From NCBI RefSeq assembly GCF_021044585.1, contig NZ_CP087998.1, positions 744,001 through 808,000 on the forward strand: 64,000 nucleotides of DNA, read 5' to 3'. This document shows, one piece after another, positions 1-64,000 of this stretch. The first letter of the stretch is position 1. Each line of letters opens with the position of its first letter. A model generated the notes under the pieces. That model ran no database searches, was not told where the DNA came from, and saw only the letters and a program-made list of their open reading frames with translations. The translations under genes and the position numbers were made by a program. This DNA comes from Sulfurimonas sp. HSL-3221. Lineage in GTDB: Bacteria; Campylobacterota; Campylobacteria; Campylobacterales; Sulfurimonadaceae.

Positions 1-249
1 GCGACGGAGGGAAGGGGCGTGCCGGTCTGGTTCGACGAAGCGCTGCGCAAGGCGCTTGACCCGGACCCGGAGCGCCGCTACGAGGATGTCGCCGAGTTCG
101 TCTACGATCTTCGTCATCCCAACCGGGCCTTTTTGAATAAAAGCAGACCGCCGCTGATCGAACGCGATCCGGTCCGTTTCTGGCAGGGGCTTTCCCTCCT
201 GCTCGGATTCGCCCTCGTCATGGTGGCGGCGAAGTGCCTGAGCGGGTGA
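1..249 (+). CDS. C-terminal end of a Ser/Thr protein kinase, membrane-anchored (5' truncated)
   Basis: The reading frame is open from base 1, so this is the tail of a gene that starts before the window. The visible 82 residues begin in a kinase C-lobe: an ALRKALDPDPERRY stretch matches the last helices of Hanks-type kinases, including the conserved Arg of subdomain XI. It ends with a hydrophobic helix (about the last 20 residues) that would anchor the protein in the membrane. Campylobacterota carry bifunctional kinase/PPM-phosphatase proteins with such a C-terminal anchor, but the phosphatase part is not visible, so that assignment is inference. A GTG at base 19 could start translation but would leave no functional domain. 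Confidence 0.7.
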   Translation, partial: ATEGRGVPVWFDEALRKALDPDPERRYEDVAEFVYDLRHPNRAFLNKSRPPLIERDPVRFWQGLSLLLGFALVMVAAKCLSG

Positions 250-340
250 ACGCCCCGGCGTACTTCTGGGGAGCTCCGCCCAAGCGGTGCGGCGTTGCTC
301 AGAGGTACAACCTCGCACGAATAACTAAAGGAATAACTAT

Positions 341-1564
341 ATGAAAAAATGGATGATATCCCTGGCGGCAGCGCCGTTAATGATTGCAGCAATGAATACG
401 GCGGCGGCAGCCGAAGAGAGTATTACGATCCTAGACGATATGAAAGTGAGCGGGGAGATCCGCCCGCGCTACGAGATGGCGGCAGTGAAGGATAACGGCC
501 TCGATACGGCCAACGCCTTTACGGCCCGGACGCGCCTCGCGGTCGAAGGGACGCTCTTCGGTCTCGAGGGGCTCAGCGCCAAAGTGGGAATGACCTCGGT
601 CAACAACTTCGGCTACAACGATTACGCGCCGCAGGACGCGACCTATGATCTGATCCTCGACCCGCAGCAGGCGATCCTGACCGAGGGCTACCTGGCTTAC
701 ACGGCGGCGGACACGACCCTGCTCGCGGGGCGCTCCTTCGTCAACCTCGACGACCAGCGCTTCGTCGGGACCGTCGGCTGGCGCCAGATGGAACGTGCCT
801 ACGACACCGTGACGGTCGTCAACAAGTCCGTCGAAGGGCTGACGCTGCTGGGAGCGTGGGTCTACGGCTACCAGGGGGTCAACACCAACCCGACGACCGA
901 TACGGGTTCGGCGCTGCTCAACGTCAACTACAAGGCGGGGGATGCGCTCACCGTCAGCCTGTTTAACTATATGCTTGCAGACATTCACGACACCTACGGT
1001 ATCCGCCTCAGCGGCGTCGTGCCGGTCGAGGGGATCAAGTTCGATTACGCGGCTTCCTATGCGATGCAGACGGATGCGACGCTCGATTATGCCCTTGACA
1101 CTGCGCCGAAGATCGACGCTTCCTACTATGATGTCGCCCTGGGGGCGAACATCTCCGGCCTCATCGCCGGGGCGGAGTACGAGGTGCTCGGCGACGCCTC
1201 CGGCAGCAGCACCAAGGGGTTCACGACCCCGCTGGCGACCCTGCACAAGTTCCAGGGGTGGGCGGATGTCTTCCTCGGGCGCACGGCCGGCAGCAACAAC
1301 GACGGTCTGGCGGACTTGAGCGTCAAGCTCGGCTACGCCGCGCCGGGCTTCGGGAAAGTCCTGGGGCTTTACCACAAGTTCGATGCGCTCTCCGGTGTTA
1401 ACAAGGACCTCGGAAGCGAGTTCGACGTGCTGTACGCGAACAAGGTTCCGGGCGTTAAGGACCTTGCTTTCCTGGCCAAGGCGGCCTTCTACTCCAAGGG
1501 CGACACGGGCAACGACGTGACCAAAGCGTGGCTCCAGCTCGATTACAAGTTCGCAACGAAGTAA
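341..1564 (+). CDS. Campylobacterota-type outer-membrane porin (MOMP/Opr-like)
   Basis: A 407-residue protein with a signal peptide (MKKW, hydrophobic core, AAAAEE cleavage region about residues 23-26). The rest alternates short aromatic-flanked strands and turns, as in a 16-18-stranded beta barrel, and ends in an amphipathic strand with Phe near the terminus (YKFATK). This fits the major outer-membrane porins of Campylobacterota, which allow passive diffusion of small solutes. AAAGGA lies 8 bases before the ATG. It stands alone upstream of a haemoglobin gene, separated by a strong hairpin. It differs from the two porins linked to sulfur genes later in the window. Substrate cannot be predicted. 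Confidence 0.8.
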   Translation: MKKWMISLAAAPLMIAAMNTAAAAEESITILDDMKVSGEIRPRYEMAAVKDNGLDTANAFTARTRLAVEGTLFGLEGLSAKVGMTSVNNFGYNDYAPQDATYDLILDPQQAILTEGYLAYTAADTTLLAGRSFVNLDDQRFVGTVGWRQMERAYDTVTVVNKSVEGLTLLGAWVYGYQGVNTNPTTDTGSALLNVNYKAGDALTVSLFNYMLADIHDTYGIRLSGVVPVEGIKFDYAASYAMQTDATLDYALDTAPKIDASYYDVALGANISGLIAGAEYEVLGDASGSSTKGFTTPLATLHKFQGWADVFLGRTAGSNNDGLADLSVKLGYAAPGFGKVLGLYHKFDALSGVNKDLGSEFDVLYANKVPGVKDLAFLAKAAFYSKGDTGNDVTKAWLQLDYKFATK

Positions 1565-1571
1565 ATAGACG

Positions 1572-1601
1572 CACGCGGCGTTCGTGAGCGACCGCCGCGT
1601 G
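1572..1601 (+). terminator. GC-rich hairpin between porin and haemoglobin genes
   Basis: A perfect 9-bp stem (CACGCGGCG/CGCCGCGTG) with a 12-base loop starts 8 bases after the porin stop. No T-run follows, so it may act as a 3' stabiliser or partial terminator rather than a full intrinsic terminator. Confidence 0.5.
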
Positions 1602-1626
1602 AAGCAGATGACAAAGGAGTTTAACC

Positions 1627-2055
1627 ATGAGTCTGTCCAAGGAGACGATCGAGATCATCAAGGCGACGGCGAAGCCCGTCGCGGAAAATGCGGAAGCGAT
1701 CACGGCGCGGATGTACGAGATCCTTTTCGAACACTATCCGGAAACACAGGCGCTCTTTAAAGCGGCGTCGCCGGACCAGCACAAAAAACTGGCCGCGGCC
1801 GTCGGCGCCTACGCGGCCAATATCGAAAAGCCGGAACTCCTCGGCGAGGCCCTCGAGAAGATGGCGCGAATGCATGTCCGTGCCGGCGTACTGCCGGAAC
1901 ACTACCCCGCCGTCGGGGTGTCGCTGCTCACGGCCGTCAAAGAAGTGCTCGGCGACGCGGCGACGGACGAAGTGTTGAGCGCCTGGAGAGAGGCCTATTT
2001 CTTCCTCGGCGATCTACTGATCGCCCGCGAAAAGGCGCTTTACGCCGCGGCGTAA
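1627..2055 (+). CDS. Single-domain haemoglobin (Cgb/Vgb family)
   Basis: A 142-residue globin with no reductase domain. The proximal haem ligand is His83 in the F helix (RMHVRAGV, compare the family pattern K-H-x-x-A-G-V). The distal pocket has Tyr30 (B10) in ARMYEILF and Gln51 (E7) in PDQHKKL, the Tyr/Gln pair typical of flavohaemoglobin-like globins that dioxygenate NO to nitrate. AAAGGAG lies 7 bases before the ATG. In Campylobacter the homologue Cgb protects against nitrosative stress; the same role here is inferred from residues only. No NssR-like regulator is adjacent. A bacterial two-on-two globin is excluded by the length and helix pattern. Confidence 0.9.
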   Translation: MSLSKETIEIIKATAKPVAENAEAITARMYEILFEHYPETQALFKAASPDQHKKLAAAVGAYAANIEKPELLGEALEKMARMHVRAGVLPEHYPAVGVSLLTAVKEVLGDAATDEVLSAWREAYFFLGDLLIAREKALYAAA

Positions 2056-2059
2056 AGCG

Positions 2060-4609
2060 TTACTTCCCCCGCAGGCGGAAAAGTTTTTCCGCCTCCATCA
2101 CCACGACCAGCCCCAGCGCGAAGAGCAGCAGTTTTATCCACACTTCCAGCGATACCGGTTCCAGTGACAGCAGATGCTGCATCCACGGCAGCTGCATGGC
2201 GGCGATATGCACCGTCTGCGCCGCCACGATCGACAGCGGCAGCAGCAGGTTCTTGAAATGGCTGAGCGCGAAGAGGTAGCGCGTTTCGCTCCGGCTGTTG
2301 AGCGCGTGCAGATTCTCAAAGAGCACCATCAGCAGCAGGGTCACGTTGCGGGCGGATTCCACCGAAACGCCCTGCGCGAGGAGGGTGTAGAAAACCCCGA
2401 ATCCGATGACGCCCATATAGAGGGCTCCCAGGGCGATACGCCTGATCATCAGGGCGTTGAAAATGGGTTCTTTGGGCGGACGGGGACCGCGTTTGAGAAC
2501 GTGGGGCTCGGCGGGCTCAAGCCCCAGTGCGACATCCTGAATGCCGTTGGTGACGAGGTTGAGCCAGAGCAGGTGGATGGGCAGCAGCGGCACGGGGGTC
2601 GCGAAGGTCAGGGAGAGCAGGACGAGGATGATCTCCGCCAGCCCGGTGGAGATAAGCAGGTGGACGACTTTGCGAATGTTGTCGTAGGCGCGGCGTCCCT
2701 CCTCGATCCCGTTGACAATGGAGGTGAACGCATCGTCGGTCAGGATCAGGTCGGCGCTCTCTTTGGCAACGTCCGTGCCGCTTTTTCCCATCGCGATGCC
2801 GATATGGGCACTCTTGAGCGCAGGGGCGTCGTTGACGCCGTCCCCCGTCACGGCAACATAGTGCCCGAGGCCCTGGAAAGCGTGGACGATCTGCAGTTTC
2901 TGTTCGGGCGATACCCGTGCAAAGACGCGGATGCCGGCCAATGCACTCGGGTTAGCCCCGTTGTCGTACCATCGGCTGAGAGACTCCCCGTCGATCACCT
3001 GTGTCGTGTCTTGCGCCATCTGCAGACGCTTGGCGATATGCAGCGCCGTCTCGGGGTGGTCGCCCGTGACCATGGCGACGGTGATGCCCGCTTCGCGGCA
3101 GTGGGCTACAGCCGTTTCGACCCCGTCGCGCAGGGGGTCGGTAATGGCGGCCAGTCCGGCCCATTCGAAGTGCTTTGCATTCAGGGCGTCTTGAAGGTTC
3201 GGGGAGGCGCTGTCGGCATAGGCGACCCCGATCAGGCGGTACCCCTCCCGGGCAAGGCGGCTGACCCGCTCCAGCAGCGCTTCGCGTTCGTCCTGCGCAA
3301 TGCGGCAGGCGGCAAGGATCACTTCGGGCGAGCCCTTGATCGCCGCGAAGTAGCCCGTTTCCCTCTCGATGACGGCGCCGGAGAACTTCTGGGAGGGTTC
3401 GTAGGGGATCAGGTCGGCTTTCGGCTGCTCGAGCAGCTCCGCCAGGTCGGCATTTTGCCGGTGTGCGTACCGTATCAGGGCGACGTCGACCTGGTCGCCG
3501 CCGAAGCGGCCTTCGCGGTTGAGGTAGGCTTCGTTGGCGACGACGACCGCTTCGAGCGCCTTTTCGGCTTCGATATCGAACGATTCGACGCTGAGCCTGT
3601 TCTGGGTCAGGGTCCCCGTCTTATCGGTGGCGATGAAGGTGCATGAGCCCAGGGTCTCTATCGCCGGGAGCTTTCGGACGATAACGCTGCGGCGGGACAT
3701 GGCGACCGCCGCCGACGCGAGGGCGACGGTGATGGCGACGGGAAGCCCTTCGGGCACGGCGGAGACGAAGAGGGCGACGGTCAGGAAGAAGATCTCCAGC
3801 AGCGGCGTTCCCCGGAAGAGCGACAGCGCAACGATGAGCAGGGAGATGACGCCGACGGCGGCCGCGATCTTGAGGGAAAAGGCCTCCAGGCGCGCGATGA
3901 GCGGGACCTTGACGGCGGATTTGCCGATGAGGAGCTCGGCGATCCGCCCGATCTGGGTATGCAGACCGACGGCGCTGACGATGCCTCTGGCCCGCCCGCT
4001 GGTAATATAGGTCCCGGCAAAGAGCATATTGCTGCGGTCGCCGAGGGGAAGGTCGGGGTCGTCGAATCGGCGCTGTGCATCCTTTTCGACCTCCAGCGAC
4101 TCGCCGGTCAGCAGCGACTCGTCGGCGGAGAGGTGATAGGTATGGATGAGCCGGAGGTCCGCCGGGACCTTGTCGCCGCTTTCGATCACCACGATATCGC
4201 CCAGGGCGAGCCCGACGGCATCGATCAGCTCCTCTTTGCCGTCGCGCAGCACCTTGGCCAGGGTCTTGACGCTGTGCCGGAGGGCGTGGGCCTGCTGGTC
4301 GGCACTGCGTTCGAGCACCGTCCCGATGGCGGCATTGATCACCAGCACGGCAAGGATAAACCCGGCATCGAGCGCTTCGCCGATACCGAAACTGATCAGC
4401 GCGGCGATGAGCAGGATGAGAATGATGGGGTTTTTGAACTGGGAAAGTATGATGCGAAGCAGCGGGGTCGGCGGGGCGACCGGGAGGGCGTTGGGCCCGT
4501 CGCGCATCAGGCGCGCTTCGGCCTCGGCGCTGCTCAGGCCGCTGCCGCTGCTGTCAAGGTGTTTGAAGGTGGTATCGATCCCCAGGGTGTGATGTGCGTC
4601 GAATTCCAT
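2060..4609 (-). CDS. P-type cation-transporting ATPase (type II, Ca2+/Na+ class)
   Basis: An 849-residue P-type ATPase. In order: N-terminal cation-ATPase domain (about 1-50), a first membrane pair (about 55-95), actuator domain with TGES (168-171), a transmembrane segment with PEGLP, the phosphorylation motif DKTGTLT (329-335), nucleotide-binding domain, hinge motif TGDGVNDAPAL, and a C-terminal block of membrane helices. PEGLP in M4 is the signature of Ca2+/Na+/K+ type II pumps rather than heavy-metal pumps, and there is no CPC motif or metal-binding domain. The substrate is most likely Ca2+ or Na+, which the sequence cannot separate. The gene converges with the haemoglobin gene (4 bases between stops). 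Transcription probably starts at or next to the ATG (see the promoter entry). Confidence 0.88.
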   Translation of the reverse strand: MEFDAHHTLGIDTTFKHLDSSGSGLSSAEAEARLMRDGPNALPVAPPTPLLRIILSQFKNPIILILLIAALISFGIGEALDAGFILAVLVINAAIGTVLERSADQQAHALRHSVKTLAKVLRDGKEELIDAVGLALGDIVVIESGDKVPADLRLIHTYHLSADESLLTGESLEVEKDAQRRFDDPDLPLGDRSNMLFAGTYITSGRARGIVSAVGLHTQIGRIAELLIGKSAVKVPLIARLEAFSLKIAAAVGVISLLIVALSLFRGTPLLEIFFLTVALFVSAVPEGLPVAITVALASAAVAMSRRSVIVRKLPAIETLGSCTFIATDKTGTLTQNRLSVESFDIEAEKALEAVVVANEAYLNREGRFGGDQVDVALIRYAHRQNADLAELLEQPKADLIPYEPSQKFSGAVIERETGYFAAIKGSPEVILAACRIAQDEREALLERVSRLAREGYRLIGVAYADSASPNLQDALNAKHFEWAGLAAITDPLRDGVETAVAHCREAGITVAMVTGDHPETALHIAKRLQMAQDTTQVIDGESLSRWYDNGANPSALAGIRVFARVSPEQKLQIVHAFQGLGHYVAVTGDGVNDAPALKSAHIGIAMGKSGTDVAKESADLILTDDAFTSIVNGIEEGRRAYDNIRKVVHLLISTGLAEIILVLLSLTFATPVPLLPIHLLWLNLVTNGIQDVALGLEPAEPHVLKRGPRPPKEPIFNALMIRRIALGALYMGVIGFGVFYTLLAQGVSVESARNVTLLLMVLFENLHALNSRSETRYLFALSHFKNLLLPLSIVAAQTVHIAAMQLPWMQHLLSLEPVSLEVWIKLLLFALGLVVVMEAEKLFRLRGK

Positions 4610-4615
4610 ACACCT

Positions 4616-4645
4616 ATTGTATCAGGCATCATGCGTCTCGGTAAA
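4616..4645 (-). promoter_or_regulatory. Putative sigma-70 promoter of the P-type ATPase gene
   Basis: On the minus strand TTTACC (4640-4645) and TACAAT (4616-4621) are 18 bp apart. The -10 box ends 6 bases before the ATG at 4609, so the predicted transcript starts almost on the start codon and would be leaderless or nearly so; no well-spaced ribosome binding site is seen. Confidence 0.45.
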
Positions 4646-4657
4646 GGGTTTGCCCCT

Positions 4658-4777
4658 TCAGCCGTTGTTGCGGTTAAAAAAGGCGAGGCCGAGGGCGACG
4701 ACGATGAGGAGGCCGAAGGTGATCCCCCAGATGAGAAGGTTGATGTCCCCGTCGAGGGGGGTGTTGTTCGGGTTCAT
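4658..4777 (-). CDS. 39-residue single-span membrane micropeptide
   Basis: A short frame encoding 39 residues: a polar N-terminus (MNPNNTPLDGD), one continuous hydrophobic helix (about residues 12-34), and a short basic/Asn tail (NRNNG). Its ATG overlaps the stop codon of the preceding 101-residue membrane protein as ATGA, which implies translational coupling in the ppa operon. The N-out/K-R-in pattern suggests a type of small membrane subunit or regulator. No family is recognised; CcoQ/CcoS-like or other small subunits are possible by size alone. The coupled start and clean transmembrane pattern are the reasons for calling it real. Confidence 0.55.
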   Translation of the reverse strand: MNPNNTPLDGDINLLIWGITFGLLIVVALGLAFFNRNNG

Positions 4778-5079
4778 GATTGCTCGCTTTCATCCTGGGT
4801 CAGATAGATCCAGTAATCCTGGTAGCTGTAACCCCGGTTGAGGAAATAGAGTTGCAAAACGGCGACACGGTAGAGCGTCAGCGCCATTTTCGCAAAGGGA
4901 AGGGCGAGGCTGAGCCCCGAGAGCCATCCCTGCTGTTTTTTCCCGCGGGTCTCCTGCATGATCTCCCTGCCGATATTCTGTATGAGGTACCAGCCGAAAA
5001 GAAAAGAGAAAATGAAGTTCGCCATCACCCCCAGCAGGGCGACGGCAATGAGGTCCTGTGTAAAAAGACCGAAGAGCAC
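4774..5079 (-). CDS. Small membrane protein downstream of pyrophosphatase
   Basis: A 101-residue protein with a GTG start 3 bases after the ppa stop. It has an N-terminal hydrophobic helix (about residues 8-33), a basic loop (about 37-50, with Arg/Lys), and a second hydrophobic stretch (about 53-80) followed by an aromatic tail ending in acidic residues. No family is recognised. Tight spacing behind ppa and a 4-base overlap with the next micropeptide show it is part of one transcript. Whether it relates to pyrophosphate metabolism or simply shares a promoter is unknown. Confidence 0.65.
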   Translation of the reverse strand: MLFGLFTQDLIAVALLGVMANFIFSFLFGWYLIQNIGREIMQETRGKKQQGWLSGLSLALPFAKMALTLYRVAVLQLYFLNRGYSYQDYWIYLTQDESEQS

Positions 5080-5082
5080 GGT

Positions 5083-5598
5083 TTAGGCGTTTTCGATGGC
5101 GTCTTGGAGGATCTTGGCGGCAGCAGCCTTGTTCTGGTAGTCTTTGACCTTGACCCATTTGCCCGGCTCGAGCGCCTTGTAGGTTTCGAAGAAGTTCTTG
5201 ATCTTCGCCAGCGTGTGTTTCGGCAGGTCGTCGATGTCTTGGACCTCTTCATAGGTCGGGTCGATCTTGGAGACCGGCACGGCCAGCAGTTTTTCGTCGA
5301 TACCGCTCTCGTCTTCCATGATGAGAACACCGATCAGACGGCAGTTGACGACAGAACCGGCCTGCATCGGGTACTCGGTCAGGACGAGGACGTCAGCCGG
5401 GTCGCCGTCTTGTGAAAGGGTCTTGTTGACGAAGCCGTAGTTGGCCGGGTAGTACATGGCGGAGTGCATGACGCGGTCGACGACGACGGCACCGCTCTCT
5501 TTTTCGATTTCGTACTTGATGTTGGACCCGTAGGGGATCTCGATCACCGCTTTGACTTTGTCCGGGTTTTCACCGTAGCCGATTTTGCTCAAATCCAT
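5083..5598 (-). CDS. ppa: Inorganic pyrophosphatase, family I
   Basis: A 171-residue soluble pyrophosphatase that hydrolyses PPi to two phosphates in the cytoplasm, pulling biosynthetic reactions forward. The signature DGDPADVLV (D-x-D-P-x-D) gives the metal-binding aspartates. Other conserved parts are the IPYGSNIKYE N-terminal stretch, the YPANYGF strand and the final DYQNKAAA helix. The start at 5598 is chosen because GGAGA lies 6 bases upstream and the protein then begins MDLSKI as family members do; an in-frame ATG 45 bases upstream adds residues not found in the family. It heads a three-gene run with two membrane proteins. Confidence 0.95.
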   Translation of the reverse strand: MDLSKIGYGENPDKVKAVIEIPYGSNIKYEIEKESGAVVVDRVMHSAMYYPANYGFVNKTLSQDGDPADVLVLTEYPMQAGSVVNCRLIGVLIMEDESGIDEKLLAVPVSKIDPTYEEVQDIDDLPKHTLAKIKNFFETYKALEPGKWVKVKDYQNKAAAAKILQDAIENA

Positions 5599-5637
5599 AA
5601 TGCGTTCTCCAGAAATATTTGGCGTGATTGTAGCAAA

Positions 5638-5662
5638 GCGCACCTCTGAAAACCCTGTAAAG
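5638..5662 (+). repeat. Solo copy of the terminal repeat of the sox-upstream element
   Basis: These 25 bases match the 25-bp terminal inverted repeat of the element at 39752-40020 at 20 of 25 positions, sharing the core CACCTCT-AAAACCCTG. No partner end was found in the following 250 bases. It lies 40 bp upstream of ppa with the outer end facing the gene, as does the left end of the sox element. Confidence 0.5.
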
Positions 5663-5751
5663 TTCCAAAACAGATGGCGGTGTATGGTAACAGTCCAGGC
5701 TTAGAGGATCGTGATTTCACGGGAATATCATACGATTTTTATCTTCTTTTC

Positions 5752-5793
5752 TATACTATAGGCCGAGTAATTTTGATGAAGGCCCAGGCCTTC
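5752..5793 (+). promoter_or_regulatory. Putative promoter and palindromic operator of oadGAB
   Basis: TATACT (5752-5757) is a good -10 box for the decarboxylase operon. Downstream, in the 5' leader, GAAGGCC (5778-5784) and GGCCTTC (5787-5793) form a perfect 7-bp inverted repeat around CA. Its tight spacing suits a dimeric repressor better than an RNA hairpin. No regulator gene is adjacent. Confidence 0.4.
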
Positions 5794-5815
5794 GAAACTG
5801 TAACAAGGGTAGATC

Positions 5816-6046
5816 ATGGAAGTGAACCTCGTAGCCGAGGGGCTCAAATTCATGGTGCTCGGTATGGGCATCGTCTTTTTGTTCCTCACGCTGATGATTT
5901 TTGCGATGAACGTGATGTCGAAGATCATTCATCGCTATTTCCCGGAACCGCAGGCGGCAGAGTCGGGAAAGTCCGCTCCGGCGGCGGATAAACTGAAGAA
6001 GGTGGCGGCAATTGCCGCGGCCATTCACCACCATAACACTAAGTAA
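5816..6046 (+). CDS. oadG: Oxaloacetate decarboxylase gamma subunit
   Basis: A 76-residue protein with one N-terminal transmembrane helix (about residues 8-34, GLKFMVLGMGIVFLFLTLMI) and a polar, Ala/Lys/His-rich tail ending IHHHNTK. This is the normal architecture of OadG, which holds the alpha and beta subunits together and uses C-terminal histidines to bind zinc. It is the first gene of a G-A-B operon, 8 bases ahead of the alpha subunit. A short AAGGG precedes the ATG. Identity rests on size, topology and gene order, because gamma subunits are poorly conserved. Confidence 0.85.
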   Translation: MEVNLVAEGLKFMVLGMGIVFLFLTLMIFAMNVMSKIIHRYFPEPQAAESGKSAPAADKLKKVAAIAAAIHHHNTK

Positions 6047-6054
6047 GGATTGGC

Positions 6055-7845
6055 ATGGCGAAAAAATTCATTGACGTGATGGATACGACGTTCCGCGACG
6101 GTTTTCAGTCCGTCTTCGGCGGACGGGTACTGCTGAACGACTTCCTGCCGGCGGTCGAAGCGGCAAAAGAAGCGGGGATCACCCACTTCGAATTCGGCGG
6201 GGGCGCACGCTTCCAGGTTCCTTATTTCTACCTCAACGAGAACGCGTTCGACAACATGGACAAGTTCCGCGAGATCGTCGGGCCCGACGCGAACCTGCAG
6301 ACGCTGGCCCGCGGGGTCAATACGGTCATGCTCGACACGGGCAGCCGCGAACTGGTCGACCTGCATGCGAAGATGTTCAAAAAGCACGGGACGACAACGA
6401 TCCGTAACTTCGATGCCCTCAACGACGTCAACAACCTTATTGACAGCGGCCGCAGCATTGTCAACCACGGCCTGAAGCACGAAGTCGTGGTGACGATGAT
6501 GGACCTTCCCCCGGGATGTGAAGGTGCGCATACTGTCGACTTCTACGAAAAGATTCTCCGCGACATCCTCGATGCGGAGATCCCTTATGATTCCGTCTGT
6601 TTCAAAGATGCCACCGGTACCGCCAATCCGCAAAAAGTCTACGAGACGATCAAAATGGCACGCAAACTGCTGCCGGAAGGGACGCATATCCGCCTGCACA
6701 CGCAGGAGACTGCCGGTATCAGCGTCGCCCAGAACCTGGCGGCCCTCGAAGCGGGCGCGGACGGTATCGACGCCGCGGCGCACCCTGTTTCCGGCGGTAC
6801 GAGCCAGCCGGACCTGCTCGTGATGATGCACGCCATCAAAGGCAAAGACTACGATTTCGGTTTCGATTTCGAGAAGCTTCTCAAATACGAAGCAACTCTC
6901 AAAGAGTGCCTCGCAGACTACTTCATCCCGCCGGAAGCGACCATGGTCGAACCGCTGATCCAGTTCTCCCCGATGCCGGGCGGTGCCCTGACGGCGAATA
7001 CGCAGATGCTGCGTGACAACAACATGATGGACAAGTTCCACGACGCGATCCTCGCGATGCGCGAAGTCGTCGAGAAGGGCGGGTACGGCACCTCCGTTAC
7101 TCCGGTTTCGCAGTTCTATTTCCAGCAGGCGCTCAACAACACCCTGATGGGGCCGTGGAAGAAGATCGCACCGGGTTACGGCCGTATGGTCCTGGGCTAC
7201 TTCGGCAAGACGCCGGTGGCACCGGATGCAGAGGTCGTCAAGATCGCCGCGGAACAGCTCGGGCTCGAACCGACTACGGAAAAAGCGATCGATCTCGCCG
7301 ACAAGGATGAAAAGAAATCCGTCGCCTTCTGGACCAAGCGTCTTGAGGAAGAGGGGATCGAAACGAGCGAAGAGAACATCTTCATCGCAGCAGCCTGTGA
7401 TGAAAAAGGGATCACCTTCCTTAAAGGTGAAGCGGAAGTCAATGTCCGCAAACTTTCCGAAATGCAAAACGAAAAAGAGGAGTGCACAGGTATGGGTTCA
7501 GGAAACTACACAGTTGTCGTCGACGGTCAGAAATTCAGCGTTCAGGTCGCCGAGGGCGATGCAAATATCCAGGTGACTGCGGTGCAGGGTGAAGCGGCAT
7601 CCACTCCCGAAGCGGCCGCTCCGGCCGGTGAAGGCGAAGAGATCAAGGCACTGCTGCCGGGCAACGTCTGGAAAGTCGTTGCCAACCCGGGCCAGAGCGT
7701 CGCGGAAGGCGAAAAGATCATGATCCTCGAATCCATGAAAATGGAGATCGATGTCCTTGCACCGCGCGGCGGCGTCATCAAGTCCATCAACGTCAACGTC
7801 AACGATAAGGTCGTCGAAGGCCAGGTTGTCGCGGTAATCGGATAA
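6055..7845 (+). CDS. oadA: Oxaloacetate decarboxylase alpha subunit (carboxyltransferase + biotin domain)
   Basis: A 596-residue protein. An HMGL-like TIM barrel (about 1-300, starting [14 protein letters not shown], where the Asp coordinates the metal) and PYC-OADA conserved domain (about 300-465) form the carboxyltransferase. After a linker rich in Ala/Pro/Glu, a biotinyl domain (about 525-596) carries the biotinylation site ESMKMEI with Lys562. It moves CO2 from oxaloacetate to biotin; the beta subunit then decarboxylates carboxybiotin and pumps Na+. The linked oadG and oadB genes argue for the Na+-pump rather than for the PycB half of pyruvate carboxylase, as no biotin carboxylase gene is adjacent. 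Confidence 0.92.
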
Positions 7846-7849
7846 GCGG

Positions 7850-9175
7850 ATGAGAACGCTGTTTATCAAACTGCTGCTGGCATTGTCGCTGTTCGGCGCC
7901 GTGTCGGCGTCGGCATCCGATGCCACTGCTGCGCACGAGGCGCCGGCCGTAGAGCAGAAAGCCTACGAGTCGCACAGCATCGGTCACCTCCTGGCCAACT
8001 TTGCCAAGTCTACCGGTGTCTACGCCATCCTCTATCCGAACCCGGACGAGATGAGTGCCCTCGGAAAACCGATGAGCGATTTCCACAAAGGGTGGGGACG
8101 CGTCATCATGATCCTGGTCGCTTTCGTCCTTTTCTACCTGGCGATCGCCAAAGGCTTTGAGCCGCTGCTGCTGCTGCCGATCGGCTTCGGGGGCCTGCTC
8201 TCGAACATCCCCGTTGCCGACATCGCCGGGCCGCACGGCTTCCTGGGCGTTATCTACCAGGCGGGTCTTGCGAACGAACTCTTCCCGATCATCATCTTTA
8301 TGGGTGTCGGTGCAATGACGGACTTCGGCCCGCTGCTCTCCAACCCAAAAACGGCGCTGCTCGGCGGTGCCGCGCAGTTCGGGATCTTCGGGACCCTCGT
8401 CGGGGCGGTTGCACTGTCGCAGTATACTGACCTCTTTGCCTTTACGCTCCAGCAGGCTTCTGCCATCTCCATCATCGGCGGTGCGGACGGCCCGACGTCG
8501 ATCTATATCGCGACGAAACTGGCGCCGGAGCTGCTGGGGGCGATCGCGGTCGCATCGTACTCCTACATGGCGCTGGTACCGATTATCCAGCCGCCGATCA
8601 TGAAGGCGCTCACCAACGCCAAAGAGCGCAAGATCAAGATGACGACGCTGCGCCATGTCAGCCGTATGGAAAAACTGATCTTCCCGATCCTGGTCCTTGT
8701 TCTGGCAATCCTGGTCCTTCCGGACTCCACGCCGCTGATCGGTGCGTTCGCTTTCGGTAACTTCCTCAAAGAGTCCGGTGTCGTCGAACGTCTCTCCGAT
8801 ACGCTGCAGAACGCCCTGATCAACATTGTTACGATCTTCCTCGGCCTCGGCGTCGGTTCCAAGCTCGCCGCTGACCAGTTCCTCGTCGCCGACACGCTGG
8901 CGATCCTGGCACTGGGCCTGATCGCCTTCTCCGTTGGTACGGCCGCCGGGGTCATCATGGCGAAGATCATGAACCTCTTCCCGGGGACGAAGATCAACCC
9001 GCTTATCGGTTCGGCAGGGGTTTCCGCCGTCCCGATGGCGGCGCGCGTCTCCAACAAAGTCGGTATGGAATACGACCGCAACAACATGCTGCTCATGCAT
9101 GCGATGGGCCCCAACGTTGCGGGTGTCATCGGTTCCGCCGTCGCCGCGGGTGTTATGATCAGTATCTTCGCGTAA
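7850..9175 (+). CDS. oadB: Oxaloacetate decarboxylase beta subunit (Na+ pump)
   Basis: A 441-residue polytopic membrane protein that decarboxylates carboxybiotin and exports Na+. The family signature [10 protein letters not shown] holds the Asp essential for Na+ translocation, and the C-terminal [14 protein letters not shown] and [12 protein letters not shown] motifs are also conserved. The N-terminus looks like a signal peptide (about residues 1-23) followed by a roughly 55-residue segment before the first core helix, an N-terminal extension compared with enterobacterial OadB. It starts 4 bases after oadA. The operon would link oxaloacetate to pyruvate conversion with a sodium gradient, perhaps used in reverse in an autotroph; direction is inference. 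Confidence 0.92.
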
Positions 9176-9192
9176 GCGCAGAACTTTCCTCT

Positions 9193-9215
9193 GCTTCCCG
9201 GGGCTACCCGGAAGC
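9193..9215 (+). terminator. Hairpin between convergent oadB and acetyltransferase genes
   Basis: GCTTCC-(C)-GGG, loop GCTA, CCC-GGAAGC: a 9-bp stem with one bulge in the 72-base gap between convergent genes. No long T-run is seen in either direction, so it is probably a bidirectional or Rho-assisted terminator. Confidence 0.5.
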
Positions 9216-9247
9216 GACCCTTCCACAAAACCTTTGCCCCGTCACGC

Positions 9248-9679
9248 TCAGTGCCGCATCAGATAGGCGTCGCACCCGTCTTTGTAAAAGACTTTGATCG
9301 TTTTGACGATCTCGAAGCCGAAACGGCGGTAGAGGTCGATCGCGGGGTTGTTGTCGCAGCGGACTTCGAGCATACAGTGCATGAAACCGCGCGTGTCCAG
9401 TTCGGAAAGCATCCGCTCCATCAGCAGGGAAGCGATCCCCATCTTGCGGTATGCCGGGGCGATCCCGAGCGAATAGAGCTTCGGTTCGCGGCGCCGCAGC
9501 AGTGCGAGGACATAGCCGGCGGTTTCCCCGCTGTCGGTCTGCGCGATGAGCAGCAGGCTGTGGCGGATATGGTAGTAGAACGCACGATGGCTCAGGGGGT
9601 AGTTCTCCGCGGAGAAGAGCGTGCGTTCAAGCTGTTCGAGTGCCGCGGCGTCGGCGGCAGCGGCGGCTCTCAGCGTCAT
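9248..9679 (-). CDS. GNAT-family N-acetyltransferase (RimI-like)
   Basis: A 143-residue GNAT protein. The acetyl-CoA pyrophosphate-binding loop is in GIAPAYRKMGIASLLME (pattern R-x-x-G-x-A), preceded by the beta4 strand of motif A (KLYSLGI), and motif B follows with LEVRCDNNPAIDLYRRFGF. These features fit RimI-type protein N-terminal acetyltransferases, which modify ribosomal protein S18 and others, but substrate cannot be fixed from sequence. The ATG overlaps the stop of the upstream DUF2156 gene (ATGA), so both are translated together. Confidence 0.8.
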   Translation of the reverse strand: MTLRAAAAADAAALEQLERTLFSAENYPLSHRAFYYHIRHSLLLIAQTDSGETAGYVLALLRRREPKLYSLGIAPAYRKMGIASLLMERMLSELDTRGFMHCMLEVRCDNNPAIDLYRRFGFEIVKTIKVFYKDGCDAYLMRH

Positions 9680-10656
9680 TTCTGGTAGATGGTGTACTTG
9701 GGCACCAGCTTGAAGGGACGGTAGGACATCTTCACTTTCTTGAGGTTTTCAAAGCCCATGTCGTCGCCGACGTTGATGTAGACGATGCCGTACCGCTCCT
9801 TGAGCAGTTTCGAAAATTCGCGGAAAATGAACTGGGCGCACCCCATCACTTCGAAATCGGTTTTTTCGATGATGACGCAGGCCGTATCGCCGCTGATGCG
9901 TTCGCCTGCCGTAAAGCCTTTGATCTCCCCGTCGATGTAGATGACGAGGCCGAGCAGCCCCAGCTCCGTGTAATGCTTGAGCATCCGTTTGACGGCGTGG
10001 CGCTCCTGGTGGATCCCCTCGAGGAAAACTTCCGCCTCCTCCTTTGGCATATATTTCACCCGGTCCGAAACCCACTTGTTGAACAGGGCCATGATGCCGT
10101 CGTAGTGCTTCTCGCTGTCGAGCTCCTCGACGTAGGCGTCGGTGTAGGAGTTGCGGAAGTGGTTGATCTCGGTGCGCTTGGTGTGGTAGCTGTTGCCCCG
10201 CAGCTCGATGAGCTTGTCGGCTTCGTAGACGTAATCGACGAGCTTCTTTTCGAGAATGTAGTGTTCGAGCATTTCGAACATGCTCTGCGCCTCGTCTTCG
10301 CTCTGGACGAACTCTTCAACGGTTGATGCCTGCACGTAGTCGATGCGGGCGTAGAAGGGCGAGGAGTTGTTTGCGTTCATGATCTCGAAACAGCGTACGA
10401 TCGCCTTGTCGACGTTCTTTTTCTTCCCGATGGGCGGCAGCAGCATCGTCAACTCCCCTCCCGTGATGACAAAGAGACAGAAACATTTGTTGATGACGGC
10501 GTAGAAGCCGCTGCTGTTGCCCAGCCAGATATAGTTGGCGGCAAAGGTGTAGTCACTGATGTCGACGTCGATTTTGCACAGGTGCTTTTCCAGAACGGGT
10601 TTGGCTTTGAGGCCGAAGGGTTTGAGTGTCTGTTTGTTGATGACGAGGTTCGCCAT
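9676..10656 (-). CDS. DUF2156 / LPG-synthase C-terminal-like protein (double GNAT fold)
   Basis: A 326-residue cytoplasmic protein matching the DUF2156 family, related to the catalytic half of lysyl-phosphatidylglycerol synthase (MprF) and FemX-type transferases. Visible family features include the N-terminal FAANYIWLGNSSGFYAV strand region, the central NSYHTKRTEINHF motif and the C-terminal GCAQFIFREF...YINVGDDMG region that forms the acyl-donor site. There is no transmembrane segment. Such proteins may transfer an aminoacyl group from aminoacyl-tRNA, but no substrate is established. It is co-translated with the downstream RimI-like gene. Its promoter faces the FTR-like gene and shares an inverted repeat with it. 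Confidence 0.78.
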   Translation of the reverse strand: MANLVINKQTLKPFGLKAKPVLEKHLCKIDVDISDYTFAANYIWLGNSSGFYAVINKCFCLFVITGGELTMLLPPIGKKKNVDKAIVRCFEIMNANNSSPFYARIDYVQASTVEEFVQSEDEAQSMFEMLEHYILEKKLVDYVYEADKLIELRGNSYHTKRTEINHFRNSYTDAYVEELDSEKHYDGIMALFNKWVSDRVKYMPKEEAEVFLEGIHQERHAVKRMLKHYTELGLLGLVIYIDGEIKGFTAGERISGDTACVIIEKTDFEVMGCAQFIFREFSKLLKERYGIVYINVGDDMGFENLKKVKMSYRPFKLVPKYTIYQK

Positions 10657-10712
10657 GGGGGTGGTGTGTCCTTTGCGAGGGAGAGATTTTAATGGAATTC
10701 TACTCCGCTTTT

Positions 10713-10792
10713 CATCGTTTGCGTCAAGGAAATTTTTTGGGCTCCGAAGGGGCGGGAAAGAGGGCGTTTCGCAAACGATGACACAGTATAAT
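10713..10792. promoter_or_regulatory. Divergent promoter region with an 11-bp inverted repeat
   Basis: CATCGTTTGCG (10713-10723) and CGCAAACGATG (10770-10780) are perfect inverted copies 46 bp apart between divergent genes. On the plus strand the repeat ends 6 bases before TATAAT (10787-10792); on the minus strand the same sequence precedes a TAGAAT about 10 bases on. Each divergent promoter thus has one copy of the same site in the same orientation relative to its gene, which suggests a shared regulator. Confidence 0.5.
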
Positions 10793-10814
10793 GACGCTGC
10801 AAAAAGGATTGACG

Positions 10815-11474
10815 ATGCTAAAAATGATGATTGGTTTTATGAAAGACTACTGGAAGTACCGCGACGCGGTGAAGAAGCAGCACCGCTGGATCGTGAAGTA
10901 CGCCGCGCAGAAGGGGTATGCGATCAACCCGAGCATGATGATGAGCAAGAACCTCGAAGTGTGGCTGAGCGAGATGGAAGCGACCTTCGGCAAGCGCTAC
11001 TGCCCCTGCTTCGAGCCATCCGGCGATGCAAAGCTCGACAAGGCGATGTGCTGCCCCTGCGAGTTCATCGACGACGAGATCGAAGAATACGGCACCTGCC
11101 ACTGCGCGCTGTTTGGCCGCGGGGACCTCGACAAGGTGGGCTGGAAGGCGTCGTCGCAGCGCCTGATGGGAGAGTACCGCGTGCCGCTGAACATGAAAGA
11201 TGGCGTCCTCGACACCCGCGGTATGCCCCTCGATCCGCGCCGCGGCCTGCCCATCCCCGACGCCATGCACCAGATGAAAGCGACGCTCAACGGGTACGGC
11301 GGCAAGACGCTCCGTATGATCGTGGCACGCGAACAGGAGGCACAGAACCTGGAGACCATCGCGGCGTTCCGCGGCTACGGCTTTTCGAAAACGGCGTCGG
11401 ATGACGGCATCACCGTGACCCTGGACCTGGAGAACAAAAACGCGCAGGGCGCATCGGGCAGCTGCGGGCAGTAA
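10815..11474 (+). CDS. Ferredoxin-thioredoxin reductase catalytic-domain protein fused to a TusA-like domain
   Basis: A 219-residue protein. Residues about 55-110 carry the FTR catalytic-chain cysteines in order: RYCPCF, MCCPCEF, and GTCHCALF, which in FTR bind a [4Fe-4S] cluster next to a redox-active disulfide. The C-terminal part (about 135-205) starts VLDTRGM and continues with the alternating pattern of TusA/SirA sulfur carriers, but the catalytic CPxP is replaced by DPRRGLPIP, so no Cys is at that position; the only other Cys is near the C-terminus (SGSCGQ). The start at 10815 is chosen for AAGGA 6 bases upstream; the ATG at 10791 lies within the -10 box. It may reduce a thioredoxin or persulfide; function inferred. 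Confidence 0.78.
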   Translation: MLKMMIGFMKDYWKYRDAVKKQHRWIVKYAAQKGYAINPSMMMSKNLEVWLSEMEATFGKRYCPCFEPSGDAKLDKAMCCPCEFIDDEIEEYGTCHCALFGRGDLDKVGWKASSQRLMGEYRVPLNMKDGVLDTRGMPLDPRRGLPIPDAMHQMKATLNGYGGKTLRMIVAREQEAQNLETIAAFRGYGFSKTASDDGITVTLDLENKNAQGASGSCGQ

Positions 11475-11575
11475 GCCGCCTCCCCCCTTTTGCACGTCCG
11501 CGGGGATTGATAAATCTAAAGGGATTTTTCCTATACTGTAAATATTGATATATAATAGTGCAAAAGGGGGATAAG

Positions 11576-11884
11576 ATGAAAAAACTTGCACTTATTCTGG
11601 GATTGACCGTATCACTGCTGGCGGCGGACAAATGTGCCGTTTATGCCGTTAAATACCAGGAGATTCCGCAGATCAAGGTCGTCACGATTAACGGTTCGTC
11701 CACCTGCGAAACGGGAACGGTGGTCATCAAAATCTATGACGGGAAAGGGCAGTTCCTCCAACAAATCTCCGCCCCGATCGAAAACAGCGCTTTTTCAACG
11801 CAGTTTGAAGGCACGACGGCCAACGGCCTGCGCTTCAAACACTCTGTACTGGATAAAGACGGAAACGTATTGGACCGCTACTGA
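11576..11884 (+). CDS. Small secreted protein of unknown function
   Basis: A 102-residue protein with a short signal peptide (MKKLALILGLTVSLLAADKC, cleavage near residue 17). The mature part is about 85 residues, mainly predicted beta strands, with two Cys (in DKCAVYA and SSTCETG) that could form a disulfide. No family is recognised. The start is chosen for a G-rich ribosome binding site (GGGGGATAAG) just upstream, and a TATAAT (11551-11556) gives a plausible promoter 20 bases before it. Base composition is more AT-rich than the neighbouring core genes. Confidence 0.65.
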   Translation: MKKLALILGLTVSLLAADKCAVYAVKYQEIPQIKVVTINGSSTCETGTVVIKIYDGKGQFLQQISAPIENSAFSTQFEGTTANGLRFKHSVLDKDGNVLDRY

Positions 11885-11900
11885 GCGGTGCTGATGCGGG

Positions 11901-11941
11901 GTAACGGATCCCCCGGCAAAAGGGGGTTCCGATCGTGTTAC
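11901..11941. terminator. Bidirectional hairpin between convergent genes
   Basis: A core stem GGA-CCCCC/GGGGG-TCC with one T-T mismatch (11906-11930) is nested in an outer GTAAC/GTTAC pair (11901-11905, 11937-11941). It sits in the 97-base gap between convergent genes and probably ends both transcripts. Confidence 0.5.
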
Positions 11942-11981
11942 TCTGCTATGAAGATTAATATAAAAAGCGGCCTTGAAACCC

Positions 11982-12662
11982 CTACTGCGTATCGGCAGGG
12001 GTCATGGGGTTTTGAAGAAAAACATTGATGCGGCTGACGATTTCCTGCGCGATGTAGTCGCCGATAGGCGTCTCTATCTCATCAATCAGGATCGGTGTGA
12101 CATCATCGTCGTAGTTGATAAAAGCGATACCGCCGATCAATGGGATAATACCCACCTCGAACCATCCCACTTCTGTCCACGTCCTGTCCATCTCTGCATG
12201 TCTGATATCCAAGTCGACCGGTGTCTGAAAGGTGTCAACCGCTGAATTGTTGGCGTCCGTCAATGCGACGTCGATCGTAAATTTCGCTTTGTACTCATAC
12301 CCGTTCCATGCAGGGGCCCATACGAGAAAACCGGGGAAATTAATCAGGAAGTTCCATCCGGAGCCGTCGTACTGCTGCTCAACATCAATGTTGGCGATGA
12401 AATCGACCGCAATGTCTTCGATCTGATTTTCGCTATAGGGGTAGAACACGACGGCAGAAGCGTTGTTCAAGCCGGACGAGATACCGCGAATAATCTGTTG
12501 GCCGTATTTGTTTTGCGTGGATGACACGATGCCGATTTTCGTTTTCGTGTCTAGCGCATTGTGCTGCCAGTTTTTATAGTCGTTTATATTGAGGACTTCC
12601 AACTTATGGGAGCAGCCCGTAAAAAGCAGTACCGCCAGCGCACCGATGATGATTTTGAACAC
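11982..12662 (-). CDS. Outer/inner-membrane lipoprotein of unknown function
   Basis: A 226-residue protein with a lipoprotein signal (MFKIIIGALAVLLFTGC, lipid-modified Cys at about residue 17). The mature region has a YKNWQHNALDTKTKIGIVSS start and a later WAPAWNGYEYKAKFTIDVAL segment followed by acidic and aromatic stretches. The mixture of strand-like repeats recalls assembly lipoproteins of the GNA1162/YajG type, but the match is not strong enough to name. It is AT-richer than the flanking genes and ends about 90 bases from a convergent small secreted protein. Located in a low-GC patch beside tRNA-Thr. Confidence 0.65.
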   Translation of the reverse strand: MFKIIIGALAVLLFTGCSHKLEVLNINDYKNWQHNALDTKTKIGIVSSTQNKYGQQIIRGISSGLNNASAVVFYPYSENQIEDIAVDFIANIDVEQQYDGSGWNFLINFPGFLVWAPAWNGYEYKAKFTIDVALTDANNSAVDTFQTPVDLDIRHAEMDRTWTEVGWFEVGIIPLIGGIAFINYDDDVTPILIDEIETPIGDYIAQEIVSRINVFLQNPMTPADTQ

Positions 12663-12728
12663 AAAGACTCCTTACGCTATTTGTGATAGCATTTTATGTT
12701 TAAATATATTTTACTAGGTTTTACTTAA

Positions 12729-13187
12729 TTATTCACACCACGCTTTCGTCTTTGTCCCGCCGTCGTACCGTACCGCCAGGCCGCTGTCGATCAGGCTCTG
12801 TCCGACGCTCTGCCCGTCTACATAAACATCGGCCACGATCCGGAAATACTTTCCGCGCTTCATGTTCCGAAGCTCGATCGTTTTTGCGCCGCGGAGCATG
12901 GCGACCGTATGCTGTTTCGCCCGGTGCGCCAGACGCTTTTCCGCCGGGCACTTGCCCCGCATTTCCGGGGTGTCGATGCCGTTGATCCGGATCCCGATGC
13001 GTTCGCCTAATAATGGGGGCCATGTGCTGACCGTCGCCCGGAAGGTGTCGCCGTCATAGACGCTGGTGACCTCGTCGATGATGACGGAACCGAAGTTTTT
13101 GTTGTTGATCGAAGCGGCGTTCAGGGTGAAGCATAAGAGGAGAATAGTCAGGTGTGTTTTCAAGGATATTCGTACTTTGTATTCCAA
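12729..13187 (-). CDS. Secreted thermonuclease-like (SNase-fold) nuclease
   Basis: A 152-residue protein with an N-terminal signal peptide (hydrophobic TILLLCFTLNA) and a staphylococcal-nuclease fold. Conserved features are VYDGDTFRA (metal-binding Asp), IRINGIDTPEMRGKC (catalytic Arg and Asp) and RIVADVYVDGQSVGQSLIDSG. It is expected to cut DNA or RNA outside the cytoplasm. The start is uncertain: both candidate codons are TTG (13187 or 13163), and the second yields a cleaner signal peptide; neither has a clear Shine-Dalgarno. It lies 18 bases after the 3' end of tRNA-Thr on the same strand, so it may be transcribed from the tRNA promoter. Confidence 0.8.
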   Translation of the reverse strand: MEYKVRISLKTHLTILLLCFTLNAASINNKNFGSVIIDEVTSVYDGDTFRATVSTWPPLLGERIGIRINGIDTPEMRGKCPAEKRLAHRAKQHTVAMLRGAKTIELRNMKRGKYFRIVADVYVDGQSVGQSLIDSGLAVRYDGGTKTKAWCE

Positions 13188-13205
13188 GCGGATTGGGTTT
13201 AATGG

Positions 13206-13282
13206 TGGTGCTGATGGGGAGACTCGAACTCCCGGCCTCTTGATTACGAATCAAGTGCTCTAGCCGACTGAGCTACATCAGC
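13206..13282 (-). tRNA. tRNA-Thr (anticodon CGT)
   Basis: A complete 77-base cloverleaf on the minus strand: acceptor stem GCTGATG/CATCAGC, D-arm GCTC..., anticodon stem CTTGA/TCAAG around loop TTCGTAA (anticodon CGT, reads ACG), T-arm with GTTCGAGTC, discriminator A and an encoded CCA (13206-13208). Confidence 0.95.
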
Positions 13283-13314
13283 ATTCGGGGGGCGGCATTA
13301 TACGATGCTATCGC

Positions 13315-14325
13315 TTATTCTGCAAGGGTAAGGAGATGGTCTGCGGCAAAATGGGCTGCGCCGTCGAGGGCTGTTTCGGGGTTGAGCGACACCCGTACGG
13401 GTATCGCTTCCAGCAGGGGGGCAAAACGCCCCTTCGCGCGGAAGGCGTCCATAAAGCGCTGTTGTAAGTAGGGGAGGATCTTCGGGGCGATCCCGCCGCC
13501 GATATAGACGCCCCCCGTTGCCATCGTTTTGAGCGCAAGGTTGCCCGCTTCGGCCCCGTAGATCGCTGCAAAGAGCGCGAGGGTTTCGCTGCAGAGCGCA
13601 TCGCCGTGCAGCAGGGCCCCTTCGCTGATTTTCGCACTGCGGTCCTCCCCGGCTGGCAGCTCCCGCATGAAGTCGGGTTCCGGCGCGACCCCTGTCTCTT
13701 TTAAAAAGTCGTAGAGGGTATGGACACCGGGACCGGAGAGAACGCGTTCGGTACTGACATGGTCAGGGTATCGCCCCCGGAGCCAGGTCAGCAGCTTTTG
13801 CTGCAGGTCGTCGGCGGGGGCAAAATCACAGTGCCCGCCTTCCGAGCCGACCGGCCGGTAGTGCTGCCCGTCGGAAAAAAGCATCGCTTCGCCCAGGCCC
13901 GTCCCCGCGGCAATGACGGCGCGGTTGCCCGCTGCGGTTCCGCTACCGTCGTTGAGGTCGGTGAAATCGGCGTCATCAAGGTAGAGCATCCCGTACGCGG
14001 TCGCCTCCAGGTCGTTGAGGAGCCTGACCCTGGGGGTATCGAGCTTCGCCTGCAGCGCCGGGGTGCCGATCTTCCAGGGGAGGTTTGTCGTTTTGCAGAG
14101 GCCGCCAATGACGGGGCCGGCGATGCCGAAACAGGCGGCATCGATCCGGGCGATCGCGGAGGCTTCCAAAAAAGCATCGATCACCGAGGCGAAATCGTCA
14201 TGATCGCCGCTGGCATACTGCCGTTTCATTTCAATTACGAGGCCGTCTTCATGGCAGCGGTAGAGGGCGAGGTTCGTTTTGGTTCCGCCGATGTCTCCGG
14301 CGAGAATCAGGGGCGAGCGTGTCAT
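13315..14325 (-). CDS. glk: Glucokinase (Glk family)
   Basis: A 336-residue sugar kinase of the bacterial Glk family that phosphorylates glucose with ATP. It shows the phosphate-binding start LAGDIGGTKTNLALY, the catalytic region LLNDLEATAYG (Asp acts as base), the adenosine-site glycine motif AAGTGLGEA and the SEGGHCDFAP stretch. Length is typical (about 320-340). The gene overlaps the stop/start of the upstream GH15-type gene by four bases (ATGA), so the two are co-translated; the pairing suggests that glucose released from a storage glucan is directly phosphorylated, an inference from context. Confidence 0.9.
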   Translation of the reverse strand: MTRSPLILAGDIGGTKTNLALYRCHEDGLVIEMKRQYASGDHDDFASVIDAFLEASAIARIDAACFGIAGPVIGGLCKTTNLPWKIGTPALQAKLDTPRVRLLNDLEATAYGMLYLDDADFTDLNDGSGTAAGNRAVIAAGTGLGEAMLFSDGQHYRPVGSEGGHCDFAPADDLQQKLLTWLRGRYPDHVSTERVLSGPGVHTLYDFLKETGVAPEPDFMRELPAGEDRSAKISEGALLHGDALCSETLALFAAIYGAEAGNLALKTMATGGVYIGGGIAPKILPYLQQRFMDAFRAKGRFAPLLEAIPVRVSLNPETALDGAAHFAADHLLTLAE

Positions 14326-17300
14326 TCGAATCCTTCGTGCAGAAGATGGCGGAGGGCTTCAACGAAAGCGCTTTCCGTTTCGCGGGGGGAGCGGTGGTAA
14401 AAAGCGTCCCACGCCTGTCCGCGCTGCTCATTGTAATGGGCGTCCCCGTGCTCCCTGGTCCAGGCGATGCGCACCGCGTGGCCGATAAGCACATCCAGAA
14501 CGATATCGTTTTCGACCTTCAGTTCGGGGTTCTGCCGAAACAGCCAGGTGAGGCTCTCGATCGCCTCGAGGTTGAGCTGGCGGTACTCCGGGGCCTGAAT
14601 GCCCTGCAGCAGGGTGTCTATGCGCAGTTCGAAGCTGCGTTCGCCGGCGGTGGTATCGAGGGTCTGCTCGCTTCCGACACGGTTGGCGATGTCGTATTTG
14701 TCCCCGATGACGATGCCGCTGCACTGCTGCAGCAGGTGCCAGACGTCTTTGTAGAAGCGTTCGGCATGGTGCCCGATCAGGCCGGCATCGTGACGCCACT
14801 GCATCCAGTTCTCCACCTGCGAAAGCTCCGTGATCCTTGCGACGGACTTGAGCTGGGAAAAGCCCGAGGCGCGGAGGTTTTCCATCTCGTTCATGCGGCG
14901 CCGCTCGGTGGCGAAGGTCTGCAGCACCTCCCGCAGGCGGTGCAGGATCTCGTGGGGGGAGAGGGTGAGCAGGGTTTCGTAGGCGTCGCCCATCGGCAGC
15001 TGCATTTCCCGGCTGATACGGCTGACGAGCAGCTGCACAAAGTACCAGGTACGCAGGGTGATAAGCTGTTCGAAGAGCTCCGGCTCGATGCGGATGAGGT
15101 GACCCAGATGGAGAATGATCTCCTGGGTCAGGACGGTCTCTGCGGCGCTGTTGCCGCAGTAGGCGTAGATGGTCTCCACGATGGCCGTACTCTCCGCGGG
15201 GTGGCAGAAGGTCGCCTTTTCAAAGTAGGCGCGCCCGACGGCAAGGCGTTTTTGGCGAATGACGATATCAAGCAGGACGTCTTCGAGGCGCTCATCGTAG
15301 CGGTAAAGCAGGTCCGCCAGTCGGCGCACGGCCGCCCAGTCGTGGCGGGCAGAGGCGGTTTCATACTGCTGCTGCGCGATCGTTTGGAGCGCCTGCTCCC
15401 CCCGAACGGTCGGCACCGCAAACGTTTCGCCGCGGCGGCGCCAGAGCTGCTGCAGCGCTTCGACGGCGCGGGGATCAGGGGTGAGCGGATGGAGGAGTGC
15501 CACAAGGGCATCGTCGTCGAGCTGCCCGATCTCCTGGCGTGCGGCATAGGAGAGGTGGTAGTGCTCCTGCGCCGCGGCATCGTCGGGGCGGGTCTCCCCG
15601 TCGGGGCGGAACTGCGGCGGTTCGGGCCGGAAGGCTTCGCGCTGCCCCATCTGTTCGCGGGATGCGGCGGTGAGGAGGGTATGAAGCGGACCGGATTGTA
15701 CCGCCGTACCGCAGCAGCGGCCCGATTCGACGGCGCGCAGCAGCTCGAGGACGCTCTCCTGCGTTGCCGCTTCGAGCATGTCGTCGCGCACGAGCAGGAG
15801 CATGAGGGGCCGGCCGGTCTGATCCCAGTTCTCGGCCAGGAACTTCAGCGACGAGCGGATATGCTCGACAAGCAGACGGTTGTCGTAATGGAAGTAAAAG
15901 GCCTTGGGGTCGAAGTGGTAGGGCAGGAAGACGTAGGTCTCGTCGCCCACCTGGTAGAGGCGGGAGGTCGTGATGGTACGCGAGACCTGCTGCGGACGGC
16001 CCGTGAGGTGCAGTTTCCGGTTGGCGCCGACGCTGCTGAAGAGCCGCGAGAGCTCCGAGGCGTGCAGGACTTGGGCCGGTGCCGCCTCTTCGAGGGTTTC
16101 GCTGCGGATACCGAGGGCGTGCAGCCGATCCTTGATGGCATGGCTTTCGGCGACAACGGCGACGAGGGGGGTGGTCGTCCGTGTCGCGCCGACACGTTCG
16201 CGCCGCCGGAGCGGGTCGACGTCATCGGGGATGAGGAGGCCGTCGTCGAGCAGGGAAGCAAGCAGGTAGAGGCTCTGGGCCCAGACGAGGGGAACGTTCT
16301 CATTGGGACGGCGCTCCTGGGAACCGGGCGCGGTTTTTTCCGCCTCGATCGCCGCTTCGGGGACGATGTAGAGCTCGGGCAAAAGCCTTATCCCTTCCAC
16401 CTCGACGAAGAGGGGCTCCAGTTTCGCTTTCCACTCCCCGGCGGCCTCCGCGTCTCCACGCAGCAGGGCATCGAGCATCAGGTAGGTAAAGAAGAGCGGC
16501 CATTCCGATTCGATGTGCTCAAACTGCCGCAGCTCCTCGGCCTCGTAATGGAGCCGGGAGGTATCTTCGAGGACGCTCTGGTGGCCGTCGAGCAGAAAGC
16601 GTTTGCACCCAAAGCGGCCGGCGAGCTTTTTGCGGATCTTCTGGGCCGTTTTGTTCACCAGCTCCGCATCCTCGACGGCGTAGGCGGGGTAGCCGATGAC
16701 GGAGAGCAGCGCCGCGTCGGTCTCCTTGGAGGTCGATTCGCGCGGCAGGAGGCCGTGCAGGGTGAAGCGCGAGCGCGCCACGTCGCTGGCAACGACGTGG
16801 ATGACGCCTTCAAGGCCCCGCGCCGTGCCGTAAAGGTTGAACCCGTCGAGGGCCTCCAGGGCGGCCTTTGCCATCCCGACCGAGCTGCAGTTGATCTCCG
16901 GGTCGCCGTGGTTGATCTTGTTGCCCCGCTCCCAGATGCCGTAATCGGGGGTGGCATAGGTACGGCTGATGTAGTGGACGAGGTTCTGGACGAAGTCGAC
17001 CTCGTCGTCGCTGTAGATGATCTGCAGGCCCGAGGCCGTCATCTGGGCGAGCATCAGCAGGAACAGCGAGGTGGCATCGAGCTGCAGGTGCCCCCATTCG
17101 TTGTCGCCGACGACCGCAAGGCCGCTCTGGGTGCCGTACTTGGCGTGCAGGGCATCGAGGGGGTTCTGGGTGCGTTTGAAGCGCTCGACACGGTCGGACT
17201 GGCGCATCATCGCCGTCAGCACACCGCGCATCAGTTTGACGACGCTGAGCGAGAGCGAAAGGGTGCGGGCGTTGGCGGGGTCGTGCCGCTTGTAGGCCAG

Positions 17301-17480
17301 GGAGAGGCCCCAGACGCAGAGGATGCTGTAGACGTTGTCGCGGACCCAGGCGTCGGTGTAGTCGCCGTGCGCATTGACGGCGGTACTGGCGGGCAGAAGT
17401 CCCGTCACGGCGTCCTGACGCTCGAGAATGATCTTCGAGACGGCGTCAAAGCGTTCTGAAAGGCGTGCTTCGAATGTCAT
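14322..17480 (-). CDS. GH15 / phosphorylase-kinase alpha-beta-like protein
   Basis: A 1052-residue protein whose N-terminal 500 or so residues match the (alpha/alpha)6 barrel shared by glucoamylases (GH15) and phosphorylase b kinase regulatory subunits: DAWVRDNVYSILCVWGL, then NEWGHLQLDATSLFLLML and GIWERGNKINHGDPEINCSS with a Glu in the glucoamylase catalytic context (WERG). The C-terminal half is mostly helical and resembles the extended region of the phosphorylase-kinase-like bacterial family. The start at 17480 (MTFEARL) is chosen because residues upstream are not family-like. It may hydrolyse or bind alpha-glucan; activity is not established. ATGA overlap with glk. Confidence 0.8.
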   Translation of the reverse strand: MTFEARLSERFDAVSKIILERQDAVTGLLPASTAVNAHGDYTDAWVRDNVYSILCVWGLSLAYKRHDPANARTLSLSLSVVKLMRGVLTAMMRQSDRVERFKRTQNPLDALHAKYGTQSGLAVVGDNEWGHLQLDATSLFLLMLAQMTASGLQIIYSDDEVDFVQNLVHYISRTYATPDYGIWERGNKINHGDPEINCSSVGMAKAALEALDGFNLYGTARGLEGVIHVVASDVARSRFTLHGLLPRESTSKETDAALLSVIGYPAYAVEDAELVNKTAQKIRKKLAGRFGCKRFLLDGHQSVLEDTSRLHYEAEELRQFEHIESEWPLFFTYLMLDALLRGDAEAAGEWKAKLEPLFVEVEGIRLLPELYIVPEAAIEAEKTAPGSQERRPNENVPLVWAQSLYLLASLLDDGLLIPDDVDPLRRRERVGATRTTTPLVAVVAESHAIKDRLHALGIRSETLEEAAPAQVLHASELSRLFSSVGANRKLHLTGRPQQVSRTITTSRLYQVGDETYVFLPYHFDPKAFYFHYDNRLLVEHIRSSLKFLAENWDQTGRPLMLLLVRDDMLEAATQESVLELLRAVESGRCCGTAVQSGPLHTLLTAASREQMGQREAFRPEPPQFRPDGETRPDDAAAQEHYHLSYAARQEIGQLDDDALVALLHPLTPDPRAVEALQQLWRRRGETFAVPTVRGEQALQTIAQQQYETASARHDWAAVRRLADLLYRYDERLEDVLLDIVIRQKRLAVGRAYFEKATFCHPAESTAIVETIYAYCGNSAAETVLTQEIILHLGHLIRIEPELFEQLITLRTWYFVQLLVSRISREMQLPMGDAYETLLTLSPHEILHRLREVLQTFATERRRMNEMENLRASGFSQLKSVARITELSQVENWMQWRHDAGLIGHHAERFYKDVWHLLQQCSGIVIGDKYDIANRVGSEQTLDTTAGERSFELRIDTLLQGIQAPEYRQLNLEAIESLTWLFRQNPELKVENDIVLDVLIGHAVRIAWTREHGDAHYNEQRGQAWDAFYHRSPRETESAFVEALRHLLHEGFE

Positions 17481-17677
17481 GATGGCTGTCGTCCCGCAAG
17501 AGAATATTGTAAGAACGATGATAGCATATTCGCGTTTCCCGGGAGGGGGAAAGGGTGGCGTTTTTTTGAGCAGACGCGTGCAGTCGGATCTGCCCGCCAG
17601 CAAGGCGCCGACGCAGGGAGGCTAGAGCTTTGCATAAGCCAAAAAGGGATAGAATTGTCCGAAAAAACGGGAGCCCC

Positions 17678-19417
17678 ATGCAGAAGAAAACCGCCTGTCC
17701 CCTGGACTGTTACGATGCCTGCAGCGTCATCGTCGACTCGGGCAAACTCAAAGGGGATAAAGTCCATCCGTACACCCACGGCTATCTCTGTCCCCATCTG
17801 AACCACTTTAAGAAACAGGAGCGCATTGCCAAGCCGAGGCTGAGGGGCGAAGTCGTGTCGATGGAGACGGCGCTGGCGCATCTGGAGACGCTGGTACGCG
17901 ACGCCCGCGAGGGCAACGGGCTCCTGCACTACCGCAGTTCCGGTAACTTCGGCCTGATGCAGGGGGTGACGGACCACTTTTTCGCCTCCGTGGGGGCGGC
18001 GCTGACAAAAGGATCGCTCTGCGACGGGGCGGGGGAGGCCGGTGTCGTCGAAGGGCGGGGTGCAAACCGTGTGCTGCCCCCCGAACAGATCGCCGAGGCC
18101 GACGTCGTCATGGTCTGGGGACGTAACGTCCCCGTGACCAACTCCCACCTGCTGCCCTTCCTCAAGGGCAAGGAGCTGATCGTCGTCGATCCCGTCCGTA
18201 CGGCGTTCGCCGAGAGCGCGGATATCCATATCCAGTTGAAGCCCGGCGGGGATCTCTATTTCGCAATGCTGCTGGCCCGCTTTATCGTGATCGAGGGGAT
18301 GTACGATGCCGAGTACCTGGCCGAACACGGCAAGGCGTTCGAGGAGTACTACGAGCTGACTCAGACGGTGCGGATCAAAGCCGCCTTGGATGGCATCGGG
18401 CTGGGGCTCGGCGATATCGGCCGTGTCCTGGAACGGCTGAAGGGCAAAAAGGTCGCCATCCTGGTGGGCACCGGCGTGCAGAAGTACCGCCACGGCGACG
18501 AAGTGCTGCGCGCCATCGATGCCATCGGTGCGCTGCTGGGGCTCTTCGGGAAACCGGGCTGCGGCGTCAGTTTCCTGGGCAGTTCGTCCAGCGGCATCCC
18601 TTCGCCTTTCGCGGCGGCCCGCCGGTTCGAGCCCAAAGCCGCGGCGGCCTTTTCCGATTACGATCTCGTCTTTATCCAGGGGGCCAACCCGGTGGCACAG
18701 ATGCCGGATACGGGGCGGGTGACGGACAGCCTCTCCAAGGCGGGGCACGTCGTCTATTTCGGCCTTTATGAGAACGAGACTTCGGCGATGGCCGAACTGG
18801 TCATCCCGGCCAAGACCTTCCTGGAAAAACGCGACGTGCGCACCGCCTACGGCCATAACGCAATGCTGGAGATGCCCGAGTGCGAAACAGCGGAGACGGG
18901 CATCAGCGAGTACGCGCTCTGCGCAGCGCTCTGCACGGCATTCGACGTACCCCTCGAGAGCGAAGCACACTATCTGGAACATTTCCTCGCCTGCGGGGAA
19001 GCGACGGATGGTAAAACCCTCGTGAAGGGGCGTGAAGCGCTCCCGTACTCCGAGGGGTTCGAGACCGATGACGGGCAGTTTTTATTCCTCGAGGAGTATG
19101 ATTTCGATTTCGATATGGAGGAGGATTATTTCCTCATCTCCCCGAAGAGTTCCCGAAGCCTCAACTCCCAGTTCGACCGGGAGTCGCGGGTGTTCATGCA
19201 CCCGGAGTGCGGTTTCGAGGAGGGGGTGTCGGTGCGGCTTGTGTCGGAGCAGGGGAGCCTGGAGCTGCCGCTGGCCTATGACGACCGGCTGCTGGCCGAC
19301 TGCGTCCTGGTCTATGCGGGGACGCCGGGGGTGAATAATCTCACCACATCCCTGCGCAGTTTCGCAGGAGAAAACGCCTGTTATCAGGCAAACAAAATCA
19401 AGGTGGAAGCATGTTAG
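17678..19417 (+). CDS. Molybdopterin oxidoreductase (DMSO-reductase superfamily, single subunit)
   Basis: A 579-residue MopB protein. The N-terminus CPLDCYDACSVIV plus a later Cys in GYLCPHL forms a [4Fe-4S] site. SLCDGAGEAG (about residue 120) is in the region of the Mo-ligand and offers a Cys candidate. The C-terminal domain (about 470-579) binds the second pterin. It is shorter than catalytic subunits of formate or nitrate reductases and has no Tat signal, so it is probably cytoplasmic and soluble. No partner iron-sulfur or membrane subunit is adjacent; it runs directly into an aminotransferase gene with a 7-base overlap. Substrate unknown. GGGAG precedes the chosen ATG. Confidence 0.8.
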   Translation: MQKKTACPLDCYDACSVIVDSGKLKGDKVHPYTHGYLCPHLNHFKKQERIAKPRLRGEVVSMETALAHLETLVRDAREGNGLLHYRSSGNFGLMQGVTDHFFASVGAALTKGSLCDGAGEAGVVEGRGANRVLPPEQIAEADVVMVWGRNVPVTNSHLLPFLKGKELIVVDPVRTAFAESADIHIQLKPGGDLYFAMLLARFIVIEGMYDAEYLAEHGKAFEEYYELTQTVRIKAALDGIGLGLGDIGRVLERLKGKKVAILVGTGVQKYRHGDEVLRAIDAIGALLGLFGKPGCGVSFLGSSSSGIPSPFAAARRFEPKAAAAFSDYDLVFIQGANPVAQMPDTGRVTDSLSKAGHVVYFGLYENETSAMAELVIPAKTFLEKRDVRTAYGHNAMLEMPECETAETGISEYALCAALCTAFDVPLESEAHYLEHFLACGEATDGKTLVKGREALPYSEGFETDDGQFLFLEEYDFDFDMEEDYFLISPKSSRSLNSQFDRESRVFMHPECGFEEGVSVRLVSEQGSLELPLAYDDRLLADCVLVYAGTPGVNNLTTSLRSFAGENACYQANKIKVEAC

Positions 19418-20598
19418 ATATGATCAAGTCCATGGACGAACAGTTTGTCCTGCCGACCTACGCGCGGCAGGATATCGCTTTCGTCAGTGGCGAAAATGCA
19501 CGGTTAAAGGATACGGAGGGCAAGGAGTATATCGACTTTACCTCCGGTATCGGCGTCGTCAGCGTCGGCCACGGGAACCCGGTGGTCACCAAGGCGATCT
19601 GCGAGCAGGTGGGGCGCATTACCCACATTTCGAACCTCTACCGAATCGAACCGCAGGCGGAGTGTGCACGCCGCATCGTCGAGCGCAGCGGCTACGACAT
19701 GAAGTGCTTCTTCGGCAACAGCGGGGCCGAGGCGAACGAGGGGGCGATCAAGATCGCACGCAAATACGGGGAGGTCGACGGGCAGGTGAAGCGTTACAAG
19801 ATCATCACCCTCGAACACTCCTTCCACGGCCGCACCATCACCGCGCTCAAGGCGACGGGGCAGGAGGCGATGCACAACTATTTCGGTCCCTTCCCCGACG
19901 GCTTCGTCTACGCCAAGTCCATCGACGAGATCGAGGGGCTCATTGACGACCATACGGTCGCGGTCATGATCGAACTGGTCCAGGGTGAAGGTGGGGTGCA
20001 GCCGCTCGATCGCGAAAAGGTCAAGGCGCTCGCGGCGATGCTCAAGGCAAAAGATGTGCTGCTGATGGTCGACGAAGTCCAGACAGGGATCTACCGCACC
20101 GGCGAGTTCCTCGCCTCGAACCTCTACGGCATCGAACCCGACGTCATCACCCTGGCCAAAGGGGTGGGCGGCGGGGTCCCCATTGGGGTCGTTATGACGG
20201 CGAAGAAGGATATCTTCGCCCCCGGCGACCACGGTTCGACCTTCGGGGGGAACTACCTCTCCACCGCGGCGGCCAATGCCGTCCTGGACGTGCTCGAGGC
20301 GTACAAGGAGAGCGGGAAACTCGACGAGGCTTTTCTCTATTTCGAGACGGAGCTCAAAAAACTGTTCGAGGAGCACCGCGGCCTCTTTACCGATGCGGTC
20401 GGTTTCGGCATGATGCGCGGTCTGCGGGTGAAGGATGCCGACACCCTGGCCCGCATCATTGCGAATGCCCGCGAAGAGGGGGTACTGGTCCTCAAAGCGG
20501 GGCGGAACACGCTGCGGTTCCTGCCGCCGCTCACTATCAGCCGGGAGGAGATGGATGAGGGGTTTACACGCCTTCGCCGCGCTCTGGCTGCTCTCTAG
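19411..20598 (+). CDS. argD: Acetylornithine aminotransferase-like class III aminotransferase
   Basis: A 395-residue PLP enzyme of fold type I, class III. Visible are the PLP-phosphate loop FFGNSGAEANEGAIKIAR, HSFHGRT, the cofactor Asp in LLMVDEVQTGIYRTG, and the Schiff-base Lys in ITLAKGVGGGVPIG. Length and motif spelling are those of ArgD/ArgM, which transaminates N-acetylornithine in arginine synthesis (and often succinyl-diaminopimelate in lysine synthesis). It overlaps the oxidoreductase gene by 7 bases and the tolC-like gene by 44 bases. The neighbourhood lacks other arg genes, so another omega-amino acid substrate is possible. Confidence 0.82.
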   Translation: MLDMIKSMDEQFVLPTYARQDIAFVSGENARLKDTEGKEYIDFTSGIGVVSVGHGNPVVTKAICEQVGRITHISNLYRIEPQAECARRIVERSGYDMKCFFGNSGAEANEGAIKIARKYGEVDGQVKRYKIITLEHSFHGRTITALKATGQEAMHNYFGPFPDGFVYAKSIDEIEGLIDDHTVAVMIELVQGEGGVQPLDREKVKALAAMLKAKDVLLMVDEVQTGIYRTGEFLASNLYGIEPDVITLAKGVGGGVPIGVVMTAKKDIFAPGDHGSTFGGNYLSTAAANAVLDVLEAYKESGKLDEAFLYFETELKKLFEEHRGLFTDAVGFGMMRGLRVKDADTLARIIANAREEGVLVLKAGRNTLRFLPPLTISREEMDEGFTRLRRALAAL

Positions 20599-21850
20599 CG
20601 GTCTGTGCGCCGCCGAGCAGAACGCGACGGTCCTGTTCGGTACGCAGCAGCGCTCCGGGGCCGACCGTCAGAGCGTTTCTCTCGACACCTACCTCTCAGA
20701 ACTCAAGCGCAAAGCCTTCGGGTACGATTATGCCAAGACCGAAGAGGAGAGTGCGAAGCTGCGCGACAGCTGGATCCAGCCGGCACTGATCAACTACACC
20801 CTCACCCGCCAGAATCCCTATAATGAGCGGGGGGCGCCGGAGACCCAGCAGGAGAGTGCTTCGATCGCCATCGACCAGCCCATCTTCCGCAGCGGCGGGA
20901 TCTATTACGGTATCAAGTATGCCCAGGCGTCGCGCGATGTCAGCATGCTCACCATCGCCCAGCAGGAGCGCACGCTGATCAAACAGGCGGTCGACCTGCT
21001 GATGCAGATCAAACAGTCCGAACTGGGCATCGCCAAGCAGAAACTGCAGGTGGACAATACCGAGATCAACCTGCTGCAGAAGCGCGAGCAGTATATGAGC
21101 GGGCAGCTGGATTCGGGTTTCCTGAACAACGCCATCATCGAGCGCAACCTTGCCAAGCAGGCGCTACTGGACCTGCAGACGGCGCAGGCGAAGCTGGTCA
21201 GCGCCTTCGAGAGCATCAGCGACCTCGATTATCGCGAAGCTAAGATCCCATTTCTTGCATCCGTGGACGAGGCGCGCTTTATGGACGGAACGATCGACCT
21301 TGCCCTGGCGCGGCAGCAGCGGGCGCAGGGGGGGTACAACAAAGCGGTCACCCTTGCATCGTACCTGCCGAGCATCAGCCTGCAGGGGAGTTACAACTGG
21401 CAGAAGCGCGAATCGATCATCTACATCAACGGTTCGTACGTTCAGTCCAACCCCTCCGAAACGTCTTACTACAGCTACGGCCTCAAGGCCTCCATGCCGA
21501 TCGACGTCAACAGCATCAACGACTACGAGGCCTCACGGCTCGCCTATCTGAAGTCCAAGGTCACGATCGACGACACCAAACGTGCGCTGCGCGCCCTCTA
21601 CGAGCAGGTTGTCGAGAACCTCAGGAACATCGACGCGAAGATCGCACTCTCTCGGGAGAACGAAGCGCTTTACGCGACGCTGCTGCACGACACGCAAGAG
21701 CAGTACGGGGTCGGGCTGAAGACACAGTACGACGTCGACCTTCTGGCCAATTCCCGGCAGATCGAGAAGCTCAGCCAGCGCAGCTACGAGATTGACCGCC
21801 AGCGTGAACTGCTTAACCTGTATGAGAAACTGAGCGATCCCGAATCATGA
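20555..21850 (+). CDS. TolC-family outer-membrane efflux protein
   Basis: A 431-residue protein with a signal peptide (MRGLHAFAALWLLSSGLCAAE) and the two-repeat, long coiled-coil pattern of TolC: extended Gln/Ala/Leu-rich helices around residues 140-225 and 330-425 separated by beta-barrel stretches. The start at 20555 lies inside the end of argD (44-base overlap) and is preceded by GGGAGGAG, a very strong ribosome binding site, so this start is well supported. No inner-membrane pump or adaptor gene is adjacent, so it may serve pumps elsewhere or type I secretion. Its stop overlaps the next start as ATGA. Confidence 0.8.
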   Translation: MRGLHAFAALWLLSSGLCAAEQNATVLFGTQQRSGADRQSVSLDTYLSELKRKAFGYDYAKTEEESAKLRDSWIQPALINYTLTRQNPYNERGAPETQQESASIAIDQPIFRSGGIYYGIKYAQASRDVSMLTIAQQERTLIKQAVDLLMQIKQSELGIAKQKLQVDNTEINLLQKREQYMSGQLDSGFLNNAIIERNLAKQALLDLQTAQAKLVSAFESISDLDYREAKIPFLASVDEARFMDGTIDLALARQQRAQGGYNKAVTLASYLPSISLQGSYNWQKRESIIYINGSYVQSNPSETSYYSYGLKASMPIDVNSINDYEASRLAYLKSKVTIDDTKRALRALYEQVVENLRNIDAKIALSRENEALYATLLHDTQEQYGVGLKTQYDVDLLANSRQIEKLSQRSYEIDRQRELLNLYEKLSDPES

Positions 21851-22839
21851 GATTCAGCGAATACATGACGGAGTGGCTCTATGCCGAAGACGGCTACTAC
21901 GCGACCTACCGTCCCATCGGGAAACAGGGGGATTTCTACACGGCCGTCAGTGCGTCGAAGTTCTTCGGCGGCACCGTTGCCAAGCACCTGATCGACGTAA
22001 TCGACGAAGGGTTCCTCACTCCCAACGCGACCGTCTGCGAGATCGGGGCACACCACGGCTACCTGCTCGCGGACATCGTGGAGTTCATCTACACCCTTCG
22101 CCCCGAACTGCTGAAGAGCCTCTCCTTTGCCATTGTCGAACGGTTTGAACATCTGCGGGAGCAGCAGCGGCGCTACTTCGCCGACTCGTTCGGCGACGCC
22201 GTTACGCTGCGGCACTATTCGGCACTGGATCAGCTGCGCGTTGAAGAGGCTTTCTTCGTTGCCAACGAAATCTTTGACGCCTTCCCCTGCGAACTCTATT
22301 ACAAGGGCAAAACGGGCCGGGTCGAAAACCACGAGGTTATCTTCGATCTCGATGACGCCTGGGTCAAAGCGAAGGCGGAGCAGTTCCACAAGGACCGGGG
22401 CGAGATCGCCGTCGGGTACGAGGATTTCGCGCGGGAGATGGCGCAGGCGGCGCGGCGCAGCGAGTTCATCACCTTCGATTACGGGGAGATGCAGGCGCGG
22501 CCGGACGTCTCGCTGCGGGTCTACAAAGAGCACGAGGTGTTCCCCTTCTTTGATGATGCGCTCGACCGTGCGGCAGCCTTCAAAAAAAGCGATATTACCT
22601 ACGATGTCACCTTCGCGCACGTCAAGGAGGCGTTCGAAGCCGCCGGCATGCCGATGGCCGAATACGCGACGCAGATGAAAGCTTTGGTGGAGATGGGCAT
22701 CCTGGAACTGCTGGAGATCTTAAGAGCGAATGCAGACGAAAAAGTCTATAAACAGGAACTTGAAAAGGTCAAGACGCTGATCATGCCGCAGTTTCTTGGC
22801 GAGCGGTTCAAAATGATTCGATTCAGGACTGCCCAATAA
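21847..22839 (+). CDS. MidA/NDUFAF7-family SAM-dependent methyltransferase
   Basis: A 330-residue protein of the DUF185/MidA family. It has the Rossmann SAM-binding loop CEIGAHHGYLLADIVEF (G-x-H-x-G form), the FFVANEIFDAFPCELY motif characteristic of the family, and EFITFDYGEM. The mitochondrial member NDUFAF7 methylates an Arg of a complex I subunit; bacterial roles are not settled, though Campylobacterota encode complex I. The N-terminus (MRFSEYMTEWLYAEDGYYA) is family-typical. Translation is coupled to the tolC-like gene through ATGA. Confidence 0.82.
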   Translation: MRFSEYMTEWLYAEDGYYATYRPIGKQGDFYTAVSASKFFGGTVAKHLIDVIDEGFLTPNATVCEIGAHHGYLLADIVEFIYTLRPELLKSLSFAIVERFEHLREQQRRYFADSFGDAVTLRHYSALDQLRVEEAFFVANEIFDAFPCELYYKGKTGRVENHEVIFDLDDAWVKAKAEQFHKDRGEIAVGYEDFAREMAQAARRSEFITFDYGEMQARPDVSLRVYKEHEVFPFFDDALDRAAAFKKSDITYDVTFAHVKEAFEAAGMPMAEYATQMKALVEMGILELLEILRANADEKVYKQELEKVKTLIMPQFLGERFKMIRFRTAQ

Positions 22840-22869
22840 CCCCTGCACGGTGCTAAAAAGGAGAGAGTA

Positions 22870-23070
22870 ATGGAAATCATCATCAACGGAGAGACGCGTA
22901 CCGTCAAGGAAGATACGCGGCTGGGCGCGCTGCTCGACGAGATGGGCCTTCGGGAGAAGGTGATGGCCGCAGCCATCAATATGGAGATCGTCAAACAGGA
23001 GCTCTGGGATACGCACGAGTTGCACAACAACGACCGCCTCGAACTGCTGGACTTTGTCGGCGGGGGCTGA
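22870..23070 (+). CDS. thiS: Sulfur carrier protein ThiS
   Basis: A 66-residue ubiquitin-fold protein ending in Gly-Gly-Gly (DFVGGG), the C-terminus that is adenylated and thiocarboxylated to donate sulfur for the thiazole of thiamine. The strand pattern MEIIINGETRTV and NNDRLELLDFVGGG is typical. AAGGAG lies 8 bases before the ATG. No thiG, thiF or thiH is adjacent, so the assignment over a MoaD-like carrier rests on length and the VGGG ending. Confidence 0.85.
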   Translation: MEIIINGETRTVKEDTRLGALLDEMGLREKVMAAAINMEIVKQELWDTHELHNNDRLELLDFVGGG

Positions 23071-23104
23071 AGCGACCGGTTGACGAGGCGCTGAGGAGCT
23101 GCTG

Positions 23105-23779
23105 ATGGAAAACGAAAAAGCTCTAAACGGATTCGCGCGGCTTGCGGGAGCAGCCTGGCTCGTCGTCATCCTCACCGGTATTACCGCGGAGTTTTTTCTG
23201 CGGATGCCGCTGATCGTACCGGGAGACGCTGCGGCCACGGCGACGAATATCCTGGGAGCAGAGGGGCTGTTCCGCCTGAGCATCGCTGCCGACATCGTCA
23301 TGCTGCTGTTTGACGTGACGGCCGCCGTGGCTCTCTACCTTCTTTTCAGCCCGGTTAATCGGTTGCTGGCCCTGCTTGCGACCGCTTTTCGGCTATTGAT
23401 GGGCGCCGTCCTGGCAGCCAACCTCACGGCACTGACTTCCCTTCTTTCCATTTTGCATGGGACGGACGCCGCGCCACCTTCCATTGTACAGCAACTGCTC
23501 GATACCCACGCTAGCGGCTATGCGATCGGACTTGTCTTTTTCGGTCTGCATTGTTTCATCCTCGGCGGACTGATCGTCAAATCCCGTTATCTTCCCCGTC
23601 TGCTGGGGGGACTGCTGATGGTCGCGTCCCTGGGCTATCTCATCGACAGTTTTGCCCAATTGCTGCTGCCGCAGGGGGCGCCGTTTTTGGCCGTGACGGC
23701 AGAGGCACTGATCGCGCTGGCACTGCTGGCAGAGCTGTCGCTCTCTTTATGGCTGCTGGCAAAAGGGGTGAGGGCCTAA
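23105..23779 (+). CDS. DUF4386-type integral membrane protein
   Basis: A 224-residue protein with six or so hydrophobic helices and short loops, starting LNGFARLAGAAWLVVILTGI as in the DUF4386 family. An ILGAEGLFRLSIAADIVMLL segment and the LGGLLMVASLGYLIDSF stretch fit that family. Function is unknown. GAGGAGCTGCTG precedes the ATG. It ends the rightward gene run; a hairpin follows between it and a convergent gene. Confidence 0.72.
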   Translation: MENEKALNGFARLAGAAWLVVILTGITAEFFLRMPLIVPGDAAATATNILGAEGLFRLSIAADIVMLLFDVTAAVALYLLFSPVNRLLALLATAFRLLMGAVLAANLTALTSLLSILHGTDAAPPSIVQQLLDTHASGYAIGLVFFGLHCFILGGLIVKSRYLPRLLGGLLMVASLGYLIDSFAQLLLPQGAPFLAVTAEALIALALLAELSLSLWLLAKGVRA

Positions 23780-23790
23780 AGCGGAGAGAG

Positions 23791-23819
23791 GAGGCGGCGG
23801 ATGCAGGCATCCGCGCCTC
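23791..23819. terminator. Shared hairpin terminator of convergent genes
   Basis: GAGGC-(G)-GCGGATG, loop CAGG, CATCCGC-GCCTC: a 12-bp stem with one bulged G in the 46-base gap between convergent genes. It would end both transcripts. Confidence 0.65.
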
Positions 23820-23825
23820 TCATAT

Positions 23826-25421
23826 TTACGGTTGTGCCGGTTCGACACACGCTTCGTCACAGAGGGGGCAGTTTGATGTCGCGGTCGCCCTGACCTCGGT
23901 GCCGTTAAGCGGCTCGGTACCGATCGCTACGACGGTGTTGCTGTGCGAGTTGTTGATCGCGCATTCGGAGACCGTCGCTGTCGGGTGGTAGGTGCTGCTG
24001 AAGCTTTCGCACTGGGTCCGGCCCTGCGGGTCGTCTGCCGGGTAGAGGGCATCGTAATCGAACATCTCACCGGACTTGTCGTCGGTGACGTGAATGTTGG
24101 TCAGGAGGGTGCCGTTTTGTTCGTTACAGACCCTGCCTTCGTAATCGACGCGGACGACGACTTGGCCCCCGAGCGTTTCGAGTTTCTGTTTACAGCTTTT
24201 CGTGATGGAGATCGCCGGGTTGAGCGTGACCTTCTGACAGGTTGACTGCGCCGTTTCCGGTGCCATGGCGTACTCGCCGATATAACCGGTCGCCGTAATC
24301 GTATTGGTCGGCGGGTTGAGGTAGGAGTTGACCGTATAGCTGTAGCTTCTTGATTCGCCCGTCGCCAGGTCCGTCATGTCGCTGAGGGTCGGATCGTCGC
24401 TGGGATCATCCGGGCTGCCCGCATCGTCTTTAAACTCGATACGGTCGATCGTACCGAAGCCTTCGTTGGTGACCGTATACTTGAAGGTATGGTTGATCGT
24501 GATGTAGTCGGAACGTTCGAGTTCGGAGGAGAGACACTCTTTGGAGATACTCAGTTTACAGGTATCGAGATTGCCGCTGACGAAATCCTTGAGCTGGGCG
24601 TTGACGCGGTGGGATGAACGCGTCTCCATCAAAAAGGAGCTGAAGCAGGGGACTGCATTTTCAAAGATCCAGCTGAGATTGATCCCCCCTTCGAAGAAGC
24701 TGTTTTCGGGATAGGTGTGTTCGGGCATGCCGTCGACGAGGGATTTTGGGGTGTAAGTGTCCCATGCCTCCGTCGGGGCGCCGTTGGAGGTGGCGAAGTA
24801 GTAGTTGTCACCCCCGCCCTGACCCTCGAAGATGAGCTTCAGGTTGTCTTTTTGCGTGGTGTCCCACTTGTAGAGTTTGACGTTAGCCTGCGTACCCCCC
24901 TGCACGAACTCCGCGAGCATCAGCACGTCGCCGTTCTTGTGGGTACCCGAGAAGGTACCGTCGGGTTTCGGGGCGACACGGTCCTGGAAAAACCAGACGC
25001 CCATCTGTGCCGAGCCGTCCGTAGAGTAACGGTCGCCCATCAGGTAGACGATCAGTTCGCCGTTGGCGTTGTAGGCCGCGGCGGCGGAGTGGAGGATCTC
25101 ATCCTTGTCCGGGACCGAACCGTCCGTCCAGCGCCACTGGTTGACATTGCGCACGTCCTTCGAACCGCCGCCGGTGAAGATGCTCATTCCGAGCCCGTCG
25201 GCAATGATGCCGCTGTCGCTGAAGGCGCTGTCCAGTCCGTTGGCGATATCCTGCCAGTCGTCTCCGGGAACGGCCGCTTCGCTGATGATATTCCCGTCGA
25301 GTTCAAATTGACCCGTCGCATGGGGCTTCTCCCACGCGAATGCATTGGCGCCGGCGCCAAGCAGCAGCGTTGCAGCGAGGAGATTTCTCCAAATCCGCCC
25401 ATTCAATGTGATCTGTTTCAT
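23826..25421 (-). CDS. Secreted surface protein with DUF11-like repeats
   Basis: A 531-residue exported protein. The start at 25421 gives a signal peptide with twin charged N-region and the AAATLLLGAGANAFA core; AAAAGG precedes it. The N-terminal half contains a beta-rich domain with MGVWFFQDRVAPKPDG. The second half has two related segments starting ISKECLSSE and ITKSCKQK, each followed by Tyr-Thr-Val strands and paired cysteines, like DUF11/SdrD-type prealbumin-like repeats. The C-terminus NCPLCDEACVEPAQP is Cys/Pro-rich and has no recognised sorting signal. Probably cell-surface or released; adhesion is only a guess. Confidence 0.7.
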   Translation of the reverse strand: MKQITLNGRIWRNLLAATLLLGAGANAFAWEKPHATGQFELDGNIISEAAVPGDDWQDIANGLDSAFSDSGIIADGLGMSIFTGGGSKDVRNVNQWRWTDGSVPDKDEILHSAAAAYNANGELIVYLMGDRYSTDGSAQMGVWFFQDRVAPKPDGTFSGTHKNGDVLMLAEFVQGGTQANVKLYKWDTTQKDNLKLIFEGQGGGDNYYFATSNGAPTEAWDTYTPKSLVDGMPEHTYPENSFFEGGINLSWIFENAVPCFSSFLMETRSSHRVNAQLKDFVSGNLDTCKLSISKECLSSELERSDYITINHTFKYTVTNEGFGTIDRIEFKDDAGSPDDPSDDPTLSDMTDLATGESRSYSYTVNSYLNPPTNTITATGYIGEYAMAPETAQSTCQKVTLNPAISITKSCKQKLETLGGQVVVRVDYEGRVCNEQNGTLLTNIHVTDDKSGEMFDYDALYPADDPQGRTQCESFSSTYHPTATVSECAINNSHSNTVVAIGTEPLNGTEVRATATSNCPLCDEACVEPAQP

Positions 25422-25619
25422 TTTCGGAACCTTTTCACTTGAGGGGCAGGGACAGCGTAAGATCACGATGTGTTTCCCCTGTGCCTATTGGCTTCTAAAG
25501 CCAAACCGTTTCGTTTCTTCCATAACTAAATATTATTCCTTGAGAGCTTAAGAACTGATAAACACAAAATTGAACTTGCGAAAAGCGCTGCCGCAAAGGG
25601 CGTGAGAAGAGGCTCTTTT
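25422..25619 (-). other. Intergenic leader with two hairpins upstream of the surface-protein gene
   Basis: This 198-base AT-rich gap separates two minus-strand genes. The perfect hairpin TTGGCTT-CTA-AAGCCAA (25488-25504) is followed on the minus strand by a GGCACAGGG/CCCTGCC pairing that closes about 25 bases. AATAATAT-rich sequence farther upstream could hold the promoter. The layout resembles a structured 5' leader, but no known riboswitch consensus could be matched. Confidence 0.35.
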
Positions 25620-27989
25620 TTAGGCGGTGGGAGGGGCGTTTAGGAGGGATTTGAGTTCGCTCCCCTCGATGAATTCGACGGCGATAAGACGCTGGGCAAC
25701 GGTCTCGATCAGCGCCCAGTGCGCATCGATGACCTCTTTGGCCCGGGCGGTACCCTCTGCGATCCAGACGGCAATGCGCGATTGCAGCTGGCTGTCATAG
25801 AGCGTGTTGCTGACATTCTGCTGCAGCATCTCGATACTGATGTTCTGCAGCTGGCTGTCCATGCCGTATTGGGCGACGGCGCTGTAGGCGTAGAGGGTCG
25901 CCTGCTGCAGATCGTTATAGGCTCCCGTTTCGATCCCTTCGCCCTCGCCGTACTGTTTGACGGTCGCCAGTCGTCCCGCCAGGGAGACGGCGATGTTGGC
26001 GCGCAGTTCATCCGCGCTCATGTTTGCCTGAAGCTGCTCCTGGGTATAGGAGACGAGCCCGAGGGTCTCGCTGCGGGGAATGACGGTAACCTGTTCGATT
26101 TCGACCTCGGGCAGGAGCACCATGGAGGTGACGGCGTGGGCGGCTTCGTGGTAGGCACTGCGCCGCAGGTCCTCTTCGAAGTTCTTGAGGCGTTTCTTCT
26201 CAAGACGGCTGCCGTATTTGATGGTGTTGATCTGGTCAATAATGATCTGTTCGTCCAGTGTGGCTTTGTTCTGCTTGATCGCTTCCAGCGCACAGGCTTT
26301 GGCGATGCGGCCGAGCTCGTAGCCGTTCATGCCGCTCATATAGCGGGTAATACGTTCGATGTCGATCTTTTCATGGGGTTTTTCGAGGAGCTGTTTGGCG
26401 AAAAAGAGCCGGGCTTCCCTGTCGAGTTCCGGCACCTCCACGAACTGGTCGATGCGGCCCGGATGCATCAGCGCGACGGGCACCTCCTCTTTGTGCTGCG
26501 CCGTCATGACGGTAAAGACGAAATTTTCCGGTGAGTCCGGACTCCCGTCGATCGCCGCGTCCAGCGCTTCGGTCGGAATCGGCGTGTAGGTGCCCTCGAT
26601 GATCCCCTTGACGTCGACATTGTCGAGAATGACCAGGAGCGGGGCGGCCTGGCGGGCCCGCTGGAATGCCGCCTCGATCAGCTCCTCGTTGAAGAGGTCG
26701 CTGCCGCGCAGGTAGAGATAGGGGAGGCCGGCTTCCTTGGCAAAGGCTTTGACGAGCAGGGTCTTGCCGACCCCTTCGGGGCCGTAGAGCAGCAGGCCTT
26801 TGGGGAGGGTGATCCCGAAGGTTTTCAGTCCCCGGTCGTTATGCAGCAGCGCCACAAGGGATGCGAGCTGCTGTTTGACGCGGTTCTGACCGGCGATGGC
26901 GTCGAAGCCGGTGCGGCCCACCGGGTGGATGGTCAGGCGGTCGCCCTGCGCGCTCAGCGGGGTGATCTCCTGGGAGTGCTCTTCAATGTCGCGCAGGCGC
27001 AGTTCCGTCCCCTCTTTGCTGTCGTGGCGTTCCCAGTTCAGGCTGAAACGGCGGTCGTATTTGCCGAAGGCTTTCAGGTCCGATTCGTCGGCGAAGGCAC
27101 TGCGCAGCCAGTTGCGCGCATCTTTGGAGACGTCGAGAACGATGCGGCCCGTTTCGGGCATGTCCGCAGCGGCGAGATCGAAGAGATAGGCCGGAAGACG
27201 GTGCGCGACCCGGGTCGTATTGAGGTAGGGGGAGAAGGAGAGCAGCAGTGCGAGGGCAAGTTCGGAAGGGTGCCGCACTTCGAGGGGAACGGGCCTGACC
27301 GCGTTCCAGCGCGCGGCTGCGGTGTGCAGGATCTGTTCGGTGATGGCCCGAAGGGTCTGCAGGTCGTGGGGGTAGAGGAGGATGAGATCCGTTTCGCTCA
27401 TGACGTTGAGAAGTTCCGGGTCGAAAAGCGCACGGAGGATGCCGCTCTCATCGGGCATTCCCGTGGTTGCCAGCCCTTCGTAGAGATGGGCCTGCTCCAG
27501 CAGCGGCTGGTCGTAATAGCGGCCGAGGAACTGCTTACCGATCCATTCGGGGGATTTGATCTTGAAAAGAAGCACGAAGAGCGTACGGCCGTACCGTTCC
27601 GGGGCCCCCGGCGCGCCGTCGGTAATGATGGCGGCGACGGCGCGCTGAATCGCATGATCGGCCTCGTCGATGTCCTCGAAGACAATCGCCCCCTCCGGAT
27701 GTTCGGTGACCCAGCGCGTCAGAATGCCCTTCGTCCCCAGCAGCCGTTCGGCATCGTCGGCGAAGGCGAACTCCCCCATGTGCAGGTGCAGACGCTCGCG
27801 CCCCAGACGGGCCAGGGTCTGCAGCATTATCAGCTTTTTCCCGGAAGCGGGAGGCCCGGCAATGACGAGGAGGTCGGCGACGCCCCCGAAATGGGGGCAT
27901 TGTCCGAACCGCCCCAACCACTGCTCCAGCAGTGCTGCCGGTTTTTCCTGGCCGATCGTTGCGGGAAAGGTCTGGGGTGTCGTATTCAT
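25620..27989 (-). CDS. Soluble FtsH-like protease with two degenerate AAA domains
   Basis: A 789-residue protein without transmembrane helices. Residues about 35-200 form an AAA domain with P-loop GPPASGKK (45-52, Lys where Thr/Ser is normal) and IVFEDID (102-108); the RLLGTKGILTRW-type context resembles Clp D2 domains. A second, FtsH-type AAA domain has GPEGVGKT (403-410), but Walker B reads LDNVD (D456-N457, Asn for the catalytic Glu), the aromatic pore-loop segment is missing, and the arginine-finger region reads HPGRIDQ instead of RPGRFDR. The C-terminal M41 protease keeps HEAAH (614-618) and the zinc Asp in YNDLQQAT. A second FtsH homologue lacking membrane spans is known in Helicobacter. 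The start is chosen at MNTTPQ after acpS. Confidence 0.8.
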   Translation of the reverse strand: MNTTPQTFPATIGQEKPAALLEQWLGRFGQCPHFGGVADLLVIAGPPASGKKLIMLQTLARLGRERLHLHMGEFAFADDAERLLGTKGILTRWVTEHPEGAIVFEDIDEADHAIQRAVAAIITDGAPGAPERYGRTLFVLLFKIKSPEWIGKQFLGRYYDQPLLEQAHLYEGLATTGMPDESGILRALFDPELLNVMSETDLILLYPHDLQTLRAITEQILHTAAARWNAVRPVPLEVRHPSELALALLLSFSPYLNTTRVAHRLPAYLFDLAAADMPETGRIVLDVSKDARNWLRSAFADESDLKAFGKYDRRFSLNWERHDSKEGTELRLRDIEEHSQEITPLSAQGDRLTIHPVGRTGFDAIAGQNRVKQQLASLVALLHNDRGLKTFGITLPKGLLLYGPEGVGKTLLVKAFAKEAGLPYLYLRGSDLFNEELIEAAFQRARQAAPLLVILDNVDVKGIIEGTYTPIPTEALDAAIDGSPDSPENFVFTVMTAQHKEEVPVALMHPGRIDQFVEVPELDREARLFFAKQLLEKPHEKIDIERITRYMSGMNGYELGRIAKACALEAIKQNKATLDEQIIIDQINTIKYGSRLEKKRLKNFEEDLRRSAYHEAAHAVTSMVLLPEVEIEQVTVIPRSETLGLVSYTQEQLQANMSADELRANIAVSLAGRLATVKQYGEGEGIETGAYNDLQQATLYAYSAVAQYGMDSQLQNISIEMLQQNVSNTLYDSQLQSRIAVWIAEGTARAKEVIDAHWALIETVAQRLIAVEFIEGSELKSLLNAPPTA

Positions 27990-27996
27990 ACGACTA

Positions 27997-28356
27997 TTAT
28001 AGGGAGTTTTTGCCTTCAAGTGCAACGACGGCGATGGCGAAGCCGCCGTCGTGGGTGATGGAGAGGGAAGCGTCGGTGATGCCGAAACGTTCGCGGACCG
28101 TCTCGGAGAGGGCAAGCTGGGGGGCGCCGCGGCCGGTTTTGGTGATGACGATATCATGGAAGCCGCATTCGCCGCCGATGCCGCACCCCAGCGCTTTGGC
28201 GCAGGCCTCCTTGGCGGCCCAGAAACCTGCGGCGGTATGGGGCTTCCCTACGAGGGCGATCTCATCGGGGGAGAGAAAGCGCTGCAGCGCCCGCTCGCCG
28301 TGACGCGCAATCATCCCTTCGATGCGCTCGATCTTGACGAGGTCGATACCGATCAT
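27997..28356 (-). CDS. acpS: Holo-[acyl-carrier-protein] synthase
   Basis: A 119-residue phosphopantetheinyl transferase that activates ACP. The N-terminus [13 protein letters not shown] holds the Mg-binding Asp, and [13 protein letters not shown] is the second signature with the Glu and Lys for catalysis. The length fits the trimeric AcpS type. Its start overlaps the carbonic anhydrase stop (ATGA), and the FtsH-like gene follows 7 bases later, so all three are probably one transcript. Confidence 0.93.
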
Positions 28357-29021
28357 AGCTGCTCGTAGTCGTCGATCTGGTGCTGTTTGCCGAGGTCGCT
28401 CAGCGGTACAAAGCTTTTTTTCTCGGGGTCGTAGTAGCGGATGTGGCCCGTTTCGATATCGTAGTACCAGCCGTGGATAAAGAGCTTCTCCTCTTTGACC
28501 AGTTTGTTGACATAGGGGTAGGTGAGGAGGTTCTCGATCTGGGAGAGGATGGAGAGCTGCTCGGTGAGGCGAAGCAGCGTTTCACGGTCCCCGTCCATTC
28601 CCAGGGTGGCGACCGCGTTCTCTTTCGCCTTCATCCCCAGGGAGAGCCATTTGCGCGTGTGGATAAGCCCGGGGTCGCTGATCTCTTCGTAGAGTGCCTG
28701 GCAGGCGCCGCAATGGGTGTGGCCGCAGATGATGATCTCGGAGACCTTGAGGACGCTGACGGCATATTCGATTGCCGTGGCGGTGGCATGGAAATCTTCG
28801 TCGGGCTTGTAGACGGGAACGAAATTGCCGACGTTGCGCATGACAAAGAGGTCACCGGGTTTGCTCTGGATCATCAGGTCGGGGATGACACGGGAGTCGG
28901 AGCAGCCGATAAAGAGGGCTTTCGGGCTCTGCCCCTCCTTGGCGAGGCGGAGCAGTTCCGCTTCATGCTCTTTGAAATAGACCTGTTGAAAGAGTTCGTT
29001 CCCTTCGGCGTATGTCTGCAT
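28353..29021 (-). CDS. Beta-class carbonic anhydrase
   Basis: A 222-residue enzyme converting CO2 and bicarbonate. The zinc ligands are visible: Cys and the Asp-Arg dyad in FIGCSDSRV, then His and Cys in CGHTHCGAC. No signal peptide, so it is cytoplasmic. It would supply bicarbonate or CO2 to the carboxylating enzymes of autotrophic metabolism. It is co-translated with acpS through ATGA; the upstream 91-residue gene is 9 bases away. Confidence 0.93.
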
Positions 29022-29030
29022 GGGAGGTGA

Positions 29031-29306
29031 TCAGAGTTGACAGCGCTCGATGTTGAGCATCTTCATCAGTTTCTCGAAGATGGCGCCTGCTTCGCGGTCG
29101 TAATCGTCGTGATACTCCACCACGATCAGTTTGCGCCCGCCGGCACTTTCGGTCAGGTAGACACTGCGGTCGAGCTTGTGCTCTTCGTGGATCTGGGCCA
29201 GGGCGGCATTGATCTCTTTATACTGCTCTTCCGTATCGTAAGCCAGTGTGATTTTGGTGTAGCGCTCTTCGCCTTTGTAGTCCGCATCAATGCATGGTGC
29301 TGCCAT
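29031..29306 (-). CDS. Small hypothetical cytoplasmic protein
   Basis: A 91-residue protein with no signal or membrane helix, made of alternating beta strands and amphipathic helices (ITLAYDTEEQYKEINAAL, then RKLIVVEYHDDYDREAG), compatible with a ferredoxin-like alpha/beta fold. It has two Cys (near the start and the penultimate region). AGAGGA precedes the ATG at 29306, which is preferred over an in-frame upstream ATG because of that site. No family recognised; it heads the carbonic anhydrase-acpS run. Confidence 0.65.
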   Translation of the reverse strand: MAAPCIDADYKGEERYTKITLAYDTEEQYKEINAALAQIHEEHKLDRSVYLTESAGGRKLIVVEYHDDYDREAGAIFEKLMKMLNIERCQL

Positions 29307-29395
29307 AGGAATCCTCTGCCGTTGATCTTTGGGTTGATTATACTGCAACTCTTTTGAAGGAAGCAAATCACGGGGGCGTTTCGCGGCCGGTGAGC

Positions 29396-30706
29396 TCAAC
29401 GTGCTTCGATTCTGACCTCCAGGTGGGTTGCGGCGGTGTCGGCGAAGATCTTCTCCAGATCGGGGCGGCGGTCCGGGGAGGACGGGAGGGCTGTCAACTG
29501 CCCGATCAACAGGCTGAAAAGCTGCAGGGTACTCTGGCCGCTGCGGTTCGTGACGTTGATCTCCAGGGTGTCGGCCCGGCCCATGAGCAGGGCGGAGAAG
29601 GCCGATTCCGCCTCGGTGAGCCAGCGCGTCAGGGCGGGACTGTAGGCGAACTTTGTGCGTTTGCGTTCGAAGGCACGGTGCAGCAGGGTGTCGTACTGGC
29701 CGATGTAGGCGGCGAAGCGTTTGTCTTTGCCGAGCAGGGTGCGGTAGGCGCGGCCGTCGGCGCTGCTTAACGCATGCAGGGCCTTGAAAAGAAGGTCGGG
29801 GGTACCCGAATGCGGCGGTTTCCTTGCCGGGGTAAAAAGGGCCGAGGCGTTGCGCAGCGTGACGTGCAGCGTCAGGGTGTCGTGGTTCCCTTTCGCGTTG
29901 TCGTTGCGGGAGGTGAAACGGCTGTCGATGGTATCGTTCCCCTCATAGGAGGTCTCAAGTGACAGGTGGCCGGAAAACGGGGAGGCGAGCTGCTCGGCGT
30001 AAAGGGTATGCAGCCTCTTTCCGACATAATCGGCCCTGACGGTGTCGTTGGTGTCGAACCAGGCTTCGAGCAGGTAGGGGGCCGCAGCGTAGCTGCTCTC
30101 CGTCTCGTTCGTCTCGAGGGTGGCCCCGGCGTAATCGAGCGAGACGTTTCCGAGCACACGTTCGGCGAAGGCGGCCCCCTTCGCCGTCCGCTTCATCCTG
30201 TTGGCGAAATGGAGGGTATCGATGTGCAGATGGGCCTGGGGATCGTACTGGTCGTAGTCGAAATCCGAGACGTCAAGCTCTTCGAGATTGCCGACAAGGG
30301 CCCGTTCCAGCGCATCTTTTCGGGGGGTTGAGGGCGGGGCGAAATAGGGTTTTTCGGCGGCAAGGTGCTGCCGCTGCAGACGTTCAAGTTCCTCCACCTC
30401 CTTCATCGCGGCGTCAAAGGCCTCTTTGTGCAGCAGCACCCCCAGCGCCTCGTTGAACGATGCGGTCGCCGCCTTGAAGGCGGTGACGGAGGTGCGGTTG
30501 GCATCGCGCTCTTCGATCCTCTGACGCTGTGCCCGGCAGACAAACTGCGTGCGCTCCGCGTGGCATTCGGGGGTGATCCTGCCCTCGGAGCGGTAGGTGA
30601 GGTAACGGGTGAGGTTCACTGCGGGATCGTCGGTCGCTTTGGGGACGGGAACGGCGAAGAGCAGCGCTGCGCTCAGAAGCAGTGCCGGGAGAAGATAGGG
30701 GTTCAT
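29396..30706 (-). CDS. Exported protein of unknown function
   Basis: A 436-residue protein with an N-terminal signal peptide (MNPYLLPALLLSAALLFAVPVP). The mature part is helical with charged and Leu-rich segments, including a likely coiled coil around KEAFDAAMKEVEELERLQRQHL (about residues 95-118). Two Cys sit near the N-terminus (PECHAERTQFVCRAQ). The rest alternates strand-like THR/LSLETS segments and ends in an EVRIEAR strand. No family is recognised. It sits alone between a DsrE gene and the small hypothetical; composition is like the core genes. Confidence 0.6.
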   Translation of the reverse strand: MNPYLLPALLLSAALLFAVPVPKATDDPAVNLTRYLTYRSEGRITPECHAERTQFVCRAQRQRIEERDANRTSVTAFKAATASFNEALGVLLHKEAFDAAMKEVEELERLQRQHLAAEKPYFAPPSTPRKDALERALVGNLEELDVSDFDYDQYDPQAHLHIDTLHFANRMKRTAKGAAFAERVLGNVSLDYAGATLETNETESSYAAAPYLLEAWFDTNDTVRADYVGKRLHTLYAEQLASPFSGHLSLETSYEGNDTIDSRFTSRNDNAKGNHDTLTLHVTLRNASALFTPARKPPHSGTPDLLFKALHALSSADGRAYRTLLGKDKRFAAYIGQYDTLLHRAFERKRTKFAYSPALTRWLTEAESAFSALLMGRADTLEINVTNRSGQSTLQLFSLLIGQLTALPSSPDRRPDLEKIFADTAATHLEVRIEAR

Positions 30707-30755
30707 GGGCGCTTCCTTGAACTCCTATTGTACTTCAAGAAAGCCAATAAGCCGT

Positions 30756-31217
30756 TCAGTCGGCGACGGGGAGGTAGGCGTATCCTTCGTTCTGTTTTTC
30801 GATCAGGCCGACACCGGCGTTGAGGACGGTCGCGATGCCGGGGTAGATATCTTTGGCGTCGATTTTTTTCTTGGTCATCCCCGCCCGGCACATCAGAAAC
30901 GCCACGTCATAGGTCTCGGCAAGGGCGGCGATGCGCTTGGCGAGTTCCGGGGCGGCTTTGAGCAGTTCCGGATCTTTGGCAAAGTCGAAGTGCGCCGGCT
31001 CTTTGAGAAAGAACTTGTAGGCGTTGCCGTGGATGACAACGGCGACATCGAGCTCTTTGAGCTGGTTCTCAAAATAGGTCTTGTGGGCAACGATCCCTTT
31101 GAGAATCTTCTGCTCAAAGGTGTGCATGTCGCCGGTGGTCAGGTCGATGACGACTTTGGGGTTCTCCGCGCCAAAGAGCGAGAGGACGGTCAGCAGGATG
31201 AGAAAGAGTTTTTTCAT
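30756..31217 (-). CDS. Exported DsrE-family protein (sox-linked, first of three)
   Basis: A 153-residue protein: signal peptide (MKKLFLILLTVLSLFGAENP) and a DsrE/F-like alpha/beta domain. The conserved Cys lies in DVAFLMCRAGMTKKKI, the position used by DsrE-type sulfur carriers, and the protein ends GYAYLPVAD, matching GWVYIKP and GFAYIKIQ in the two other DsrE proteins of this window. Export of a DsrE protein suggests a periplasmic persulfide carrier or redox partner; that is inference. It has its own promoter with a direct-repeat operator identical in layout to that of soxX, so it is likely co-regulated. AAGGAG precedes the ATG. Confidence 0.82.
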   Translation of the reverse strand: MKKLFLILLTVLSLFGAENPKVVIDLTTGDMHTFEQKILKGIVAHKTYFENQLKELDVAVVIHGNAYKFFLKEPAHFDFAKDPELLKAAPELAKRIAALAETYDVAFLMCRAGMTKKKIDAKDIYPGIATVLNAGVGLIEKQNEGYAYLPVAD

Positions 31218-31238
31218 ACAGTCTCCTTGGTGGAGTGC

Positions 31239-31272
31239 ATCATACCGGGGGAAAGTAAAAACTATGTAAAAA
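31239..31272 (-). promoter_or_regulatory. Direct-repeat operator and -10 box of the DsrE gene
   Basis: On the minus strand two TTTTTAC half-sites (31266-31272 and 31255-31261) start 11 bp apart. Exactly 10 bases after the second comes TATGAT (31239-31244), giving a leader of about 15 bases. The layout matches the soxX and porin promoters and is that of a PhoB-type class II activator site. Confidence 0.65.
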
Positions 31273-31285
31273 GGGGCGTTTAGTG

Positions 31286-31401
31286 TCCGGTCCCCGAGGC
31301 TGCCTGCGGTTTGGGACGGAACAAACGTAGGAGTAGAAGAATGAATCAAACCAGTTCGGCAGGGAGGGGAGCCGAATCTGCAGGCAGCCCCGGGGACCGG
31401 A
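31286..31401. repeat. 116-bp structured inverted-repeat element
   Basis: Two 22-bp arms (31286-31307 and 31380-31401), complementary at 21 of 22 positions, flank a 72-base loop. The loop holds smaller stems: GGTTTG/CAAACC (31308-31313, 31347-31352) and TTCGGC/GCCGAA (31355-31360, 31371-31376). It lies between the DUF302 stop and the DsrE operator, so it may end the upstream transcript, or be a small mobile repeat. Confidence 0.6.
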
Positions 31402-31409
31402 CGGAGGGA

Positions 31410-32336
31410 TTACTCCGTCAGATCGCCCAGCAGCGTTTCAAAATCGTTCTGTGCTTTCATCAGTTCGGCCTTGGCCTCGTCATCCTGGACGCGCGCGCTG
31501 CTCATCCAGTTGTAGACGCCGGGGAAACCGATGACGATCTTGTCGTCCCCTTTTTTCTTGTACATCATCATCGTACAGGGCGCGAAGGCCGAAGCCTGCG
31601 GGCGCGTCTTGGCGACGTTGTAGATCACCTTCAGCTTGCAGATGGAGTAGGTGTCGTAGAAATCGAAGGGGTTGTCGATACTCTCATCCTCCCCGACGAC
31701 CATTTCGAAATCGAGGGTGTTGGAGAGGACGAACCCTTTGGGACTGAGACCGCCCTGGATTCCCATGGCGAGTTCCTCTTTAACGTCATCGTACTCATCC
31801 TCTTCGACTTCGAGGCTGTAGGTCGAAACCAGCGGTCCCGACGCCGGGAGCGGGTTCTCGTTCTCGATCGCGACGGAGGCCTTCGGCATTGCTGATTCCA
31901 GGGCTTTTAGCGCCGCCGCCTCGATCTTTTTCAGGATCGGGTCGACGCTGCGAAGGCCGATGATCTTGGCCATCGCTTCAGCCGTCAGGACGGAGACGTG
32001 CAGCTGCTTCTCGCCTTTGTGCTGGTAGATCCCGAAGCCCATCGGCACGAAGATGCCGGCATCGGGATACTTGACGACGAGCGTACGGGAGAGGTCCGTA
32101 TGGTAGGCCGTCAGCAGGTAAAAGACGTCGAAGTCGCTCTGCTGGAACTGGATGTTAAACGGTTTGTTCATCTCCGTATTGGCGGCGATGGTGAAGCCGT
32201 TGGCTGCAAGTGAACGTTCGATCACCTGCGGCAGATCGCTCTTGGGGTCGTTATCGACGCTGAAAATCCGCAGGTCGCCCTGGGCATGCAGTGCGATCAC
32301 GGTCGAAAAGAGTAAAAACAGTATGTGTTTCATCAT
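31410..32336 (-). CDS. Exported tandem DUF302-domain protein
   Basis: A 308-residue protein with a short signal peptide (MMKHILFLLFSTVIALHA). It contains two DUF302-like halves: the first with IERSLAANGFTIAANTEMNK and IFVPMGFGIY, the second with LEVEEDEYDDVKEELAMGI and ASAFAPCTMMMYKKKGDD. DUF302 domains are frequent next to sulfur-oxidation and denitrification genes, but their function is unknown. It is 10 bases downstream of a DsrE gene and 72 bases after... the operon order DsrE-DUF302 is repeated logically by the lipoprotein at 54991. Periplasmic location and the linked SoxW-like thioredoxin suggest a role in thiol or sulfur handling. Confidence 0.72.
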   Translation of the reverse strand: MMKHILFLLFSTVIALHAQGDLRIFSVDNDPKSDLPQVIERSLAANGFTIAANTEMNKPFNIQFQQSDFDVFYLLTAYHTDLSRTLVVKYPDAGIFVPMGFGIYQHKGEKQLHVSVLTAEAMAKIIGLRSVDPILKKIEAAALKALESAMPKASVAIENENPLPASGPLVSTYSLEVEEDEYDDVKEELAMGIQGGLSPKGFVLSNTLDFEMVVGEDESIDNPFDFYDTYSICKLKVIYNVAKTRPQASAFAPCTMMMYKKKGDDKIVIGFPGVYNWMSSARVQDDEAKAELMKAQNDFETLLGDLTE

Positions 32337-32346
32337 GGTGTAATCC

Positions 32347-32778
32347 TTACGGTTTGATATAGACCCAGCCCTCTTTGACCCGTTCGATCATCTCGACGAT
32401 GCCGGCGGTGACGACTTCGACGTCGTCGATGAGCTGGTCTTCGGTAATGTTTTTGGTGCGCATGGTGTTGCCGCAGGCGACAAAGGTGACGTCGTACAGC
32501 ATCAGAGTGCGCACCCGTTCCGCAATTTTCGGGTTGTTCTTGAGCAGGGTACGGATCCCTCCCGAATAGGCGACGATCTCCATCTGGACCTTTTCGGGGC
32601 CGTAGAACTTCAGCACGTTGTTGGCGGAGCTGAGGACATGGTTGATCGCCTCGTCAGTCCCTTCGGTCACCGAGAAAACGACCTGGCGGGGGTTATCAAG
32701 GGCCGGTTTGGGATCGGCGAACTCCGTATCGGCGTTCAGCCAGAGGCCCCAGGCCAGCAAAATGATCAGAAAACGCAT
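32347..32778 (-). CDS. Exported DsrE-family protein (sox-linked, second of three)
   Basis: A 143-residue protein with a signal peptide (MRFLIILLAWGLWLNA) and a DsrE-like fold. The single conserved Cys is in DVTFVACGNTMRTKNI; the C-terminal EGWVYIKP strand is shared with the other two. It starts 1 base from the SoxW-like gene's stop and runs into the DUF302 gene, so it belongs to the sox accessory transcript. The single Cys and periplasmic address suggest sulfur binding or redox partnering with the CHYC thioredoxin; no function is established for exported DsrE proteins in sox clusters. Confidence 0.82.
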   Translation of the reverse strand: MRFLIILLAWGLWLNADTEFADPKPALDNPRQVVFSVTEGTDEAINHVLSSANNVLKFYGPEKVQMEIVAYSGGIRTLLKNNPKIAERVRTLMLYDVTFVACGNTMRTKNITEDQLIDDVEVVTAGIVEMIERVKEGWVYIKP

Positions 32779-32779
32779 G

Positions 32780-33157
32780 TTACTCCTTTGTGCACGCCGA
32801 AGCGGTCAGTGCGGTGAAATCCTCCCGGTTCCAGGAGCCCGGGACGGTTTTGATGATGCTGCCGTCGGGCTGAAGGATGACGAAGGTAGGGGTCATCGCG
32901 ACTCTTGCTTCGAAGGGAACGCCCCGCTTCGAGAGGTTGATTTTGACCGGGACAAAGCACCCCTCGACCCAGCGGCTCATAGCCGCATCGTTGAACACGG
33001 CCTGCTCCATGTCGTGGCAGTAGTGGCAGTCGTCGCGCACGAGGGCGGCCAGGATGTTCCTGCCGCTCTCGTGCGCTTCGGCCTTGCCCTGTTCCCAGCT
33101 GCGCCAGTCGACGGCGTCGGCGAGCAGTGGCAGCAGCAGCCAGAGAAGCTTATTCAT
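32780..33157 (-). CDS. SoxW-like periplasmic thioredoxin
   Basis: A 125-residue thioredoxin-fold protein with an N-terminal signal (MNKLLWLLLPLLADAVDW) and the active-site motif CHYC in RDDCHYCHDME, followed by the cis-Pro loop MTPTFVILQ. SoxW proteins reduce sulfur-oxidation enzymes in the periplasm; the match is by motif and context. Its ATG overlaps the end of the upstream metallo-hydrolase gene by 8 bases, which fixes the start at 33157. Confidence 0.82.
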   Translation of the reverse strand: MNKLLWLLLPLLADAVDWRSWEQGKAEAHESGRNILAALVRDDCHYCHDMEQAVFNDAAMSRWVEGCFVPVKINLSKRGVPFEARVAMTPTFVILQPDGSIIKTVPGSWNREDFTALTASACTKE

Positions 33158-34058
33158 CGTCCCACTCCAGCATCCGGTAGGCCACCTCGACGTTTTGCGC
33201 ATGCATCGCATCATAGAGGGCGACACTGCGGAAAGCGTCGAGGCGGATCGTTTTGGTGGCTTCGGCGATGCCGATCCCATCGTCGATGGCATCGCGCACG
33301 CGGTCGCACAGCTGCGTCAGGTAAACATAGGTCATCTGCAGTGCGTCTTTGCCGGTGCTTTTGCCGTGGCCGCCGATGATGTGTTTCAGCGGCATTGCCC
33401 GTATCATCTCCAGCGCGGCGATCCATCCGTGGAGGTCGCCGTCGCGCAGGGAGGGGATACGGTCGTTGAAGACCAGGTCCCCGGCAAACAGCGTCTGCCG
33501 GGAGGGGAAATAGACCAGAAGGTCTTCTGCGGTATGGGCGCGGCGGGTGAGGCGGATGATCCGGATATCCTCGCCGTCGATGCGCAGGGTTTCGTTGGTG
33601 TCGACGTAGCGGGTCGGCAGCGCAATTTCCGTGCCTTCATAGGCTTCGGGGCTGATGCGCTGCTGCATCCGCGTCTTTTCCGTGAGGCTGACCGCCTTTT
33701 TGAAGAGGCGGGGACCGATCACCTCGGCACCCCGGGCTGCGAAATAGCCGTTGCCCAGCCAGTGGTCGTCGTGCACATGGGTGTCGATGACCGGGCCGGT
33801 CTTCTGTGCCTTGATGCGCTGCATGATCTCGGCGGCCTCTTTGGCATAGGCGTAGGTCGGGCCGCTGTCGATGACGAGCCAGCGGTGGCCGGTATCGACG
33901 TAGCAGCTGTTGACCATGTTGCCGTTGTTAACGCTGTTCATCACCTCCGGTTTTCCGAAAAAACAGTAGATGCCCCGGTCGACACTGACCGGTTCGAGAT
34001 GGTACTCGAACGCCACTGCCGATGTGATGCTAAGCCACACAGTCCAGAGCATTTTCAT
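33150..34058 (-). CDS. Metallo-beta-lactamase-fold hydrolase (SoxH-like)
   Basis: A 302-residue exported MBL-fold protein with a signal peptide (MKMLWTVWLSITSAVAF). It keeps THVHDDHWLGNG (HxHxDH zinc motif), a His in RRAHTAEDL, the bridging Asp in LFAGDLVFNDR and a final IIGGHGKST histidine. SoxH and related quinoprotein-relay hydrolases show this architecture in sox and methanol-oxidation clusters; their substrate is unknown, with thiol esters or glutathione persulfide-like compounds as candidates. It lies between the porin and the SoxW-like gene in the same direction. Confidence 0.82.
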   Translation of the reverse strand: MKMLWTVWLSITSAVAFEYHLEPVSVDRGIYCFFGKPEVMNSVNNGNMVNSCYVDTGHRWLVIDSGPTYAYAKEAAEIMQRIKAQKTGPVIDTHVHDDHWLGNGYFAARGAEVIGPRLFKKAVSLTEKTRMQQRISPEAYEGTEIALPTRYVDTNETLRIDGEDIRIIRLTRRAHTAEDLLVYFPSRQTLFAGDLVFNDRIPSLRDGDLHGWIAALEMIRAMPLKHIIGGHGKSTGKDALQMTYVYLTQLCDRVRDAIDDGIGIAEATKTIRLDAFRSVALYDAMHAQNVEVAYRMLEWDDE

Positions 34059-34071
34059 CTGTCAATCCTTC

Positions 34072-35628
34072 CTAGAAGAGGTAGTTCAGCTCGAAGCGGT
34101 ATTCGTTGTAGGAGTCTTTGTCATACCCCGCTTCACGATCTTTGGCATCGACCAGGCCGATGCGGACTTTGGCTTCCAGGCCCGGAACAGCTTTGACCTT
34201 TTCGATCAGGTCGATATGGATGATATTGCTGTCCGCCTGTACACCGGCCGCCTGCTTGTCCTCGTCGAAGTCCTGCATTGCGTAACGGACCATCGCGCTC
34301 AGACCGGAGACCAGGTTGGCCTTGTCGAAGTTGAAGTTGACCTGCGCGGCAGTCGTCTTGGTATTGGCGTACCAGTTGTACTGCGCCATCGCACGGGTGT
34401 AGCCGCCGGTCGGGAAGCCGCGCCACGGCGCGACAATATCCGCTTCGTCGGCGACGGCGGAGTAGGCGACCATCATTTTAAGCGGGCCGGTTTCCGCGAC
34501 GAGACGCGCCATCCAGAGGCTGGAGTCGAGGCTGTCAGGGGTATCGTAACCCTTGGTGTTGTCAAAGACGGCCGTACCGCCGGTCCAGTCGACGAGGGTC
34601 CCTTTGAGGGAGGCACCACCGACCTTACCGCCGCCGTCGTCCATCTGTTTCATGTAGCGGGCACCCGGCGTGATCTTCCAGCCTCCGAGCGGAATGGCAT
34701 AGTTGATCTCACCGGTCAGGGAGCTGACGACGCCCGGGACGCCGCCGTAGGTCAGGTCGAGCTGCAGGTTCTTGATTGATTTGTTCTGTACGTCGGCGAC
34801 GATCAGCGAATGGGTGATGTCCTTACCCGCCGCACGGAAGTTGTTGACGCTCAGACCCTTGTGGACCGCGGAGTCGTCATTGCCGTTCCATTGCGTTTTG
34901 ACGCTCGTGTTGGAGTCATCAAAAGTGAGGACGTCGTGGAAGGTCTCATGGTCGCGCAGCTTCTGCTGGTAGAACCAGGCACCGCGGATCCGTGTCTGCG
35001 GGAGCTCTTTGGTCGTGAAGGAGTAACCCTCGAAGGTGTTCGGGATCATCTTCGTGTCGTTGGACTTGGTCAGGAAACTCTCGAAGATCTGACGGCCGGC
35101 GACGAAGGAGGTTTTGGAAATGTCATACTGGACATAGGCCTGCGCCAGCGTCGCAAAGCCGTAGTTGCCGAGGCGGTTGACGTTGTAGCGGCTGGTCGTA
35201 TCCTTGCCCGCCTTGAGGTAGCCGATGTTAGCTTCGGACATACGCTCGCCCGGGAACGGTTCGTCGGTATAGTACAGACCCGCACCGGCGCTCAGGCCGT
35301 AGAGGGACGCGGTTTTGTAGATCAGGTTACCGCCGAGCCCCAGGGCACGGTTGTCCTTGTTCTTCGTCTGCGCCGTATCGTCGTTTTTCCAGTCCCAGTT
35401 GAAGGAGTTAACGCGCAGACGGCCGTAGACGACGCCCTTGGCAAACATATCGGTGATGGTATCCGCTTTGCCGGGGAGCACGTTGTAGACTTCCATCATG
35501 TTCCCCTTCAGGGAGCGCTTGGGCGTGAATGCTTCGCCGTCGGCGGCAGAAGCACTGCTCGTCAATGTACAGGCCAGCGCGGCCGCGGCGGCAGTCGAAA
35601 TGAATTTCATTGATTTAATATTAGCCAT
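34072..35628 (-). CDS. Outer-membrane porin of the sox cluster (Opr-like)
   Basis: A 518-residue beta-barrel protein with a signal peptide (AAAAALACTLTSSASAAD) and the strand/turn pattern of the Campylobacterota Opr/OprD-type porins, ending EYRFELNYLF with the terminal Phe. It follows soxB after 161 bases containing a hairpin. It probably lets thiosulfate or other anions in and out of the periplasm where the Sox enzymes work; inferred from location. TTG/ATG choice: the ATG at 35628 gives MANIKSMKF; an internal Met (MKFIST) is also possible. Confidence 0.78.
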   Translation of the reverse strand: MANIKSMKFISTAAAAALACTLTSSASAADGEAFTPKRSLKGNMMEVYNVLPGKADTITDMFAKGVVYGRLRVNSFNWDWKNDDTAQTKNKDNRALGLGGNLIYKTASLYGLSAGAGLYYTDEPFPGERMSEANIGYLKAGKDTTSRYNVNRLGNYGFATLAQAYVQYDISKTSFVAGRQIFESFLTKSNDTKMIPNTFEGYSFTTKELPQTRIRGAWFYQQKLRDHETFHDVLTFDDSNTSVKTQWNGNDDSAVHKGLSVNNFRAAGKDITHSLIVADVQNKSIKNLQLDLTYGGVPGVVSSLTGEINYAIPLGGWKITPGARYMKQMDDGGGKVGGASLKGTLVDWTGGTAVFDNTKGYDTPDSLDSSLWMARLVAETGPLKMMVAYSAVADEADIVAPWRGFPTGGYTRAMAQYNWYANTKTTAAQVNFNFDKANLVSGLSAMVRYAMQDFDEDKQAAGVQADSNIIHIDLIEKVKAVPGLEAKVRIGLVDAKDREAGYDKDSYNEYRFELNYLF

Positions 35629-35708
35629 TTACTCATCCTTTTTTCAATGTAAAAGAGAGATAATGTCACTGGTGATGAACGAATGTCCCCGTGACACTAT
35701 CACTGGCT

Positions 35709-35731
35709 GGCGGCAGGTAGCAGCTGCCGCC
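35709..35731 (-). terminator. Hairpin after soxB
   Basis: GGCGGCAG/CTGCCGCC, an 8-bp perfect stem with a 7-base loop, lies between soxB and the porin gene. It has no T-run after it, so partial termination or mRNA processing is likely. The 161-base gap also has a TGTCAC/GTGACA pair (35664-35669, 35691-35696) and no gene. Confidence 0.45.
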
Positions 35732-35789
35732 GTCTTGTCCTTAGACACCTACTCCCACGACACCGTGACGGTGCCGACCGTGCAATCTC

Positions 35790-37556
35790 TCAGCAGCCTC
35801 CCCCCTTGGAAGGACAGCCGCAATCGTAATCCAGCAGCTTGACATTGCCCGCATTGCTGACATCCACCACTTTTTTGCGGCGGATATAGTCACGGACGAC
35901 ATCATAGACGGGACGGATTTTCTCTTTTTGGAGATTCTCGCCCGCATTCTGGAGGTTGCCTCCCCATGACGAAACGACATAGGTCCGCTTCGGATCGATC
36001 GGTTTGCCCCCCACAAGAAGATTGCTGATACGCTTGCCGCGGGCGTTGCCGACGGCGATGTCGTAGGTCACCCCGCCGAGGCGGCTCATATCGCCGCCCT
36101 GCTGATAGAGCGGGTTGGCGTTGAAGACGTTGTCGGCGATATCTTCAAGCAGGTTGGCGATACGTTCGCCCTTCAGCTCGAAGGTGTAGACGTTGGGATA
36201 GGTGATCCCGCACATCTCGTAGACGTTGTCCATCAGAATGTCGTCTCCCGGAAGGACCGTTGTCCCCCACCGGTAGCCCGGCGTGAAGGAGATGTCGCAT
36301 TTCATTTCATCCATGATCGCGTCATTGATAAGCTGATCGAAGGTCGAGAAGAAGGTGTCGCGCTTGTAGAGCAGCCCCTTCGTTTTCCCGAGCACTTCAT
36401 TGAACTCCTTGTCAAAGGGAGCATAGAGCTCCGCAACGAGCTTCTCACCCACCGGGTCCGCCGGAATGATGTTCGACGCGACCGGGATGAGCTTGTACTC
36501 ATACCCTTTGACCTTGTGGTCCCGGATATCGATATCGAGGCGCCCGACGTATTTGCCGTGGCTGCCTGCGATGACGATGACCGTGCCGTCGATGACAATA
36601 GGCTTCGGGGAGGGGTCGTGCGTATGGCCGCTGAGGATAAAGTCGATCCCGTGGACCTTGCGTGCCACCTCCTGGTCGACGCTGAAACCGTCGTGCGACA
36701 GCACGACGACACAGTCGACCTTGTGCTCTTCGCGCAGCTCGTCGACATACTCCTGCAGCGTGTCAAGCCGCAGCCCGAAGCTCCACCCCTCGGTGAACTC
36801 TTTCGGGTTCGCCGTCGAGGTGAACGGGAAAGACTGGCCGATAATGCCGATCTTCGCCCCGTTGCGCTCTTCGATGGTATAGGGCTCGAAAATGAGCTCT
36901 TCGTACTCTTCGGAGAAGGGGTCGTCCCCGATAATGTTCTGGGAGACGAACTTCGCATCGAGTTTGTCAATGAGCTCCTTGACCCGCTCTTTGCCGTAGG
37001 TGAACTCCCAGTGGCCGACCATGACGTCGACGCCGAGGTAGTTCTGGGCCTTGACGATCGCTTCGCCCTCTGTCTTCAGCGCGACGCCGGTGCCCTGCCA
37101 GGTGTCGCCGGAGTCGAGCAGCAGGACTTTCTCCTTGCCGCGCTGGCGTTCGACCTCGTCGATCAGGGTCTTCATGTGGGCGATGCCGCCCATCTTCCCG
37201 AATTTGCGCGCCAGGGCGGCAAAATCCATGTGGGTGTCGAAGTAGGCGTCGAGGGAGCTGGGCTCCAGCCCGTAGTGCTTGGCAAAAGCTTCGCCGCAGA
37301 GGAAACCGGGCGTCCCCACGAGGTTCGGCGCCGAGATCAGGGTCGAAGGCTCGCGCCAGTAGAGGGGCTTGATGTGCGCATGCAGGTCACAGATGTGCAG
37401 CAGGGTCACATTGCCCGTCTCTTTGAAGTCATACAGATCCGCAAGCGAGATGTCCGCGGGGTTTTTCCCCCCGACGGTCGTCGCGTAGCCGTTGGAAACC
37501 GTCACCAGTCCCAGGGCCGCTGCGATCTGCAGAAAGTCTCTTCTTGAAATATCCAT
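35790..37556 (-). CDS. soxB: SoxB thiosulfohydrolase
   Basis: A 588-residue dimanganese enzyme of the 5'-nucleotidase family that releases sulfate from the SoxY-bound thiosulfonate. It has a twin-arginine-like start (MDISRRDFLQIAAALGL), the metal motif CDLHAH, DSGDTWQG, GHWEF in place of the nucleotidase GNHE, SGHTHDPSP, and a C-terminal nucleotidase-like domain. The C-terminus is unusual: DCGCPSKGGGC, three Cys in a Gly-rich tail encoded across a run of six G. The tail may bind metal or be an artefact of a slippery 3' end. It follows soxA by 11 bases. Confidence 0.95.
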   Translation of the reverse strand: MDISRRDFLQIAAALGLVTVSNGYATTVGGKNPADISLADLYDFKETGNVTLLHICDLHAHIKPLYWREPSTLISAPNLVGTPGFLCGEAFAKHYGLEPSSLDAYFDTHMDFAALARKFGKMGGIAHMKTLIDEVERQRGKEKVLLLDSGDTWQGTGVALKTEGEAIVKAQNYLGVDVMVGHWEFTYGKERVKELIDKLDAKFVSQNIIGDDPFSEEYEELIFEPYTIEERNGAKIGIIGQSFPFTSTANPKEFTEGWSFGLRLDTLQEYVDELREEHKVDCVVVLSHDGFSVDQEVARKVHGIDFILSGHTHDPSPKPIVIDGTVIVIAGSHGKYVGRLDIDIRDHKVKGYEYKLIPVASNIIPADPVGEKLVAELYAPFDKEFNEVLGKTKGLLYKRDTFFSTFDQLINDAIMDEMKCDISFTPGYRWGTTVLPGDDILMDNVYEMCGITYPNVYTFELKGERIANLLEDIADNVFNANPLYQQGGDMSRLGGVTYDIAVGNARGKRISNLLVGGKPIDPKRTYVVSSWGGNLQNAGENLQKEKIRPVYDVVRDYIRRKKVVDVSNAGNVKLLDYDCGCPSKGGGC

Positions 37557-37567
37557 TCATCTGTCCT

Positions 37568-38338
37568 TTAGCGTTTCAGGCCGGGGATCGCGATCGTTTT
37601 GTTCTTGGCTTTCGCGAGAGTGGTGACATAGACCTCAAGGCCCACCATCTCATCCGAACCGATCGGGAGCACCGCCAGCAGGGCGTTTTTCATACACCCC
37701 TGGAAGCGGCGCTGGAGGGTGCGCAGGGAGGACTTCGTCATCCGGTACGCGGGCCAGGTCGCACCGGCGCCGGCTTCGCCCAGGTCCGGCAGGGGCTGGG
37801 TGCGCAGTACCGAACCGACGATGTCGGCGGAGTGGCAGCTGTTGCACGAAAGCCCGCGGCCGCCGCGCGCTGTCATAAAGACCTCTTCGCCCAGTTTATA
37901 GGCCGCCTTCATCTGCGGGTTGGCGTTGACGTCGATCGCCACCGCTTCCTCGTTGGCCAGCGATTTGGCGTAGGCCAGCATCGCAAACATCTCTTTGCTG
38001 CTGAGCTTGAACGGCTTGTGACCGTTCTCGGCCATCAGCGCCTGCATCACCTGGTCGATACCGAGGACGGCATCAAACTGTTTGATATAGCGGGGGAAGC
38101 CGGCAATGTACGCGGGGAGCTTCGCTTCGGAAACGCCCAGGAACTTTGCCAGGCCGGCGTCGCCGCCGCAGTTCTCATCGACGAGCTCGCCGCCCCATTC
38201 GACGTCCATCTCCGCCGGGTTGTTCTCCAGCAGTTCCGCATAGAGCGCGCGGTCGGCGTCGCTCATGGCGAACTGCTCGCCGCCCATGGCCAGCGTCCCG
38301 CAAAGCAGGGTGGCCGCAATGATTGATGTAACTTTCAT
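37568..38338 (-). CDS. soxA: SoxA c-type cytochrome, mono-haem form
   Basis: A 256-residue exported cytochrome with signal peptide (KVTSIIAATLLCGTLAMGG). Only one CxxCH is present (CNSCH in GLSCNSCHSADIV), with the catalytic persulfide-type Cys in RFQGCMKNA. The N-terminal haem of diheme SoxA proteins is missing: that region reads VDENCGGDAGLAKFLG without CxxCH, although the remnant Cys remains. With SoxX it oxidatively attaches thiosulfate to SoxY. It starts 3 bases after soxZ. Confidence 0.93.
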   Translation of the reverse strand: MKVTSIIAATLLCGTLAMGGEQFAMSDADRALYAELLENNPAEMDVEWGGELVDENCGGDAGLAKFLGVSEAKLPAYIAGFPRYIKQFDAVLGIDQVMQALMAENGHKPFKLSSKEMFAMLAYAKSLANEEAVAIDVNANPQMKAAYKLGEEVFMTARGGRGLSCNSCHSADIVGSVLRTQPLPDLGEAGAGATWPAYRMTKSSLRTLQRRFQGCMKNALLAVLPIGSDEMVGLEVYVTTLAKAKNKTIAIPGLKR

Positions 38339-38341
38339 GGC

Positions 38342-38677
38342 TCAGCCTTTCGGTTTGAGTTTTTTCGACTTCTCTTGGACTTCGCCGGTGTTGGTCTTGT
38401 AGACGACTTTCAGTGTCCCTGCAGCGGGCACTTTGAAGTTGATCGTGAAGACCGGGTTCGTCGAAACGGATTCCCAGACCTGCATTGTCGTGAACGGGGT
38501 GTCGTTGAAGAAGAACTTCACCTCGGTGATGTAATCGGCGGGCACGATCTTGCCGCTCTTCTTGTCTTTGCGCATCCCGGTTTCCATCGGGTGCATGACC
38601 ATGAAGTTGACCTTGACGACGTCGCCGCTCTTAAACTTTTTCGGTTTGATTTTGATCAGTGATTTTCTTTCTGCCAT
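38342..38677 (-). CDS. soxZ: SoxZ sulfur-carrier partner
   Basis: A 111-residue protein with no signal peptide; it is exported bound to SoxY. The sequence has the family pattern KIKPKKFKSGDVVKVNFMVMHPMETG and ends in two edge strands (FTINFKVPAAGTLKVVYKTN). Length (about 100-110) is normal. Together with SoxY it forms the substrate carrier of the pathway. Confidence 0.95.
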   Translation of the reverse strand: MAERKSLIKIKPKKFKSGDVVKVNFMVMHPMETGMRKDKKSGKIVPADYITEVKFFFNDTPFTTMQVWESVSTNPVFTINFKVPAAGTLKVVYKTNTGEVQEKSKKLKPKG

Positions 38678-38718
38678 TGTCTATCCTTTTTTGATGATAC
38701 TCGGGTCTAAAGCGGCGA

Positions 38719-39195
38719 TCAGCCGCAGCCGCCGATCGTGACTTTGACGCTCTGTTTCGCGCTGAGGAATTCGCCGGTGCTGGTTTCGGCGACGACGAGG
38801 ACGTCCTGGGAACTGCCGAGCTTGATACGTGTCGCGAACATGGCTGCGCCGTTGGCCGGTGTCAGCATGATATCGGCACAGCGGACGTTGCTGTTTTTGG
38901 TGGCGAAGACGTGGATTGCCTTGACGTAGTCATCCGGTGTCATCGGAGAGTCGACCTCGATGGTGACGGGTACGACGGCACCGTTTTCCGCGATCTCAGG
39001 CGCTTTCAGGTGCACTTTCTTTGAAGGTGTCACGGCCTTGCCGCCGGTAATGGCCTTAAGGGCCGCGTCGATGTCCATCGTGTTGGGCCCTTTGGGCGCT
39101 TCCGCCGCGAGCAGGCTCTGCGGGGTGAGGGTTGCTGTTGCTGCCGTGGCCGCTGCGGCCAGACCGATACGTTGTAAGAAACTTCTTCTTTGCAT
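38719..39195 (-). CDS. soxY: SoxY sulfur-carrier protein
   Basis: A 158-residue protein with a twin-arginine signal (MQRRSFLQRIGLAAAATAAT) and the C-terminal swinging-arm sequence TIGGCG, whose Cys carries the covalent sulfur intermediates. The start at 39195 is set by AAAGGAG 7 bases upstream and by the family's length. Located between soxX and soxZ as in other Campylobacterota sox clusters. Confidence 0.95.
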   Translation of the reverse strand: MQRRSFLQRIGLAAAATAATATLTPQSLLAAEAPKGPNTMDIDAALKAITGGKAVTPSKKVHLKAPEIAENGAVVPVTIEVDSPMTPDDYVKAIHVFATKNSNVRCADIMLTPANGAAMFATRIKLGSSQDVLVVAETSTGEFLSAKQSVKVTIGGCG

Positions 39196-39205
39196 GGGTT
39201 CTCCT

Positions 39206-39736
39206 TTAGTGTTTAATGGAAACGATATACGAGGTGATGTCGCAGATCTCACGTTCGGTAAAGAGACCGGTCGTAAGGTTGATCGTCATATGCGTCTTCG
39301 GGTTGTCGACACGCGCGTCGGCGATCTTCTGGTAGACGAACTGGTTGTCGCGGGTACCCGTTTCAATGAAAAACGCATGGTAGTTTGTCAGGTCGGGCCC
39401 GATATTTCCGGCGCCTTTGGCCCCTTCGATATTGTGGCAGGCGACACAGTTGCCGTACTGCTTCGGCGAGCCGTTTGCATTCTTTTTTGACAGGCCTGCC
39501 GGCAGTTTGCCTTTGGCTTTTTCTCCATTGAGGTTATGGAAAATGTATGCGCCCCGGGCGATCGCGTCCTTGTCGTCCGTGATACACCCCGCCGGCATCG
39601 TGTAGGCCTTAGCCGGGCCGAACAGATCCTTCTGGATGATCGACGCCGCTTCGGGCCGCTCGATGGCATCGGACAGGTTGGCGGCGAACGCTACACCCAG
39701 ACCGATGGTCGTACTGAGTAACAGCCATCTCTTCAT
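39206..39736 (-). CDS. soxX: SoxX c-type cytochrome
   Basis: A 176-residue cytochrome with a signal peptide (MKRWLLLSTTIGLGVAFA) and one haem motif CVACH (GNCVACHNIEGAKG), plus GNIGPDLTNY and the Met ligand candidate in THMTINLT. It is the electron-accepting half of SoxXA. AAGGAG lies about 8 bases before the ATG at 39736. The start codon is only 15 bases from the terminal repeat of the 269-bp element that separates it from its promoter. Confidence 0.92.
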   Translation of the reverse strand: MKRWLLLSTTIGLGVAFAANLSDAIERPEAASIIQKDLFGPAKAYTMPAGCITDDKDAIARGAYIFHNLNGEKAKGKLPAGLSKKNANGSPKQYGNCVACHNIEGAKGAGNIGPDLTNYHAFFIETGTRDNQFVYQKIADARVDNPKTHMTINLTTGLFTEREICDITSYIVSIKH

Positions 39737-39751
39737 CGTATTTCTCCTTTT

Positions 39752-40020
39752 GGGCACCTCTAAAAACCCTGCATGGTCTCAGCGCCACAGAGAAAAGTCA
39801 TAATCAAGGCGACGCTTTGAAGGCCTAGCCGTAGCTAAGCCGAAAAGCGGCAACGCCGAGTATGGCTTTTCTCTGTGGCGCCCTGCGGGAGAGCTTTTGA
39901 AGCACGATCTTTCCTCCGTTTTCGTCTTGACTTAGCTTTGGCTAGGCCTGAAACGAAAACAAAGAAAACCTCATACTTCAAAAGCCCTCTGGGGTCCATG
40001 CAGGGTTTTTAGAGGTGCCC
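39752..40020. mobile_element. 269-bp MITE-like element between the sox promoter and soxX
   Basis: Perfect 25-bp terminal inverted repeats (39752-39776, 39996-40020; starting GGGCACCTCT) bound the element. Inside are two palindromic modules: module A (39782-39881) with 21-bp arms matching at 20 positions, and module B (39889-39989) with 14-bp arms matching at 13. Their centres hold 19-bp sequences (39821-39839, 39931-39949) that are inverted copies of each other at 17 positions. No reading frame is credible. No clear target duplication longer than 1-2 bases was seen. It accounts for most of the 381-base gap before the kinase gene. Confidence 0.75.
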
Positions 40021-40037
40021 TTGACTTGGTTTCGAAG

Positions 40038-40071
40038 ATTGTAACGGTGCAATGTAAAAACAATGTAAAAA
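40038..40071 (-). promoter_or_regulatory. Direct-repeat operator and -10 box of the sox operon
   Basis: On the minus strand two TTTTTAC half-sites (40065-40071 and 40054-40060) start 11 bp apart; exactly 10 bases after the second is TACAAT (40038-40043). Transcription would start near 40031, about 11 bases before the element begins, so the element lies in the 5' leader. Leader length is about 295 bases with the element and about 26 without. Confidence 0.7.
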
Positions 40072-40117
40072 AGTATAAAGATTTTTGATGCGGAGAGAAA
40101 AAGTTCCTATTAGCAGA

Positions 40118-41293
40118 TCAAATAGCAGGATTTTGGCAGAGATGGGGCGGGAAAACGTAGGTAAATGTGCTTCCCTGTTGGGGTACGGAAGAGACCTCCA
40201 GGGTGATGCCGGTCTCCTCCATGATCGCCTTGACGATGTTGAGCCCGATACCAAAACCGCCCTTGCCGGTCTCCTCGCGGTAGTAGCGTTCAAAGATCTT
40301 TTCGGTGTTTTCGATCCCCAGCCCGTAATCCCTGAAGGTCAGTTCGCAGCGGTGGTCGTACCGTTTCAGGGCAACCTCGACAATGCTGTTCTCGTGGGAG
40401 TACTTGATGGCGTTGGAGATGTTGTTGTCGATGATGCGCTGCAGCTGGGTCTGGTTGAAGTGCAGGATCACCCCTTCATCGATCTCGGAGGCGATGGTGA
40501 TCCCTTTCATGGCGGCGACCTCGTTAAAATAGAGGATGCGCTCGCGCACGAAGGCGCTGACGTCGATCTCCTCGTATTCGAAAACGATCTGCTTGTTCTT
40601 GATGAGGTACTCCATGTCGTTATAGATGTTCGAGAGGGTCTTCGACGCGGCTTTGATACGCTGCAGGTATTTGCTCTGGGGGTGCTTGCGGTTGTAGAGA
40701 TCGATGTTGATGTTGATGATGGAGAGGGGGGTGTTGATCTCGTGGACGGTATCTTTGATAAAGTTGTCCAGCTTCTGGTTGACGCGTTTGAACGGCAGGG
40801 CAAAACGCTGCAGGACAAGGAGCGAAAGGAAAAAGACGAGGACGACGATGGCGATGAGGATCGTCGCGACGCGCTCGTAGACGGGCGCGTAGGTGAGGTG
40901 GTTGCCGACGATGAGGTACTCCGCCCCGAAATAGCGCTCCCGGGGGAGGGGGATGATGAGGTAGGCGCTGTGACTCTCGTCGATGTGGTACCCGGCGGCA
41001 AAGTGTTCCATCGGAAAATCGATGAGGGTGAAGATCGGCTTGAAGTGCAGGTCGTAAAGCCCCGAGACGATCCGCTTGAAGCGGGGGTACTCGAAGTAGC
41101 TTTCACGGTTTTCGTCGTACTCCTCCATGGCGCTGATGACACGGGCGGCGTGCTGCTTGAGCATCAGTTCGTTCTGGATCCCGTGGATCTGTTTCATATA
41201 GACGGTGTAGACATAAAGCGGCGCGAGGAGGATCACCGTGATCAGCGCCGTGTAGAGCACCGCGTTTTTGAGGGCGTACTGATTATCTTTCAA
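40118..41293 (-). CDS. Sensor histidine kinase next to the sox operon
   Basis: A 391-residue membrane kinase. Two transmembrane helices (about 10-32 and 143-163) bracket a 110-residue periplasmic domain; then a HisKA domain with phosphoacceptor His184 in DTVHEINTPLS, and an HATPase_c domain with N-box DNNISNAIKYS and G-boxes DYGLGIE and GGFGIGLNI. It overlaps the response-regulator gene by 11 bases, so both are co-translated. Located directly upstream of the sox promoter, it is the best candidate for controlling it. Confidence 0.9.
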   Translation of the reverse strand: MKDNQYALKNAVLYTALITVILLAPLYVYTVYMKQIHGIQNELMLKQHAARVISAMEEYDENRESYFEYPRFKRIVSGLYDLHFKPIFTLIDFPMEHFAAGYHIDESHSAYLIIPLPRERYFGAEYLIVGNHLTYAPVYERVATILIAIVVLVFFLSLLVLQRFALPFKRVNQKLDNFIKDTVHEINTPLSIININIDLYNRKHPQSKYLQRIKAASKTLSNIYNDMEYLIKNKQIVFEYEEIDVSAFVRERILYFNEVAAMKGITIASEIDEGVILHFNQTQLQRIIDNNISNAIKYSHENSIVEVALKRYDHRCELTFRDYGLGIENTEKIFERYYREETGKGGFGIGLNIVKAIMEETGITLEVSSVPQQGSTFTYVFPPHLCQNPAI

Positions 41294-41936
41294 TGATATA
41301 CCCTATGCCGCGGCGATTTTTGATGATGTCCGCGGGGAGTTTTTTGCGCAGGTTGTTGATCTGGACCCGGATGTTGGCGGGGTCGACGTATTCGCCCCAC
41401 ACTTCGTCCTGGAACATCGCCATGGAGACGGCCTGGTTCGTATGGCGCAGCAGGACCTCCAGGATATCGTTCTCCGTCTTGCTCAGTGTGATCGGTTCTT
41501 CCTTGTAGCTCAGCTGCATCCGTTTCGTGTCGTAGCGCAGATCCGGGGCGAGCTCGATCGCTTCACTGTGCTTATAGTAGTAGCTGCGCAGCGCATGCTC
41601 GATGCGCAGCTGCAGTTCGGTAAGGTCAAAGGGTTTACGGATGTAGTCGCAGCAGCCGCGCTTGTACCCCTCTTCAAGGTCCTTGGTCTGGGTCCGGGCG
41701 GTAATGAAGATGGCCGGGGTCTCGTTGCCCTCGGCGCGCAGGGTTTTGAGCAGTTCGAATCCACTGAGGCCGGGGACGTTGACATCGAACAAGAAAAGGT
41801 CGAAATGGGTCGCGCAGGCGGCGTCGAAAGCGTCGTCGCCGTTGGCGTAGGTCTCGACGTTGAAATCAAGATCCTCCAGGAACTCCTCGATACTGACGCG
41901 CAGCGCGTATTCGTCTTCCAGCAGCAGAATCTTCAT
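41283..41936 (-). CDS. OmpR/PhoB-family response regulator
   Basis: A 217-residue regulator: receiver domain with the acidic pocket LEDE and phosphorylation site Asp51 (FLFDVNVPGLSG), the conserved Thr (FITARTQ) and Lys (IRKPFDLTEL), and a C-terminal winged-helix DNA-binding domain (about 125-217, ending RGIGYIIER). Members bind direct repeats with 11-bp spacing, the exact spacing found in three promoters of this region. The start overlaps the stop of the upstream Cache-protein gene by four bases. Confidence 0.93.
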   Translation of the reverse strand: MKILLLEDEYALRVSIEEFLEDLDFNVETYANGDDAFDAACATHFDLFLFDVNVPGLSGFELLKTLRAEGNETPAIFITARTQTKDLEEGYKRGCCDYIRKPFDLTELQLRIEHALRSYYYKHSEAIELAPDLRYDTKRMQLSYKEEPITLSKTENDILEVLLRHTNQAVSMAMFQDEVWGEYVDPANIRVQINNLRKKLPADIIKNRRGIGYIIER

Positions 41937-43051
41937 CGTATCTCTCCTTCAATCTTCCGGGCGAGCTTGTAGTGGAGCATCAGGGCGATCAGCTCCTCTT
42001 TGGTGTAGGTGGAGAGCACGTCGCGCGCCTCCTCCATAAAGAGTTCCCGGTCTTCTTCGGGAACGGTGTCCTTGAGCGAGAGCAGGGCTTTGTCGTATCC
42101 GCTGTGGTAGACCTTGTTGTCATACTGCTCCTTTTTAACGATGTCGTAGAGGTTGTTCCGCGAGAACGCGAGCAGGAAAGAGAGGTCCTCCCCGCTGCGG
42201 GCAAAGTGTTCGATGCTCTGTTTCGGCATGACGAAGACGAAGGCGCCGATGGTCTCACCGTCGCCGTTGCGCATCGGCTCGAAGAAGATGTACTTGTTCT
42301 CCCGCAGCATGATCCGTTCTTTACGCAGCTGTTTCATGTCCAGGCGCTGCAGGACCTTGAGGTTGATGTTGTTGTAGCGGCGGTTGCCGACGAGGTACCA
42401 GGCGACCGAAGGGTTGTTCTGCATCAGTACGGCGGTGTTGTAGTAGCTGTCGTCGAGCAGGGCGTAGAGGTCAATCCCGAACTTGTGGAAGAAGTCGGTA
42501 CTGGCGTCGAAGAACTTCAGCACTTCGACAAAGCCGATGAGCTCCCCCTCCTCGTACATGGGCACGGTTGCCTTGATCCCCAGACGCCGACCGACTTCGA
42601 TGGAGGAGCGCGGTTTCTTGTGCAGCATAATCTCTTCGAGGTCGCGGCGGTAGGTATCGAGCGGCATCCCCGCAAAGAGGTTGTCGGCATCCCAGCTGCG
42701 GGCAAAGAGGCGCGAATCCGCGGTGATGATCTGAGCCCGCACGAGTTCGGAGGTGTTCTTCTGCACCGATTTGATCATCCGTTTGAGGAGGGCGAAACCC
42801 GCTTCGTCGTCATCTTCTTTGAGGGCATGCCGGAGGGAATCGTTCTCCGAGAGGATCAGCGCAAAGCGCAGGGCGTCCTCCTTCTCGTTGCGCAGCTCCG
42901 TGCGCAGGGAGAGGCTGAGCTGGTCGCTGACCTCGTCGACGACCTGCCACGCAACCTCCCGGTTGAAGACTTCTATGGTCATAATCAGTAAGAGAATGAT
43001 GAGAAAGAAAGGAACGGCGAAGAGCAGGTTGTTTCTGGAAAATAGCTTCAA
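41933..43051 (-). CDS. Membrane-anchored periplasmic double-Cache sensor protein
   Basis: A 372-residue protein with one N-terminal transmembrane helix (about 8-27) and the rest outside the cytoplasm. The pattern RNEKEDALRFALILSENDSLR, GIKATVPMYEEGELIGFVEV and KYIFFEPMRNGDGETIGAFVFV fits a dCache_1-type ligand-binding module. It has no kinase, methyl-accepting or other output domain, so it must act through a partner, most simply the co-transcribed kinase. It starts with TTG (AAGGAG about 10 bases upstream) and has its own promoter. Confidence 0.8.
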   Translation of the reverse strand: MKLFSRNNLLFAVPFFLIILLLIMTIEVFNREVAWQVVDEVSDQLSLSLRTELRNEKEDALRFALILSENDSLRHALKEDDDEAGFALLKRMIKSVQKNTSELVRAQIITADSRLFARSWDADNLFAGMPLDTYRRDLEEIMLHKKPRSSIEVGRRLGIKATVPMYEEGELIGFVEVLKFFDASTDFFHKFGIDLYALLDDSYYNTAVLMQNNPSVAWYLVGNRRYNNINLKVLQRLDMKQLRKERIMLRENKYIFFEPMRNGDGETIGAFVFVMPKQSIEHFARSGEDLSFLLAFSRNNLYDIVKKEQYDNKVYHSGYDKALLSLKDTVPEEDRELFMEEARDVLSTYTKEELIALMLHYKLARKIEGEIR

Positions 43052-43076
43052 AGGGTATCGGCTCCTTGGATCACCG

Positions 43077-43106
43077 ATTATATCAAAATGTTATTACACT
43101 GTTCAA
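43077..43106 (-). promoter_or_regulatory. Sigma-70-like promoter of the sensor-regulator-kinase operon
   Basis: TTGAAC (43101-43106) and TATAAT (43077-43082) on the minus strand, 18 bp apart, a near-consensus promoter 26 bases before the TTG start. No direct-repeat operator is present, so these genes seem not to be controlled by the same site. Confidence 0.6.
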
Positions 43107-43174
43107 GAGGCATGAGGCCCTTCTTGAACGTGCCGGGCAGAAGCGTAACAGCGGTGTGGCACCGCGCGTCGCGT

Positions 43175-43678
43175 TTACTGGATCTTGATGTAGGCGAACC
43201 CGTCGCGCTGGTCGTCAATGACCTTGACGATGCCGCCGGGGGTGATCTCCACGTTGTCGGCGATCTGTTCCGCCTTGACGTTCTTCTTGTCCATGGTGTT
43301 CTGACAGGCGAAAAAGGTAATGTTGTCGCCGCCGAGCAGCTTGAGGCCGTTAAAGCGTTTGCGTGTCCCTTCCCCCGTCGGTCCGCCGTGTTCCAGGTAG
43401 GGCTTGGCCGCGAAGCCGGTCCCTTTGAAGTCCTTCATGAAGTACTGAAGGCACGGCCCCAGTGCGACGACGTCGATCTCGTACTGGATCAGGTTCTTCT
43501 CGTAATATTTTACGGCGTTATTAAGCGTGTTCAGCATGAGGTGGACCCTCTGCACATCGGGGAAGTCGCACTGGTAGACGACCTTGACGACGTCATCGTC
43601 GTCATCGGCCCAGACCGTTGGTACGAAAAGGGTGAGCGCCAGTGCCGCTATCATCCGTGTAATCGAAATGTATTTCAT
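43175..43678 (-). CDS. Exported DsrE-family protein (third of three)
   Basis: A 167-residue protein with a signal peptide (MKYISITRMIAALALTLFVPTVWA) and an acidic DDDDD stretch after it. The DsrE domain has the shared Cys in NITFFACQNTMDKKNV and the C-terminal GFAYIKIQ; extra Cys occur in VVYQCDFPD and VALGPCLQY, so this one has three mature cysteines. It follows a porin gene by 11 bases and is transcribed from that gene's direct-repeat promoter. AAAGGAG precedes the start. Confidence 0.82.
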   Translation of the reverse strand: MKYISITRMIAALALTLFVPTVWADDDDDVVKVVYQCDFPDVQRVHLMLNTLNNAVKYYEKNLIQYEIDVVALGPCLQYFMKDFKGTGFAAKPYLEHGGPTGEGTRKRFNGLKLLGGDNITFFACQNTMDKKNVKAEQIADNVEITPGGIVKVIDDQRDGFAYIKIQ

Positions 43679-43689
43679 GTTTTCTCCTT

Positions 43690-45096
43690 TTAAAAAGCTG
43701 CGGTGAGCTGGATGGCGAGGCGATCGCCCATATTGTCCAGAACATTCTGCGCCGCAGCGTTGCCCGGTGCTTTCGCATCGCGGATCATGTAGTTGAAATC
43801 GATCCGCGTCGGGCCGCGGAAGCGATAGGAACATCCCAGGGTGATGGTCTGGAAGTCGCGTTCGCCCTTGGAGTCGTTGGTCAGGCGGTTCATAAAGTCA
43901 TAGCGGCCGAAGACCTCGAACTGCTTGGGAAAGAGCTCGTACTGCAGGTTGAGATAGCCGCCTTCGGCCTTGTTCTCGGTGCCGACGGCAAACTGCAACT
44001 GCCACTCTTCCTGATAGGGGTCAGGGTCTGTGTCCTTGGCGCCCGTATAGATCATGCCTTCGGCCCACATATATTCCGCTTCCGCCCGCAGGCCGTTCTC
44101 GTAGTAGGAGAAGCCGATGCCATAGCGTTTACGGTCGTGCTTGACGGGCGTGGTCGTGCCGTTGGCGTCGGTGGAGTAGAGCCGACGCTTGCCGGTCTGC
44201 CCCCAGACAAAGAACTTAAGGGCTTCGGTGTAGAAGCCTTTGCCGGCGCCGAAGTCGTCTTCGAGGGCCAGATAGCCGTAATGGGTCGCCTGGTGGTCCG
44301 AAGCGTTGTGGGAAATCCCCGTACCGTTGCCGTACATGTAGGCGTAACTGAGCGTCCACCCCTGACCGAGCGCAAAGGTGTCGAAGAGCTCGATGCCCAT
44401 GTCCCGGAACGCGGCGATCGGACGTGTGACGTCGGTGCTGGTGTAGTGCACCGTCGAAGCGCCGCCGGCCGCTTTGCCGGTCTGTGCGGTACCGACATTG
44501 GTCACTTGGCGTTCGAGCAGCTGCTGGTTCGTCATCGTGGTGAACTCGATATAGGGGGAGACGAAGACGGCGCGCAGCCCCTCTTCGCTGCCGGGGGTTT
44601 TAAACATACCGATGCGCGCATTAAGCCCCGGGACGTGGCGGAGTGTCACCGACGCGTCGGTGAAGTAGGTGGCGGTGTCATGCCCGGCGAGATTGTTGAC
44701 GGCATTATTGCCGAACTCCGTCATGAAAAAATAGTTGACTTTGTTGTCGTTGTCGGCCATGCCGCGCGCGGCGAGTCTGGCGCGAAAAAGGCTGAACCCC
44801 TCCTGGTCGGCCAGATTGGGGTTCAACAACGAGAACGGGGTTTTGTTCCCGCCGTTCGGGTCGATGAAGACGTCGCCGTAATCCTGCTTATAGTTGGCCT
44901 GGATAAAGCCCCAGACGACGGGCATCTTGTTGCGATAGGGCACGACAACCCCTTTGGGCGCGACGTTGTCGGGCTGCGTTCCCTGCAGCATCAGCCAGTT
45001 GGCCGCCTCCAGCGACATAGCGCTTAAAAGCAATACTATTATTCCTGCTACTCCCCTGAAAAAGGGGCGTATTAAACCGTTTTCTTGCGTGGGCAT
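43690..45096 (-). CDS. Phosphate-selective-porin-like outer-membrane protein
   Basis: A 468-residue porin with a signal peptide (VAGIIVLLLSAMSLEAANW). The strand pattern, the LRHVPGLNARIGMFKTP and FEVFGRYDFMNR segments and the terminal AIQLTAAF (Phe end) fit the OprO/OprP family of anion-selective porins. Linked to an exported DsrE gene and driven by a promoter of the same type as soxX, it probably serves uptake of an anionic sulfur compound; that is inference. A second, different porin is in the sox operon. Confidence 0.82.
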   Translation of the reverse strand: MPTQENGLIRPFFRGVAGIIVLLLSAMSLEAANWLMLQGTQPDNVAPKGVVVPYRNKMPVVWGFIQANYKQDYGDVFIDPNGGNKTPFSLLNPNLADQEGFSLFRARLAARGMADNDNKVNYFFMTEFGNNAVNNLAGHDTATYFTDASVTLRHVPGLNARIGMFKTPGSEEGLRAVFVSPYIEFTTMTNQQLLERQVTNVGTAQTGKAAGGASTVHYTSTDVTRPIAAFRDMGIELFDTFALGQGWTLSYAYMYGNGTGISHNASDHQATHYGYLALEDDFGAGKGFYTEALKFFVWGQTGKRRLYSTDANGTTTPVKHDRKRYGIGFSYYENGLRAEAEYMWAEGMIYTGAKDTDPDPYQEEWQLQFAVGTENKAEGGYLNLQYELFPKQFEVFGRYDFMNRLTNDSKGERDFQTITLGCSYRFRGPTRIDFNYMIRDAKAPGNAAAQNVLDNMGDRLAIQLTAAF

Positions 45097-45125
45097 TTCC
45101 CATCCTTTTGATTTGAATGGGCACG

Positions 45126-45159
45126 ATGATAGAACCGGAGTGTAAAATTAATATAAAAA
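45126..45159 (-). promoter_or_regulatory. Direct-repeat operator and -10 box of the porin-DsrE operon
   Basis: On the minus strand TTTTTAT (45153-45159) and ATTTTAC (45142-45148) start 11 bp apart, and TATCAT (45126-45131) begins exactly 10 bases after the second, giving a leader of about 23 bases. Same layout as at soxX and the first DsrE gene. Confidence 0.6.
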
Positions 45160-45255
45160 TTTCGAATATTGTTGATATTTTTGTGATTAACTTTTGTTAT
45201 AGGAGTTGGCAGAAGGTTGGGGCGGTCCTATTTGTACATAAGAATGGCAGTACAG

Positions 45256-45324
45256 CATTGTTCGGGCAAGTGTGACTGAATGTCACCCTTGATTTTGCAA
45301 TGGTGGACTATTGATTTGAGGCCT
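45256..45324 (+). repeat. 69-bp intergenic repeat, copy 1
   Basis: Shares about 80% of positions with the copy at 45388, including GTTCGGGCAAG and CACCCTTGATT. Holds the hairpin GTGAC-TGAAT-GTCAC. The gap 45160-45531 contains these repeats, a terminator and no credible gene. Confidence 0.7.
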
Positions 45325-45387
45325 TCGGCAGTGCTACGCACATCGCTTGCGGTTTGTCTTGCTGTGCTCCGGAATTCCGCTGCGCTG

Positions 45388-45456
45388 CATCGTTCGGGCA
45401 AGCGTGACATTCAGTCACCCTTGATTATGCAATGGTAAACTTTTGATTTCAAGCCT
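45388..45456 (+). repeat. 69-bp intergenic repeat, copy 2
   Basis: Second copy, 132 bp after the first. Its hairpin reads GTGAC-ATTCA-GTCAC, the exact reverse complement of the copy-1 hairpin, although the flanking bases are in direct orientation. Confidence 0.7.
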
Positions 45457-45496
45457 GCGCTGGTCCTTTGGACAACAGCTTCGGTTTCGCTCGCCG

Positions 45497-45518
45497 AAAC
45501 GCCAAGCAGTTGGCGTTT
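45497..45518 (-). terminator. Hairpin downstream of radA
   Basis: AAACGCCAA/TTGGCGTTT, a perfect 9-bp stem with a 4-base loop, 14 bases after the radA stop. The flanks are not strongly T-rich on the minus strand, so strength is uncertain. Confidence 0.55.
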
Positions 45519-45531
45519 CTTTATGGCGAGC

Positions 45532-46878
45532 TCACATCCAATCGATCAGTTTGGTGACCTCGTCGACGGGGTAGCACTTCACGCCGTGGCTCTGCTGGGG
45601 CTTTTTGGCCACCAGCGCCTTGGTGATGCCGTGCATGGCGAGTTCGCGCAGGCGGGTGTCGAGCTGGAAGACTTCGCGCACGTCCCCCACCAGCGAGACC
45701 TCGCCGATGAAGACGGTCTCCTTGGAGACGGTACGGTCTCGGAAGCTGCTGATGATGGCAGCGAGCACGGCGAGATCGGCGGCGGTCTCGTTGATCTTGA
45801 TGCCGCCGGTGATGTTGATGAAAACGTCGTAGGAGTTCAGCGGCAGCTCCAGCTTGCGCTCCAGCAGCGCCAGGAGCATATTGAGGCGGTTGGTGTCGAA
45901 CCCCGTGGCCTGGCGCTTGGGGTTGGAGGCGTGGGAGTCGCTGACCAGGGCCTGCACCTCCAGGATGAGCGGGCGCGACCCCTCCATAACGACGGTAAGG
46001 GCCGAACCGCTCTGGTCCCGGGTTTTGTCAAAGAAGCGCGACCCGATATCCTTGGCGCTGACGAGTCCCTCGTTGCGCATCTCGAACACGCCGATCTCGC
46101 TGGTGGGGCCGAAGCGGTTTTTGAACCCGCGCAGGATCCGCAGCTCCTGGGCGCTGTCGCCTTCGAAGTAGAGGACGGTGTCGACCATATGCTCCAGCAC
46201 CCGCGGTCCGGCGATGGAACCCTCTTTGGTGATGTGGCCGATGATGAACACGGCGATGCGCCGCTCCTTGGCGAGGCGCATCAGCTCGAAGGTGATCTGG
46301 CGGACCTGGGTGACGGAGCCGGGAGCCGAGGTGACCGCTTCGCTGTAGAGCGTCTGGATGGAGTCGACGATGAGGCACTCGTAGCTGCGGTGGGCCAGTT
46401 CTGCGAGCACCTGTTCCAGGCGGATTTCGCTGAGGAGGTAGAGGTTGTCGGCGTTGGCGTCAAGACGGTTGGCACGCAGCTTGACCTGCCCTTCGCTCTC
46501 CTCGCCGGTGACGTAGAGGGTGTTGCGGCCCCCCTTGGCGATGTTGGCGCCGATCTTGAGCAGCAGGGTGGATTTGCCCACACCGGGGCTGCCGCCGATA
46601 AGGGTCAGCGACCCGGGGACGACCCCGCCGCCGAGGACCATGTCCAGCTCGATGTCGTCGGAGCTGAAGCGCTCCACCTCGGTGTGGGCGATCTCGTTGA
46701 TGGGCTGCGCCTTGGCTTTGCCGGTGACGGAGGAGGCGGTCTGTTTGAGCACCTCCTGCTGCTGTTCGCTCAGCTCGACAAGGGAGTCCCAGGTGCCGCA
46801 GTTGGGGCATTTGCCCATCCATTTGGCCGAGGTGAAACCGCAGTGCTGGCATTCGAAGAGGGATTTTTTCTTGGCCAC
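45532..46878 (-). CDS. radA: DNA repair protein RadA
   Basis: A 448-residue RecA-related ATPase that helps branch migration in recombinational repair. Order: N-terminal zinc finger (FECQHCGF ... GKCPNCGTW), Walker A GGSPGVGKST, the RadA-specific KNRFG in GFKNRFGPTSE, and a C-terminal Lon-protease-like domain. Start is GTG at 46878 with GGAGG 5 bases upstream; the longer upstream ATG frame adds residues before the zinc finger that the family lacks. Confidence 0.95.
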   Translation of the reverse strand: MAKKKSLFECQHCGFTSAKWMGKCPNCGTWDSLVELSEQQQEVLKQTASSVTGKAKAQPINEIAHTEVERFSSDDIELDMVLGGGVVPGSLTLIGGSPGVGKSTLLLKIGANIAKGGRNTLYVTGEESEGQVKLRANRLDANADNLYLLSEIRLEQVLAELAHRSYECLIVDSIQTLYSEAVTSAPGSVTQVRQITFELMRLAKERRIAVFIIGHITKEGSIAGPRVLEHMVDTVLYFEGDSAQELRILRGFKNRFGPTSEIGVFEMRNEGLVSAKDIGSRFFDKTRDQSGSALTVVMEGSRPLILEVQALVSDSHASNPKRQATGFDTNRLNMLLALLERKLELPLNSYDVFINITGGIKINETAADLAVLAAIISSFRDRTVSKETVFIGEVSLVGDVREVFQLDTRLRELAMHGITKALVAKKPQQSHGVKCYPVDEVTKLIDWM

Positions 46879-46960
46879 GGTGCCTCCGTATATCCGTATT
46901 GTGTGGGAAAGCATAGCATACCGCCGGCAGCAGCGGTTATACTATGACGCTGAGAAAGAA

Positions 46961-47845
46961 TTACGCCTGGGATTCTGCTTCGAAGATCGGGTCGAGGAAT
47001 CCGTCGATGAACTCGAACTTGTTGAAGGGAACGAGGTCGTCGGGCTGTTCGCCGACGCCGACGAAGAAGATGGGCAGACGCAGCGCGTAGGCGATGGAGA
47101 AGATCGATCCCCCTTTGGCCGTACCGTCGAGCTTGGTGATGATGATGCCGTCGACATCGACCATCTCGTTGAACGCCTTGGCCTGGGCAATGGCGGAATT
47201 GCCCTGGGTGCCGTCGATGATGAGGATCTTGCGGTGCGGGGCGCCGGCATGGGCCTTGTCGCAGATGCGGACGATCTTCTTGAGCTCCTCGGAGAGGTTC
47301 GTCTGGGTGTGGAGCCGTCCCGCCGTATCGATGATGACATGCTCGAAACCGCGGGCTTTGGCCGATTCAATGGCGTCGTAGGCGACGGCGGAGGGGTCGT
47401 GCCCCTGGCGCGATGAGACGATGGGCACGCCCAGGCGGTCGGCCCAGCGGGTCAGCTGCTCGATCGCTGCGGCGCGGAACGTGTCGGAAGCCCCGAGCAA
47501 AACCCGCTCCCCCGCGTTCATGTAGTGCTGCGTCAGTTTGGCGATCGTCGTCGTTTTCCCGGCGCCGTTGACCCCGATGATGAGGTCGACAAAGGGTTTC
47601 TCGTGTTCGGGTTTCTCGTAGTTGGCCCAGGCGAGGGTCGCGATCAGCTTCGATTCGAGCTGTTCGCGCGTGACTTCGTCGGTGTAGAGCTCGCGCATGA
47701 TGATCTCGATGAGATCGTATTCGACGTCGGCTTCGAGGAGAATATCCTCGAGCTCATCCTTGGGAATACGTTTGCGTTTTTTCGGGGCGACGCTTTTCAT
47801 CGCCTCCGCGGTCTTCTGCAGCCCTTTTTTGAAAAAACCGAGCAT
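46961..47845 (-). CDS. ftsY: Signal recognition particle receptor FtsY
   Basis: A 294-residue SRP receptor GTPase that docks ribosome-SRP complexes at the membrane. N domain (about 1-90) with an amphipathic start (MLGFFKKGLQKTAEAMKS) instead of an acidic A domain, then the G domain with P-loop GVNGAGKTTT, DTFRAAA, DTAGRLHTQ and the specificity motif TKLDG. Short FtsY lacking the A domain is usual in this phylum. Three bases separate it from the TlpA-like gene upstream in its own transcript. Confidence 0.96.
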   Translation of the reverse strand: MLGFFKKGLQKTAEAMKSVAPKKRKRIPKDELEDILLEADVEYDLIEIIMRELYTDEVTREQLESKLIATLAWANYEKPEHEKPFVDLIIGVNGAGKTTTIAKLTQHYMNAGERVLLGASDTFRAAAIEQLTRWADRLGVPIVSSRQGHDPSAVAYDAIESAKARGFEHVIIDTAGRLHTQTNLSEELKKIVRICDKAHAGAPHRKILIIDGTQGNSAIAQAKAFNEMVDVDGIIITKLDGTAKGGSIFSIAYALRLPIFFVGVGEQPDDLVPFNKFEFIDGFLDPIFEAESQA

Positions 47846-47848
47846 TGT

Positions 47849-48421
47849 CTATTGCGCCTCCGCCAGGGTTTTCAGGTCGGATTCGAGCATCTCTTCGGGA
47901 ACGAGTCCCGAGTAGTATTTGACGAAACGGCCGTTTTTATAGACCACCATGAGGGGGATGGGGAAGTCCTGCCCGACGCCGATGGCGCCGGCGACGGCGC
48001 GGGAGAACTTCTGGTTGTCGGGAGAGTTCACGAGGCTGTACTTTATGCCGATATCCTCCGCGAAACGCTGGTAATAGGCGTTGTCGTTCCCCTCTTCGAT
48101 CGTCACGCCGATGATTTTGATCTTGCCCGCCAGTTTTTTCTGCAGGCTGCTCAGGTGCGGGGCCTCGGCGCGGCAGGGCGGACACCAGGTGGCGAAGATG
48201 TCGTAGACGACCACCGGTTCGGGGACGCCGCTGATCCGGAAGTCCGCTCCGGATTTGGTTACTTCGTAGGCAGAACCGTTGATATCGTTGAGCGTGTAAA
48301 CGGTTTTGGCGATCAGCGCATCCGCGTCGCCGCCCTGCGCGTCTTTGCTGTCGCTGCAGCCGCCGAGCATCAGCAGCGCGACAAGTGCGGTTATCGTGAA
48401 CTGTTTTACCATCATTTCCAT
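47849..48421 (-). CDS. TlpA/ResA-like thioredoxin lipoprotein
   Basis: A 190-residue protein with a lipobox (LLMLGGC, lipidated Cys at about residue 22) and a thioredoxin fold carrying CPPC in FATWCPPCRAEAPHL, with the cis-Pro region FPIPLMVVY. Such proteins reduce disulfides in the periplasm, for example during cytochrome c assembly. Start codon is ambiguous among three nearby Met codons (48421, 48415, 48412) with no strong ribosome binding site. Co-directional with ftsY 3 bases downstream. Confidence 0.85.
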   Translation of the reverse strand: MEMMVKQFTITALVALLMLGGCSDSKDAQGGDADALIAKTVYTLNDINGSAYEVTKSGADFRISGVPEPVVVYDIFATWCPPCRAEAPHLSSLQKKLAGKIKIIGVTIEEGNDNAYYQRFAEDIGIKYSLVNSPDNQKFSRAVAGAIGVGQDFPIPLMVVYKNGRFVKYYSGLVPEEMLESDLKTLAEAQ

Positions 48422-48512
48422 ACCTGTTTGTTAAAATGGCCGATATTATAACCCATCTCCGGTAAAGCCCCATTATCCGGGCAGAAGGGGGTGGTTTCAA
48501 GCGAGGTGCTTC

Positions 48513-49112
48513 ATGACGAAAGCCGCATTCCGTGACATCTGCCTGAACAAGCAGCGGTCGGTCTGGGAACATAACCGCCTGGAGCGGGACAAACGGCTCT
48601 GCGACGCCCTCTACGCGGAAGTACGAGCAAGCGGCGGGAAAGACATTCTGCTCTTCTGGCCGCTGGGGAGCGAGCCGGACCTTCGGCCGCTGCTGCACAG
48701 GCTGCGCCGGGAGGGGTGGAACGTCTATCTGCCTTTTATGGTCGGTGCAAGCTTCCTGATGGTACCATTTAGATACCCGATGTTCCGTAAAAATTTTGGG
48801 ATTTACGAGCCGGGATTCAGTAATAGAAAAATTAAAAAGATTGATATAGCTGTGGTGCCAGCCGTCGGGGTTGACGCACAGGCACGCCGCATCGGATTCG
48901 GTAAAGGGATGTACGACCGTTTCTTTGCCCGATTGAACAGAAAACCAAAAACGATCTTTGTTCAACTCGAAGAGTGTATGACAAACGAGAAAATTTGCGA
49001 TGATTACGATGTTTCGGCTGATGTGCTATTGACACCGTCGGCCCGCTATGAAGCAGCGGGGACGATACATGATAAACGAAATACTCTCAGGAGGCGCGAT
49101 CGCCACTATTAG
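48513..49112 (+). CDS. 5-formyltetrahydrofolate cyclo-ligase
   Basis: A 199-residue enzyme converting 5-formyl-THF to 5,10-methenyl-THF. It has the N-terminal basic KAAFRDICLNKQR helix, the ILLFWPLGSEPDLRPLL strand with the substrate loop, and the ATP site FGKGMYDRFFA (family pattern G-x-G-x-G-Y-Y-D/R). The middle part (about 48760-49030) is visibly AT-richer than both ends. It overlaps the RNase Y start by 44 bases. Confidence 0.88.
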   Translation: MTKAAFRDICLNKQRSVWEHNRLERDKRLCDALYAEVRASGGKDILLFWPLGSEPDLRPLLHRLRREGWNVYLPFMVGASFLMVPFRYPMFRKNFGIYEPGFSNRKIKKIDIAVVPAVGVDAQARRIGFGKGMYDRFFARLNRKPKTIFVQLEECMTNEKICDDYDVSADVLLTPSARYEAAGTIHDKRNTLRRRDRHY

Positions 49113-50637
49113 CGGTGTGGTGGGATTTTTCATTTCGAAAAAGATCACGAGCGCTCACCTCGATTTTTATACCGAACAGGCGAAAGCCAAAGCCAAAACC
49201 ATTGAAAAAGAGGCGGAGGCGCTGCTGGTAGGCGCTTCGGAAAGGGCGCGCAAAACGGAAGAACGGGCGGAAAACCGCTACGAGGAGGCCGTGCGCCGCG
49301 CCGAGCATGACCTCGCCGAGCGCGAGTCGACCATGTCCCGCCGCGAAAAGGACCTGGAGCGTTTTGTCCGCCAGGAGCGCGAGGCGGTCGAACATGAGCT
49401 CAAGGTGGCCGGCAGCAAACGGCTGGCCGTCGAGCGCCGCGAGAAGGCGCTGATCCAGCTGCAAAACGATTTTGAGCGCCGTACAGACGAGGCGATCCGT
49501 GCCGTCGAACGCAGTGCCGGGATGACGAAGGACGAGGCGCGCCAGCTGCTGCTCTCTCAGGTGGAGGCGCGTTCGCGCGACGAGATCGCCCACATCGTGC
49601 GCCGCTACGAGACCGAAGCGAGGGAACAGGCCGAACGCCACGCGAACTTCCTGCTGGCCCAGGCGACGAGCCGCTTTGCGGGCACTTTCGCCTCGGAGCG
49701 CCTGATCAGCGTGGTGCATCTGGACGATGATGAACTCAAAGGGCGCATCATCGGCAAGGAGGGGCGCAACATCAAGGCCTTGGAGATGGTGCTCGGCGTC
49801 GATATCATTATCGACGAAACGCCCAAGGAGATCGTGGTGAGCAGCTTCAACCTCTACCGCCGCGCCATCGCCACGCGGACCCTGGAGCTGCTGATCGAGG
49901 ACGGGCGGATCCAGCCCGCAAGGATCGAGGAGATCCATGCCAAGGTGACGGCGGAGTACGAGGAGAAGATCCTGCACGAGGGCGAAGAGGTCGTTTTCGA
50001 GACCGGCGTCGGCCCGATGCACCCGGAGCTGATGAAGCTGATCGGGCGGCTGCGCTACCGTGCCAGTTATGGTCAGAACGCCCTGGCGCACACCCTTGAA
50101 GTCGCCAACATGGCGGGGATCATCGCCGCGGAACTCGGCGGGGACCCGAAGATGGCCAAAAGGGCAGGGTTGCTGCATGATATCGGCAAGGCGCTGACCC
50201 ATGAGCACGAGGGGAGCCACGTGGACCTGGGGGCCGAAGTGTGCCGACGTTATGACGAGGATACCATTGTCATCAACGCGATCTTCGCCCACCACGGCCA
50301 GCAGGAGATGGACTCCATCGAGTGCGCCGCCGTCTGCGCCGCCGACGCCCTCTCCGCCGCCCGGCCGGGGGCACGCCGCGAGGTGCTCGAGAGCTTCCTA
50401 AAACGGGTGACGGAGATCGAAGAGATCGCATCGCGCCACCCCGGCGTACGGCAGGCCTACGCCATCAACGCCGGCCGGGAAGTCCGTGTTATCGTCAATG
50501 CCGAAGTCGTCAGCGACGACGAGACGGCGCTGCTGGCCAAGGAGATCGCCGACGAGATCGCCCAGAGTGTGAGCTACCCGGGGGAGATCAAGGTGAATGT
50601 CATTCGCGAGCTTCGCAGCGTGGAGTACGCACGCTGA
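49069..50637 (+). CDS. rny: Ribonuclease Y
   Basis: A 522-residue endoribonuclease starting mRNA decay. N-terminal transmembrane helix (about 5-22), a long charged coiled coil (about 30-190), a KH domain with GRIIGKEGRNIKALE, and an HD domain with HTLEVANMAG and GLLHDIGKAL (metal-binding His-Asp). The start at 49069 (MINEIL) is chosen from the position of the membrane helix. It begins within the cyclo-ligase gene. Confidence 0.95.
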   Translation: MINEILSGGAIATISGVVGFFISKKITSAHLDFYTEQAKAKAKTIEKEAEALLVGASERARKTEERAENRYEEAVRRAEHDLAERESTMSRREKDLERFVRQEREAVEHELKVAGSKRLAVERREKALIQLQNDFERRTDEAIRAVERSAGMTKDEARQLLLSQVEARSRDEIAHIVRRYETEAREQAERHANFLLAQATSRFAGTFASERLISVVHLDDDELKGRIIGKEGRNIKALEMVLGVDIIIDETPKEIVVSSFNLYRRAIATRTLELLIEDGRIQPARIEEIHAKVTAEYEEKILHEGEEVVFETGVGPMHPELMKLIGRLRYRASYGQNALAHTLEVANMAGIIAAELGGDPKMAKRAGLLHDIGKALTHEHEGSHVDLGAEVCRRYDEDTIVINAIFAHHGQQEMDSIECAAVCAADALSAARPGARREVLESFLKRVTEIEEIASRHPGVRQAYAINAGREVRVIVNAEVVSDDETALLAKEIADEIAQSVSYPGEIKVNVIRELRSVEYAR

Positions 50638-50752
50638 AGCACGATAACTGTGTCTGTTTCTTAAACAGAATACGTTAGTAAATAGTGTTAGAATGCCCGC
50701 TGCATTTTAAGATCGGTTTTTAGAGAACCGAATGACGCCAAGGAACGTATTG

Positions 50753-51208
50753 ATGGATAAAGCACAGACGCTTGAACAGCTCAGCGCAGCTAAAAAAGCG
50801 CATATCAAATGGGTCAACCGTGCGAAAGCCCTCGTCGGGGGGCTCCCCGTCGAAAAGGACGCCATTCCCGTCGACAGCACCGACTGCCAGTTCGGCCAGT
50901 GGTTTTACGGCGAGGGACAGAAGCTAAATGCGATACCCGGCATGGACCGCCTCAGTACGATCGAAACCCTGCACTTTACCCTGCACGATACCTATCTGAA
51001 GATTTTCAAACTCTATTTCGGGGAGATGAACCGCTCTTTTTTCAGCAAACTCTTCAATATGAAGCCGAAGATATCCGACAGTGACAAGGAGCTGGCCAAG
51101 GAGTATTTTCAGCAGCTCGAAGGGGTCTCTAAGCAGCTGCTGGATGAGATCGGTCGGCTGGAGCGGCGACTCAACGCGATGAGCGCGGAGAGCTTCGAAG
51201 AGAAGTAG
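50753..51208 (+). CDS. Stand-alone CZB (chemoreceptor zinc-binding) domain protein
   Basis: A 151-residue cytoplasmic protein. The CZB pattern is present: His in AKKAHIKWVNRAK, the Cys in DCQFGQWFYGEG, and two His in LHFTLHDTYLKIF, which together bind zinc with high affinity. Most CZB domains are in chemoreceptors or diguanylate cyclases; this one has no output domain and ends in a charged helix. Sensing of zinc or hypochlorite is a known role for CZB domains elsewhere. AAGGA lies 8 bases before the start at 50753. Confidence 0.82.
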   Translation: MDKAQTLEQLSAAKKAHIKWVNRAKALVGGLPVEKDAIPVDSTDCQFGQWFYGEGQKLNAIPGMDRLSTIETLHFTLHDTYLKIFKLYFGEMNRSFFSKLFNMKPKISDSDKELAKEYFQQLEGVSKQLLDEIGRLERRLNAMSAESFEEK

Positions 51209-51215
51209 TCGGGTT

Positions 51216-51791
51216 TTAGTGCTTGACGGTGACGACAACCGCGCCGCGGAGGTCGTTCATACGGTAGCCCGTCGCTTTGTCTTCGGGGTAGCGTTCGCGG
51301 ATCGCTTTGGCGAGCTCCGGCAGTTTGTCGATGTCGCCGTGGCATTTGAGGCAGGCCTCTTTGTTGATCAGCAGCGGCTTGTAGTATTTGTAGACACCGT
51401 CCCCGACGACTTCGACGACGTCGTCGGGCAGCACGACGCCGTTAGCCTGCAGGGTCTGGAGGGATTCGAGGATCGCTTTTTCGTTTCCCTGGGGCGCATT
51501 GGCCGGGTTGCGGTACTGGAGGCTGATCCGTTTGACGCTGACGTCGGAACCCATGGATTGGTCGATGACTTCGGTCAGGGTGTAGGCGTGGTCGCTGCAG
51601 AATCCGAAGGCCTCCATCGGGCCGCCGGATTTGAGATGCTTCTGGAGGTTGCCGCCGAGACTTTTGAGCAGGGCGGCTGCCGCTTTCTGGCCGGTGGCTT
51701 TGACTGCGGCGATCTCCTCGGGTTTGCTTTCATAGGGATTGGCCAAGAGGGCCGCGGCCAGCAGGGTCGTAGATAACAATATTTTTTTCAT
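51216..51791 (-). CDS. DUF3365/Tll0287-like haem protein, exported
   Basis: A 191-residue protein with a signal peptide (MKKILLSTTLLAAALLANP). One c-type haem motif is present (CLKCHGDIDKLPELAKAI), and the FGFCSDHAYTLTEVI and ISLQYRNPANAPQ stretches match DUF3365, a PAS-like haem domain that may sense redox or gases. No kinase or receptor part is attached. It converges with the CZB gene (7 bases between stops). A signalling or electron-transfer role cannot be separated from sequence. Confidence 0.82.
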   Translation of the reverse strand: MKKILLSTTLLAAALLANPYESKPEEIAAVKATGQKAAAALLKSLGGNLQKHLKSGGPMEAFGFCSDHAYTLTEVIDQSMGSDVSVKRISLQYRNPANAPQGNEKAILESLQTLQANGVVLPDDVVEVVGDGVYKYYKPLLINKEACLKCHGDIDKLPELAKAIRERYPEDKATGYRMNDLRGAVVVTVKH

Positions 51792-51865
51792 CGATAAATC
51801 CTCCAATTATGTATTTGGCGCCATTCTAACGTTTTTTCTCCCAATGCGCGTGCTTCGTTCGCGAT

Positions 51866-52771
51866 TCAGGTGGCGTAGAGCTGCGCGACTTCCATCTCGT
51901 TGATATCGGAATCGTCATAGGGATCGGTATGGATAAAGGGATGGACCCGGTCGTTGGGGAAGAGCATCCGCATCATGCTCTCCACCTGATCGCTGACCTT
52001 GTGGGCGTCGAGCAGGGAGGTCGCGTCGTCAAAGACGAGATGGACGGAAACAAAGATGTCGCTGCCCGCTCGCCGGGTCTGGAGGTGGTGGTGGCCGTTG
52101 ATCTTCTGCAGCCGGTTGAGCATCGTCGTGATGCGGGCAATCTCCTCCTTGCTCAGTGAGACGTCGAGGAGCATCATCAGCCCCTCTTTGAGAATAGGGA
52201 AGGCGGAGGTGATCATGTAGATCGCGATCCCGATACCCAGCAGCGGGTCGATCAGTTCGAAACCGCTGAAGTGGATGATGCCCAAAGAGAGGAGGATAGC
52301 GCCGTTGGTGAAGAGGTCGGTCTTGTAGTGCAGCGCGTCGGCGCGAATGACGAGGTTGTTGTTCTTCTTCGCGACGTGGTTCAAAAAGAGGACCAGCGCG
52401 CCGGTGAGGATGATCGAGAAGAGCATGACGCCCATCGAGGCCTCTATGTACTCGATCGCCCGCGGCGTGATGATCTTGTCGATGGCGCTGTAAAGGATGA
52501 AGAGCCCCGAGATGGAGATGATGGTCCCTTCGACAACGGAGGCGACCGCTTCAAGTTTGCCCAGCCCGAAGTTGAAGTTCTCATCGGGTTTGCGCTCGGA
52601 CTGGTGCAGGGCGAAAAAGTTGAAGATGGAGACCGAAAGGTCCAGCAGGGAGTCGATCGCGGACGCCAGAACGGCAACGGAGCCGCTGATGATCCCGATG
52701 GCCAGTTTGAAAAGGACGAGGATACCCGCCGTGGTGCTGGAGATTAAGGTCGCTTTTTTCTCGATACGCAT
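51866..52771 (-). CDS. Cation diffusion facilitator (CDF family)
   Basis: A 301-residue transporter with about six membrane helices. Helix 2 has the SAIDSLLDLSVSIFNFFAL motif with the first metal-site Asp residues, and helix 5 has IRADALHYKTDLFTNGAILLS, giving a His/Asp tetrad like FieF/YiiP (Zn2+/Fe2+/H+ antiport). The C-terminal cytoplasmic domain (about 205-290) binds regulatory metal. The transcript may be leaderless. Confidence 0.88.
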   Translation of the reverse strand: MRIEKKATLISSTTAGILVLFKLAIGIISGSVAVLASAIDSLLDLSVSIFNFFALHQSERKPDENFNFGLGKLEAVASVVEGTIISISGLFILYSAIDKIITPRAIEYIEASMGVMLFSIILTGALVLFLNHVAKKNNNLVIRADALHYKTDLFTNGAILLSLGIIHFSGFELIDPLLGIGIAIYMITSAFPILKEGLMMLLDVSLSKEEIARITTMLNRLQKINGHHHLQTRRAGSDIFVSVHLVFDDATSLLDAHKVSDQVESMMRMLFPNDRVHPFIHTDPYDDSDINEMEVAQLYAT

Positions 52772-52778
52772 GAGGCCG

Positions 52779-52802
52779 ATTTTAGCGAAAGATGGCTAAA
52801 AT
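52779..52802. promoter_or_regulatory. Symmetric divergent promoter with 8-bp inverted repeat
   Basis: ATTTTAGC (52779-52786) and GCTAAAAT (52795-52802) form a perfect inverted repeat with an 8-base spacer between divergent genes. Each arm contains a TAAAAT -10 box pointing outwards. The leftward one ends 7 bases before the CDF ATG, so that mRNA may have no leader. Confidence 0.5.
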
Positions 52803-52837
52803 GCGTCTCATAAGGGCCAAGTGAGCAAGGAGTTACA

Positions 52838-53584
52838 ATGCAGTTACCCCAGATTTCAATTCCACTGACACTGCCGTTCGAGGTGCCGACGATGCTGCAC
52901 CCGGTTATCATCCATTTTGCGCTCGTTCTGCCGGTGATCGTCCTGCTGATCGAGTTGGCTAACCTGGGCTTTAAGCGCCGCGCCCTCAGTCTGACGTCTC
53001 TGGGACTGCTGCTGCTCTCCCTGATCTTCTTTGTCGCCGCCTACTACACGGGGAAAGCGGACGGGGGCGAAGCCTTCGACCTGCTCGGTACCGGGGCGCG
53101 AGAAGCGCTGGGTGCGCATAAAATGCTCGGGACCTATCTCGTCTACGCGCTGCTGATACCGATCGCTTTCAAACTGGCGGCGATGCTGCTGGCACAGAAG
53201 TGGGCCCGCGGGGCACTGATCGTGACGCTGATCATGCTGATCAGCTTTATGGTCAAACAGGGATATGACGGCGGCGAACTCGTCTACCGCTACGGAGTCA
53301 ACGTTTCGGCGGTCACGGAGGCAGAGGAGGCGGCATCCGACCTCCGTGATGATCTGGCGGATATGAACGAGACGGTTGCGGAGCAGGCCGCGGAGATCGA
53401 AACCCTCAAGGTGCAGATCGCGGCGATGCAGCAGCAGGCCGGCGAGAGCTTCGGACAGAAGGTCGACAAGGCGGTAACGGACGCCGTCTCCAAAGTGAAG
53501 AAGATCTTCAGTGAGGACAACGCTACCAAAGCGGCGCCGCAGGAGGAGAAGGCGCCTTCATCCGAGGCGAACGGGACCATTTGA
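52838..53584 (+). CDS. DUF2231-type membrane protein with coiled-coil tail
   Basis: A 248-residue protein: four hydrophobic helices (about 20-140) with [16 protein letters not shown], the DUF2231 motif, and helix-3 [15 protein letters not shown] cytoplasmic or periplasmic tail follows with a heptad-like coiled coil (about 165-200, [22 protein letters not shown]) and a Lys/Ala/Glu-rich end. DUF2231 proteins are uncharacterised; His residues in helices 1 and 3 suggest haem or metal binding. It overlaps cmoB by four bases. Confidence 0.78.
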
Positions 53585-54498
53585 ACGTGACACTCTCCCC
53601 CCTCGAGGCCATCCGCCGCGAGCGCGAAGCGTGGATGGGATGGAAAAACATCGCTCCGCTGCGTGAAGCCCTCGCAGCCCTCCCGGAGATCGAGACCGTC
53701 TGCAGCCTCGGCGATACGGTGGCCCTGACGACGGAAGCCGAAATCGACCATGCCCAGGTCGAACGGGTCGCGCGGATGCTGATGCCGTGGCGCAAAGGGC
53801 CCTTCGATCTCTTCGGCCTCTTCATCGATACCGAGTGGCAGAGTTTTATGAAATACAACCTGCTGCGACCCCACTTTAACCTGCAGGGGAAGCGGGTCGC
53901 GGACATCGGCTGCAACAACGGCTACTACCTTTTCCGTATGCAGGAGGATGCCCCGGCGAAGCTGGTGGGGTTCGACCCCTCTGCACTCTACAAGACCCAG
54001 TTCGATTTTATCAACCATTTCGTCAAGACGGAGATCGTCTATGAACTGCTGGGAGTAGAGCACCTGCCGCTGTACGAGGAGAAGTTCGATACGATCTTCT
54101 GCCTGGGGGTGCTCTATCACCGCAGCGACCCCGTCGCGATGCTCAAACAGCTTTATAAAGGGCTGGGCAGCAGCGGGGAGGTCTACCTCGACACCTTTAT
54201 GATCGACGGGGAGGAGGAGATCTGCCTGACGCCGGCGGGCGCGTACTCGAAGATCCCCAACATCTACTTTGTCCCGACGATCCCCGCGCTGCGGAACTGG
54301 TGCCTCCGGGCGGGCTTTAGTGGCTTCGAGGTACTGGAGACCTCCGTGACGACACCGGAGGAGCAGCGCAAAACGGCATGGATAGAGGGGCAGAGCCTGG
54401 AGGACTTCCTGGACCCGGAAGACCCGGCAAAGACCGTCGAGGGGTATCCCGCCCCCAAACGGGTTTATGTACGACTGACCAAGGAGCCCAAAGCATGA
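53581..54498 (+). CDS. cmoB: tRNA U34 carboxymethyltransferase CmoB
   Basis: A 305-residue carboxy-SAM-dependent enzyme making 5-carboxymethoxyuridine at the tRNA wobble base. It has the W-x-K-x-R-x-G-P-F motif as [12 protein letters not shown], the SAM loop [30 protein letters not shown] and the C-terminal TEEQR-like [23 protein letters not shown]. The start is TTG at 53581 within the preceding stop (TTGA) or the GTG at 53587. No cmoA is adjacent. Confidence 0.92.
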
Positions 54499-54878
54499 TA
54501 CTCAACACCCATCTGAAGATAAACAACGGCCTCTGCGGAACGGTCATCACTCTCGAAGAGGGGTATGCGGCGGTGGAACTGGAGACGACGCCGGCAATGG
54601 CGGCGGATGACAAAGGGCTGGTGCACGGCGGCTTTATTTTCGGCGCGGCCGACTATGCGGCGATGGCTGCCGTGAATGAACCGACCGTCGTTTTGGCGGG
54701 GAGCAGTTGCCGTTTTTTGGCCCCCTCACAAGTCGGAGAAACACTGCTTTTCAAAGCGGAATGCCTCGAGAATGACGGCAAAAAATATCAGATAACGGTT
54801 AACGCATATTGCGGCGAAACCAAGGTGTTTTCGGGGGAGTTTACGGCCGTAGTACTGCCAGCTCACGTACTGGGATGA
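54495..54878 (+). CDS. Hotdog-fold thioesterase (PaaI-like)
   Basis: A 127-residue hotdog protein. The catalytic-loop motif is [19 protein letters not shown], with the His-Gly-Gly followed by an acidic residue on the long helix. It probably hydrolyses a small acyl-CoA; the substrate is unknown. Start set by an ATGA overlap with cmoB. Confidence 0.82.
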
Positions 54879-54990
54879 GCTGTTTTTACACAGTTTTTGT
54901 ATAAAAAATTCAAAAAAGTTGGATTTCCACTAAGTTATTTAATTTTTTGATAGTACAATTTTATCACATTGTTAACTAAGGAGTAGTAAG

Positions 54991-55575
54991 TTGAAAAACG
55001 TAATGACAGTGATTGCAGCCTTCTTCATCGCGATGATGGTGAGCGGATGTGCGACGATGCATATGGGTTGGACTGCGGTAACACAGCAGTATAAACTGGA
55101 CGACGGCGCGATGGAAGCGTACGACAACATGTTCACCAAAGTCACCGAGTACGGCGACCCGGCAAGAGCGATGATGCAGGAGTGGAAAGTCAACGCCGAC
55201 ATTCCGAACGATGACGTTGCCGAGACGATCAAGTCCCTTGCGGAAGAGTACAACATGCGTGTCACGGGTGACATCAAGATGTATACAAAAGACGATGCGA
55301 AACCGGACGAAGTGAAGCATGCGCGCATCTTCTCACTCTGTAGCCTTCCGATCGCGAAAGTGTTCCTGAACCACTCCCGTTATTACGGCGGTTTCATGCC
55401 GTGCCGCATCATGCTGGTTGAATACGGTAACGGTGACCGCTGGCTCGTCAGCATGGATATGACCCTCGCCATCCACGGCGGTTACCCGCTGCCGGACGAT
55501 ATGCTCGCGATGGCACTCTCCGTCAAAAAAGCGATGGACGAAGTCCCGGCGCGCGCTGCGATCGGCGATTTTTAA
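54991..55575 (+). CDS. DUF302-like lipoprotein
   Basis: A 194-residue lipoprotein (MVSGC lipobox, Cys at about residue 20). The mature part has a DUF302-like C-terminal half: GGFMPCRIMLVEYGNGDRWLV followed by PLPDDMLAMALSVKKAMDEV, with the shared Pro-Cys and strand pattern also seen in the exported DUF302 protein near the sox genes. It starts with TTG behind a strong AAGGAG. The 112-base AT-rich upstream gap holds a TACAAT (54950s). It stands alone; function unknown. Confidence 0.72.
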   Translation: MKNVMTVIAAFFIAMMVSGCATMHMGWTAVTQQYKLDDGAMEAYDNMFTKVTEYGDPARAMMQEWKVNADIPNDDVAETIKSLAEEYNMRVTGDIKMYTKDDAKPDEVKHARIFSLCSLPIAKVFLNHSRYYGGFMPCRIMLVEYGNGDRWLVSMDMTLAIHGGYPLPDDMLAMALSVKKAMDEVPARAAIGDF

Positions 55576-55595
55576 GAATCCCTTTTCTTCCATCG

Positions 55596-55616
55596 GGGCG
55601 TGCCGAGGCACGTCCC
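55596..55616 (+). terminator. Hairpin after the DUF302-like lipoprotein gene
   Basis: GGG-CGTGCC, loop GA, GGCACG-T-CCC: a 9-bp stem with one bulge starting 20 bases after the stop. No strong T-run follows. A TATAAT at 55650-55655 then probably starts the mutS transcript. Confidence 0.45.
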
Positions 55617-55696
55617 ACCCCTCTGTAACTCCCCCTAAGCCGTTTTAGCTATAATCTTTCCTTACAAAAACAACGTTATCGCAAGGGTTTTATGTC

Positions 55697-58600
55697 GTGC
55701 TACACAGCGAGATTGATGCAGTTCTCAACAGCAAAGACCGCCTGCTGACCGAGGTCTATTTCGACCTGCAGCGCCGTTTCGAGGAGAAATACGGCAGCGA
55801 TACGGTCGTCTTTATGGAGATCGGTACTTTCTATGAAGTCTATGAGGTCAACAATGACGACATGCAGGTGGGCAAGGCCAAAGAGATGGCCGAACTGCTC
55901 AATATCCAGCTGACCAAGAAGAACAAGAACATTGCCGAAAACAGCGTCAAGAACCCCTTCCTTGCCGGCGTACCCTCCGTCTCCTTTGAGCGCTACCTGA
56001 ATCGTCTGATCCAGGAGCAACGCTACACGATCATCGTCATCCGCCAGAAGGGGGTGCCGCCGAAACTCAGCCGTTACATCGGCCAGATCATCTCCCCGGG
56101 CACGAACTTCGACCACACCGTCGACAACGACGACAACTACATCGTCTCCCTGCTGATCGACCGCCACAAGGAGATCTACAGTGTCGGCTACGCGGCAATC
56201 GACGTCACGACGGGAAAGACCTGGCTTTACGAGACTTATGGCACGAGCGAAGACCCCACCTACGCCCTGGACGAGATCTTCAATCTGCTCAATATCTACC
56301 GCACCACGGAGGTGGTGCTGACCTTCCTGGAGGGGGTGGAGAACCAGAAAGAGGTGATCCGATACCTCGAGATCAGCGAGCACTATGCCTACAGCGTCAA
56401 CCACGAGCGCCCCAAGATCGACTACCAGAATGAGCTGTTCCAGAACGTCTACCAGATCCAGTCCCTGCTGTCGCCCATCGAGCACCTCGACCTGGAGCGG
56501 CACCCCTTCGTTTCCGAGGCGCTCTCATCGCTGGTGCACTTTGTCATCGAACACGATTACCACATCATCCAAAAGCTCGCCCGCCCGAAGATGATCGACA
56601 ACACGCGCTACATGTACCTGGGCAACAACGCCCTGGAACAGCTGGCCGTTCTCTCCAAAGACCGCAGCGACATGACGCTGCTCAAACTCATCGACAAGAG
56701 CGTCACGGCCATCGGCAAGCGCCTGCTGAAAGAGCGCCTGCTCAACCCCATCCAGGAACGCGGCGAGCTTGAGCGCCGCTACGGTCTGATCGACCGGGTG
56801 ATGCCGCACGTGCGGATGCTCGGCGACGCCCTGCGGGGGGTCTACGACCTCGAACGCCTGCACCGCCGGATCGCCCTGGCGCGGCTGCACCCCTTCGAGA
56901 TGAACTATGTCCACGCGTCGCTCGTCGGCATCCGCGAACTGATGGAGTTCGTCAAACGCCACAAGCTCATCAAGACCCCCTTCAGCGAGCAGGAGGTCGA
57001 TACCTTTATCCGCGACATCGAGCAGAGCATCGACCTGGAGGTGTCGCGCCGCTTCACCGTCAGCACCGTCGACGACAACTTCCTGCGCCGGGGGGTCGAC
57101 GTGCAGGTGGATGCGCTGGTGGACGAAAACGCCCGGATGCTGCAGCACTTCGCGATCATCATGGACGCGATGGAGCGGATGCTCGGCGAGCAGGGGGCGG
57201 CTGCGGGCAGCGGCGGCTACGTCTCCCTGGGGGTCCTGGATAAAGAGGGGCACTACATCTCCATGAGCCGCACCCGCTGGGCGATGATCGAGAAGGAGTT
57301 CGCCTCCGGCAGCGTCGACCTGGGGGGCGAGACCGTCTGTTTCAGTGATTTCAGCGTCAAGCGGCTTACCAACAGCGTCAAGATCACCTCGGAGCTGACC
57401 GAACAGCTCTCCGACAAGATCATGCGCAACCAGGCGAAGATCATTGCCCTGGTCAAGGAGCGCTTTATTGCGCTGCAGCGCACCTTCGAGCGGCGCTATA
57501 CGCTCCTGTTCGAGCGGATCATCGGCTACGTGGCCGACCTCGACGTCGCCGTCGCTTCCGCGCGGGCGGCACAGCAGTACAACTTCGCCTGCCCGACGAT
57601 CGTCGACGTGCACGAGGACGAGAACTTCCTGCAGCTGATGGCGCTGCGCCACCCGCTCATCGAGATACAGGAGCGGCAGGGGGTCTACGTGCCCAATGAC
57701 ATCGTCATGGGCAACCGCGCCTATATGGACCTTCCCTATCCGGAGACGGTGATGCTCGATCCCGCCGTGCATGACGGGCACGAGGTCAACGGGGTGCTGC
57801 TCTACGGCATCAACTCCAGCGGGAAATCCTCGCTGATGAAGAGCATCGGGCTGGCCGTGCTGATGGCACAGGCCGGCTTCTACGTGCCGGCGTCGTCGAT
57901 GAAGTTCTCCCTTTTCGAGTCGCTCTTTACCCGGATCGTCTCCCGCGACAACCTGCAAAAGGGGCTCTCTACCTTCGCCGTCGAGATGATGGAACTCAAA
58001 AACATCTTCAACCGCGCCGGGACGCGGTCGCTCATCCTCGGCGACGAGATCTCCCACGGCACCGAAACGCTTTCCGGCGTCGCCATCGTCGCCAGCGCGA
58101 TCATGAAACTGGCGAAGCTGCGCTCCATTTTTCTCTTTGCGACCCACCTGCATCAACTGGCGTCGATGGAGGAGATGCGTCGGCTGGAGAACGTCGTCGA
58201 CCTGCACCTGAGCGTGGAGTACGATGAGGCGCTTGACCGGCTGATCTTCAACCGTGTACTGCAGCCGGGCAGCGGCTCGAGCGTCTACGGGCTGGAGTTT
58301 GCACGCTCCTTGCATATGGACCAGGAGTTTCTGGAGGCGGCGAACCGCATCCGCAAGCGCCTCTCCAACGACTTCGACGAACTGGAGCTGCTGGTCAAAA
58401 AACGCACCAGTAAATACAACAAGGACCTCTTTGTTACCACCTGCGTCATCTGCGGGGCGAAGGCGGAGGATGTGCACCATATCGCCCACCAGTCCAGTGC
58501 GGACAGCCGCGGCTACATCGGCCATATGCCCGTCAACCACCGCCACAATCTCATCCCCCTCTGCCGGGATCACCACCGGGAGATCCATGAGGGAAAACTT

Positions 58601-58771
58601 GTCGTCAAAGGGTTTGTCATGACCTCCAACGGTCTGGAACTCGACGTCGAGGCACAGTTGGCCAAACCACAGGTCGTCACCGAGGAGGTCCCGGAGATCA
58701 ACGAAGCCGAAGTGCCGGAACCACAGCCCGAAGCACCGGGAAAAGCGTCAATCGACATGGACGATTTTTAA
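55697..58771 (+). CDS. MutS7-type mismatch repair protein with HNH nuclease domain
   Basis: A 1024-residue MutS homologue starting at GTG. It keeps the mismatch-binding motif FYE (45-47, in IGTFYEVYE), connector and lever domains, Walker [10 protein letters not shown] (about 704-712), Walker [12 protein letters not shown] (about 780) and the ATHLHQL signature. Residues about 914-965 form an HNH domain: [30 protein letters not shown]. MutS with a C-terminal HNH is the MutS7 lineage, known from some Campylobacterota, octocoral mitochondria and giant viruses. The nuclease would remove the need for MutL/MutH. A Glu/Pro-rich tail and terminal DMDDF follow. Confidence 0.92.
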
Positions 58772-58782
58772 GAGGATTGCCT

Positions 58783-59010
58783 ATGGAGTTCAAGCCGCAT
58801 TCGCAGGCACAGCTCAAAGCCCTTAGGGTGACGGCGGGAGCGGCCTATATGATCGAGTATCTGAACAAGGACTACTTCAATGGCGAAGAGACTGTCGAGC
58901 GGGGGAAGGGGACGGCTGTCGTCACGGCGCAGGGGATCTTTTTCAATGTCCAGGACCCCTACGGAATGGTGAAGCTTGTCATGCAGGCACGTGTGATCGC
59001 CCGCAGCTGA
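58783..59010 (+). CDS. Small hypothetical protein
   Basis: A 75-residue protein with no signal or membrane helix. AGAGGA lies 6 bases before the ATG at 58783, which is 11 bases past the mutS stop, so they share a transcript. Three short strands (GKGTAVVTAQGIFFNV, GMVKLVMQARVIAR) suggest a compact beta fold. No family recognised. Confidence 0.6.
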   Translation: MEFKPHSQAQLKALRVTAGAAYMIEYLNKDYFNGEETVERGKGTAVVTAQGIFFNVQDPYGMVKLVMQARVIARS

Positions 59011-59088
59011 AGGAAGAATGTATTGGAGTGCTGGTTCCCCTCCCTCAGGAGTTGACATTGATGGCGGGAAAGCAGCTGTAAAGCGTGA

Positions 59089-59955
59089 TCAATAACGTTT
59101 GAGTCCTTTGAGATTCTCAACGTCAGGTTGGTAGCTCAAAATTTCTTCACGATCAAGATACGCCTGTAGTTTTTGAACAGTTTGAGCATAGAACTTATTG
59201 ATGGCATTTGTCAACGCAACATCTGTTGTATCAACGAGTTCATCCGGGGCAGTCATTTTTTCGATCGCCGTATTCGTTAAACCGTTACCGCCTTGGCTGG
59301 TCTGTTTGGCATAGATATAGGGCTCTGCAATATTGAAATCTGACAGATTTATTCTCCTTTTCATGAAGACTTGTCCCGTCATCGGTTCCATCATAGTGAC
59401 AACGACATTACCGCCGATTTGAATAACTCCGTTTTCTTCGTAATAGAGGTCAGCATAATTTGTGTCTGTAATTTTTTTATCAATGACCAGATTGATTTTC
59501 GGGATACAGGCCAAATATACTGTCTTCTTCTCACCATAAGTCATATCGTCGAAAACGCTGTATGGCCCTTTTAATGTGAACCCTTTAGCGGTCAAGATTT
59601 CACTAATGGATGTTTCCAAAGCGCTTTTCAATCTTTGTGAATAGCCGGTCTGGAAAGCATTGCTAAAACTGTAGTTGATATTGGTACGTTGCATTTGGGC
59701 CTGCATCATGAGTGCAAGTGGAGATGCATCTCTATTTGCAGTCTGTTGAACAGCGGCATTTTTTGCAAATTCTGGGCTGACGATTGCGATTGTTTCATTA
59801 GTGGCACTCTCTCTTGCAAGAGGGACGTTCTGCAGATTGAGTGTACCAACTTCTTTTTTTACCGGAATTTTTGTGCTACAGCCTGACATGAGTGATGAAA
59901 CGAGGATACCGGCGATCCCCATAGCAAACATATAGGCAAGTTTGGTTTTTACCAT
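59089..59955 (-). CDS. HpaA-family lipoprotein
   Basis: A 288-residue lipoprotein (lipobox VSSLMSGC). The C-terminal half matches Helicobacter HpaA, a flagellar-sheath/surface lipoprotein: GNVVVTMMEPMTGQVF, INLSDFNI, and the end EEILSYQPDVENLKGLKRY. N-terminal half has Asn/Thr-rich spacer. The gene and its upstream region are clearly AT-richer than the rest of the window, a sign of transfer. No sheath or flagellar genes are nearby. Confidence 0.82.
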   Translation of the reverse strand: MVKTKLAYMFAMGIAGILVSSLMSGCSTKIPVKKEVGTLNLQNVPLARESATNETIAIVSPEFAKNAAVQQTANRDASPLALMMQAQMQRTNINYSFSNAFQTGYSQRLKSALETSISEILTAKGFTLKGPYSVFDDMTYGEKKTVYLACIPKINLVIDKKITDTNYADLYYEENGVIQIGGNVVVTMMEPMTGQVFMKRRINLSDFNIAEPYIYAKQTSQGGNGLTNTAIEKMTAPDELVDTTDVALTNAINKFYAQTVQKLQAYLDREEILSYQPDVENLKGLKRY

Positions 59956-60166
59956 AAAAAAACCTCCATTTAATAATTTAAATCAACGGAAGTATATATA
60001 TAAAAACTGGAAATATGCTTAAAAATATGAAAAAATAACATATAAAAATATAAATTAGATATTTATTTTGGCTTTTGGTATTTGTTTGAAACAGTACGTT
60101 CATTTTTTCTGAGGCAAGTAAAACGCTATAATCTTGCATAAATTCAAGATGCTAAGAGAGATTATC

Positions 60167-60505
60167 ATGCGAGTATGGATGACGTTTTTAACGATACTTT
60201 TTTTATTAGGCGGCTGTACCCAGGAGACGCAGAACAAGTTCGGCCACGGGCTGCAGAACTGGACGGGAACCAATGGGGTACTCGATATCTACAGCGGCGG
60301 CAAGCTCGTGATGCGTTTTATCAAGATCGGCAAGATGAGTACGGGCAAAGGGACCGATGACGGTTCGCCGCGCCCCTTCCGCTACAGCTACGGTGTACTC
60401 GACAGCAACTTCAACTACAAAGTCGACAGCGGTGAGAAGAAGATCTATTTCGAGGTCAGCGACTACTCGACGGCGTATGTCTTCTATGAGAACCCGAAAG
60501 GCTGA
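60167..60505 (+). CDS. Small lipoprotein of unknown function
   Basis: A 112-residue lipoprotein (ILFLLGGC lipobox, Cys at about residue 16). The mature part has Lys/Gly/Tyr-rich strands (YSGGKLVMRFIKIGKMST) and ends YVFYENPKG. A TATAAT (60127-60132) lies 35 bases upstream. The stop is 2 bases before the dapE start, so it is probably co-transcribed with dapE, a frequent accidental pairing; no functional link is evident. Confidence 0.65.
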   Translation: MRVWMTFLTILFLLGGCTQETQNKFGHGLQNWTGTNGVLDIYSGGKLVMRFIKIGKMSTGKGTDDGSPRPFRYSYGVLDSNFNYKVDSGEKKIYFEVSDYSTAYVFYENPKG

Positions 60506-60507
60506 GT

Positions 60508-61602
60508 TTGGACGTCATTGCACTCTTTAAGCACCTGATCGAACGCAAGAGCGAGACGCCCGACGACGGTGGTATCCTCGATTTCGTCGAGGGCTACCTG
60601 GACGGCTTCACCGCCGTGCGCATCGACGTCGCCGAGGTGAAAAACCTCTTTATCTACAAACGTTTCGGCGAGGGGGAACACCTCTGTTTCGCGGGACACG
60701 TTGACGTCGTCCCGGCGGGCGAGGGGTGGGACACGGACCCCTACACAGCCGTCGAGAAAGCGGGGAAGATCTACGGCCGCGGCGCGCAGGATATGAAAGC
60801 CGGTGTGTCGGCGTTCCTGCAGGCGGTCAAGGAGACCGAGGCATTCCGGGGGACCCTTTCCCTGCTGCTGACCTCCGATGAAGAGGGACCGGCGAAACAC
60901 GGCACCGTGGAACTGCTCAAGTGGCTGCAGACGGAGGGGATGCTTCCCGATGCCTGCATCGTCGCCGAACCGACCTGCGAAGACGAGTTCGGCGACGCCA
61001 TCAAGGTCGGCCGACGCGGCTCCATCAACGGGGTAATCGAGAAGCGGGGCAAACAGGGGCACGCCGCCTACCCGGAAAAAGCAACAAACCCCATCCACAA
61101 AGTTGCCAAGGTGCTGCACCATATGGCGGGGGTGAACCTAGACGAGGGGGATGAATATTTCAGCCCCAGCCAGTTTGTCGTGACCGACATCCGCGCGGGG
61201 ATGGAGGTGACCAACGTCACGCCGGGCAAGCTGAAGATGATGTTCAATGTCCGCAACTCTACGAAGACGGCCAAGGAGGACATCGAGGCTTTTGTCCACC
61301 ACTATTTCAAGGAGATGGATTATACCCTGAGCCTGGACCAGAGCGCCAAGCCCTTTGTCACCGATGCAAATACCCACATCGTGCGCACGATCGACGCTGC
61401 GATCGAGTCGGTCACGGGCCTGCGTCCCAAACACTCCACGGCGGGCGGAACTTCCGACGCCCGTTTTATTGCCGAATACGGCATCGATGTTATCGAGTTC
61501 GGGGTACGCAACGACACAATCCATGCGCCCAACGAGTGTACGACGCCCGAGCAGGTCAGGGGGCTCTGCGACGTCTTTAAAAGGGTGATCGCGACCTACT
61601 GA
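60508..61602 (+). CDS. dapE: Succinyl-diaminopimelate desuccinylase
   Basis: A 364-residue M20 dizinc hydrolase in lysine/peptidoglycan synthesis. Metal ligands: FAGHVDVVPAG, the bridging Asp in GRGAQDMKAG, LLTSDEEGPAK with the catalytic Glu pair, and C-terminal PNECTTPEQV. The SINGVIEKRGKQGHAAYPEKATNPI dimer motif is DapE-specific. TTG start immediately after the lipoprotein gene. The stop overlaps the convergent HATPase-GNAT gene end by 7 bases. Confidence 0.93.
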   Translation: MDVIALFKHLIERKSETPDDGGILDFVEGYLDGFTAVRIDVAEVKNLFIYKRFGEGEHLCFAGHVDVVPAGEGWDTDPYTAVEKAGKIYGRGAQDMKAGVSAFLQAVKETEAFRGTLSLLLTSDEEGPAKHGTVELLKWLQTEGMLPDACIVAEPTCEDEFGDAIKVGRRGSINGVIEKRGKQGHAAYPEKATNPIHKVAKVLHHMAGVNLDEGDEYFSPSQFVVTDIRAGMEVTNVTPGKLKMMFNVRNSTKTAKEDIEAFVHHYFKEMDYTLSLDQSAKPFVTDANTHIVRTIDAAIESVTGLRPKHSTAGGTSDARFIAEYGIDVIEFGVRNDTIHAPNECTTPEQVRGLCDVFKRVIATY

Positions 61603-63044
61603 ACCTCTACGCCCGCAGGGGCGACCCTTGCTTCGTCGGCCTGAATATACTCCAGCATCGCCTTGGCATGCTGCGAATAGCACACCAACTGCTCCTCGTC
61701 GACAAACCGGCTGTTTTTACGCTGCAGTCGCAGATAATCCTCATTATGATAGTAACTGAAGAAGACACCGCTGTAGAAGAAATGGCGACGGCCCAGCATG
61801 GCGACGACTTCGTCTATCTCCTCGATATGGTGGAGGTTGATATCGGCATACACCATTTCGCAGTGGTCGGTGTGCATCAGGTCGATCAGCTCATCGAGCG
61901 CCTCGTCATCGGGCAGCCCCTCGATAATGATGAACCCGACATTGATATAGGGGTTTAAATGGTGCGAAAGGAGCTGGCGATTGGGATTGGCCGGTCTGCT
62001 GGTCGAATTTTCCACCTTCGCGCAGCGGTAGGCGGCTTCAATCTGCCCGGCATAACGCTGCGGCAGCGAGCGGTAGCGTTTATGGGTGTCAAAGACGAGG
62101 AAGCTGATCATCGCCCCGCTGCGCAAGGAAGCCTTGATCTGGCGTTCGATCTCCGTCTGGGAAGGGACCTCGCCCAGTACGATCGCCGTTTCGCACATAC
62201 CGTGTGAGAGGTTGGCCCTCTGGCTGTAGGGGTGCAGCATCAGCGCTTCGCCGTAGATGGCGTTGAGATGCATCGCCCTGGCGGTGACGATGATCGTATC
62301 GAACATGCGGTTCATGATCCCCATCTTCTTGAATTCCGGGTCGACGGCGGCTATGGCGATTTCGGCGATGTCGGCGCGGCGGGAGAGCACCAGGGCGAAA
62401 TGGCCGACGACGCGCACCCCGTAGACGGCGACGATGGAAACGACTTCCCGGTCCTGGTTGAGCTGCCGGATCTTGACGGGATCGTAGAACTGGCTCTTGT
62501 AGTAGGTGTAGTGGTAGTTTTTATAGATAAGCTGGGCGATCCCCTCGGCATCCGACGCTTCGAAACGCCGGACATCGAGCCGCTGCAGGATCGTCTCCTT
62601 GTCCGGTAGTGCCGTCGAGGTTTTGCCGGTACGGATGTCATAGTTGTGCTCGAAGGCCTGGATGACGCTGAAACGTTTTCCCCTGTTCTCGAGCATGGTG
62701 AACCAGAAACGGTCGACGAGGTCATAGATGCGGTAAAAGCCCTTTTCATGCTGGGTGGTGTGGTCGACCGCCTCGCTCATGAAAGGGGTAAAATCAAAGG
62801 GGAGCCCGCTGTCCTCCACATCGATCTGCAACTGCCGGGGAGTTATGGTGAAACGGACCGTGACATCCATGTTCTCCAATTTTTCATAGGCGTGTTCGAC
62901 GATGTTCTCGAGCAGCTGGTCGATCGCTTCGGAGAGCTGCTCTGGGCGATGCAGCGGCAGCAGCTGTCTCAGGTGTTTGCAGGTGTAGCGCAAGAGGCCG
63001 AAGTGGGTTTTGCTGGTGAGGCGGATTTCGATGAGGTCACGCAT
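61596..63044 (-). CDS. HATPase (anti-sigma-like) - GNAT fusion protein
   Basis: A 482-residue cytoplasmic protein. The N-terminus (about 1-130) is a GHKL ATPase of the RsbW/SpoIIAB type (LSEAIDQLLENIVEHAYEKL N-box, DVEDSGLPFDFTPF G1-box). The middle (about 175-300) is a GNAT acetyltransferase domain with AAVDPEFKKMGIMNRMF as its acetyl-CoA loop. The C-terminal 170 residues are unassigned. Such fusions occur in several proteobacteria next to anti-sigma pathways; here no sigma factor or STAS gene is adjacent. It overlaps the M20 hydrolase gene by 8 bases, so both are co-transcribed. Confidence 0.72.
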   Translation of the reverse strand: MRDLIEIRLTSKTHFGLLRYTCKHLRQLLPLHRPEQLSEAIDQLLENIVEHAYEKLENMDVTVRFTITPRQLQIDVEDSGLPFDFTPFMSEAVDHTTQHEKGFYRIYDLVDRFWFTMLENRGKRFSVIQAFEHNYDIRTGKTSTALPDKETILQRLDVRRFEASDAEGIAQLIYKNYHYTYYKSQFYDPVKIRQLNQDREVVSIVAVYGVRVVGHFALVLSRRADIAEIAIAAVDPEFKKMGIMNRMFDTIIVTARAMHLNAIYGEALMLHPYSQRANLSHGMCETAIVLGEVPSQTEIERQIKASLRSGAMISFLVFDTHKRYRSLPQRYAGQIEAAYRCAKVENSTSRPANPNRQLLSHHLNPYINVGFIIIEGLPDDEALDELIDLMHTDHCEMVYADINLHHIEEIDEVVAMLGRRHFFYSGVFFSYYHNEDYLRLQRKNSRFVDEEQLVCYSQHAKAMLEYIQADEARVAPAGVEVQ

Positions 63045-64000
63045 CGTCCATCGCTTTCAGTGCCGCGAGGGCCATGATCTTCATGCCGTAGCGCAGGGCG
63101 TCGTCGTCGACATCGAAGCGGGCATTGTGCTGGGCGACGCAGGTCCCTTTTTCGGGATCGCAGGTTCCCAGCCGGAAGAAGGCACCGGGGACGATCTCGA
63201 GGTAGCGCCCGAAGTCCTCCCCGCCCATCACGGGGTCGGCGAGATCGATGACGTTCGCTTCTTCCAGTACCTCCGAGGCGGCGGCGCGGACGATGTCGAC
63301 CATGGCGTCGTGGTTCTGCACTTCCGGGGAACCGTAACGGTAGGCAAAGTCGTAGGTGGCGTGCATGGAGTCGCAGATCCCTCTGATGGAGACCTCCATC
63401 ATCTCGGGGATGGCGTGGCGGACGTCATGGTTGACGGTCCGCACCGTCCCACACACCTTGACGTGGTCGCAGATGACGTTGGGGGCCTTGCCCCCTTCGA
63501 CGGTTCCCAGCGAGATGACGGCAGGGTGCAGGGGGTCGATCCGCCGGGAGACGATATGGTTGAGGGAGTTCACCGCCATCGACATGACGAGGATGGCGTC
63601 GACCCCTTCGTGGGGACGGGCACCGTGCGCGCTTTTGCCGAAGATCTCGATCTCGAAGGTATCGGCAGAGGCGAGCATGACCCCGTACTTGTAGCCGACC
63701 TGGCCGGTAGTAAGGTAGGGGTAGGCGTGCAGCCCGAAGATCGTCTTCACGTTTTCGAGGGCGCCGTGGGCGATCATCTGCGAACTCCCTCCTTCCGTGA
63801 TCTCCTCGGCGGGCTGGAAAATGAAGCGGAGGTTCTGCCCGAGGCTGCTTTCAACGCGCTTGAGGGCCAGGGCGGTCCCCAGCAGTATGGCGGTATGGGC
63901 ATCGTGCCCGCAGGCGTGCATGATGCCCCGGGCCTGCGAAGCATAGTCCGCCTCTGTACGCTCCTGGATCGGCAGGGCGTCGATGTCGGCGCGCAGGGCG
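63037..64000 (-). CDS. M20 amidohydrolase, HipO/N-acyl-amino-acid type (5' truncated)
   Basis: The 3' part of an M20D peptidase/amidohydrolase running off the right edge; about 321 residues are visible. Metal-site motifs HACGHDAHTAI, FIFQPAEE, and the internal dimerisation domain with SAHGARPHEG are present; the frame continues upstream to the edge with LRADIDALPI. Members cleave N-acyl amino acids or hippurate. A Met within the frame at 63921 is not the true start, because conserved sequence precedes it. Confidence 0.88.
   Translation of the reverse strand, partial: ALRADIDALPIQERTEADYASQARGIMHACGHDAHTAILLGTALALKRVESSLGQNLRFIFQPAEEITEGGSSQMIAHGALENVKTIFGLHAYPYLTTGQVGYKYGVMLASADTFEIEIFGKSAHGARPHEGVDAILVMSMAVNSLNHIVSRRIDPLHPAVISLGTVEGGKAPNVICDHVKVCGTVRTVNHDVRHAIPEMMEVSIRGICDSMHATYDFAYRYGSPEVQNHDAMVDIVRAAASEVLEEANVIDLADPVMGGEDFGRYLEIVPGAFFRLGTCDPEKGTCVAQHNARFDVDDDALRYGMKIMALAALKAMDDA

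Follow-up and report, generated by a model that had tools for sequence, protein, structure and literature searches.

In the present study, we found that three promoters in a stretch of 64,000 nucleotides (hereafter the window) share one box. The best reading of the sequence is that this is a class-II activator box of PhoB geometry for the OmpR-family response regulator encoded at 41283-41936, with sox as the core target. It is highly probable that the three sites are operators of one local regulon under this regulator, which would act as an activator. The boxes and their parts are as follows.

40038-40071, minus strand: sox promoter box (TTTTTACATTGTTTTTACATTGCACCGTTACAAT), exact motif match; TTTTTAC half-sites at 40065-40071 and 40054-40060, -10 box TACAAT at 40038-40043
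31239-31272, minus strand: DsrE promoter box (TTTTTACATAGTTTTTACTTTCCCCCGGTATGAT), exact motif match; half-sites at 31266-31272 and 31255-31261, -10 box TATGAT at 31239-31244
45126-45159, minus strand: porin promoter box (TTTTTATATTAATTTTACACTCCGGTTCTATCAT), inexact match; TTTTTAT at 45153-45159, ATTTTAC at 45142-45148, -10 box TATCAT at 45126-45131

The original prediction had assigned one layout with the same spacings to all three sites. The spacings were indeed present in all three, whereas the exact motif occurred at two; the porin box retained a period of 11 bp and a distance of 10 bp to the -10 box, but its half-sites (TTTTTAT and ATTTTAC) were two mismatches away from the motif. With this qualification for the third site, the layout is that of a direct-repeat operator, in which two half-sites lie about 11 bp apart and about 10 bp before the -10 box. 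The claimed common orientation also held, since each of the three boxes points at the gene that it precedes, namely soxX (ATG at 39736), the DsrE gene (ATG at 31217) and the porin gene (ATG at 45096). The distance from box end to ATG was 21 bp for the DsrE gene and 29 bp for the porin gene. The genes of the locus are listed below.

43690-45096, minus strand: porin-like outer-membrane protein, first gene after the box at 45126; exported by sequence, putatively a porin, no Pfam or NCBIfam family matched
43175-43678, minus strand: small exported protein after the porin gene; start at Met 53 of a 219-aa open reading frame, DsrE-like by eye only, no Pfam match
41933-43051, minus strand: membrane-anchored periplasmic dCache_3 protein (Pfam dCache_3, 1e-14)
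41283-41936, minus strand: OmpR-family response regulator that is proposed to bind the box (Pfam Response_reg and Trans_reg_C)
40118-41293, minus strand: sensor histidine kinase (Pfam HisKA and HATPase_c; two membrane helices predicted by hydropathy)
39206-39736, minus strand: soxX (TIGR04485 above cut-off)
38719-39195, minus strand: soxY (Pfam SoxY, 2e-37)
38342-38677, minus strand: soxZ (Pfam SoxZ)
37568-38338, minus strand: soxA (Pfam SoxA-TsdA_cyt-c)
35790-37556, minus strand: soxB (Pfam Metallophos and 5_nucleotid_C, and its place in the cluster)
31410-35628, minus strand: downstream sox run of an OprD porin, a SoxH-like metallohydrolase, a thioredoxin-like protein, DsrE and DUF302; order kept in relatives
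30756-31217, minus strand: exported DsrE-family protein after the box at 31239 (Pfam DsrE, 3e-10)
29396-30706, minus strand: exported 436-aa protein, 49 bp after the DsrE gene and probably in one operon with it; no Pfam or NCBIfam match

A genome-wide scan for the motif, which had been proposed together with the prediction, was carried out as a pattern search. It was observed that TTTTTAC-N4-TTTTTAC-N10-TANNNT matched exactly at only two places in the whole 2,524,721-bp genome, the sox and DsrE boxes, both in the window. The reversed control pattern gave no match in the same 2,524,721 bp, and the exact motif gave none in 100 shuffles of the window. The bare repeat with up to two mismatches matched 40 times in this genome versus 61 times for the reversed control, so weak matches to the bare repeat carry no information.

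The conservation of the box was assessed in relatives retrieved with the regulator as query. These were mainly Sulfuricurvum and further genomes of Sulfurimonadaceae type, and most of them have the gene order dCache-regulator-kinase-soxXYZAB in common. In 34 of the 36 relatives, the box was found about 45 bp ahead of soxX, always with a TANNNT -10 hexamer 10 bp on. Within 150 bp upstream of soxX, the strict pattern TTTAC-N6-TTTAC-N10-TANNNT occurred in 34/36 relatives versus 0/1800 shuffles, and the bare repeat with up to two mismatches in 33/36 versus 1.2% of shuffles. Only the repeat was used to choose the aligned soxX sites; neither the N10 gap nor the TANNNT hexamer played a part in the choice, yet both were constant in all of them (34/34). 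In other families of the order, the box still lay upstream of soxX; its flanks had drifted to AATTTAC or ATTTTAC, and a few of these families had a gap of 11 bp to the -10 box. A matrix trained on the soxX promoters of 34 relatives, with the window left out, scored the sox, porin and DsrE boxes at 40.5, 32.0 and 25.4 bits, respectively. No further site above 8 bits was found in the 64-kb window, and shuffled windows gave no match above 15 bits in 10/10 trials. It could be argued that the repeats are merely an A/T-rich core promoter and that the three sites resemble one another by chance, as A/T richness ahead of the -10 box is a feature of Campylobacterota promoters. This explanation has a negligible probability in view of the absence of shuffle matches, the two exact matches genome-wide and the conservation of orthologous promoters, base by base, across many genera; a chance likeness of the three sites is already refuted by these sequence statistics.

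Using the same matrix on related loci, we detected the box upstream of soxX almost everywhere. It also preceded DsrE orthologues in other genera (loci L151-L153, L156, L161 and L176) and porin orthologues in other genera (L013, L151 and L153). Therefore, each of the three boxed promoters of the window has a boxed counterpart elsewhere. Further boxes were located upstream of a DUF302 gene (L034, L168), of dCache_3 proteins (L004, L172) and of a Sulf_transp (YeeE/YedE-type) gene (L173). The common theme of the boxed genes is periplasmic sulfur compounds, comprising their oxidation, transport and taxis. In the sister genome G005, the sox and DsrE boxes were kept although the porin operon was absent, indicating that porin and DsrE were added as targets in particular lineages. 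Chemoreceptor-type genes with a box were observed in two Sulfuricurvum-like genomes (L178 and L181; Pfam MCPsignal, dCache_3 and CZB for L181), suggesting that taxis and sulfur oxidation are co-regulated there.

The regulator belongs to the OmpR/PhoB family (receiver domain PF00072, 4.7e-25; C-terminal winged helix PF00486, 4.1e-15), is 217 aa long and carries the phospho-acceptor Asp51 in DLFLFDVNVPG. It was not identified as PhoB, as it scored 116 bits against TIGR02154, whose cut-off is 296, and 125 against RespRegPhoBBctds, whose cut-off is 270; among the best 25 NCBIfam equivalogs shown, none reached its cut-off. The DNA-recognition region EYVDPANIRVQINNLRKKL was kept across box-bearing relatives, and the region VDPANIRVQINNLRKKL was almost unchanged in both sox-linked and non-sox regulator loci. 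In locus L039, the recognition helix differed (DPGTVRAQIKNLKQAL) and the sox promoter had TTTCAC half-sites instead (TTTCAC-N5-TTTCAC). One or two cases of this kind suggest that a change in the helix may be paired with a change in the half-site.

The co-inheritance of regulator and sox genes was counted in 249 genomes of the order, with thresholds of E <= 1e-20 for SoxX and E <= 1e-55 for the regulator. SoxX was found in 48 genomes, the regulator in 64 and both in 46. The regulator was thus present in 46/48 soxX-bearing versus 18/201 soxX-less genomes (Fisher p = 9e-33, with related genomes counted as independent). As for the two exceptions, G043 has SoxX and neither regulator nor box, and G052, a fragmented assembly of 150 contigs, has soxX and a related box without a regulator above the threshold of E <= 1e-55. 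The regulator may therefore be absent from the G052 assembly, or it may have diverged. We also inspected 14 regulator loci, from genomes or second copies in which the regulator does not adjoin soxX. These loci gave 13 box matches in 160 kb versus 0-1 in shuffles, and most of the boxes precede exported paired-CXXCH multihaem cytochrome genes beside the regulator. The simplest reading of these patterns is that this regulator family binds this box. The original proposal that the OmpR-type regulator controls a sox, porin and DsrE regulon is thus supported, at the level of sequence, by box conservation, co-occurrence and the non-sox loci. In loci L231-L240, homologues of the dCache-regulator-kinase trio were seen in soxX-less genomes beside boxed cytochrome genes, and they form a second branch of the signalling family.

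A different arrangement would be that the box is a true shared operator bound by another OmpR-family regulator, with the neighbouring regulator serving other targets. Other OmpR-type regulators do occur in the genome, for example at G000:C1:1852964 with 36% identity. In addition, near-identical boxes lie at MoxR and HtrA-like genes, and the MoxR one also occurs in a genome without the sox-linked regulator (G001), so other OmpR-type regulators may use similar boxes. We nevertheless consider this arrangement unlikely, because the regulator adjoins the box and co-occurs with it order-wide, the box accompanies regulator homologues to cytochrome loci, and G043, which has SoxX without such a regulator, has no box. 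Control by the neighbouring regulator is the reading preferred here. The MoxR site itself, 282966-282997 of G000:C1 (L085), reads ATTTAC-N5-ATTTACC-N9-TATGAT before a MoxR-type ATPase gene and is conserved in the genus; a like box stands upstream of the HtrA-like gene in G031 (L174). These boxes are probably the operator of another OmpR-type, envelope-stress regulator, and the MoxR site is not claimed for the regulon. Nor are two other sites claimed, namely 1510923, before a gene for an exported 217-aa protein, and 2480443-2480476 (G000:C1, L090), 255 bp before a His-rich HypB-like gene. The latter is box-like and kept in four genomes of the genus, with a possible link to hydrogenase genes.

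According to the proposed mechanism, the neighbouring kinase would phosphorylate the regulator, and the phosphorylated regulator would bind the two half-sites 11 bp apart as a head-to-tail dimer. The bound region would span about -40 to -23 relative to the transcription start, and the bound regulator would activate RNA polymerase at the -10 box 10 bp on. The targets turned on in this way would be soxXYZAB with its downstream genes, as well as the operons of DsrE and the porin. A consensus scan found no -35 element at the three boxed promoters. Campylobacterota sigma70 promoters are not generally known to carry a conserved -35 element, so a replacement of the -35 box by the repeats would say little when taken alone. 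The regulator might instead bind the boxes as a repressor and keep sox off when another donor or condition prevails, since the direction of control is not readable from sequence and some sox regulators elsewhere repress, such as the alphaproteobacterial SoxR (PMC10318464). Repression appears very unlikely, however, because the box lies directly upstream of the -10 box with a constant 10-bp gap in 34/34 soxX sites, as for a class-II activator, and the three boxed promoters have no consensus -35 element. Activation is the direction that we infer.

The membrane-anchored dCache_3 protein probably senses a periplasmic signal and relays it to the kinase. The protein carries a single N-terminal membrane helix and lacks a kinase domain. 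Its gene adjoins the regulator and kinase genes in the window and in nearly all relatives, as in a three-component system with a separate exported sensor. The AlphaFold model (mean pLDDT 79) showed a fold like that of DctB and other double-PAS sensors, and half of the domain was also CitA-like by fold; a profile search with the dCache_3 protein found no solved structure related by sequence. The modelled DctB/CitA-like fold would fit a small-anion ligand without naming it, and our guess from the neighbouring genes is that the signal may be thiosulfate or a related sulfur anion. A promoter was located directly before the dCache gene.

43077-43106, minus strand: sigma70-like promoter TTGAAC-18-TATAAT directly before the dCache gene, without a box (consensus scan)

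This promoter suggests that the sensor-regulator genes are expressed at a basal level in this strain. It is common to the sister genome G004, and other sequence takes its place in G005 and G007. The dCache promoter of these two genomes carries a degenerate TTTAT-N6-TTTAT-N10-TATCAT, as read by eye. Any autoregulation by way of the porin box would have to come from read-through: in G007, the porin pair lies about 1.2 kb from the dCache gene, and the sox-regulator locus of G005 showed neither a porin gene nor the gene for a small exported protein. No minus-strand terminator-like site was found from the kinase gene to the sox box, so read-through into sox is also possible.

The architecture can be compared with several known systems. 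In pstS, the half-sites are separated by N4 and followed by about N10 to the -10 box. The PhoB consensus consists of two 11-bp direct repeats, a 22-bp box bound by an OmpR-family regulator (PMC3978041). The sox boxes share the 11-bp direct repeats and the layout of N4 plus about N10 with the Pho box of E. coli; they differ in the half-site, CTGTCAT for PhoB and TTTTTAC here, and in the targets, phosphate genes versus sulfur oxidation genes. The boxes of DccR, an OmpR-type regulator of Campylobacter, read WTTCAC-N6-TTCACW, and its targets are colonization genes, not sox. The likeness to the present box, judged by consensus, is the 11-bp period, which may be compared with TTTCAC-N5-TTTCAC of L039; no open-access paper giving the DccR box sequence was found. 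In Acidithiobacillus caldus, the two-component systems TspS-TspR, with a sigma54-dependent TspR (PMC10318464), and RsrS-RsrR, with an OmpR-like RsrR reported on a 19-bp inverted repeat upstream of tetH (PMC5093147), likewise adjoin sulfur-oxidation genes. The present system differs from both in its 11-bp direct repeats, -10-only promoter and separate dCache protein, and the 217-aa regulator lacks the AAA+ sigma54-interaction domain that an NtrC-type activator such as TspR would carry. Besides TspS-TspR, the described sox regulators are SoxR, of the ArsR family, and the CsoR-like TTHA1953 (PMC10318464). The latter two belong to families unrelated to that of the present regulator, which is of the OmpR and not the ArsR family. 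AioXSR consists of a separate periplasmic sensor, a histidine kinase and a response regulator, in which AioX is a binding protein of another family than dCache and AioR is sigma54-dependent. It resembles the present system in having a separate periplasmic sensor besides kinase and regulator, the role of the dCache protein being putative here. AioXSR, an arsenite system, is named as a three-component system in PMC4563254.

In the literature searched, which included few subscription papers, no Campylobacterota sox regulator was found. A 2019 review of respiratory regulation in the phylum named no regulator of sox and referred to sox a single time. According to the genome paper on Arcobacter butzleri, the switch that decides whether sulfite is oxidised or reduced has yet to be identified. 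As the regulator is not PhoB and no sox regulator of Campylobacterota was found, the regulon appears to be new, while its architecture is known. At vents and redoxclines, Campylobacterota that use sox are dominant among the sulfur oxidisers. With a regulator named and its 34-bp operator and candidate targets listed, the control of sox could be tested directly in any genetically tractable relative, and the operator would permit regulon prediction in unculturable members. A broader proposal, which we regard as possible but short of probable, is that an order-wide, unreported three-component family (membrane-anchored dCache_3 sensor, kinase and OmpR-type regulator) governs thiosulfate oxidation in Campylobacterota through a single conserved 34-bp operator. 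In some lineages, this family would also drive chemoreceptors and a transporter of sulfur anions, and in others respiration by multihaem cytochromes. If this were true, one signal class would control the uptake, taxis and oxidation of sulfur compounds.

Finally, an insertion was found in the sox leader of this strain.

39752-40020, minus strand: MITE-like palindromic element of 269 bp that separates soxX from the sox promoter and is bounded by perfect terminal inverted repeats of 25 bp

Because of this insertion, the distance from the end of the sox box to soxX was 301 bp in this strain versus 27 bp in the three sister genomes G004, G005 and G007, in which the element is absent from the sox leader. 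Rfam gave no match at the gathering score in the leader. As RNA, the leader was predicted to fold into a large branched hairpin (-170 kcal/mol, z = -15.9) that leaves the ribosome site free. The element occurs commonly within the genus and patchily across the family, and seven further copies, some of them partial, were found in the genome. Across the eight copies, 47 of 111 consensus pairs showed pair types differing on both sides.
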